From positions 1-32,835 of the forward strand of contig JADZDD010000040.1 of NCBI GenBank assembly GCA_020851235.1: a stretch of 32,835 bases of DNA. Reading direction: 5' to 3'. The notes beneath the pieces are model-generated. The model was not told where the DNA came from, did no database searches, and saw only the letters and a program-made list of their open reading frames with translations. Every line of letters starts with the position of its first letter. Positions within the stretch are counted from its first letter, which is position 1. The translations under genes were made by a program, and so were the position numbers. Below are positions 1 to 32,835 of the stretch, piece by piece. Source of the DNA: Burkholderiales bacterium. GTDB taxonomy: Bacteria > Pseudomonadota > Gammaproteobacteria > Burkholderiales > Casimicrobiaceae.

Positions 1-1603
1 CGCTCGGCCGCCAGCTCTTGTCGAAGAATGGCTCGAGCGGGCTGTACAGGCGCAGGATCACGAACCAGCCCTTCCTGGGGTCGGTCTGGATCCAGTTGCC
101 ACGCGTGACGCCGGCGGGCTGCGTGGGACCGAAGTAGATCGTCGTCGAACCGTCGGCGCCCGCGACAGCGGCCGGGGATGGGTAGCTTTGGCTCCCGGCA
201 CGCGGGTAACGCTGCGGCGTGTCGAGCATCGAGCGGGTGACGTTGTCGTAGACCGTAAACGACCAGAAGTTCGCCTCCGGTATCCCTTTGGGCAGCGTCA
301 CCTTGTAGGTCCTCGCGCCGTCGAAGTAATTCTTCTGTGCATCCACCATGGCGAGCAGATACTGCGAGCCGGCGCCGGGCAGGCGCATCGCCATCGCCGG
401 CGTGATGCCGGTGATGCCATAGAAGAAGGCCGTCCGCGCATCCATGGTGCGGTAGCCGGTGGGTGGGTACGGCTTGACGCCCTCTTTCGTGATCTCGGGG
501 ATCGGCGTCTCGAACTCGTAGCCGACCTGGAACAGGAAGTTCGACCACGCCGAGCCGGGGTAGAAGTACCACGACGGGTCGCGCGGCGCGATGAACAGAC
601 TGCGGGCGGTGGCGTTGGCGAGCGCCAGCGCTTCGGTCATGGTTTGCTTCATCCGCGCCGTGGGATTGAAGGGCTTGCCCTTGACGATCCCAACGGAGGC
701 CATCGGACCCATCAGTTCCGCGTCGAGCGAGGTGGCCGGCTCATGCTGCACGACCTCGTTGAGCATCTCGTAGAAGCTCCAGTCGTTGGGCGGAACGGTG
801 TTCATCACCTTGCCGCTCAGGTTGTGGAAGACGGTGGCCGGTGGCGGCGTGATCCGGCCGAGCCTCCCCTTGCCGGCGAGGAACTCGGCGATGGGCGTGC
901 CGACGCCGCCGATCTCGTACGGATAGACCTTGGTGAACTTCTTGATGGCTTCGACCGCCGGCTTGGGATCGTTGTGATTCTTCAGCGACGAGCGGCCGAA
1001 CCACAGGACGGAGTTCGTACGGGTGCGCGCGACAAAGAATCCTCCGGTGGGCAACTCGCCCCGGTAGTCCGGTCCGACGATCAGATACTTGCCGCCCTCG
1101 CCGCGATCGGGTCCCGGTATGCCGAGGTCGGTGACCCAGCGGAACCACGCATCCTGCACGATGCCGAGGAACCCGGGCGGCGTTTCGAGCACGATGGGCC
1201 CCTTGTCGAGATCGAGGAAGCCCATGACGTAGATCGTGTCGGCATTGGCCGTGAGGAACAGCGACCTGGCGTCCATCAGTTCTTCGAAGACGCCGACCTC
1301 GTTGGCCTTCATCCCGACACTCATCATGCCCTTGCGCAGCGCCTGGATGCTGACCCCCCGCATGTTGTCCATGAACACGCGGTACGCATTGGTGAAGTCG
1401 AGATGGTCGTAGACCTTCGCGAGCGTCTCCTTGCTCGGCGCGCCGTCCTTGAAGTTCAGCACGCCAGCGCGAGTCTCGACCTTGTCCGGCGTGGTGATCG
1501 ACGCGGGGATCGCCGATCCCGTCTGCGCCGGGGCCACGCCGGGCAGTGCCAGTACCGCACCGCCGGCGACGATCGCCAGGGTCTTGCGTAGATGCTGCAA
1601 CAT
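1..1603 (-). CDS. DUF1254/DUF1214 domain secreted protein (3' end outside window)
   Basis: The frame stays open from ATG at 1603 to the left edge, so the C-terminus is missing; about 534 residues are visible. An AAAGGAG Shine-Dalgarno lies just upstream of the ATG. The N-terminus is a signal peptide (MLQHLRKTLAIVAGGAVLAL, then ...APAQ), so the mature protein should be periplasmic or exported. The middle part (NAYRVFMDNMRG, ANADTIYVMGFLDL, GIVQDAWFRWVTD, KYLIVGPDY) has the feel of DUF1254. The end (KNYFDGARTYKVTLP, NFWSFTVYDNVTRSMLDT, GNWIQTDPRKGWFVILRLY) matches the DUF1214 pattern, the usual partner domain. The biochemical role of this family is not established. Family call is confident, function is unknown. 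Confidence 0.85.
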   Translation of the reverse strand, partial: MLQHLRKTLAIVAGGAVLALPGVAPAQTGSAIPASITTPDKVETRAGVLNFKDGAPSKETLAKVYDHLDFTNAYRVFMDNMRGVSIQALRKGMMSVGMKANEVGVFEELMDARSLFLTANADTIYVMGFLDLDKGPIVLETPPGFLGIVQDAWFRWVTDLGIPGPDRGEGGKYLIVGPDYRGELPTGGFFVARTRTNSVLWFGRSSLKNHNDPKPAVEAIKKFTKVYPYEIGGVGTPIAEFLAGKGRLGRITPPPATVFHNLSGKVMNTVPPNDWSFYEMLNEVVQHEPATSLDAELMGPMASVGIVKGKPFNPTARMKQTMTEALALANATARSLFIAPRDPSWYFYPGSAWSNFLFQVGYEFETPIPEITKEGVKPYPPTGYRTMDARTAFFYGITGITPAMAMRLPGAGSQYLLAMVDAQKNYFDGARTYKVTLPKGIPEANFWSFTVYDNVTRSMLDTPQRYPRAGSQSYPSPAAVAGADGSTTIYFGPTQPAGVTRGNWIQTDPRKGWFVILRLYSPLEPFFDKSWRPS

Positions 1604-1738
1604 GTCGTCTCCTTTCAAAGGGCTCGCTTGGGTCTGCGTCTATCGAATGGCCGGAGCGGCAGGGCGGTGATCCACGGCGGAACCGGGGTCGTCATCTTAT
1701 CGTCGGCGGCAGCGCCACCCAAGCCGACGCCACCCGAA

Positions 1739-1990
1739 TCACTTGCGGCGTGCAAGCGGTAACCAGTGCAGAAAGCCGAAGAGCAGCGTCAGGCCGATGC
1801 TGTCGAACAGGGGTCCTGGGTGGCGCCTGATCCAGCGAAGGGCGAGCAGCACCTCGAGCAGATGCGCGGCCAGCAGGGCGACCGCAACGACTTGCAGCAA
1901 CCGCGTGACGCCTGCCGCCGGCAGGGCAAAGGTTCCGGCGAGAGCGAGTACGTAGATGGCGAGGCAGGCAGCCTTGAGCGCGTTGTTCAT
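1739..1990 (-). CDS. small DUF1145-like inner-membrane protein
   Basis: This 83-residue protein has three hydrophobic stretches: about residues 5-25, a long one around 30-50 containing LLAAHLLEVLLAL, and a C-terminal one with IGLTLLFGFLHWLPL. The layout (short N-terminal helix, HLLEVLL motif, basic loop, LLFGxLHW end) resembles the DUF1145/YhhL family of small membrane proteins. The function of that family is unknown. An AAGAGAAAG stretch upstream of the ATG could serve as ribosome binding site. It lies between the DUF1254 gene and the thiolase with short gaps on the same strand and might be cotranscribed with either. The family assignment is from memory of the motif pattern and is moderate. 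Confidence 0.65.
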   Translation of the reverse strand: MNNALKAACLAIYVLALAGTFALPAAGVTRLLQVVAVALLAAHLLEVLLALRWIRRHPGPLFDSIGLTLLFGFLHWLPLARRK

Positions 1991-2034
1991 TGCTTTCTCT
2001 TGTTTTGGTCACGATGGATGATCGCGGCGTACCG

Positions 2035-3273
2035 TCACCGGCTGAGGATGTGAACCGCGACGGCGGCCTCTTCCACACCCTGCATGCCGCCGCCGTTCTC
2101 CTGGATCGCGTGGCGGGCGCCTTCGACCTGGCGCGCGCCCGCTTCGCCGCGCAGTTGCGTGACGAGCTCGTAGAGCTGACCGATGCCGGTGGCGCCGAGC
2201 GGATGGCCCTTCGATTCGAGGCCGCCGGACACGTTGATCGGCATCCTGCCGCCCAGCGTGAACTCGCCGCGCTCGGCCGCGGGGCCGCCGCCACCGAGCG
2301 GCACGAAGCCGAGATTCTCGGACTGGATGATCTCGCCCATCGCCGAGGCGTCGTGCACTTCGGCCACGTCCATGTCCTCGGGACCGAGACCGGCGATGTC
2401 GTAGGCCTGGAGTGCTGCGAGACGGCTGACGTGCTTTTCCGGCTCGTCGATGCGGCGGTTGCTGAAGCTGCGGATGACGCTCGCTGCCACCTTGATCGAG
2501 CGACTGCGGTCGGCACCGATGCGGCGCAGCCCTTCGTCGGTGCACAGGACCGCCGCCGCCGCGCCGTCGGACAGCGGTGCGCACATCGGCAGCGTCAGCG
2601 GATAGGTGATCGGTGGCGCCGACAGCACTTCGTCGATGGTCAATGGTCGCCGAAACTGCGAGTAGGGGTTGTGCGCCGAGTGCTGGTGGTTCTTGGCCGA
2701 CACGGCGGCGATCTGCCGCTGCGTGGTGCCGAAAGTCTTCATGTGCCAGCGGCAGAATGCCGCGTAGATCGCCATGAACTTGCTGTACGGGCGCTCGGAT
2801 TCCGAACCCGGCGGCGGCGTGATGCCTTCGCCCATCCGGATCAGGGTCGCGTAATTCTCCTCGGCGCGGGAGACGTCCCAGCCGCCTTCGAAGATCGCCA
2901 GCGCCTTCGCCTTGTCGGCGATGTTCATCTTCTCCGCACCGATGGCGAGCGCCACGTCGGTGGTTCCCGCCCTGAGACTCTGCACCGCGAGATTGACGGC
3001 CGAGCTGCCCGAGGCGCACGCATTCTCTACGTTGTAGACGGGGATGCCTTCGATGCCGATCCGGCCGAACACGACCTGGCCGGGAATGGCGAGTTGCCCC
3101 TGCAGCGCGCCGTTGGTCATGCCCGAGTAGTACGCGGCGCCGATGTCGGCGATGGCGCAGCCGGCGTCTTTCAGCGCTCCCTGCAGCGCTTCGCCGGCCA
3201 GATCGTGCAGGCTGCGATCGAGGTGGCGACCGAACACGGTCATGGCGATGCCAGCGATGTAGACGGCTGTCAT
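2035..3273 (-). CDS. thiolase-family protein (acetyl-CoA acetyltransferase / lipid-transfer type)
   Basis: A 412-residue thiolase-fold enzyme, predicted to act on 3-ketoacyl-CoA thioesters in the cytoplasm. The nucleophilic cysteine is in NACASGSSA (Cys86), and the histidine motif GGLESKGHPLGATG is present near residue 345. The usual second catalytic cysteine (CxGGG/CIGG) is replaced by ENGGG near the C-terminus, as seen in the SCP-x/lipid-transfer-like thiolase branch, so a degradative cleavage role similar to side-chain thiolases is possible but not certain. The ATG at 3273 has an AAGGAG ribosome site; the frame is open further upstream but that part is a shadow of the neighbouring synthetase gene. 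It is the last gene of a four-gene minus-strand operon (7376-2035). Confidence 0.9.
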   Translation of the reverse strand: MTAVYIAGIAMTVFGRHLDRSLHDLAGEALQGALKDAGCAIADIGAAYYSGMTNGALQGQLAIPGQVVFGRIGIEGIPVYNVENACASGSSAVNLAVQSLRAGTTDVALAIGAEKMNIADKAKALAIFEGGWDVSRAEENYATLIRMGEGITPPPGSESERPYSKFMAIYAAFCRWHMKTFGTTQRQIAAVSAKNHQHSAHNPYSQFRRPLTIDEVLSAPPITYPLTLPMCAPLSDGAAAAVLCTDEGLRRIGADRSRSIKVAASVIRSFSNRRIDEPEKHVSRLAALQAYDIAGLGPEDMDVAEVHDASAMGEIIQSENLGFVPLGGGGPAAERGEFTLGGRMPINVSGGLESKGHPLGATGIGQLYELVTQLRGEAGARQVEGARHAIQENGGGMQGVEEAAVAVHILSR

Positions 3274-3314
3274 GAAGGCTCCTTGTGTCTCGCGGTGGGG
3301 AGGGCGGGCAGCGT

Positions 3315-4883
3315 TCAAATCCGACGCGCCGTGTCCTTCCAGTAGGCCGCGCGCAGATCCTTCTTCAGCACCTTGCCGACGGGGCTGCGCGGGAGCGACT
3401 CGACGAAGTCGATCGACTTCGGCGCCTTCACGGAGCCGAGCCTGTCCTTGCACAGCGCGATCAGTTCGTCGGCCGTGGTGGTCTGCCCGGCGTTGAGCTC
3501 GACCACCGCCTTGACCGCCTCGCCCCACTTCTCGTCGGGCACGCCGATCACCGCGCAGTCGCGCACGGCCGGGTGGCCCCACAGCACCTGCTCGACTTCG
3601 CTCGGGTAGACGTTGAACCCGCCCGAGATGATCATGTCCTTCTTGCGGTCGGTGATGTGCAGGTAACCTTCGGCGTCGAGGTGACCGATGTCGCCGGTGT
3701 GCAGCCAGCCGTCGACGATCGTCTCGGCGGTCTTCTCCGGCGCCTTGTAGTAGCCCTTCATCACGAGGTCGCCGCGCACGCAAATCTCGCCGGTGGCGCC
3801 GATCGGCAGGATCTCGTTGGCATCGCCCAGGATCTCGACGCGCACCAGCGGATTGGGACGGCCGACCGAGGACAGGCGCTCGTCGGAGGCGATCGTGCCG
3901 CCCGCGAAGTGCTCGTCCGGCGGCATGAACGAGATCGACGCCGGCGCTTCGGTTTGCCCGTAGCCACCCATCATCACCGGACCGATCACTTCGATCGCCT
4001 GCTTCAGTTTCTCCACCGACATCGGCGCTGCGCCGTAGAGGAAATACCGGAGCGACGAGAAGTCCACTTTCTTCCCGAGGTCGGGAATGTCGAGCAGCCG
4101 GTAGATCACCGTCGGCGGCAGGAACAGCTCGGTCACCTTGTGCTTCGGAATCGCACCGAGCAACAACGCAGGATCGGGCCTGGTCACCACCACCACGGTG
4201 CCGCCGCGCGCCGTGCAAGGCAGCGACAGCAGACCGGCGGTGTGCGTCATCGGCGCGGCGGCGAGATTCACGGGAGGCTCGTCGGCACGGTAATGACAAC
4301 CCATGATGAAGTGAGCGCAAAAGGTCTGCGCGCTGCGGTGAGTGTTCATCACCCCCTTCGGCATGCCGGTGGTGCCGCCGGTGGCCGACAGCATCACCAC
4401 GTCGTCCATGTCGACCGCGACGTTCGGCTTCGAGGCCGGCTGCCCGTCGACCCAGGCCGGCAGCGACACCGCGCCGGTCACTTCGGCCGCGTCGCCATCG
4501 ACGCAGATCCATCGTCTGACTTTGCGCAGCTTCGGCTGCAGCCCGGCGATCACCGGCGCGAACGCCTTCTGGAAGAACAGCAACTCGCAGTCGAAGGCGT
4601 CGAGCACGTAGAGGTTCTCTTCCGCGGAGTTACGGGCGCCGACCGGGATCCAGCACATGTTGGCGCGCCAGAGGCCGAGCGTGCAGGTCCAGGCGGTGAC
4701 GTCGTTGCCCGCCCATACGGCGCCCTTGGTTTCTTTCGGCAGGCCGGTGGCGAGCAGCGCGTTGGCGATGCGGCAGGACAACTCGCCGACCTCGTCGAAG
4801 CGGTAGCTGCGCTCGTCCTGGATGTAGGCGGCACCTTTCGGATTGATGCGCCAGCCACGGTCGAAGAAATCGATGATGGCCAT
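3315..4883 (-). CDS. acyl-CoA synthetase (class I adenylate-forming enzyme)
   Basis: A 522-residue ATP-dependent CoA ligase of the ANL superfamily. Visible motifs in order: P-loop-like SATGGTTGMPKG (residues 166-177), GGYGQTE (about 310), TGDIG (about 400), the hinge/A8 region DRKKDMIISGGFN, and the C-terminal catalytic lysine in SPVGKVLKKDLR (about 505). The length is normal for the family. It should activate a carboxylic acid to its acyl-CoA for the dehydrogenase and thiolase encoded in the same operon; the substrate cannot be told from sequence. The start at 4883 has no clear Shine-Dalgarno but lies 9 bases after the stop of the upstream gene, which fits translational coupling. About 40 bases separate it from the thiolase gene. 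Confidence 0.93.
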   Translation of the reverse strand: MAIIDFFDRGWRINPKGAAYIQDERSYRFDEVGELSCRIANALLATGLPKETKGAVWAGNDVTAWTCTLGLWRANMCWIPVGARNSAEENLYVLDAFDCELLFFQKAFAPVIAGLQPKLRKVRRWICVDGDAAEVTGAVSLPAWVDGQPASKPNVAVDMDDVVMLSATGGTTGMPKGVMNTHRSAQTFCAHFIMGCHYRADEPPVNLAAAPMTHTAGLLSLPCTARGGTVVVVTRPDPALLLGAIPKHKVTELFLPPTVIYRLLDIPDLGKKVDFSSLRYFLYGAAPMSVEKLKQAIEVIGPVMMGGYGQTEAPASISFMPPDEHFAGGTIASDERLSSVGRPNPLVRVEILGDANEILPIGATGEICVRGDLVMKGYYKAPEKTAETIVDGWLHTGDIGHLDAEGYLHITDRKKDMIISGGFNVYPSEVEQVLWGHPAVRDCAVIGVPDEKWGEAVKAVVELNAGQTTTADELIALCKDRLGSVKAPKSIDFVESLPRSPVGKVLKKDLRAAYWKDTARRI

Positions 4884-4892
4884 GATCCGGGC

Positions 4893-6026
4893 TCAGAGTG
4901 GGGTGACGGTGGCGCGCGCCAGGCCGCGCTGCTCGAGGAAGCCGAGCAGGTAGCGGTGGCCGAACGCCTTGCTGGCGGAGGCGAAGCCGACGCGGTTCGT
5001 TTCACCGTCGAGCAGCTTCATCACCGCCGCGGCGTGCAAGGCGCCGGTCGAGATGTACGGCGTTATGCCGTGGACGGTGGCGCGCACCGCCGCAAGCTGG
5101 CCGCGGCCGATCGCGAAGTCCGCGGTGCGCGTCACCGTGGTTCTCTCGCGAGGTGGCATGGCAGGCGTGGTCGAATCGACGATGCCCTTGATTACCGCGT
5201 CCTGTTGCTCCTTGGGCAGGTGCTTGTACTCCGTCTCCCATTTCTGTACGAGGCCGTGGACCAGCTGCATGACGTTGTTGTCGTAGAAGCCGACCCAGGA
5301 CGTGCAGCAGCGAACGCGTCCGTCCTGTTCGAAGGTCACCGGCAGCGACGTGCCGCCCCACGGAATCGAGAACACCGGCTGCACGAAGCTCGGGTCGACG
5401 ACATTGGCCGACGCGCCGAGCGCGTGCGGCACCAGTCTTTTTTCCCAGAGGTAGCACTGCTCAGCGCGGAGGAGCTCGAAGATCGATGCCGTGGACCCGA
5501 TCGTGACGCCCGACGCGGCGAAGCGCGGGCCGCGACACAGCGTGGCCGTCTCGAGCACGTCGACACCCGGCGTCTCGAGCGCGAGTTCGGCCGCGATCTC
5601 CGCGAACGTGTACATGTAGGCGGTCGACGGCGACACCAGCAGGCCGGCCTGCCGGTACGCTTCGCCAAACTGCTCGCGCACCGCGCGGATGTAGCCTTGC
5701 TCGCCGGTCGTGTCGATGTGGTGGCAGCCGGCTTTCAGCGCCGCCTCCACCGTGGTCAGGCCGAACTTGACGAAGGGTCCGACCGTGTTGCACACCACCT
5801 TCGCCCCCTTGAACACCCGCGTCAGCGCATCCACCGTGTGCTCGGATTCGACGATCTCATAGGTGGCGGATTCGAGGCGCACGACGCGCTGCGCCATCAT
5901 CTCCTGCACGCGCTTCGCGTTGCGCGCGACGGCAGTGAAGGGGATGTTCTGGTCGATCAGCCAGTCCATGATCAGCATGCCGGTGTAGCCGCTGGCGCCA
6001 TAGATGACGACGGGGTGCTTGGCCAT
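4893..6026 (-). CDS. saccharopine dehydrogenase-like NAD(P)-binding oxidoreductase
   Basis: A 377-residue protein opening with a Rossmann fold: VVIYGASGYTG with the dinucleotide motif at residues 10-16, followed by GAKVVCNTVGPF and KAGCHHIDTTGEQGY, which are typical of the saccharopine-dehydrogenase/trans-acting enoyl reductase superfamily. The C-terminal half (STASIFELLR, FAIGRGQLAAVRATVHG, AAAVMKLLDG) matches members often found beside acyl-CoA genes rather than in lysine metabolism. Because it sits between an acyl-CoA dehydrogenase and an acyl-CoA synthetase, a redox step on a lipid-like or CoA-bound intermediate is inferred; true saccharopine dehydrogenase activity is unlikely. The gene is intact and ends 9 bases before the synthetase start. 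Confidence 0.85.
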   Translation of the reverse strand: MAKHPVVIYGASGYTGMLIMDWLIDQNIPFTAVARNAKRVQEMMAQRVVRLESATYEIVESEHTVDALTRVFKGAKVVCNTVGPFVKFGLTTVEAALKAGCHHIDTTGEQGYIRAVREQFGEAYRQAGLLVSPSTAYMYTFAEIAAELALETPGVDVLETATLCRGPRFAASGVTIGSTASIFELLRAEQCYLWEKRLVPHALGASANVVDPSFVQPVFSIPWGGTSLPVTFEQDGRVRCCTSWVGFYDNNVMQLVHGLVQKWETEYKHLPKEQQDAVIKGIVDSTTPAMPPRERTTVTRTADFAIGRGQLAAVRATVHGITPYISTGALHAAAVMKLLDGETNRVGFASASKAFGHRYLLGFLEQRGLARATVTPL

Positions 6027-6095
6027 TGGTTTCGCTCGTGGGTTGAACGGGGTTGGGGGTGCGCGGCGCGGAATCGCGGTCGCCGCGACGAGGGT

Positions 6096-7376
6096 TCAGT
6101 TCTGCGACCAGCCTTCGGCGTAGAGCTGCTGTGCAAGCAGCCCCAGGCGCATGGTCAGGACGTAGTTCTCGCCGTCCTCGATGAGTGCTGCGCGCGCGTC
6201 GCGATAGAGTCGCTCGATCGGGTACTCGCGCGAGGTGCCGAAGCCGCCGAAGAGTTGCAGCGCCTCGTCGGCGACCTTCATCGCTTCCTGCGTGACGGTG
6301 ACCTTCGCCGACGCGGTCACGTACGGATGCGTCTGCGGCGACTGCCGGGCATAGGCGAGCGAGCGGCGCGCCACCGAGCGCGCGAGCTCGACCCGGCGCA
6401 GCATGTCGCCCAAGCGAAAGCGCGTGAGCTGATGGTCGATGAGCAACCTGCCGCCCTGGCGCCGCTCGTGGCAGTACTGCAGCGCGAGCTCGAAGGCGGC
6501 ACGGGCGAGACCGGTGAACACCTGCGACATGTGCGTGCCCGCGTATGACCAGGCTGAGGCCATGTTGCCGTAGTACTCGTCTTTGAGCGCGACGGCAAAG
6601 CGCTTCGGGATCCGGACGTTGTCGAAATAGATCTCGCCCTGCGGCAGCGAGCGCTGGCCGATCTTGTCCAGCGGCTTGCCCTTCGACACGCCTTGCAGAT
6701 CGAGCGGGATGATCACGCTCATGCCGTGCGGGCGGCCGTCCTTCTCGAACAGCCCGTCGCCGTAGTCGGCGCCGATGTAGCCCAGTGCAACCTGCGCGAC
6801 CGCACCATTGGAGACCCAGGCCGAGCACTGGCCATTGATGACAATCTCGTCGCCGGCGAGCCGCCCCCAGACGTTGCCGCGGTTCCCCTGCTGGCCCGCA
6901 ACCCATTCGCGCGCCATGTCGAAGACCTGCACGTCGCTGCCCTTGTCGGGGTGGGTGATCATCCAGCAGCCGATCTTGCCGCTGCACAGATCGACCAGTT
7001 CCTTGTTGCCGACCGCAGCCGCCATCTGAAGCGGAAATCCGCAGGCGCCCAGCGAGACGCCGAGCCCGGCATCGCCCCAGCCCAACTCCTCGCCGATCAG
7101 CGACTCCATGCGCACCGCCACCGACGGCGGCAGTTCGGCCATCATCGCCGGATCGAGCCCGAGCTTCGCGTACTCGGCGAAGACGCCGTAGTACGGCGAG
7201 CCGGGCGCGACCACGTCCTCCGCGCTCATCTTGTCGAGTTCGGCGCCGAGCGGGCGCAGCACGTCCCGGGCGAATCGATGCACGCCGGCCTGCACCGCGG
7301 CTTCTTCCTCCGACAGCGGCGTCTCGAAGCCGGTCAGGCCGACGGCCGGCAAGGTGAGTTCAGGTTTCAGCGTCAT
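6096..7376 (-). CDS. acyl-CoA dehydrogenase
   Basis: A 426-residue FAD-dependent acyl-CoA dehydrogenase catalysing alpha,beta-desaturation of an acyl-CoA. The N-terminal helical domain is followed by the beta domain with GCWMITHPDKGSDVQ and IYFDNVRIPKRFAV, and a C-terminal helical domain ending QLFGGFGTSREYPIERLYRD, which holds the FAD/partner-subunit contacts. The region DARAALIEDGENY carries an acidic residue at the place expected for the catalytic base, though this is judged by eye. ATG at 7376 was chosen because an AAGGAG lies about 10 bases upstream; the frame is open 18 codons further but that peptide shows no family-like sequence. It is the first gene of the operon that continues to 2035, so its promoter should lie in the 7377-7844 gap. 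Confidence 0.92.
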   Translation of the reverse strand: MTLKPELTLPAVGLTGFETPLSEEEAAVQAGVHRFARDVLRPLGAELDKMSAEDVVAPGSPYYGVFAEYAKLGLDPAMMAELPPSVAVRMESLIGEELGWGDAGLGVSLGACGFPLQMAAAVGNKELVDLCSGKIGCWMITHPDKGSDVQVFDMAREWVAGQQGNRGNVWGRLAGDEIVINGQCSAWVSNGAVAQVALGYIGADYGDGLFEKDGRPHGMSVIIPLDLQGVSKGKPLDKIGQRSLPQGEIYFDNVRIPKRFAVALKDEYYGNMASAWSYAGTHMSQVFTGLARAAFELALQYCHERRQGGRLLIDHQLTRFRLGDMLRRVELARSVARRSLAYARQSPQTHPYVTASAKVTVTQEAMKVADEALQLFGGFGTSREYPIERLYRDARAALIEDGENYVLTMRLGLLAQQLYAEGWSQN

Positions 7377-7844
7377 CACGAGGAGGCTCCTTTGCACACA
7401 CGGGGATCGCACGGACCGGGGGGTGCTCACCCGGTGGCGGGCAGCGGCAGGTCACCTACGCCCGCTCGCCCGATCGGTGCGACTCAAGCGAGGCCAACTA
7501 TCCGCGATTGCGGCGCGCGCTGCCCCACCCCAAAGGTGTTGGCCTGCGCTCGCGACGCGGATGAGCCTGCCTGCTCCTGCCGTCGTACCGCTCGCGACGT
7601 GAAGGCGCCTTGGAGGCGCCGTGGGCCGACACTGTCAGGCCAGTTGCAGCCCTGACATCGGGCAGCCGCGGCGCTCCCTCTCATGCACCCTCGATCGCGG
7701 ATCGGCCTCCGCACCGCGCAGACGGCACGGCTTCGGCGCTCCAGCGCCCGCTTGACCGGCACCACCAACCCGAAACACTCGGCTTCGCGTGGCTTGAATT
7801 TCCTGGCCGTTAGCCGTTTCGGAACACCTGCAGCGCGGTTTAAC
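7377..7844. other. intergenic region between divergent operons
   Basis: About 470 bases separate the start of the acyl-CoA dehydrogenase operon (minus) from the toxin-antitoxin promoter (plus). Short open frames exist on both strands but none has a good ribosome site, a recognisable domain or a convincing composition. The region must hold the operon promoter; no clear -35/-10 pair or regulator palindrome could be picked out by eye. Confidence 0.5.
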
Positions 7845-7866
7845 GTATGGTATGATGTATGGCATG
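7845..7866 (+). promoter_or_regulatory. extended -10 promoter and direct-repeat operator of the toxin-antitoxin operon
   Basis: TATGAT at 7851-7856 is a good -10 hexamer, preceded directly by TGG (extended -10). No good -35 is seen. A start point 7-8 bases downstream would fall on the A of the antitoxin ATG at 7864, so the message may be leaderless; no Shine-Dalgarno precedes that ATG. The same bases form two 10-base direct repeats, GTATGGTATG (7845-7854) and GTATGGCATG (7857-7866), a plausible binding site for the ribbon-helix-helix antitoxin and hence autoregulation. Motifs are seen directly; their function is inferred. Confidence 0.5.
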
Positions 7867-8085
7867 CAGAAGACCACTGTTTATATTCCGGAGGATCTGA
7901 AGCGCACGCTCGAGCTGGTCGCCGCCGCGCGCGGCGTCAGTGAGGCCGAGTTGATCCGGGAGGCGCTGCGCGCGGCCACCGGCGATCCATCATCGCGAGT
8001 GCCCCGGCTGCCGCTTTTCAGAAGCGGCAAGCCCGGGCTCGCCGAACGCGTGGATGAGGCGCTGGCAGGATTCGGCGAGTCGTGA
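7864..8085 (+). CDS. ribbon-helix-helix antitoxin (CopG/VapB type)
   Basis: A 73-residue protein. It begins QKTTVYIPEDLKRTLELVA, the beta strand and first helix of a ribbon-helix-helix DNA-binding domain, followed by GVSEAELIREALRAA, the second helix. The tail (residues about 45-73, VPRLPLFRSGKPGLAERVDE) is the type of flexible C-terminal segment that wraps around and blocks a PIN toxin. It overlaps the toxin gene by 4 bases (GTGA), the usual arrangement for VapBC modules. ATG codons at 7852 and 7855 are in frame upstream; 7864 was preferred because the fold begins there and the promoter points to it. It should bind its own promoter repeats and neutralise the downstream toxin. Confidence 0.88.
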   Translation: MQKTTVYIPEDLKRTLELVAAARGVSEAELIREALRAATGDPSSRVPRLPLFRSGKPGLAERVDEALAGFGES

Positions 8086-8501
8086 TCCTGCTCGACACGA
8101 GCGGCCTGCTGTCCGCGCTCGACGGCAGTCAGCGGCATCACCAGGAGTGCGTTGCGGTGCTCGCGAAGGCGGCGGCGCCGTTGCTTCTGTCGCCTTTCGT
8201 GCTCGCCGAGCTCGATTATCTGTTGGCGCGCCACGTCGGGTACCGCGCCCAGGTAGCGCTTCTGGACGAAGTCGCTCGGGGTGCGTATCGGTTGGAGCCG
8301 TTCACTTCAGCCGACATCGCGCGTGCCAAGGACGTGATCGAGAAGTACGCGGACCTCGAGATCGGCCTCGCGGACGCTTCGATCGTGGTGCTGGCCGAAA
8401 GACATGCGGTGCCCGATGTGCTCACGCTCGACCAGCGGCATTTCAGGGCGATGCGCATACAGCAGCGCAAGCGGTTCAGGATTCTGCCGTTCGACCGGTA
8501 G
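8082..8501 (+). CDS. vapC: PIN-domain ribonuclease toxin (VapC type)
   Basis: A 139-residue PIN-domain protein with GTG start overlapping the antitoxin stop. The four acidic residues that bind the catalytic metal are visible: Asp5 (ILLDTSGLL), Glu43 (VLAELDYLL), Asp98 (IGLADASIV) and Asp117 (LTLDQRHF). The length is standard. VapC toxins are endoribonucleases that cut RNA, often tRNA, when the antitoxin is degraded; the RNA target here cannot be predicted. Nothing suggests inactivation. The downstream region is a graveyard of gene fragments, so the module sits at the edge of an unstable or accessory segment. Confidence 0.92.
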   Translation: MILLDTSGLLSALDGSQRHHQECVAVLAKAAAPLLLSPFVLAELDYLLARHVGYRAQVALLDEVARGAYRLEPFTSADIARAKDVIEKYADLEIGLADASIVVLAERHAVPDVLTLDQRHFRAMRIQQRKRFRILPFDR

Positions 8502-8576
8502 TCGGGGCCTCGTACATCGCACACGGGAGAAGAGGGCCACGAGGTCGAGCCACTTGTAGGACTTCGCCGGCGGCTG

Positions 8577-8900
8577 ATGTCGATCATCCGCACGTGGTGC
8601 GAGCTCAAGCTCTGGCACGTCCAGTTCAACGTGCTCAACCGGCAGACGCTGCTCGCCGCGCAGAAGAACCCGGAGAAGTACCGCAACCTCGTCGTGCTCG
8701 AGTTCATCCGGCCGTACCGCAACGTCGTCGGGTTCGAGCTCCTGCCCTACCACCGCTTCGGAGTGGGCAAGTACGACATCCTCGGCCGCGTCTACGGTTT
8801 GCGCGATTTCCCGGTCCCGGACGCCGCGTCGCTCGCGCGGCTGCGCGCGGTCATCGGCGAGGCGTTCGCGCTCCGCGCCGCGGCCGTCGCGCCCTCGTGA
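8577..8900 (+). pseudogene. in-frame hybrid remnant: glycyl-radical enzyme C-terminus joined to its activase C-terminus
   Basis: The 107-residue open frame has two unrelated halves. Residues about 12-40 ([20 protein letters not shown], then PEKYRNLVV) match the segment that precedes the glycyl-radical loop in pyruvate-formate-lyase-like enzymes, where RVAGYSxxF should follow. Instead residues about 42-100 ([20 protein letters not shown], then [11 protein letters not shown]) match the end of radical-SAM glycyl-radical-enzyme activases. In living systems the two proteins are encoded side by side, so one deletion taking out the radical loop and nearly all of the activase, including the CxxxCxxC cluster motif, would create this joint. 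It cannot have either activity. Which glycyl-radical enzyme it was cannot be told. Confidence 0.75.
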
Positions 8901-8930
8901 TGCGCACCTGGTGTGCGCTTTCCCGGCCAG

Positions 8931-9203
8931 CGATCAAAGCAGCCCCAGGAGGCGTGCGCGCGATCAATTTGTTGGGCAGATTGGCGTTGAGCAGGCCAGG
9001 ATCTCGGCTTCCTTCGGCGTGAGCAGCCCACCGTGACCGGCGGTTCCACGAAGCACTCGCGGCGGCGCCGGGGCAGGCTTGTCGCAGGTGGCCGAGTCCG
9101 ACCAGGAGCCATCCAAGGCCGAAGCCGATGCGGGGCGACCCATCCTCGGCCACGCCCTTCACATCGGCCTGGATGCGGCGCACCCCCTGGTACTTGCCAC
9201 GGC
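8931..9203 (-). pseudogene. deletion-riddled second copy of the LuxR/MalT-type regulator
   Basis: Two blocks resemble the intact regulator at 9610-12243, same strand and same order. Block 1 (about 9065-9203) corresponds to about 10600-10740 and encodes MRRIQADVKGVAEDGS and WLLVGLGHL. Block 2 (about 8931-9035) corresponds to the 3' end and encodes LNANLPNKLIART plus the final bases; a stretch of about 100 bases coding the DNA-recognition helix is missing inside it. Between the blocks most of the gene is gone. This looks like an old paralog or duplicate reduced by several internal deletions. Homology was judged by eye from the nucleotide match; identity is clearly below 100 percent, so it is not a recent tandem copy. 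Confidence 0.75.
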
Positions 9204-9205
9204 CG

Positions 9206-9410
9206 GGACAAGAGCGACGACTGCGCTACTGCGCCCGCCCACCGTTCGCCTTGGAGCGACTGCACCGACGCGATGCCGAGCACCTTCGCTACGAGGCCAG
9301 CGAAGCCGGCCCCGGCGGGTGTGGCGCGCAGATCCTCACCCCGCTGCAACTCATCGACTGCCTCGCCGCTTGGGCGCCCCGCCGCGTCCCTCGCCTTCAT
9401 CACCGGCCCG
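9206..9410 (+). pseudogene. IS91-family transposase fragment
   Basis: The plus-strand frame reads RRLRYCARPPFALERL, LRYEASEAG and ILTPLQLIDCLAAW, the pattern of the C-terminal third of IS91-type (Y2, rolling-circle) transposases: a YxxRPPxAxERL block, then LTPLxLIxRLAALxP. The catalytic tyrosine region, zinc-binding domain and both ends are missing and there is no start codon context, so it is a dead fragment. It directly abuts the regulator remnant at 9203. The same transposase type is represented by the two ends at 29843 and 32601, so this element family has been active in the region. Confidence 0.65.
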
Positions 9411-9609
9411 CACCACCGTGCGCGACATCCTCATCGCCCTCAGTGAGCCTCGTTGTGGATCGCGGCATCGAAGGCGCCGAGTAGATTGCCAAACTGAAGC
9501 GCCGAGCTGCGCGGCATGGACGTTCGACCGAAGCGTCGCTCGCCCCGCGCGTTCCGTGTGCGACCCCGGTTCCGCGTCCTCCGTGCGGGACGACGTCAGC
9601 GACCCGCGC

Positions 9610-12243
9610 TCACAGCAGCCCCAGCAGACGGGCCCGGTCGACGGCATGCCGCCGCGAGGCGGCATTCAGCTTGGAGAAGAGGTTCTTCAGGTGCCATTTC
9701 ACCGTGTCGCCGCTGATATCGAGCGTGCGCGCGATGAGCTTGTTCGGCAGGTTGGCGCTGAGCAGGCCGAGGATCTCGGCTTCTTTCGGCGTGAGCAGTC
9801 CGCCCGGTCCGGCGGTGCCGCTGGGTGCGGCCGGTGGCGGCGGTGATGCGACCCGGTCGCCGGACTCCCCGGTGCCATGCAGAAGTCTCGATGCGCGCGG
9901 GTGCGCGTCGCCGATCACGCGTGCCAGTCCGTTGAGCGCCGCGAGGCCCGACGCCTCCTTGAGCAGCGCCAGCGCCCCGTGGTGGCCTTGCGCATCGGCG
10001 GCCACCGCGCGCAACGTCATGATCAGGATGCGCTCGCGATCGCGCTGCAATCGAGTGGCGAAGGTCTCGGCCTTCTTCAGTGCCGGCTCGGCGGCGGCGG
10101 GATCGAAGGCGGCGAGGGCACGGTAAGCACGCGCGAGCGCGACGGCAAGCTCGTAGTGCGGCAGCAAGAGGGCATGGTCCTGGCGCTTGAAGGTCGGTCG
10201 CATCGCTTCGAGCTGACGCAGCGCCTCGGCGGCCGTTTCCGGCCGGTCGGCGCGGGCATGGATGCGGATTTCGTCGGCGAGACTCGCCGCCGTAAGGCGC
10301 GGCATGGAGCGCGCTTGCGCACATGCCCGCAGGTTCTCGAGCGCCGCGAGTGCCTGTCGCTCGTCGCCGCGAACCAGCGCGACCCGCGCCACCGTCCGGT
10401 ACGCATGCAGGATCGCGTCGGGCATCGAGGTTCGTTCGATGACGTCGAGGCGGTCGGCAAGGAGTTCCTCGGCGCTGTGGACCTGGTCGCGCTCGTAGGC
10501 GGCCGCAGCCAGCACGGCCGCGTACATCGCCGCCAACGCGCCACGGCGCCCCGAGTACTGTTCGGCGTCGATCAGCGGCTGATGCAGCGCGGCGTCCGCC
10601 CGATAGACGTTGCCCTGCTGCAGATGGCCGAGTCCCACCAGGAGTCGCCCGATGCCGAAGGCGATGCGGGTCGACCCATCCTCGGCGACGCCGTTCACGT
10701 TCGCCTGGATGCGGCGCACCTCGTGATGGTCGCCACGGTACAGCGCCATCGCGGAGAGAATGTTGGCGTGGGCGACGTGGTCCAGGGGATCGTGGTCCGT
10801 CGTCGGTGCCGCCATCCAGTCCTTCATCAGCGCGGGCAGCAGTCCGGGCCGGTCGTTGAACACGGCTCCGGTGGCGGCCACCAGCGTGGCGCGGAAGCGC
10901 TGGTTCGCATCGAGGGAGGAATCCTCCAGCACGCGCTCCGCAATCTGCTGCCCCTCGGCGGCACGATCGCCGATCGTCAGCGCCCACGCTGCCATCAACT
11001 GCCACGACACGTTCTGCTGGAGCGCTTGCGGTGGAACCCGATCGATCCACTCGCGGGCTTCGGCGATGCGGCCGGCGCGCCCGAGATCCCACAGGCCGCG
11101 CAAGGCGAACGATTGCGCCAGGGCGGGATCGCCGGCACGCAACGCGTGGTGGCCGGCCTCCGCAAAGCGGTCGTGTTCGGCAAACCACGCACTTGCCCGC
11201 CGGTGCAAGTCGTGCTGCTCGGCCTGTGGCAAGCGCTCGAACCGTGCGAGCAGGAAATCGCGTGCCAGCGGGTGCATGCGGATCCACGAGTGCCGTTCGG
11301 TGGCAATGAGGATCGGGGTTTCCGCCGTCAACCGGACGATGAAATCGGCGGCCCGCGCGCATCCCGTCACGGCGCCACAGGTCTGTGGTTCGATGATCTC
11401 GAAGATGGCGATCTGCGTGAGGAACTGCGCCAGCTCCGGCGGGAGGCGATCCAGCAGTGATTCGAGGAAGTAGCGCTCGATCGCGCCGCCGCGGGCCGAT
11501 ATCGACATCACCGCGACGTGCAGGTCGGGCTCGCGCTCGATGGCCGCCGCCGCGAGTTGCAGGCCGATCGGCCAGCCGCCGGTGATCTCGTGCAGCCGGA
11601 CCCTGTCGTCCATCGACAGGCCCGTGCCGAAACGCTGGGTGAGGATCGCCACGGCCTCGTCCTGTTGCAGGCGCAGATCCTTCGTGGTCAGCGTCATCAG
11701 CGCATCGTGCGCGAGCAGATCGGTCGTGGCGATCGGCAGCGGCGCGCGTGACGCGATTACGATCTGCAGGTTCGACGGCGCGTTCAGCAGCAGGTAGGCA
11801 AGTGCGCTCTCGGTCGTGGCCGGCGGCAAGCGTTCGGCGTCGTCGAGCATCAGGACCGTCGGCGTCGCGAGTTCAGCGATCGCCGACAGCAGGCTCGTCA
11901 GGGCGTCGAGTTCGCTTCCGGGGCGGCTCGCCGATTGGGCCGCGAGCGTATCGAAGACGCTGCGGCCACTTGCCATGCGCAGGGTCTGCAGCAACGCCTG
12001 CGTCAGGCGCGGCGGATCGTCCTTGGCATCGAGAACGAGCCAGCCCACGAGGGCGCCCTGTCCCAGCCACAGGCGGCGCCATTGCAGCAGCAGCGTGGTC
12101 TTCCCGAAGCCGCCCGGTGCTTCGACCAGAACCACGGCATGCTCACGAGCCGCCTCCCATAGCTTGCGCAGGCGGGGCGGCAACAAGGCCGCCTTTGGCA
12201 TCCTGGGCGGCGTGCATTTCAGGGACAGTGCGGGATCGGCCAT
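9610..12243 (-). CDS. ATP-dependent LuxR-family regulator (MalT/AlkS-like, STAND ATPase)
   Basis: An 877-residue cytoplasmic transcription regulator. N-terminal NTPase: Walker A in EAPGGFGKTT (residues 41-50), Walker B TVLMLDDAE (about 150), sensor-like VIASRAPLP. A long helical TPR/SUPR-type middle (about 340-800) should bind an inducer, and the C-terminal LuxR helix-turn-helix (LTPKEAEILGLLSANLPNKL, then DTVKWHLKNLFSKL) binds DNA. Size and layout match MalT and AlkS. It is divergent from an AlkK-type acyl-CoA ligase across a 208-base gap, so control of that gene and the following catabolic genes is likely. The ATG at 12243 has only a weak ribosome site. A decayed copy of the same gene lies downstream at 8931-9203. 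Confidence 0.92.
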   Translation of the reverse strand: MADPALSLKCTPPRMPKAALLPPRLRKLWEAAREHAVVLVEAPGGFGKTTLLLQWRRLWLGQGALVGWLVLDAKDDPPRLTQALLQTLRMASGRSVFDTLAAQSASRPGSELDALTSLLSAIAELATPTVLMLDDAERLPPATTESALAYLLLNAPSNLQIVIASRAPLPIATTDLLAHDALMTLTTKDLRLQQDEAVAILTQRFGTGLSMDDRVRLHEITGGWPIGLQLAAAAIEREPDLHVAVMSISARGGAIERYFLESLLDRLPPELAQFLTQIAIFEIIEPQTCGAVTGCARAADFIVRLTAETPILIATERHSWIRMHPLARDFLLARFERLPQAEQHDLHRRASAWFAEHDRFAEAGHHALRAGDPALAQSFALRGLWDLGRAGRIAEAREWIDRVPPQALQQNVSWQLMAAWALTIGDRAAEGQQIAERVLEDSSLDANQRFRATLVAATGAVFNDRPGLLPALMKDWMAAPTTDHDPLDHVAHANILSAMALYRGDHHEVRRIQANVNGVAEDGSTRIAFGIGRLLVGLGHLQQGNVYRADAALHQPLIDAEQYSGRRGALAAMYAAVLAAAAYERDQVHSAEELLADRLDVIERTSMPDAILHAYRTVARVALVRGDERQALAALENLRACAQARSMPRLTAASLADEIRIHARADRPETAAEALRQLEAMRPTFKRQDHALLLPHYELAVALARAYRALAAFDPAAAEPALKKAETFATRLQRDRERILIMTLRAVAADAQGHHGALALLKEASGLAALNGLARVIGDAHPRASRLLHGTGESGDRVASPPPPAAPSGTAGPGGLLTPKEAEILGLLSANLPNKLIARTLDISGDTVKWHLKNLFSKLNAASRRHAVDRARLLGLL

Positions 12244-12451
12244 TGCAGAAGCGGTGCGAGCGGGCCGAGGGGGTCGGCCGTTGCCCCGGCGCCAAGCGTA
12301 ACCGATCTGCCCCCGAGCCGGGCCACGCCGGCCGCCGCCCGTTGCCGCGCCCGACGGTCGGGGTCGGCGCCCCCTCGACCTACCTTTCTCGGGTGGTGCC
12401 GCACGCGGGCCGCGTCGATAGTGTGCTGCCGTAAATGAAGTGGAGTCCGCA

Positions 12452-14089
12452 ATGAAGGCACTGATGCAGGACCGGCCGCTGTTGATCTCGTCGCTGATCG
12501 AGCACGCCCGGCATTGTCATCCTGGCGCCGAGATCGTCTCGCGCACCGCCGAAGGACCCATGCACCGCTGCACCTACAGCGACGTGCACCGGCGATCGAA
12601 GCAATTGGCCAAGGCGCTGCAGGTGCTTGGCGTCAGGAACGGCGATCGCGTCGCCACGCTGGCCTGGAATGGATACCGGCACCTCGAGTTGTACTACGGT
12701 GTCTCCGGCATGGGCGCGGTGCTGCACACGATCAATCCGCGCTTGTACCCGGAACAGATCGTCTACATCGCCAATCACGCCGAGGATGCCTATCTCTTCT
12801 TCGATATCGGCTTCGCAGCGCTCGTCGAAAGGCTCGCGCCCGCGCTGACGTCGGTCAGGGGATTCGTGGCGATGACCGACCGCGCGCACATGCCGGCGCT
12901 CGCGCTGCCCAGCCTGCTGTGCTACGAGGACCTCGTCGGTGCGCAGGACAGCCATTACGAATGGCCGTTGCTCGACGAGAATACGGCGTCCTCGCTGTGC
13001 TACACCTCGGGCACCACCGGCAACCCGAAAGGCGTTCTGTATTCGCATCGCTCCACCGTGCTGCATTCGTACGCCGCCTGCGCCGCCGACGGACTCGCGG
13101 TGTCCGCAGCCGAGTCGGCGTTGCTGGTGGTGCCGATGTTCCATGTCAACGCCTGGGGCATGCCTTACGCCGGTGCGATGTGCGGCGCGAAACTCGTCAT
13201 GCCGGGCCCGGCGCTCGACGGCAAGAGTATCTACGAGCTGATGCGCACCGAGGGCGTGACGCTCGCGCTCGGGGTGCCAACCGTATGGCTGACGCTGTTC
13301 AACCACGTCGATACCGCCGGACTCGATCCGAAGAAGGACCTGAAGCTCGATCGCGTGGTGATCGGCGGCTCGGCGGCGCCACGGGCGATGTGCGCAAGAT
13401 TCGAGAGCGAGTTCGGCGCGCGCGCCGTGCACGCCTGGGGCATGACCGAGATGTCGCCGCTGGGGACCGTGTGCAACTTCCTGCCCAAGCACGCCGGGAT
13501 GACGACGGACGAGCGGCTCGATGTGCTGGCGAGGCAAGGGCGGCCGGTGTTTGGCGTAGAGATGAGGATCACCGACGACGAGGGCCGCGACCTGCCGCGC
13601 GACGGCAAGGCGGCCGGCCACCTCATGGTGCGCGGGCCGTGGATCACCGCCGGCTATTTCAAGGGCGAAGGCGGTCAGATCCTCGACGCCGACGGCTACT
13701 TCGACACGGGTGACGTGGCGACCATCGACGCCGACGGCTACATGCAGATCACCGATCGGGCGAAGGACGTGATCAAGTCCGGCGGCGAGTGGATCTCGTC
13801 GATCGAGATCGAGAATGCGGCCGTCGGACACCCGGCGGTGGCGGAGGCGGCGGTGATCGGTGTGGCGCACCCGAAGTGGCAGGAGCGGCCGCTGCTGATC
13901 GTCCTCAAGAAGCCGGGGAAACAGGCGAGCCGCGATGAGTTGCTCGCGTTCCTCGATGGCAAGATCGCGAAGTGGTGCATCCCCGACGATGTGGCGTTCG
14001 TCGACGAACTGCCGCACACCGCCACGGGCAAGCTGCAAAAGCTCAAGCTGCGCGAGATGTTCAAGGATTACCGCACGCGCTCGACGTAG
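12452..14089 (+). CDS. alkK: medium/long-chain fatty acyl-CoA ligase, AlkK type
   Basis: A 545-residue adenylate-forming acyl-CoA ligase. Motifs: [11 protein letters not shown] (184-194), [32 protein letters not shown], the hinge [15 protein letters not shown] and the C-terminal lysine in [13 protein letters not shown]. The stretch [20 protein letters not shown] followed by STVLHS and [10 protein letters not shown] is the signature of the AlkK-like medium-chain branch used in alkane and fatty-acid catabolism. A GTG at 12440 is in frame, but ATG at 12452 with GTGGAG six bases upstream is preferred. It is divergent from a MalT/AlkS-like regulator, recalling the alkS-alkK association, although no alkane hydroxylase gene is in the window. 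Enzyme class is certain; chain-length preference is inferred. Confidence 0.9.
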
Positions 14090-14273
14090 GGGCCGTGCGC
14101 CGAACCTGCGCCGACGATCGCTCCGACGGAACACGTTGTACCCCTGCCGCGGTGAAGAATGCCCGCGCGATGCGAGCGGCGGCGTGTGCGATGGCACGCA
14201 TCCGCATCGGGTATGCGCTCCGACGGCAGGCCCGCTTCGTGCCGGCCACGCTGCCGTGACGAAAGGTCACCTC

Positions 14274-15380
14274 ATGCCAAACGTTCCCGTGCTCCTCGGC
14301 GCGCAGTGCTCCCGCTATAGCGCGCGCGTACGCAGCTATCTCATCAAGAAGGGCATTGCCCACGTCGAGCGCGTGCCGACGGCGTGGACCTTCCAGGTGA
14401 CGATCGCCCGACGCTTCGGCGATCCCGCGGTTCCGGTGCTGATCACGCCGGAGGGCGAGTGGATCGCCGACAGCGAGACGATCCTCGATGCGCTGGAGAC
14501 GCGCCATCCGGGGGACCCGATCCACCCGCCCGACCCGGTGCAGGCGTTCTTCGCCGCGCTCGCCAGCGTGTGGGCGAGCGAGTTCTGGCTCCCGGTCGAC
14601 CTCGCGACGCGCTGGCTCGATCGCAGCGAGTATCCGTGGTGGTACGAGGAACTCGGCGGCGCGATGTTGCCCGGCTTTCCCAAGGCGCTACAGAACGCGA
14701 TGGCGGCAAAGGTCGCGCGCCTGATCCAGTCGCATCTGCCGCGGGTCGGCGCCACGCACGAGACAGCGCCGCTGATCTGGCGCTGGGCGAGCCGGATGAT
14801 GGACGCGCTCGATGCGCACTTCGCGCAGCATCCGTACCTGCTGGGCGATCGGGCGACCCGCTTCGATTTTGGCCTCATGTGCCCCTTGTACGGACACATC
14901 GCGCGCGATCCGTGGTCACGCGATGAGTTCCTGCTGCCGCGCCCCCACCTGCATGCCTGGGTCTGGCGCATGAGCCAGCCGTATCTCACCAGGGAGGCGC
15001 CGCCCTTCGCGGCGATCGGAGCACCCGTTCCTGCGACGCTGCAGCCGGTCGTGCGCAGCATCTTCGACGAGTTCGTCCCGTACGTCGAAGGGACCCTCGC
15101 CGAACTCGGGCGTGCAACGCCGCCGCCGCGCAAAGGTGCGCGGATCGACCGCTTTCTCGGCCCGGTCAGCTATCCCTTCGCCGGCCAGACGCACGCGCGG
15201 CCAGCGGTGCCGTTCACGCTCTGGCTGGTTCAGCGGGCGCTCGACCTGCTCGAGTCGATGCCTGCGGACGACGCCGAACGCGTCCGCCGGTGGGTGCGCG
15301 AGTCCGGCGGTGCGAGGCTCCTCGAGCTCGCCATCCCACGGTTGGAAGTGGCCGGACTGACGGTCCGCTTCGCGCCCTGA
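14274..15380 (+). CDS. glutathione S-transferase family protein, paralog 1
   Basis: A 368-residue protein: an N-terminal thioredoxin-like domain (VPVLLGAQCSRYSARVRSYL, then VPVLITPEGEWIADSETILD, the cis-proline and SNAIL-like region of GSTs) and a helical C-terminal domain with HPYLLGDRATRFDFGLMCPL, the GST N-capping/second-domain motif. The roughly 100-residue C-terminal extension (RSIFDEFVPYVEGTLAELGR, SYPFAGQTHARPAVPF) is longer than usual and is shared with the paralog at 18254-19384. ATG at 14274 follows GAAAGG. Its reaction is unknown; GSTs in catabolic islands often do isomerisation, thiolysis or ether cleavage. Cotranscription with the AlkK-type gene is possible but the 184-base gap leaves room for its own promoter. 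Confidence 0.85.
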   Translation: MPNVPVLLGAQCSRYSARVRSYLIKKGIAHVERVPTAWTFQVTIARRFGDPAVPVLITPEGEWIADSETILDALETRHPGDPIHPPDPVQAFFAALASVWASEFWLPVDLATRWLDRSEYPWWYEELGGAMLPGFPKALQNAMAAKVARLIQSHLPRVGATHETAPLIWRWASRMMDALDAHFAQHPYLLGDRATRFDFGLMCPLYGHIARDPWSRDEFLLPRPHLHAWVWRMSQPYLTREAPPFAAIGAPVPATLQPVVRSIFDEFVPYVEGTLAELGRATPPPRKGARIDRFLGPVSYPFAGQTHARPAVPFTLWLVQRALDLLESMPADDAERVRRWVRESGGARLLELAIPRLEVAGLTVRFAP

Positions 15381-15553
15381 AGCGGGATTCCGATGCCTGC
15401 GCCGGGGGGCGCTCGCCCGTGGACGACCCGAGTGTCCCGGCGACGTGCGGTACAAACGGTTACCCGCTTGGGGTGGGGCGAGCCGAGGCGGCGATCACTA
15501 CGCTTCCCATCATGGTCGCCGCGGCGCGACGCCATTCATCGACAGGGGACACG

Positions 15554-15754
15554 ATGCGGTCACGACAGCGGTTCGGTGGGATCGTGGTGAGTCTTGCGGC
15601 GGTGCTCGCCGTCGGCGGGTTCGGCGGAGTCGAGCTTGCGAAACTGCGGGAGCAAGAACGCGCCGCACTCGAACGGGAGCAGCAGAGCCTCGCGCAGTTG
15701 CAGGCAAGCTTCCCACTGCGTGGCATCGCCGACGTATTTCCGTTCGGCCACTGA
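15554..15754 (+). CDS. small single-pass membrane protein, unknown function
   Basis: A 66-residue protein, not recognised. After a basic start (MRSRQRFGG) comes one hydrophobic helix (IVVSLAAVLAVGGFGGVELA), then a charged, probably coiled-coil helix (KLREQERAALEREQQSLAQL) and an aromatic tail (FPLRGIADVFPFGH). An AGGGGA sits 5 bases before the ATG, a strong site for so small a gene, which favours its being real. It lies between the GST and MaoC-like genes on the same strand, about 100 bases before the latter. A membrane-anchored small partner or stabiliser is possible; no family is claimed. Confidence 0.55.
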   Translation: MRSRQRFGGIVVSLAAVLAVGGFGGVELAKLREQERAALEREQQSLAQLQASFPLRGIADVFPFGH

Positions 15755-15851
15755 TCCTTGGCCTTGGCAGCGGCGTGACGAACTCCGTCGCGCCTGCAGT
15801 TGCGTGCCGCACGTGCGCGACCGTCGCCGCCCAATCCAGCCCGCGCTCCGG

Positions 15852-16328
15852 ATGCTCTACCACGAGGATTTCGAGATCGGCGCATCGCGCCATGCGGGTG
15901 GTTACGAACTGCGCGAGGACGAGATCATCGAGTTCGCGCGCCGCTGGGATCCGCAGCCCTGGCACGTCGACCGCGAGGCCGCGCTGCACTCGGCGATGCG
16001 CGGCATTACGGCATCGAGCGCGCACACCTACAGCATCGCGGCGCTCCTGGTTAACCGCATGGGGCCAGTGGCTGGCATCGCATCGCTGCGGCACGAGATC
16101 GAACTCCCGGCCCCGGCGCGTCCGGGCGACATCCTGGCGCTGACCATGACCTGTGTCGCCAAGCGCGTGTCGACCTCGAAGCCCGATCGCGGCCTGGTGA
16201 CCTTCGACTCGGAGATGACCACCCAGGCGGGTGTGGTCGTCATGAGGCTGCGCTCGCTGATGATGATCAGGACCCGTGCGCCACGGGTGGGCAACGACCC
16301 CGGGCGGCAACCCGGCCGAAGCGGGTAG
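15852..16328 (+). CDS. MaoC-like hot-dog domain protein
   Basis: A 158-residue protein with the pattern of MaoC-like dehydratases: YHEDFEIGASRHAGGYELRE at the start, then DEIIEFARRWDPQPWHVD, where the D/H pair of the hydratase active site is expected, and LPAPARPGDILALTMTC for the second strand group. Family members hydrate enoyl-CoA or dehydrate 3-hydroxyacyl-CoA, which would fit between the desaturation and thiolysis steps of the pathway genes nearby. No strong ribosome site precedes ATG 15852, and the upstream open frame lacks family-like sequence. The final 20 residues are unlike the family. No paired FabA-like domain is present, so it may work as a homodimer. Confidence 0.8.
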   Translation: MLYHEDFEIGASRHAGGYELREDEIIEFARRWDPQPWHVDREAALHSAMRGITASSAHTYSIAALLVNRMGPVAGIASLRHEIELPAPARPGDILALTMTCVAKRVSTSKPDRGLVTFDSEMTTQAGVVVMRLRSLMMIRTRAPRVGNDPGRQPGRSG

Positions 16329-16454
16329 GTGTGCCGGGATCGCGGCTCGGTAGCATTTCGACGGCGATGCCGAAAACGAACGGGACGAGGCCCGAACGCG
16401 CCCCACGGCGGCCCGTCCCCCGGCACCAGGGAAGACCCGCCAACAGGAGACGAC

Positions 16455-16490
16455 CTGAGCAAGGCCATTCCCCCGCTGGACCTGATCTGG
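16455..16490 (+). pseudogene. possible 5' remnant of a wax-ester synthase/DGAT-like gene
   Basis: An AGGAGA ribosome site at about 16446 is followed by CTG and codons for SKAIPPLDLIW. This resembles the N-terminus of WS/DGAT acyltransferases (PLDxxWL...), which would continue with a METPxxPxHVG block. Instead the sequence changes abruptly after Trp at 16490. The ATG appears replaced by CTG. Only 12 residues support this, so it is tentative. Confidence 0.3.
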
Positions 16491-16546
16491 CGTGATCGAG
16501 GAGGGCATGCCGCTGGGCGGGCGCTCGCGGCGCCGGGGCCGGCGCG

Positions 16547-16786
16547 TCACCTGAGTTCGAAGACCACCTGTCTCACGTTGCCGGTGAAGGCGTACGGCGC
16601 CTTTTTCTCGTAGTCCAGATCGACGACGCCTCCGTTGTCGCGGCCGATGTCCATCGCGGCATAGGTCGTGTAGAGCATCGCCACGGAATTCGGCATCGTG
16701 CCTTCGCCGATCTTCTGGTCGTTCGCCCACAGCGTCATCTTGCCGCCGGACCCCGGGACGGGCTCGTCGATGTCGAAGACCATCTT
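16547..16786 (-). pseudogene. arylsulfatase C-terminal fragment
   Basis: The minus-strand frame encodes VFDIDEPVPGSGGKMTLWAN, then DQKIGEGTMPNSVAM, AAMDIGRDNGGVVDLDY and FTGNVRQVVFELR, ending in TGA. This is the C-terminal subdomain seen in large bacterial arylsulfatases (GGKxTLWVNDQKVGEG, DxGxDxGSPVxxDY, FTGxIxxVxxxL). The sulfatase core, with the CxPSR formylglycine site, is absent: upstream of about 16786 the frame changes to unrelated sequence. The upstream ATG at 16897 begins a frame that overlaps the end of another open frame (ATGA), but neither piece is recognisable. It is a decayed gene end. Confidence 0.65.
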
Positions 16787-16857
16787 GAGAAGGAGGACGC
16801 CGACGAGTTCGATGAACGGTCTCGTGGTACCAGCCCTTGCGTTGAAGTGATTCACAG

Positions 16858-17194
16858 AGCCCAACCGACCTACCGCGCTGAATGGGGATGCTCTCATGCC
16901 CTCGCCAGGACGAACGCCGCCGCAACGCTTGCTTCCCGCACGTTCAGGATAGGGAGGTCGATCTGTCGACGTCGATCGGATTCCCGCAAGGCACGCGAGC
17001 CGCCAGGATCCCGGTCGGGCAGCGCACGACTTCCGGGACTCGCCCGTCCGGACATCGACCGCAGCGATCCGCGTGGTCGAGTCGCTCCCCAGCTCGCACG
17101 CACGCCGCGAGCCGTCATCGCCTGAGGGCCGGAGATCGCCGTCGAAGCGGACGCACCGCTGCGGCGACGACAGAATGCGAGCACGATGGCACCG
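16858..17194. other. unassigned region
   Basis: About 340 bases with open frames on both strands but no recognised domain. A minus-strand frame ends in the peptide QIDLPILNVREASVAAAFVL and its TGA overlaps the ATG at 16897, an operon-like junction. This may be a further gene-end remnant, but no family could be named. Confidence 0.3.
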
Positions 17195-18064
17195 TCAGGG
17201 CGTTCCCGCCCCCGGCACATCGACCTCGACCATCCGCAGCGTCGCGCTCGGAGCGCGCGCGATCTCGGCCGGGTTGTGCGAATCCGAGCCGCAGATGAAC
17301 AGGTGCCGGCGCTGCAGTCCACCGAGCATCACCGCGTAGCCCTCGGTGTCCAGTTCGACTCGTTCGACGATCTCGCCGCCTTCGCGGACCCGCAACGCAG
17401 CGTACGGGCCTTCGGGACTGGCAAGCCACACGGCGCCTTCGGCATCGAGCGCGATGCCGTCGGGGTGCACGCCCTCCGGCAACCGGGCATGGACGCGCCG
17501 GTTGGCGAGCGATCCGTCGGCCAGGACGTCGAACGCGGTCAGGCGGTGACCCATCGTCTCGCCGACGATGAGCGTCTTGCCGTCGGGCGTGATCACGATC
17601 CCGTTCGGGAAGCTCAAGTCCGTGGCGACGACGCGGGCGCGTCCGTCGGGCTCGATGCAGACGAGCACGCAGGTGTCCACGGGCTTGTTCGCGGGATCGA
17701 AGAAGTTGTAGCCGATGTCGCCCACGTACATGCGGTCGTGCGCATCGACGATGCCGTCGCTCAGGCAGAACACCGTGATCTCGGCGAGGTCAACCAGCGG
17801 CCGCAGCGACTGGCCGTCCCAGCGGTGGATCCGCCGCTGCAGCGCGTCGCCGACGAGCAGGCTGCCGTCGCGGCGAAATCCGAACGCGTTCGGGATGAAG
17901 CTGAGCTCCAACGCCGTTTCGACGCTGCCGTCGAGCCCCGCGGCCTTGATCCGCTTGTCGTGGATGTCCAGGAACCACAGCTTGCCGTCGTGCCAGCGCG
18001 GGCTCTCGGTGAACTTGAGTCCGCGTGCCTTGTCGACCAGCGTCCTGGCGGTGTACGTCTTCAT
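17195..18064 (-). CDS. SMP-30/gluconolactonase-like beta-propeller hydrolase
   Basis: A 289-residue six-bladed propeller of the SMP-30/gluconolactonase/LRE family. The metal-ligand pattern is visible: Glu20 in FTESPRW, the Asn in LSFPNGIVITPDG, and Asp in VHPDGIALDAEGAVW. Family members hydrolyse lactones or related esters, or phosphotriesters, using a divalent metal. The protein starts at ATG 18064 with GAGAGGTGA as ribosome site; the in-frame extension upstream lacks conservation. There is no signal peptide, so it should be cytoplasmic. Neighbouring GST, VOC and SDR genes on the same strand suggest it opens a lactone or ester intermediate in that pathway. The substrate is unknown. Confidence 0.88.
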   Translation of the reverse strand: MKTYTARTLVDKARGLKFTESPRWHDGKLWFLDIHDKRIKAAGLDGSVETALELSFIPNAFGFRRDGSLLVGDALQRRIHRWDGQSLRPLVDLAEITVFCLSDGIVDAHDRMYVGDIGYNFFDPANKPVDTCVLVCIEPDGRARVVATDLSFPNGIVITPDGKTLIVGETMGHRLTAFDVLADGSLANRRVHARLPEGVHPDGIALDAEGAVWLASPEGPYAALRVREGGEIVERVELDTEGYAVMLGGLQRRHLFICGSDSHNPAEIARAPSATLRMVEVDVPGAGTP

Positions 18065-18108
18065 GAAGTCACCTCTCTTCGCAATCGAAACATTCACGTC
18101 CCGCCGTC

Positions 18109-18198
18109 TCACGCCCTGGGGCGAGCGACGAAGTCCGGCTGTCCCAGGGCGAGCAGCAGGCCCACGGCTGCCAGAGCCTGCGGGATCGTGCGTGACAT
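18109..18198 (-). CDS. possible 29-residue hydrophobic peptide
   Basis: A short frame MSRTIPQALAAVGLLLALGQ... preceded by TGGAGA fills the gap between the GST paralog and the SMP-30 gene. It has one hydrophobic helix and ends in VARPRA. It may be a leftover start of a membrane protein, a true small peptide or chance; nothing decides between these. Confidence 0.25.
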   Translation of the reverse strand: MSRTIPQALAAVGLLLALGQPDFVARPRA

Positions 18199-18253
18199 GC
18201 GAGTCTCCATTTCGTTGCGAACGATCGTGACGAGCGGGATCGGGTGGGCAGGC

Positions 18254-19384
18254 TCAGGCGACGTGCGCGGCGGCCAGACCGATGCGCTCGACCTTGGGCA
18301 GGTCGAGTCGAAGCACCGCTTCCCCGCCAACGCTGGCGAGCCAGGCGCGCACGCGCTGCTGGTCCGCGACGGACATGGCGGCCAACGCGTTCAACAGCCG
18401 TTGCGTCATCCAGACCACGTAGCTCAGCGCCGGGCGGGTGTGGGTGCCGCCCGCCATCGGATAGCTGACGGACTCGAGGAAGCGCGGCGCGGCCTTGCTG
18501 TCCGGCGGCAGGATCGGCTGCTTGCGCACCGCGTCGGCGCAGGCGGCGAGATAGCGAACCATCTCGTCGAAGATCGAGCGCAGCATGGGCGTCAAGGTGT
18601 CCGGCAGGCGGTCGTCGGTCCAGAACTCGCCCCCTGCCGCCGATTCGGGGATGAACATGCGTTCGATCCAGGCTTTCAGGTGGCGACGCGGGGCGATCAG
18701 CTCGCGCTTCGACCAGGGATCGCGCCCGAGGTGCGCGTACAGCGGCGCGATCATGCCGTAGTCGCCCAGCGAGGGACGACCGCCGAACAGGAACGCGTGC
18801 ACCGCGAAATGCGCATCGAGGGCATCGAGCTGTATCGCGAGGAAGCGATCCATGACCGGCCGCAACTCGGGCGTCACGCCGACGTTCCGTGCATGCGACT
18901 GCATCAGTCGCGCGTGCTTGCGCCCGAAGAGGTTCTTGAGCCAGCGTGGGAAGCCCGCCAGCAGGGCATCACCGGCGTCGTGCACGAACAGCGGGGTCGA
19001 TTCGTCGGCGTGGCTCCAGCGCGTGTGCATCGCCAGCGGCAACCAGAATTCGTCGCCCCACAGCTCGAACAGATAGGCGGCAAAGCGCAGCACCGGCGTT
19101 GCCGGCAGCACCGGCCGTTCCGGAAAACGTCGCTCCAGCGTGTCGATGATGTGCGAGGTGTCCTGCAGCCACTCGCCTTCCGGCGTGATCACCACCGGCA
19201 CGGCGGCGGCATGGGTTCGCCGTGGCAGCGTGACGAAGAACTCCCACGGGTTGCTGGCGCGCTCGACGAACGGAATGCGCTTGTGCAATAGATACGCGCG
19301 CGTCTTGCCCGAGTACAGGGACAGCTGCACGCCGATCTGCGTGTAGATCTTCGAATCGAGCTTCGACAAGACTGTCTCCGACAT
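18254..19384 (-). CDS. glutathione S-transferase family protein, paralog 2
   Basis: A 376-residue protein with the same architecture as the one at 14274-15380: thioredoxin-like start (YSGKTRAYLLHKRIPFVERA, VPVVITPEGEWLQDTSHIID), GST second domain (FLFGGRPSLGDYGMIAPLYA, HLGRDPWSKRELI) and the long extension (RSIFDEMVRYLAACADAVRK, SYPMAGGTHTRPALSY). The two share blocks along their full length but are clearly diverged. The start is either ATG 19384 or TTG 19393, whose last two bases overlap the TGA of the upstream mini-frame (TTGA); neither has a Shine-Dalgarno, so coupling to that frame is likely. Activity is unknown. Confidence 0.85.
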   Translation of the reverse strand: MSETVLSKLDSKIYTQIGVQLSLYSGKTRAYLLHKRIPFVERASNPWEFFVTLPRRTHAAAVPVVITPEGEWLQDTSHIIDTLERRFPERPVLPATPVLRFAAYLFELWGDEFWLPLAMHTRWSHADESTPLFVHDAGDALLAGFPRWLKNLFGRKHARLMQSHARNVGVTPELRPVMDRFLAIQLDALDAHFAVHAFLFGGRPSLGDYGMIAPLYAHLGRDPWSKRELIAPRRHLKAWIERMFIPESAAGGEFWTDDRLPDTLTPMLRSIFDEMVRYLAACADAVRKQPILPPDSKAAPRFLESVSYPMAGGTHTRPALSYVVWMTQRLLNALAAMSVADQQRVRAWLASVGGEAVLRLDLPKVERIGLAAAHVA

Positions 19385-19389
19385 CGGGC

Positions 19390-19521
19390 TCAACGGAGAT
19401 AACCGAGCAGGAGCGGCTCCAGTTCACCGGACGTGTCCGGGGCGATGACCCGGTATCCGCCCGCGACCAGCACGTTCATCGTGATGCCGTTGACCGGGAT
19501 CCGGCGCGTGCCTTCCCTCAT
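19390..19521 (-). pseudogene. 43-residue alpha/beta-hydrolase remnant (epoxide-hydrolase type)
   Basis: A complete small frame with a strong GGGGAAGG ribosome site. It reads as islands of an epoxide-hydrolase-like protein: RRIPVNGITMNVLVAG (first strands), GYRVIAPDTSG (the strand leading to the PDxRGxG element) and ELEPLLLGYLR (typical last helix). The HGFP oxyanion segment, nucleophile elbow, lid and catalytic acid and histidine are all missing, so it cannot be a hydrolase. Two in-frame deletions would produce it. Its stop lies 5 bases before the GST ATG, so it may survive only as a translation-coupling leader for that gene. Confidence 0.6.
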
Positions 19522-19549
19522 GACCTTCCCCGGTGTCGTCGCACAGGTC

Positions 19550-20962
19550 TCACGGCGCCCCTTCGGCATGGGGCTTGAGTCCCTGCCGCAGCATCCTGTC
19601 GAGCATCCTCTGCATCAGCACCCGCCACAGCGCACCGAGCAGCGGCAGCTTGCTGCGGAAGCGGATCGACCAGGTCACCTCGGTCCCTCCTTCGATCGCC
19701 TTCATCGCGATCTCGCCGTTGTGGAAGATGAAGGGCGAGCCTTCGACCACCCGGTAACGGATGCGCTCGCCCGGTTCGATGCCGGTGACCTCTTCGACCA
19801 CCGTGCCCGGTGTCCCGCGCATGAACCGCTGCGAACCATAGCCATCGGCGCTGCCCGCCCCGTCGCGGATGCGGCGCACTTCGCCGAAGCCGATCCAGCG
19901 GTTCATCGCATTCTGGTCGCAGAGCACCTGCCAGACCCGCTGCGGCGAAGCCTCGATGCGCACCGTGCCGCTCACCCGCCGGTTGTCCGGCGCCGGTCGC
20001 TTGTCGATGGGCAGCGGCACGAACCCCCACAGGCGGTCGGACCATCCGGGCGCCATCCACAGGATCTCGACCGAGAAGCCGAGCTTGTCGTTGACGTACA
20101 CCACGCCGGCGCCGGGCAGGTGCACGGGCTTCGCATTGCCGCGGGCGCCGACGGCCACGGCGCGCTGATAGACCTGCAGGTGGTCCTTCCGGTTGCGGGC
20201 GCCGAAGGCGATGTTCAGGATGCCCTGGTCACTGATGCGGTAGCCGGCCGGCCAGGGCTTGCCGACGGGGTCGCGATACTGCACGACCTCGACCAGCACG
20301 TCGTGCGCGCGGAACACCGCACGCTGGCATTGCGCGCCGGGCAGTCCCCAGAGCGCCTCGTGCTCCGGGCCGTGCAGCGCGATGTCCTCCGGCCCGTGCC
20401 CGATGATGGCGCCGAGGTAGGCCACCGACCCGGCCAGGTCCGGCGTGCTCAGCGTCACCGAGCGCACGGCCGCCGCGCCATCACGCTCGCCCTCGACCGG
20501 TGTCGGCAGCGGGTCGTCTTCCATGAGTTCGACGAACACGCCGTCCGGACTGCGCACGCAGGCGCGTCGAGCGCCTCGCGCGCCCGCGGCCGGGGCGAGC
20601 GGCACGCTGCCCAGGCGCGCCAGGTTTGCGAGCGCAGCATCGAAGTCGGCGACGTGCACGCCGATGCGCGTGTAGCCAATGTCGCAGGGGCGAGCGTCCG
20701 CCGGCATCAGCCGGGCCAACGGCCGACGGAACTGGAACATCTCGAACTGAAACCACGGGTTGCGCCCGACCAGCCACCAGCAGGTCGAGGCGGCCTTGGG
20801 CAGGCCCTGCACCTTCGCGGCCAGCGGGCCGCTCATCATGAGCACGCCGCCGCCGGCAGGCAGGAATCCAAGGCCTTCGCGGAACCACCGCTCGGTGCGC
20901 CGCAGGTCGATCACCGAAAGGGCGATCTGGTTCAAGGGAGGTTGAAAGGCGGATGAACTCAT
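19550..20962 (-). CDS. fused VOC-VOC-SRPBCC protein
   Basis: A 470-residue three-domain protein. Residues about 10-155 form a first vicinal-oxygen-chelate unit (IALSVIDLRRTERWFREGLG, GYTRIGVHVADFDAALANLA, RSPDGVFVELMED). Residues about 165-310 form a second (SVTLSTPDLAGSVAYLGAII, HDVLVEVVQY, GILNIAFGARN). Residues about 330-470 are an SRPBCC/polyketide-cyclase-like ligand-binding domain (SGTVRIEASPQRVWQVLCDQ, GERIRYRVVEGSPF, GGTEVTWSIRF). VOC proteins include dioxygenases, isomerases and lyases; the SRPBCC cup could hold a hydrophobic substrate. ATG 20962 has a weak site; a TTG six codons upstream is possible. It lies close to the SDR and GST genes on the same strand, consistent with one pathway. 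Confidence 0.82.
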   Translation of the reverse strand: MSSSAFQPPLNQIALSVIDLRRTERWFREGLGFLPAGGGVLMMSGPLAAKVQGLPKAASTCWWLVGRNPWFQFEMFQFRRPLARLMPADARPCDIGYTRIGVHVADFDAALANLARLGSVPLAPAAGARGARRACVRSPDGVFVELMEDDPLPTPVEGERDGAAAVRSVTLSTPDLAGSVAYLGAIIGHGPEDIALHGPEHEALWGLPGAQCQRAVFRAHDVLVEVVQYRDPVGKPWPAGYRISDQGILNIAFGARNRKDHLQVYQRAVAVGARGNAKPVHLPGAGVVYVNDKLGFSVEILWMAPGWSDRLWGFVPLPIDKRPAPDNRRVSGTVRIEASPQRVWQVLCDQNAMNRWIGFGEVRRIRDGAGSADGYGSQRFMRGTPGTVVEEVTGIEPGERIRYRVVEGSPFIFHNGEIAMKAIEGGTEVTWSIRFRSKLPLLGALWRVLMQRMLDRMLRQGLKPHAEGAP

Positions 20963-21011
20963 GCGCAATTCTCGAGGCAATCGCTGCGGCCCACGCGAGG
21001 GAGGGGTCGCG

Positions 21012-21869
21012 TCACTCCTTGCCGACGACTGGCCCGATGAAATTGCGCCCGCGACGGAACAGCGCCGCTCCGATGTCGAGGAACAGCTTGCGCGAAGAAC
21101 GCATCATGAGATCGCCCAGGAGGAGGTGCTTGAGCGGCGTGCGGATCACCGGCTTGCCGGCGGCGAGCCCTGCGACCGCGTCGCGGGCGACCACCGATGG
21201 CGGCACGGACTGGCGGCTGCCCTCGGTATAGATCTCGAGCGCGTGCTGCGCGTTCTGCTGCCCGTGAATGTTGCCGTCGCGAATGATGTTCGTGGCGATG
21301 ATGCCAGGGCACAGCGCCGACACCTTGATGCCCTGGCTCTTAAGTTCCATGTACAGCGTCTGCGCCAGTCCGAGCTTGGCGAACTTGGTCACGTTGTACG
21401 GCGCCATGCCTGGCGAGGGGCAGAGCGCGGCGCCGCTCGAGGTGATCAGCACCCAGCCGCTGCGGCGCTCGACCATCGCCGGCACGAAGAGCTCGACCAT
21501 GTAGATCGCGCCCCAGAGGTTGAGGTCGATCACCCACTGCCACTCCGCGTGCGGAATGGCTTCGATTCTTCCGCCGTGGCCCACGCCGGCATTCGGGCAC
21601 AGGATGTCGACGGGCCCGACCTCGGCCTCGATCGTCGCGCGCAGTCGTTCCACCTGCTCGCGCACGGCGTGATCGACGCAGTAGCCGTGGGCGACGATGC
21701 CCATACCGGACAGGGTCTTCTTCATCTCGTCCACGCGCTGCTGCCGGATGTCGGTGCCGACGACGATCGCGCCGTGGCGGCCGAATTCCATGGCGAGTTC
21801 GAGCCCGATGCCCGAACCGGCGCCGCTGATGAGCGCGACCTTGCCCTTGAAATCGCTCGTGTTGCCCAT
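21012..21869 (-). CDS. short-chain dehydrogenase/reductase (SDR)
   Basis: A 285-residue classical SDR: cofactor motif SGAGSGIG (15-22), NAG at 93-95, catalytic serine in LITSSGAA (144-145), and YxxxK as Tyr158/Lys162 in PYNVTKFA. Asp40 at the end of the second strand (VVGTDIRQQ) suggests NAD(H) preference. The C-terminal extension (LLLGDLMMRSSRKLFLDIGA, RGRNFIGP) is basic and amphipathic and may touch the membrane, as in SDRs acting on lipophilic alcohols or ketones. ATG 21869 has CGGAG at proper distance. It is 50 bases upstream of the VOC-SRPBCC gene on the same strand and probably cotranscribed. Confidence 0.92.
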   Translation of the reverse strand: MGNTSDFKGKVALISGAGSGIGLELAMEFGRHGAIVVGTDIRQQRVDEMKKTLSGMGIVAHGYCVDHAVREQVERLRATIEAEVGPVDILCPNAGVGHGGRIEAIPHAEWQWVIDLNLWGAIYMVELFVPAMVERRSGWVLITSSGAALCPSPGMAPYNVTKFAKLGLAQTLYMELKSQGIKVSALCPGIIATNIIRDGNIHGQQNAQHALEIYTEGSRQSVPPSVVARDAVAGLAAGKPVIRTPLKHLLLGDLMMRSSRKLFLDIGAALFRRGRNFIGPVVGKE

Positions 21870-21897
21870 GTCTTCGCTCCGTGGGATCCAGTCTGCG

Positions 21898-22929
21898 TCA
21901 GTCCGCGATGGCCCCCGACTTCGGGTCGTGGACGTGGTGCGTGTCGTGGCTCTCGTGCGTTCCGTATGGCAGGCCAAACCCGCTGCCATCGTTACCACGC
22001 TTCGCGACGGTGCATGGATCGCATTGTCCGTCCCGGAAACGATGCCTTCCCCCCTCCCCACGAGGGGGGTCGTGGCCCTCGTCCGGCGGGTCGAGCTTGC
22101 GCCGCAAGGTATCGGACGGCAGTTCGCCGAAGCACGCCTTATAGGCGCGCGAGAACTCGCCAAAGTGCCAGAAGCCCCAGTTCAACGCTTCTGCGGAGAC
22201 GGTCGTGGTGCCTTGAGTCCCTTCGAGAAGCGCCTGCCGCACGGCATCGACACGGTGCGGCTCGATCGGCCCGGTCGTATCGAGAGCCATCAGTAGTGCG
22301 TCGAAGAGTTCGGCTTCGGCAGCGATCCGACTCCTTGGCGCGTCGAGCAGCACGGGCTGGCGCACAGCGACTCCGACCAGGCGCTTCCCCCATTCGAAGA
22401 GCGCCGGCGTCCTCCCGGTGTTCGCTTCGAGCATTTCGACCCGGTGCGGAACGCGAAATTCGCCCTGGCGGCCGCGTGCCTCGAGGTGAGCGCGCACGTT
22501 CTCCGCGCGAACCAGGAACGTCATGCTCTCCCATTGGGCGTCGACGACGAACCGTGCCTCCGTGTTCGGCGAAGCAGCCAGCATCAACCCTGCGCGAACG
22601 GGTATCCCGTTCACCGTGCCGCACGCCTGGGGCCCGAACGTGACGTAGCCAAGCAGCCCCTCTTGCGTGCGTGTGCGCACGCGCAGGTTCGTCGCGTGGT
22701 AGAGCACCGCGACGCCGACAGCCGCGCCCCTCGCGGTCGAGAATCGTCCCCCGCGCTCGACGAGGAAGAACCAGAGGAGCGCCGGCACGACGAAAGCCGC
22801 GGCGCCCGCGTAGAAGGGAAACTCGCGGTAGTCGCCGATCGCGACGGATCGCACGTGAAGGCCGATGCCGATCCCGACCGGAAGATTCGATGCGCCGAAG
22901 AGGACGGCGCGGCGCAGCGATCGGTTCAT
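21898..22929 (-). pseudogene. hybrid frame: membrane-protein N-terminus joined to an internally deleted AraC-family regulator
   Basis: The 343-residue frame has three parts. Residues 1 to about 75 contain two hydrophobic segments (VLFGASNLPVGIGIGLHV, FYAGAAAFVVPALLWFFLVE) of an unrecognised membrane protein. Residues about 80-270 match an AraC-type regulator with an effector domain (LGYVTFGPQACGTVNGIPVR, LMLAASPNTEARF) and the second helix-turn-helix (LNWGFWHFGEFSRAYKACFG, ELPSDTLRRK). The first helix-turn-helix, normally about 50 residues before this, is deleted: the frame goes from RQALLEGTQG straight to TTTVSAEALNWGF. The last 60 residues are low-complexity read-through. DNA binding is therefore doubtful. 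Its original position upstream of the SDR gene suggests it once regulated that operon. Confidence 0.7.
22049..22069. repeat. GC-only hairpin
   Basis: CCCCCCTC (22049-22056) and GAGGGGGG (22062-22069) form a perfect 8-bp stem with a 5-base loop. There is no T tract on either side, so it is not a classical terminator. It lies in the read-through tail of the AraC hybrid, about 180 bases upstream of the SDR start. Confidence 0.5.
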
Positions 22930-23069
22930 TGCCGTCCCGCTCGCCCGGACGCGCGGCGCGCATCGTTCGGAGCGACCGCGCCGATGCGGACGTCACCGGC
23001 CGCACCGCGTCCGCGGCGCGAGCGGGCAAGGGCGCGCGGCCGGTCGGCTCCGCGCGCCGTTCACCCCGT

Positions 23070-24356
23070 CTACATCAGGGCGTCGGCCCAGATGTTCTGC
23101 GCCCACGCGAACGCGAAGCGGCCTTCGAGTTCGCTCATCGCGGGAGACAGGCCGCCCGAACCGGGTACCGGCAGGATGGACTTCTTCGCGGCGTCGTACT
23201 GGTGCACCGAAACGACGTGCACCACCTCCTTGTCGGTGATGAAGCTGTAGCAGTTGTTGGTCAGCACCGGCGCCGGGTTGGCCGGCTTGCCCGCGAGCGC
23301 GTTCAGGATCGCGGCGGCGGCCACCTTGGCGTGGTTGTTCGCCATGTGTCCGGACTTCGGCATCCCCGACGCGCTCTGGGTCGAATCGCCCAGCACGTGG
23401 ACGCCCTTGCCGCGGATCGACTCGAACGTCAGGAAGTCGACCTCGCACCAGCGATCGTTCGCGGTCACGACGCCCGCCGTGCGCGCGATCGCGCCGGCGC
23501 GCTGCGGAGGCACCACGTTGATCACGTTCGCGCGGACGTCGTCGCCGAACTCGAACTTGAGCGTGCGGGTCGCGAGGTCGACGTCGGCGAGCGCGTGGTT
23601 CGGCCGGTACTCGACGATGCCCTTGTACTCCTCGTTCCAGGCCTTCGTGAAGAGGCCCTTCTTCGACGTGACATCGGCGTTGGCGTCGAGGATGAGGACC
23701 TTCGAGCGCGGCTTCTGGCGCTTGAAGTACCACGCGACCTGGCAGGCGCGCTCGTAGGGCCCGGGCGGGCAGCGGTAGGGCGCGAGCGGGATCGAGAGTG
23801 CGTAGACGCCGCCGTCCGGCATCGCCTCGAGCTGGCGGCGCAGCAGCACGGTCTGCGGACCCGCCTGCCACGCGTGCGGCGCGATCTCGACCGCGCGCGC
23901 GGCGTCGGCCCGGTACGACGGAATCGTGCCGAACATGAACTCGATCCCCGGCGAGAGGACGAGGCGGTCGTAGGAGAACGACCGTCCGCCCGCGGTCGTC
24001 ACCACGCGCCGGTCGACGTCGACGCCGGTCGCGGTGTCGCGCACGAGATTCACGCCCCAGCGGCTCGCGAGCGCGTCGTAGGGCGTGGTCACGTCGGCGA
24101 TGGTCTTGCTGCCGCCGATCACGAGGTTCGACATCGGGCAGGACACGAAGCTCTCGCGCGGTTCGATCAACGTCACCTCGACGCTGCCGCCGCTCCACAT
24201 GCGCAGGTACTTCGCCGCGGTCGCGCCGCCGTAGCCGCCGCCCACGACGACGACCTTGCCGCGGGCGCCGCCCGCCGTCGTCGCGCATCCGGCGAGCACG
24301 CCCAAGCCCGCCGCCGCCGCGGCCGCCTGCAGGAATTCACGTCGTTGCATCGTCAT
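23070..24356 (-). CDS. soxF: flavocytochrome c sulfide dehydrogenase, flavoprotein subunit (FccB/SoxF)
   Basis: A 428-residue FAD protein that oxidises sulfide in the periplasm and passes electrons to its cytochrome partner. The N-terminus has a twin-arginine signal (MQRREFLQ) with a hydrophobic stretch and LAGC, which could also be a lipobox. The FAD motif VVVVGGGYGG lies at 35-44. Cysteines fitting the redox-active pair and family motifs are Cys73 (VSCPMSNLV) and Cys196 (YRCPPGPYERAC). VHVLGDSTQSASGMPKSGHM is the second FAD contact, and the C-terminal EGRFAFAWAQNIWADAL is the FCSD tail. It follows the cytochrome gene by 10 bases. It is complete with no sign of decay, unlike soxA, soxX and soxB nearby. 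Confidence 0.93.
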   Translation of the reverse strand: MTMQRREFLQAAAAAAGLGVLAGCATTAGGARGKVVVVGGGYGGATAAKYLRMWSGGSVEVTLIEPRESFVSCPMSNLVIGGSKTIADVTTPYDALASRWGVNLVRDTATGVDVDRRVVTTAGGRSFSYDRLVLSPGIEFMFGTIPSYRADAARAVEIAPHAWQAGPQTVLLRRQLEAMPDGGVYALSIPLAPYRCPPGPYERACQVAWYFKRQKPRSKVLILDANADVTSKKGLFTKAWNEEYKGIVEYRPNHALADVDLATRTLKFEFGDDVRANVINVVPPQRAGAIARTAGVVTANDRWCEVDFLTFESIRGKGVHVLGDSTQSASGMPKSGHMANNHAKVAAAAILNALAGKPANPAPVLTNNCYSFITDKEVVHVVSVHQYDAAKKSILPVPGSGGLSPAMSELEGRFAFAWAQNIWADALM

Positions 24357-24366
24357 GGCCGCCCCC

Positions 24367-24672
24367 TCACTTCGCCGGTTGCGAGGCGAACCAGCCCGCC
24401 ATCGCGTCGATCTGCGCGTCGGTGAATCCCTTCGCGAGTTGCGGCATCACGGTGCCGGGCCGCGTGCCGGCCTTGAAGGCGCGCATCTTGCTCGCCGTGT
24501 CGTCCTTCGACCGGCCCGCGAGCGAATCGGTGCCGCCCCGGCTCACGCCGTTCGTGCCGTGGCAGTTCGCGCATGTCGCCGCCATGTCGCGCGCCTGGTT
24601 GGCGTCGGGTGCCTGTGCGAAGGCGGTCGTTGCCGCGAGGGCGAGGACCGGAATCGCCATGATCGCTTGCAT
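24367..24672 (-). CDS. soxE: class I cytochrome c, flavocytochrome c partner (FccA/SoxE type)
   Basis: A 101-residue secreted monoheme cytochrome. A signal peptide (MQAIMAIPVLALAATTAFAQ) is followed by the heme site CANCH (residues about 34-38) and GVSRGGTDSLAG, with the sixth-ligand methionine likely in GTVMPQLAKGFTDAQ. It ends with a typical C-terminal helix (QIDAMAGWFASQ). A strong GGAGGAG precedes the ATG. Ten bases separate it from the flavoprotein gene, so the pair should form flavocytochrome c sulfide dehydrogenase, with this subunit taking electrons from FAD. Being first in this small operon, its promoter should lie upstream of 24672. Confidence 0.9.
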   Translation of the reverse strand: MQAIMAIPVLALAATTAFAQAPDANQARDMAATCANCHGTNGVSRGGTDSLAGRSKDDTASKMRAFKAGTRPGTVMPQLAKGFTDAQIDAMAGWFASQPAK

Positions 24673-24866
24673 AATCGTCTCCTCCAGAATGGGCCCGGAT
24701 GCACGTCACCGAACGGCTCGCGAGGCACCGGTAGGATAGCCGTTTCCACGACATGGGTATAGGGACGCGTTGGCCGACGACCTTCGTTCGAATTCATTCC
24801 CTCCGTGCGGCAGGACTGCCGGCGCGGAAACGATGCGCGTTCGGCTCGGCAGGTCGAGGGGCGGTC

Positions 24867-25205
24867 GTGGGTCGTGAAACCGGCCGGTCGGCTGTCGACG
24901 CGACGCTCACCTTTCTCGGTGCCGCGGGCGAGGTCACCGGCAGCGCGTTCCTCGTCGAGGTTCCTCAGGCGCGCTTCCTCGTCGACTGAGGCATGTTCCA
25001 GGGAAGGAACAGCGGCGAGAAGAACGCCGCGGGTCCGGACGTGGCGCCGGAGGCCGTCGATTCCGTGGTGCTGACGCACGCGCACGTCGACCACTCGGGA
25101 CTGCTGCCTCTCCTCGTTCGCCGCGGATTCCGCGGGCCGATCTACGCCACGCCGGCCACCTGCGACCTCCTGGGCGTCATGCTGCCCGACGCGGCGCACA
25201 CGCCG
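24867..25205 (+). pseudogene. metallo-beta-lactamase-fold hydrolase fragment with internal stop
   Basis: The plus-strand frame reads LTFLGAAGEVTGSAFLVEVP, FLVD, then TGA at 24987-24989, and continues in frame with GMFQGRNSGEKN, VLTHAHVDHSGLLPLLV and GPIYATPATCDLLGVMLPDA. This is the start of an MBL-fold nuclease-like protein (CPSF73/RNase J-like branch) with the HxHxDH zinc motif. Relatives have Cys at the stop position (FLVDCGMFQG). The homology ends at about 25200, where minus-strand soxB-derived sequence begins, so the rest, including the beta-CASP and RMMBL parts, is lost. GTG at 24867 is only a candidate start. Confidence 0.7.
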
Positions 25206-25978
25206 AGGTTGACGCTCGGCTCGCGATAGTGGAGCGGCAGGAGCTGCGCGTGGCAGTCGGTGAAGTGCAGGAGGCTTACGTTGCCGAACGGCTTGATCGC
25301 GCCGTAGAACGTGGCACCCGCGGCCGCGTCCTGGCCGAGGGCGCGCGGCATGTTGGAGCACGCGCTGTATGCCGCGGAGTTCCAGATCTTGCCGTACGCG
25401 TACTTGCGCATTTCGTCGCTGTAGCCGCGGACCTTGCCGAACTGGTACAGCGTCGGACCGATGGTGCCGAACGACACTTCCTGCGGCGAGAGCTGGTGGC
25501 AGGCATAGCAGTCGCCGCCGACCGGCCCCTTGGGGTCGTCGGACCACTGCTTGCCGCGGCCCTCATGCGCGATGCGCTCGCCGTTCTTCCAGTCGCCGAC
25601 ATACTTGCCGTCCGCGGGCCACGTGGTGTAGCCGTTCTGCGCGCCGGCCTTGGTGGTCAGGTTGGGCAGATCCTGCAGGCGGATGCGCTTGTTGTCCTCG
25701 CCGCGGCAGGTCGCGCAGGAAAAGTCGTGCGAGCCGCCGCGGAAGTAGAACATCCTCTCGCCGAGGCGGTAGGCCTCCCGCTCCTTGGGATGCGACGTGG
25801 GCACGGCCATCTTGATGCCGCGCGCCTCCCACAGATCGGCGAGATTGCCGTCCTGCAGCGCGGCGCGGTACTTGGCGATCTCGTCGACGGTCGACGTCTG
25901 CGCGAGCACCGCGCCGACGACCAGCGCGACGGACGCGGCAAGGGCGATGCGGGCGGGCGCCCGGAGCAACTAGCTCAT
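25200..25978 (-). pseudogene. soxA: soxA-soxX-soxB collapsed hybrid
   Basis: GGAGG and ATG at 25978 are followed by AGC and then TAG, a stop at codon 3. The frame then runs open to 25142. SoxA island: EIAKYRAALQDGNLADLWEA, DFSCATCRGEDNKRIRLQDL, YTTWPA; the heme motif is CATCR, so the heme histidine is lost, and the SoxA active-site cysteine region is gone. SoxX island (about 25610-25290): KYVGDWKNGERIA, GGDCYACHQLSPQEVSFGTI, YSACSNMPR, with heme motif CYACH kept. SoxB island (about 25290-25200): KPFGNVSLLHFTDCHAQLLP, YREPSVNLGV, with the rest of the enzyme lost. Gene order soxA-X-B fits known clusters. None of the three proteins can be complete. Confidence 0.8.
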
Positions 25979-26000
25979 GAAGCCTCCAAGACGGAGGCAG

Positions 26001-26044
26001 ACTCTATTGATGCGTCATGCAACGGTATGACGCTTCAATGGAGT
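26001..26044. repeat. hairpin between soxZ and the soxA hybrid
   Basis: Arms 26001-26018 and 26027-26044 are complementary over 18 positions, with one mismatch and one G-T pair, around an 8-base loop. It fills the gap between the soxZ stop (26061) and the soxA start (25978). It could act as a processing or attenuation structure for the soxYZ message. There is no T run for a simple terminator. Confidence 0.55.
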
Positions 26045-26060
26045 CCGACCCCATTGATCG

Positions 26061-26372
26061 TCACGCGATCGTCGCCTCGTCGGTGCGCTTGTCGCCGCGA
26101 TTGTCGGTCCAGGTGATGACCACCTTGTCGCCCTTGGCGCCGCCCTTGAACTTGAACGACATGAACGGGTTCTTGGAGATCGCCGGGCCCCACTGCGCGG
26201 CGAGCACGGTCTTGCCGTTCCACGTCGCGGTCACGTTCTGGATGAACCACGCCGGGATCACCTTGCCGGACGCATCCTTGCGCTGGCCGGTCTCCATCTC
26301 ATGGCTCATGAGCACCTTCACCTCGGTCGAATCGCCGACGACGTTGGCGCGGATTCGCATCGGATCTGCCAT
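26061..26372 (-). CDS. soxZ: SoxZ, sulfur carrier complex subunit
   Basis: A 103-residue SoxZ: MRIRANVVGDSTEVKVLMSH, EMETGQRKDASGKVIPAWFI, the WGPAISKNPFMSFKFKG block and the closing KVVITWTDNRGD are characteristic. SoxZ has an immunoglobulin-like fold and pairs with SoxY in the periplasm to present the covalently bound sulfur intermediate to the Sox enzymes. It has no signal peptide, as normal, since it is exported with SoxY. It lies 38 bases downstream of soxY on the same strand. The gene is intact. Confidence 0.96.
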   Translation of the reverse strand: MADPMRIRANVVGDSTEVKVLMSHEMETGQRKDASGKVIPAWFIQNVTATWNGKTVLAAQWGPAISKNPFMSFKFKGGAKGDKVVITWTDNRGDKRTDEATIA

Positions 26373-26410
26373 GGGTGCCTCTCACACTTCCTTGCGTTGG
26401 GACGGCGAGG

Positions 26411-26881
26411 TCACCCGCCGCAGCCGCCGAGCGTGACCCTGATCTCCTTGGTGGCCACGTAGTACTTGCCGTCGGCCTTCACCAGCGCGTACACGTTCGA
26501 GCTCTGGCCCATCTTGATCCGGGTCGTCACGGCCGGATCGGTGCCGGGCGGGATGTCGAAGACCGCCGCCAGCATGTTCGGGTTCTTCTCGACCAAGATC
26601 GCGATCGACTCCGTCTTGGGAATCGCGCTGGTCACGCCCACCGGCACCACGGCGCCGTTCTCGGCGATGTCGGGCGTCTGCACGAACGCGATATCCTTGC
26701 TTTGCGTGGGCGCCGCGCCGCCCAGCGCCTTCACGGTGGCGTCGAGCGACTGCGTCTCGAACGCCGCCTTGTTCCAGTCCGCCGCGAGCGCGTCGCCGGG
26801 CAGCCAGCCGGCCGCGGCCAGCAGCGTGAGCAGGGTGACGCCCCCGCCAGCCCGCAGCACCTCCCTGCGTTTGCCGTCCAT
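26411..26881 (-). CDS. soxY: SoxY, sulfur carrier protein
   Basis: A 156-residue SoxY with a signal region KRREVLRAGGGVTLLTLLAA (a twin-arginine-like KRR start) and the carrier tail VTLGGCGG, whose cysteine carries the sulfur adduct. The mature part (DIAENGAVVPVGVTSAIPKT, ESIAILVEKNPN, RIKMGQSSNVYALVKADGKY) is typical. ATG 26881 has GGGGGCAGGA upstream; the ATG at 26893 lacks a ribosome site. SoxYZ is intact although its usual partners SoxAX and SoxB are collapsed here, so thiosulfate oxidation by the standard route would need copies elsewhere in the genome. Confidence 0.96.
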   Translation of the reverse strand: MDGKRREVLRAGGGVTLLTLLAAAGWLPGDALAADWNKAAFETQSLDATVKALGGAAPTQSKDIAFVQTPDIAENGAVVPVGVTSAIPKTESIAILVEKNPNMLAAVFDIPPGTDPAVTTRIKMGQSSNVYALVKADGKYYVATKEIRVTLGGCGG

Positions 26882-26960
26882 TCCTGCCCCCATGAGTGGA
26901 AGCGCGGATTCTACCGCCAGCGGATGAGCTTGCGGCAAACACCCCTCCATGCGCTTATGA

Positions 26961-27230
26961 CTACTTCGCTCCCGCCAGGATCCACTGGACGAGCGTGCGC
27001 GCGTCGGCGTCGGACAACAGCGGCTGCGCCGGCGTCGGGACGGCGCCCCAGGCCCCGGTGCCCCCGGATTTGACCTTGACGACGAGACGGGATTCCGCGG
27101 TGGTGTCGCCCGCATAGCGCGCCGCGACATCGCGAAAGCCGGGCCCGATCACCTTGGCGGACACGCCGTGGCACGCCATGCACGCGGCCGCCTTCGCGAG
27201 GTCGAGCGGCGTCGCCGCGGACGCAGGCCG
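26961..27230 (-). pseudogene. cytochrome c551-like domain lacking its signal peptide
   Basis: The frame encodes TPLDLAKAAACMACHGVSAK, VIGPGFRDVAARYAGD, VKVKSGGTGAWGAVPTPAQP and DADARTLVQWILAGAK, a complete small class I cytochrome c domain (heme site CMACH). The usual GxxPMPP(A) methionine ligand appears as GAVPTPAQP, so the axial Met seems replaced by Thr. Upstream of about 27230 there is no signal peptide: the frame runs into a DUF1178-derived piece. Without export the heme could not be attached. It lies between soxY and the transporter gene, where Sox clusters often carry such a cytochrome. Confidence 0.65.
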
Positions 27231-27334
27231 GGCACCGCACCAGTCCGGTCGCGAGCTGCGACTCGAACGCCTCGCCCGAGTCGAACCAGCCCTCGAAGCC
27301 GTGTCCGCGCGCCGCGGAGGTCGAAGACGATCAC
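27222..27334 (-). pseudogene. DUF1178 N-terminal fragment, frameshifted
   Basis: From a GTG at 27334, preceded by GGGCGGGA, codons read VIVFDLR, then in a shifted frame GHGFEGWFDSGEAFESQL and VRCPAC. Put together these give the DUF1178 start (MIVFDLxCxxGHxFEGWF...LVxCPxCGS), a small zinc-ribbon-like family of unknown function. The frame changes once near 27310 and the rest is replaced by the cytochrome segment. It is dead as a DUF1178 protein. Confidence 0.55.
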
Positions 27335-27368
27335 GGATCCCGCCCAAGGTCCTGGGTGCGCACGCGCG

Positions 27369-28484
27369 CTACCCGATCCGGTCCAGCCGCCAGGTCTGGT
27401 AGCGGAACGCCGCCACGGCGCCGGCGACGATCGACGCGAGCGCGATGATCGAGCCGAGCGCGAGCGTCGACATGCCGGTGAGTCCCTGTCCGATCGTGCA
27501 GCCGAGCGCGGTGATGCCGCCGAAGCCCATCATCGCGCCGCCGACGATGTGGTTGGCGATGTCCTCGACGCTGCCGAAGCCCTCCCACCGGAACGTGCGC
27601 GACACGAGCGCGTAGGCGAGCGAGCCCGCCATCATGCCTAGGGCGCCCGCGATGCCGAAGGTGACGACCCGCGTGCTGTCGGTCCACAGCATCAGAAGTT
27701 CGAGCAGGTAGGCGGCCGGCGCGACGAACGAATAGGACTCCATGCGCCCGGTGTTCGTCGCGACGAATTTCTCCTCGAGCGTGGCCGGGTCCTCGGCGAG
27801 GAAGCCCACGTGGCCGGAGACGTACCAGCCGCCGACGATCACCGCGCCGACGATGACGCCGCCGACGACCATCTCGGTCGTCCCGCGGAAGTCGCGGCTC
27901 GCGAACACGAACGCGGCGATGGCGGCGGCTACCGCGAGCGCCACCGCGAGCCTCGCCCCGCCGGCGGAGGCGCCGACGATCGACGGCAGGTCCGAGGTCT
28001 TCGTCCCGAACACGCCGGCGACGTCGAGCCGGACCGGGTCGAGGCCGAACGCGCGCACGCCCGCGAACGCGCCCTTCAGCGTCATGTAGGCGGTGATCGC
28101 GAGCACGATCAGCACGACGAGCGACTTGAGGTTGCCCGCGCCGACGCGGATCAGCGTCTTGCTGCCGCAGCCCGAGGCGAGCGCCATGCCGAAACCGAAC
28201 AGCAGGCCGCCGACGACGTTCGACAGCCACGAGACCTGGCCGCCGGTGTAGATCGACTTCGCCACGTCGATCGATCCCGCGGCCTGCAGTGCGCCGGTGC
28301 CGGCGATTGCGACCGCGATCGCGAGCAGCCACATGCGCATGCGCCGCCAGTCGCCGAAATTCACGACGTCGGAGACCGCACCCATCGTGCAGAAGCTCAC
28401 GCGGTTCGCGACCCAGCCGAACACGAAAGCGAGCGCGAACGCACCTCCGGTGACGAGCGGGGCGAGCTGGGCGGCGTCCTTCAT
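27369..28484 (-). CDS. YeeE/YedE-family thiosulfate/sulfur transporter (TsuA-like)
   Basis: A 371-residue polytopic inner-membrane protein with about nine to ten hydrophobic helices. The family's conserved cysteines are present: Cys32 (RVSFCTMGAVSD), Cys106 (ALASGCGSKT) and Cys329 (ITALGCTIGQGLTG). In TsuA-type transporters such cysteines pass thiosulfate through the membrane by S-H...S contacts. The length fits the single-chain (TsuA) form rather than split YedE/YeeE halves. ATG 28484 has no good Shine-Dalgarno. It is upstream of the sox genes on the same strand, so import or export of a sulfur compound for that pathway is a fair inference. The gene is intact. Confidence 0.9.
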   Translation of the reverse strand: MKDAAQLAPLVTGGAFALAFVFGWVANRVSFCTMGAVSDVVNFGDWRRMRMWLLAIAVAIAGTGALQAAGSIDVAKSIYTGGQVSWLSNVVGGLLFGFGMALASGCGSKTLIRVGAGNLKSLVVLIVLAITAYMTLKGAFAGVRAFGLDPVRLDVAGVFGTKTSDLPSIVGASAGGARLAVALAVAAAIAAFVFASRDFRGTTEMVVGGVIVGAVIVGGWYVSGHVGFLAEDPATLEEKFVATNTGRMESYSFVAPAAYLLELLMLWTDSTRVVTFGIAGALGMMAGSLAYALVSRTFRWEGFGSVEDIANHIVGGAMMGFGGITALGCTIGQGLTGMSTLALGSIIALASIVAGAVAAFRYQTWRLDRIG

Positions 28485-28574
28485 CGGCGCGGGATCGAAC
28501 GAGTGCTCTGCGATTATGGCATGGGCAGCGCGGCGTTCCTGCGGGCACCGGAAGATGGCTGCAGGTTCGGCTCG

Positions 28575-28661
28575 AGTCCCTGTGGGTCGGGCTGAAGCCC
28601 GACTCACAGGGACTGAAGCCCGACCGACCGCCCATCCCGGTGGGTCGGCCTTCAGGCCGAC
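28575..28661. repeat. REP-like palindrome cluster
   Basis: Positions 28575-28614 form a near-perfect 40-base palindrome: outer arms AGTCCCTGTG/CACAGGGACT, one G-T pair, inner arms GTCGGGCT/AGCCCGAC, loop GA. A half copy (ACTGAAGCCCGACCGACC) follows at 28612-28629, and a second small palindrome, GTCGGCCT/AGGCCGAC with loop TC, is at 28644-28661. The GTCGGxCT...AGxCCGAC unit is typical of dispersed intergenic repeats. It lies between two divergent genes, so it is not a shared 3' terminator. Confidence 0.8.
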
Positions 28662-28742
28662 GCATTTGACCCCGCGTCCGCGCGCGTGCCGTTCAACGAT
28701 CGACAGGCCGGCCGTCGCCAGCCATGAACACGGAGGTCCGCG

Positions 28743-29630
28743 GTGCCACGATCCCCACGTCCTTCCACGCGCCAGGGTTCCCCGCTGCGCGTGCTCGCGA
28801 TTGCCGCAGCCCTCGGGCTCCCGACCGCGGCGTGCGCGGCCAGTCCGCCGATTGCGTCGGTGTCCACCCATCTCGCGACGGTCGAGGTCATCGACCGGAC
28901 CAACGGGACGACGCTCCCCGTGTACCCCTCGAACGGCGAGCGCTGGATCGTCGGCACGCCGGGACACGAGTACGCGATCCGCATCCGCAACCACACCGGT
29001 GCGCGCATCCTCGGCGTGCTGTCGGTCGACGGTGTCAACGCGATCACCGGCGAGACCGCCTCTCCCGACCAGACCGGTTATGTGCTGGAACCCTACGGCA
29101 GCGTGGAGGTCGCCGGCTGGCGCAAGAGCATGAGCAACACCGCCGCGTTCCATTTCACCGACATCGCGTCGAGCTACGCAGCGCGTAGCGGGCGACCGCT
29201 CGACGTCGGCGTGATCGGCGTGGCGGTGTTCCGCGAGCGTGTCCCGGTCGCCTGGGCGCCGCGGCAGAAGATGGCGAACGAGGCGGGCGACGCGAAACGC
29301 GCCGAGGCGCCGATGGCTGCCCCCGCCGAAGCGCAGGCCGGCGCCGGAGCCACGACGCAGAGGCGCGAAGCCGCCGACGCGCCTTCGGCGGAGTCGGCGA
29401 TGAAACGGCGCGACGACCGGCTCGGCACCGGGCACGGACGCAGCGAGACGTCCTGGGTGAAGCGCGTCAACTTCGACCGCGCGACCTCCTCGCCCGAGGC
29501 GACCGTCGCGATCCGCTACGACCGCCACGAGGCGCTCGTCGCGCGCGGCATCGTGCCCGGACCGAGGTACGCGACGCGCGTCCCGTCCGCGTTCCCCGCC
29601 TGGCCGGGGTTCGTGCCCGATCCGCGCTGA
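28743..29630 (+). CDS. conserved secreted protein of unknown function
   Basis: A 295-residue protein from GTG with GGAGGT upstream. The signal peptide (SPLRVLAIAAALGLPTAACA) ends in a cysteine-containing cleavage region that could be a lipobox. The mature protein has a beta-rich domain (VEVIDRTNGTTLPVYPSNGE, YAIRIRNHTGARILGVLSVD, SPDQTGYVLEPYGSVEVAGW) followed by an Ala/Glu-rich linker and a conserved tail (DDRLGTGHGRSETSWVKRVN, IRYDRHEALVARGIVP). I know of similar proteins beside ECF sigma factors but not their function. An ECF sigma factor fragment begins 5 bases downstream, supporting a sigma-controlled envelope or stress role. Confidence 0.75.
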   Translation: MPRSPRPSTRQGSPLRVLAIAAALGLPTAACAASPPIASVSTHLATVEVIDRTNGTTLPVYPSNGERWIVGTPGHEYAIRIRNHTGARILGVLSVDGVNAITGETASPDQTGYVLEPYGSVEVAGWRKSMSNTAAFHFTDIASSYAARSGRPLDVGVIGVAVFRERVPVAWAPRQKMANEAGDAKRAEAPMAAPAEAQAGAGATTQRREAADAPSAESAMKRRDDRLGTGHGRSETSWVKRVNFDRATSSPEATVAIRYDRHEALVARGIVPGPRYATRVPSAFPAWPGFVPDPR

Positions 29631-29635
29631 GCGTC

Positions 29636-29842
29636 GTGGCGCTGCGCGTTGCCGCGCCGGGCGACGCCGGCGCATTCGATCGGCTCTACGATCGCCACCG
29701 GGGCGGCCTCTATCGCTACCTCGTTCGGCACCTCGGCAACGCCGGGCTCGCCGACGAACTGTTCCAGGACGTCTTGATGAACGCGATCCGCGCCCGCGCG
29801 AGCTAGGTCCCGACCGCGAAGTTCGCGACCTGGCTCTACACG
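29636..29842 (+). pseudogene. ECF sigma factor N-terminal fragment cut by an IS91-like end
   Basis: From GTG 29636 the frame reads GDAGAFDRLYDRHRGGLYRY, LVRHLGNAGLADELFQDVLM, then a TAG where relatives have an aromatic codon (RAS-stop-VPTAKFATWLYT). At 29843 the mobile-element end begins. This is sigma region 2 with the DELFQDV core-binding helix; region 2.4 and all of region 4 are missing. Both the stop codon and the truncation inactivate it. It overlaps closely with the secreted protein upstream, a normal operon pair before the insertion. Confidence 0.75.
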
Positions 29843-30104
29843 AAGGATAGGAAATCCAACGGCACGACGCGTCATCGCCGGAGGCGTGGCACGTCTTGAC
29901 TTGCCCGGACGGATGGGAAGCAGGGAGGGTCACGGGTCGTCGCGCGGCCGGGCATCGGGCCTATCCCACAGCGGCGGGCCGCGGGCCGGGGCGATGGTGG
30001 GCGGACGGATCGGCTCGCCGAGGTGGGCGAGGATGGCACGCACGGTGCTGGGTTGGGTGATGAAGGCGACGACGCGCATCTCGGTTGCGCAAAGCGGGCA
30101 CAGC
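29843..30104 (-). mobile_element. IS91/ISCR-like element end (3' transposase fragment plus origin-type terminus), copy 1
   Basis: On the minus strand the fragment encodes the zinc-ribbon-like transposase tail (CPLCATEMRVVAFITQPSTV, ILAHLGEPIRPP, APARGPPLWDRPDARPRDDP), stopping at 29930. About 85 bases further lies the terminus CGTTGGATTTCCTATCC, which resembles the origin end of ISCR elements (...CTTCCTATACCC). 29843-30077 repeats at 32601-32835 with about five mismatches. The rest of the transposase is missing; at about 30104 the sequence changes to a proline racemase gene. Confidence 0.7.
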
Positions 30105-30381
30105 AGTGGCCGCACATGCCGATGACGCCGACGTTGTTGAAGAAGATGACGCCGGCCGAGCAACTGCCGTCCTCCGGCGGCACCAGCAGCGCGCCCACGA
30201 TCACGTCCGAGCCCCGGGGCTCGTTGACGATCGCCGAGCGGAAACGGTCGAAGTCGCTCCGGAAGCGCTCGTGCCGCGCGGCGAGGCTGCCACCGCCCAG
30301 GTCCGGCCCGCCCTCGACGACGACGCGCGCGGGCTCGCCGCCGGTGTGCGAGTCGACGACGCGAATGGCGTGCGCGCTCAT
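30105..30381 (-). pseudogene. proline racemase / 4-hydroxyproline epimerase N-terminal fragment
   Basis: From ATG 30381 the frame reads AIRVVDSHTGGEPARVVVEG, FRSAIVNEPRGSDVIVGALL, SCSAGVIFFNNVGVIGMCGH, the first 90 residues of the proline racemase family, including the first catalytic cysteine (MCGH). Directly after MCGH the sequence switches into the IS91-like transposase fragment, so the second half with the second catalytic cysteine (CGT) is gone. The family racemises or epimerises proline or hydroxyproline without cofactor. The gene is inactivated by the element end. Confidence 0.8.
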
Positions 30382-30513
30382 GATGGCGCAGATCCCTCGC
30401 GCCTGTGCTGAAGCGCGCGGGAGCGCCACTGCAGGTCGCGCGCGATCGGCGTGTCGCGCGTTTCGGAAGCGAGCATGTCGAGTCGGTGGAAGGATGAGGG
30501 TCCGCCTGGGCGG

Positions 30514-31797
30514 CTAGTTTCCGGTGGCGTGTCCCACGAGGCGGCCGAGCGCCTCGAAGATGGCGGTCAGCTTGCCCTTCTCGTACAACAGCGGCAGCAG
30601 CGTCGCGACCGCACCCAGCGACGAACCGATGAGCTGTCCGAACGAACGCAGGTCGAACGGCACGACCCGCATCTTCTCGATGCGCGAGAAGATCGACGCT
30701 AGCGTCTCCAGCTCGGCGAGCTCGCGCACGTCCTGCTGCGGAGACTCTCGCCGCTCGCCGAAGAGCCAATGTTCCTCGACGCGCCGGCTCTGCTCCGTGA
30801 CTCGTTCGCGATACGCCGCGAGCGCGCGCTTCTTGCTGCGGTAGAGCTGCTTCGTGAACATGAGCAACGGCAGCGTGAACAGCATCGGCGCGCCCAGTCC
30901 GAACAGCACCAGCGGACCCCACACCGGCAGGATCGACAGGTCGTAGTTCAGCACCGCCATCTGGTAGCCGACGGGCGCTGCCACGTTGCCGATGCCGAAG
31001 GCGAGGATGAAGAGCGCGTAACGCCCCTGCGTCTCGCTGACGAAGCCGATGCCGCCGGTCACGTCGGCGTGCATCGGGTGCAGTTCGAGGTGCAGCCGCG
31101 TGATCCGGTAGAGATAGTAGATCCACAGGATGATCTTGCAGATGAGCCGCAGCCAGATGAAGTTCAGCAGCGGAATGGACACGAAGAACGCCCATACGCC
31201 GGCCGCGGTCATCCAGCGGGAGCTCTCGTCGCCCTGCACGTGCCAAGTCGGCAAGGGATCGGCGCCGAACTGCGGCACCAGGATCACCAGCGAAAAGAAG
31301 TAGGCCAAGCCGATGCACGCGAGATCCGGCCACCGCGCCACGCGCGCCCGCGCGATCGTCGCGTGAATCTGGTACACCTTGGGCGCGTCGGCCGGGCGCA
31401 CGATGCCGCAGGCGAGGAACTGCTTCGCCGCTTCGCGGGTGCTGCCGTCGATGACCGGCTCGGCGATGACGTACAGCGGCAACGCGACGAGGAACTGCGC
31501 GTACGCCGCGAAGTCGGCGAAGAAATTCGTCGGCGTCGCCACCGTGTCGTAGAGTCCCTGCGCCAGCGCCAGCAGCGCCATCGGCACGTAGGTCACGATC
31601 ATCAGCGCCAGTGCGCGCTTGACCAGCCGGAAGCGCACGCGCGCGCCCAGGCCCATCGCCGCGTAGAAGCGGCGGGCGTTGTCGTTCTCGAACAGCGAGA
31701 ACCCGACGGGCTCGGCGGGCAGCATCGCGGCGGGCGCCGGCTCGTCCCTTGCGGCCGGCGCCTGCGCCGTCGCTGCCGGCGGCATCGGCGTCGTCAC
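30514..31797 (-). CDS. polytopic membrane protein of unknown function
   Basis: A 427-residue protein with GTG start overlapping the stop of the upstream gene (GTGA). An Ala/Pro-rich N-terminal 25 residues is followed by about six hydrophobic helices (LALMIVTYVPMALLALAQGL, FLVALPLYVIAEPVI, LACIGLAYFFSLVILVPQFG, GVWAFFVSIPLLNFIWLRLI, YALFILAFGIGNVAAPVGYQ, WGPLVLFGLGAPMLFTLPLL). A charged helix comes next (RSKKRALAAYRERVTEQSRR), and the C-terminus may re-enter the membrane (LIGSSLGAVATLLPLLYEKG). The family is not recognised by name. It forms a tight pair with the gene at 31794-32198. Confidence 0.8.
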   Translation of the reverse strand: MTTPMPPAATAQAPAARDEPAPAAMLPAEPVGFSLFENDNARRFYAAMGLGARVRFRLVKRALALMIVTYVPMALLALAQGLYDTVATPTNFFADFAAYAQFLVALPLYVIAEPVIDGSTREAAKQFLACGIVRPADAPKVYQIHATIARARVARWPDLACIGLAYFFSLVILVPQFGADPLPTWHVQGDESSRWMTAAGVWAFFVSIPLLNFIWLRLICKIILWIYYLYRITRLHLELHPMHADVTGGIGFVSETQGRYALFILAFGIGNVAAPVGYQMAVLNYDLSILPVWGPLVLFGLGAPMLFTLPLLMFTKQLYRSKKRALAAYRERVTEQSRRVEEHWLFGERRESPQQDVRELAELETLASIFSRIEKMRVVPFDLRSFGQLIGSSLGAVATLLPLLYEKGKLTAIFEALGRLVGHATGN

Positions 31798-32198
31798 GGC
31801 GCTGCCCCAGGCACCGGCGCCTCGGGATCGCACAGCGCCAGCCATGCGCGGTCCATGTCCGCGCGGCCGATGTCGCGCTCGTGCAGGCGGATCGTCGGGC
31901 CCGACAGGAAGCGCCGATACCCGGCGTAGCCGCCGCCCGGGGTCCGCTCGTTGACCTCGCCGCACAGCACGGGAACGCGGCGCATCAGCGAGACATGCGT
32001 GTTGCGGAACGTGGCGCCGTCGGGATCGGGCAGGCCGGCGCGCACCCTCGCCTGCTCCGAGATGGCGAAGCGCGCGCGGTCCAGCGGGCGCGCCGCCGCG
32101 GTCGGTCGCGGCAGCCACAGCGAGTAGACCACGAGCGCGACAAACAATGCGACCAGCCCGGCAACGACGCAACCAGCGGTTCGGGTGAGGCGGCGCAT
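31794..32198 (-). CDS. small membrane-anchored protein of unknown function
   Basis: A 134-residue protein with a single N-terminal membrane helix (CVVAGLVALFVALVVYSLWL) and an extracytoplasmic domain containing FRNTHVSLMRRVPVLCGEVN, GGGYAGYRRFLSGPT and CDPEAPVP. The CGEVNxxxxxGGYxGYxRF motif occurs in many small uncharacterised envelope proteins. ATG 32198 with GTGGAG upstream is chosen. Its TGA overlaps the GTG of the downstream polytopic protein, so the two are probably translated together and may interact. Confidence 0.75.
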   Translation of the reverse strand: MRRLTRTAGCVVAGLVALFVALVVYSLWLPRPTAAARPLDRARFAISEQARVRAGLPDPDGATFRNTHVSLMRRVPVLCGEVNERTPGGGYAGYRRFLSGPTIRLHERDIGRADMDRAWLALCDPEAPVPGAAP

Positions 32199-32488
32199 CA
32201 AGGCTCCACGCGGGAGACGCAGCCGAATGGTAATCGAACAACGGGGGATTCGGGCCGGCCGACCTTCAGCTCGACTCCGCAAGGGTGTTAGCGGCGGCCG
32301 CAAATTGCACAGGTGGGGGTGCTGTTTTCAACCGGCGTTGACACAAGGGACGTCACGGCCGATTCGAGCGTTCGCAATGGCAATGCGCGACGAGCGGGAC
32401 GAAATCGGCCCGACTGTTTGCAACGCAGGTCAACGCTGGCACCGGGGTATGCTCGACGCGGGTCCAGCGAGCCTTGAGCGAAGGAACC
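32199..32488. other. intergenic region between divergent genes
   Basis: About 290 bases between the membrane pair (minus) and the truncated iron-sulfur gene (plus). No gene was recognised; the promoters of both should lie here. Confidence 0.5.
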
Positions 32489-32608
32489 ATGAAGGCCGTC
32501 AAGCCGCCAGCGTCCACCGGCACCGAACCTCCGGACGAGAAGCAGGCCAGTCCCGTGAGTATGACCGACAGGAACCTGCGCATCTGCAACTGCAACGCGA
32601 AAGGATAG
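32489..32608 (+). pseudogene. 5' end of an iron-sulfur (ferredoxin-like) oxidoreductase gene truncated by an IS91-like end
   Basis: GAAGGA and ATG 32489 begin a frame MKAVKPPASTGTEPPDEKQA, then MTDRNLRICNCNA, which resembles the start of 4Fe-4S ferredoxin-domain proteins beginning NLxICNCN(K/R)T. At 32600/32601 the IS91-like end begins, adding two codons and a TAG. Only 37 native residues remain, so the family call is tentative. Confidence 0.5.
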
Positions 32609-32835
32609 GAAATCCAACGGCACGACGCGTCATCGCCGGAGGCGTAGCACGTCTTGACTTGCCCGGACGGATGGGAAGCAGGGAGGATCACGGGTCGTCG
32701 CGAGGCCCGGCATCGGGCCTATCCCACAGCGGCGGGCCGCGGGCCGGGGCGATGGTGGGCGGACGGATCGGCTCGCCGAGGTGGGCGAGGATGGCACGCA
32801 CGGTGCTGGGTTCGGTGATGAAGGCGACGACGCGC
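32601..32835 (-). mobile_element. IS91/ISCR-like element end, copy 2 (continues beyond window)
   Basis: Direct repeat of 29843-30077 in the same orientation. The minus strand carries the transposase tail (FITEPSTVRAILAHLGEPIR, then APARGPPLW) with its stop at 32688, and the CGTTGGATTTCCTATCC terminus at the left. The reading frame is open at the window edge, and FITEP is closer to the family consensus than copy 1's FITQP, so this may be the end of a complete element. Confidence 0.7.

Follow-up and report, generated by a model that had tools for sequence, protein, structure and literature searches.

Remnants of soxA, soxX and soxB joined in one reading frame in a Casimicrobiaceae genome: a probable young pseudogene beside flavocytochrome c genes

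The sox genes of Burkholderiales relatives are arranged in a soxYZAXB operon, and this operon is the closest described system to the locus considered here. In the available part of one report (PMC11582611), SoxXA and SoxB load SoxYZ, and SoxT importers are also described; the available part of another (PMC11237559) has SoxH in place of SoxB in a Sulfurimonas. The order soxYZAXB is found in 18 of 20 loci fetched from relatives, the two exceptions being a locus (L126) that ends at its contig end after soxX and that of G008, which has soxB alone. Among 21 other genomes of the same genus, matches to soxA, soxX and soxB occur together in 17, G008 has a match to soxB only, and G003, G007 and G021 have none. 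A candidate single frame for soxX and soxB in G020 (an 807-aa match for both) was ruled out by a stop between the two genes. G008 also harbors, at about 6570-7582 of its contig C219, a divergent SoxA-like and SoxZ-like pair that is distinct from the canonical sox locus. Another relevant comparison is with those bacterial pseudogenes that form by deletion at short repeats.

The locus resides within a window of 32,835 nucleotides, this being the whole stretch of DNA analysed, from a genome assembly of a Burkholderiales bacterium of the family Casimicrobiaceae. Piece by piece, in both homology and order, it resembles the operon of relatives and the SoxAX structures 3oa8 and 3ocd, whose SoxX and SoxA are the PDB sequence matches of the fused protein, but soxA, soxX and soxB are here cut to about 117, 92 and 45 codons, respectively, and joined. 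As the earlier note had claimed, the pieces lie in a single open frame, which spans 25969-25142 on the minus strand and encodes 275 amino acids. The extent given previously, 25142-25978, holds for the open frame but not for its start: the ATG at 25978-25976 is followed by AGC and then by an in-frame TAG (25972-25970), and the nearest start for it is a TTG at 25969-25967, downstream of which a signal-peptide-like sequence is visible by eye.

The fused protein is matched by the NCBIfam profiles for SoxA (TIGR04484; residues 48-119, 63.9 bits, 1.2e-17), SoxX (TIGR04485; residues 151-210, 54.4 bits, 1.6e-14) and SoxB (TIGR04486; residues 209-263, 49.2 bits, 2.5e-13, profile positions 20-74 of 556). 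None of these scores reaches its curated cut-off (110, 61 and 550 bits, respectively), and each profile is only partly covered, as expected because the protein holds gene pieces only. That three Sox profiles match one protein could point to a known multi-domain Sox family, an idea that deserves next to no credence in view of these partial, sub-threshold scores and of the stops that separate soxA, soxX and soxB in all 24 relative loci where the three can be placed. The derivation of the islands from three separate genes, as originally proposed, is thus upheld.

The N-terminal SoxA remnant (25826-25978, minus strand) comprises the signal peptide and the first ~50 codons, and aligns with the SoxA N-termini of 27 relatives; it is followed by a remnant of the C-terminal domain (25615-25825, minus strand), identified by profile, alignment and PDB match. 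In the alignment to relatives these two pieces correspond to fused residues ~3-51 and 48-119. The heme motif of SoxA, CxxCH in 27 of 27 aligned relatives, reads CATCR, such that the heme His is lost, and the Cys-containing stretch that follows WPA (YRV.QG...DC) in 19 of 19 translated relatives is deleted. The SoxX core remnant (25343-25614, minus strand; profile and alignment, fused residues 117-209) retains the CxxCH heme site, CYACH at 25510-25496, whose intactness had been correctly recognized, together with the downstream Met (CSNMPR). It lacks about 85 N-terminal and 28 C-terminal residues, and the C-terminal segment ending LLxDPxSPVN, present in 12 of 12 aligned relatives, is absent. The SoxB remnant (25199-25334, minus strand; profile and alignment, fused residues ~214-257) preserves under one-tenth of the protein, without a full catalytic domain. 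That this is an N-terminal SoxB piece agrees with the earlier description, but beyond 25199 the final 18 codons of the frame are not SoxB; they run antisense to a metallo-beta-lactamase-fold (MBL) gene, itself truncated. The orthologues are intact in relatives and the copies here carry disabling changes, the combination by which a pseudogene of an operon is recognized.

There are four joints rather than the three first counted, the additional one being inside soxA near 25820. This joint (25817-25827, minus strand) falls at an ARG/SRG motif, where CGCGCGGC is shared in relative G009 as judged by eye; 279-282 nt are missing, and both sides can be placed in four of eight relatives. The identical run, again by eye, is 8 bases with G009 and 5 with G035. 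At the soxA/soxX joint (25614-25618, minus strand), where a stretch coding WPA is found on both sides in some relatives, 448-469 nt are missing, the far side is placed in eight of eight relatives, and the identical run by eye is 6 bases with both G009 and G035. For random point pairs in these genes, identical runs of at least 8 bp have a frequency of 0.0004, and those of at least 6 bp one of 0.0036. The soxX/soxB joint lies at about 25335, to within 25312-25343 (minus strand), with a far side plausibly placeable in two of eight relatives. Finally, the sox locus meets the fccAB/MBL segment inside soxB at 25199-25200, with ~2 bp shared by eye and a far side placed in none of the eight relatives, whose loci are without the MBL gene. 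As these comparisons stand, short homology would not count as established at the latter two joints. The positions suggested earlier near 25610 and 25200 agree with those found, while that near 25290 is replaced by 25335.

The persistence of an open frame across these joints has a simple explanation. In relatives, repeats shared by these genes are in the same codon phase in 61-68% of instances when they measure 6 bp or more and in 74-83% when they measure 8 bp or more, the percentages being pooled over related genomes and so not independent. The chance of three in-frame joints is ~0.27 to 0.48 if all are on such repeats, a figure that presumes a repeat also at the soxX/soxB joint, where homology is not established, as against 0.04 without homology. 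A joint at a short repeat in these genes is more likely to be in phase than out of phase. The frame survives because most short repeats that these GC-rich genes have in common agree in codon phase, and for the same reason it constitutes weak evidence for selection at most.

The neighboring genes are whole. Domain profiles match SoxY, SoxZ, FccA, FccB and the YeeE/TsuA-like transporter over nearly the entire length, in accordance with the earlier view that they are intact. On one side, soxZ (26061-26372, minus strand) is followed by soxY (26411-27130, minus strand), which ends in GGCGG and whose true start is placed at ~26881 by alignment, and then, upstream of soxY, by a monoheme cytochrome c frame (26961-27347, minus strand; profile and relatives), whose 3' part overlaps the soxY frame in its upstream portion. 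No signal peptide is recognizable by eye in this cytochrome frame; relatives of it are found on the same side of soxY in five fetched sox loci. The transporter (27369-28484, minus strand, start approximate; domain profile) lies in a frame of 854 aa. On the other side are fccB, the FCSD flavoprotein (23070-24356, minus strand), fccA, the cytochrome subunit (24367-24672, minus strand), and the N-terminal part of the divergent MBL-fold gene (24896-25200, plus strand; domain profile and relatives), which is truncated and carries an in-frame TGA at 24987-24989. From 23005 to 25200 the DNA is 87% identical to the fccAB-MBL region of G014, in which sox is on a different contig, and G001, G019 and G015 also have fccA and fccB together with a divergent MBL gene. 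Because fccB is far closer to that of G014 (92.9% identity) than is rpoB (83.7%), an exchange of the fcc segment between lineages seems to have taken place.

Replacement copies were sought in the genome, an assembly of 41 contigs that is 98.8% complete. It contains no second match to the fused protein and no full SoxB above the cut-off of 550, where a 56-bit match on contig C4 and the remnant itself were the only hits; SoxC gave a single 27.5-bit match against a cut-off of 420. The TsdA-type domain PF21342 (SoxA/TsdA) is not detected in this genome, or in G003 and G021, while the positive controls G009 and G014 were matched, G007 has a match of 53 bits and G008 has three. The 3' part of the MBL gene is likewise not found elsewhere in the genome. 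The proposed takeover of thiosulfate oxidation by another locus therefore receives no support from this assembly, with neither a second soxA, soxX or soxB nor a TsdA-type domain. The other suggestion, of thiosulfate oxidation lost and sulfide oxidation kept, fits in that the SoxAXB part is lost and FccAB and SoxYZ are whole; its sulfide half is likely, judging from intact fccAB. Since the damage is too young, whole soxYZ and fccAB are no proof of continued use.

The age of the damage is gauged from codon positions. In a tree of 25 sequences, the ratio (b1+b2)/2b3 is 0.06 on the remnant branch as compared with 0.03-0.39 in relatives, a pattern of working genes with no relaxation, on a branch mostly older than the damage; this test does not discriminate between a young pseudogene and a gene that is kept. 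The value for soxYZ is 0.08. The fused frame is free of small frameshifts, and its GC content at third positions is 0.94. Because the remnant branch keeps the pattern of working genes, the damage would appear to be young. A remnant so little decayed leaves room for selection on the fusion, which may operate. In structure prediction the mean pLDDT is 42 for the fusion and 49 for an intact SoxX control with an equally shallow alignment.

Other relics occur in the window. The LuxR-type gene at 9610-12243 apparently has a shredded partial duplicate beside it, in the form of two short pieces at 8952-9202 (minus strand) that match it with 83% and 86% identity; the LuxR gene itself has 67-75% matches in G003 and G008, which do not help with the origin of the contig. 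An N-terminal piece of a proline racemase, covering profile positions 1-86 of 325, is found at 29872-30429 (minus strand), and beside it, near 30000, a transposase-like tail was suspected by eye, for which a Pfam search of eight further window ORFs found nothing. A 107-aa frame at 8577-8900 (plus strand) has a glycine-radical match to profile positions 59-96 of 106 only. The LuxR and proline racemase pieces count in favor of reading the fused frame as a young pseudogene.

The explanation that best accommodates the pieces and the order in which they are joined, the joints themselves, the stop codon, the altered heme site and the absence of other copies from the assembly is a young pseudogene that arose by short-homology deletions and a junction to the fccAB segment, to which we assign a probability of roughly 0.8; all of the evidence comes from one assembly of the species. 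The starting point would have been a normal soxYZAXB operon. Most of soxA, soxX and soxB would have been lost from it through three internal deletions, of which two map to short shared sequences, and through a junction that links soxB, at an internal point, to a segment with fccA, fccB and the beginning of the divergent MBL gene. We infer short-homology deletion as the mechanism and loss of Sox thiosulfate oxidation as the consequence, and the fused product would not be expected to work as SoxA, SoxX or SoxB. Large deletions on short shared sequences, nonsense codons and whole neighbors are features in common with bacterial pseudogenes formed by short-repeat deletion, the difference being that here a single frame happens to survive three joints in succession. 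The remnant is most likely real but ordinary, the result of recent, ordinary gene loss.

It is unlikely that the joints are chimeric products of assembly or binning in an organism with a normal sox operon. An assembly of 41 contigs, several joints inside 800 bp and a coding fraction for the window of 0.78, the lowest of 10 stretches of this genome on a rough ORF-based estimate (with two others at 0.80), would be in keeping with such an artefact. However, the runs shared at the joints are 2-8 bp, the usual assembly k-mers being far longer, the missing parts are without a second copy in the assembly, the joints are accompanied by two nonsense codons and a lost heme ligand, and soxAXB is absent from G003 too. 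Missing sox genes can reflect contig breaks, according to the available part of PMC6382920; in contrast, the remnant sits inside a contig, ~7 kb and 25 kb from its ends. It is very unlikely that the frame is a working new gene for a secreted chimeric c-type cytochrome, starting at TTG 25969 and combining the SoxA signal peptide with the SoxX heme center. The open frame across three joints, the signal-peptide-like sequence, the retained CYACH and CSNMPR and the lack of a sign of relaxed selection are all compatible with such a gene, and the earlier note had taken the in-frame joints as a hint of a hybrid secreted heme protein. That hint is not borne out: in-phase joining is what short repeats tend to give, the start region reads ATG AGC TAG, the SoxA heme ligand is gone, SoxX has lost its N-terminal part and C-terminal helix, SoxB is reduced to less than a tenth, and the adjoining MBL piece also carries a stop.

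A second arrangement of interest occurs in G003, the nearest genome by rpoB (88.8% identity, bootstrap 100). For this comparison 31 genomes were searched, and rpoB sequences fit for the tree came from three outgroups and, besides the present genome, 10 members of the genus; members without a usable one, for example G009, could be closer. G003 is listed with 93% completeness and 6% contamination, and contamination is suggested by its second, very different rpoB (60% identity, an outlier in the tree). At 115-2693 of its contig C13 (locus L176), fccA, fccB, soxY and soxZ are consecutive and are followed by an unrelated gene on the opposite strand; the contig begins 114 bases before fccA, placing the upstream region outside view. 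No match to soxA, soxX or soxB was found in the G003 genome. FccB and SoxZ matches within 10 kb on one contig are seen only in G000, G003 and G083 (61 genomes searched for each), a count that may miss further cases as many assemblies are fragmented, and in G083 soxA and soxX are near the pair. The G003 cluster is thus like the present locus in having SoxYZ near FccAB in a genome without a soxA, soxX or soxB match, but differs in its gene order, in the lack of detected remnants and in its FccB and SoxYZ tree branches. In neither tree do the two group together, and in the SoxYZ tree the present sequence is weakly placed (56 with G009). The codon-position value of the G003 SoxYZ branch is 0.22, with no relaxation beyond relatives. 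In titles and abstracts, where coverage was mostly shallow, no report of this remnant or of soxYZ-fccAB without soxAXB was found.

A speculative possibility, which we regard as rather unlikely, is that in this clade SoxYZ acts as the sulfur carrier of FccAB instead of serving SoxAX and SoxB. Sulfane sulfur derived from sulfide would be loaded onto SoxYZ and passed on, perhaps to a YeeE/SoxT-like importer, and loss of soxAXB with proximity of fccAB and soxYZ would have arisen twice, cleanly in G003 and with a remnant here.

The locus would capture a thiosulfate pathway early in the course of its loss. It also illustrates that fused frames in GC-rich genes are not at once readable as selected fusions, with short repeats keeping codon phase. 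Together with G003, the remnant raises the testable question of whether, in the absence of SoxAX and SoxB, SoxYZ can serve flavocytochrome c.
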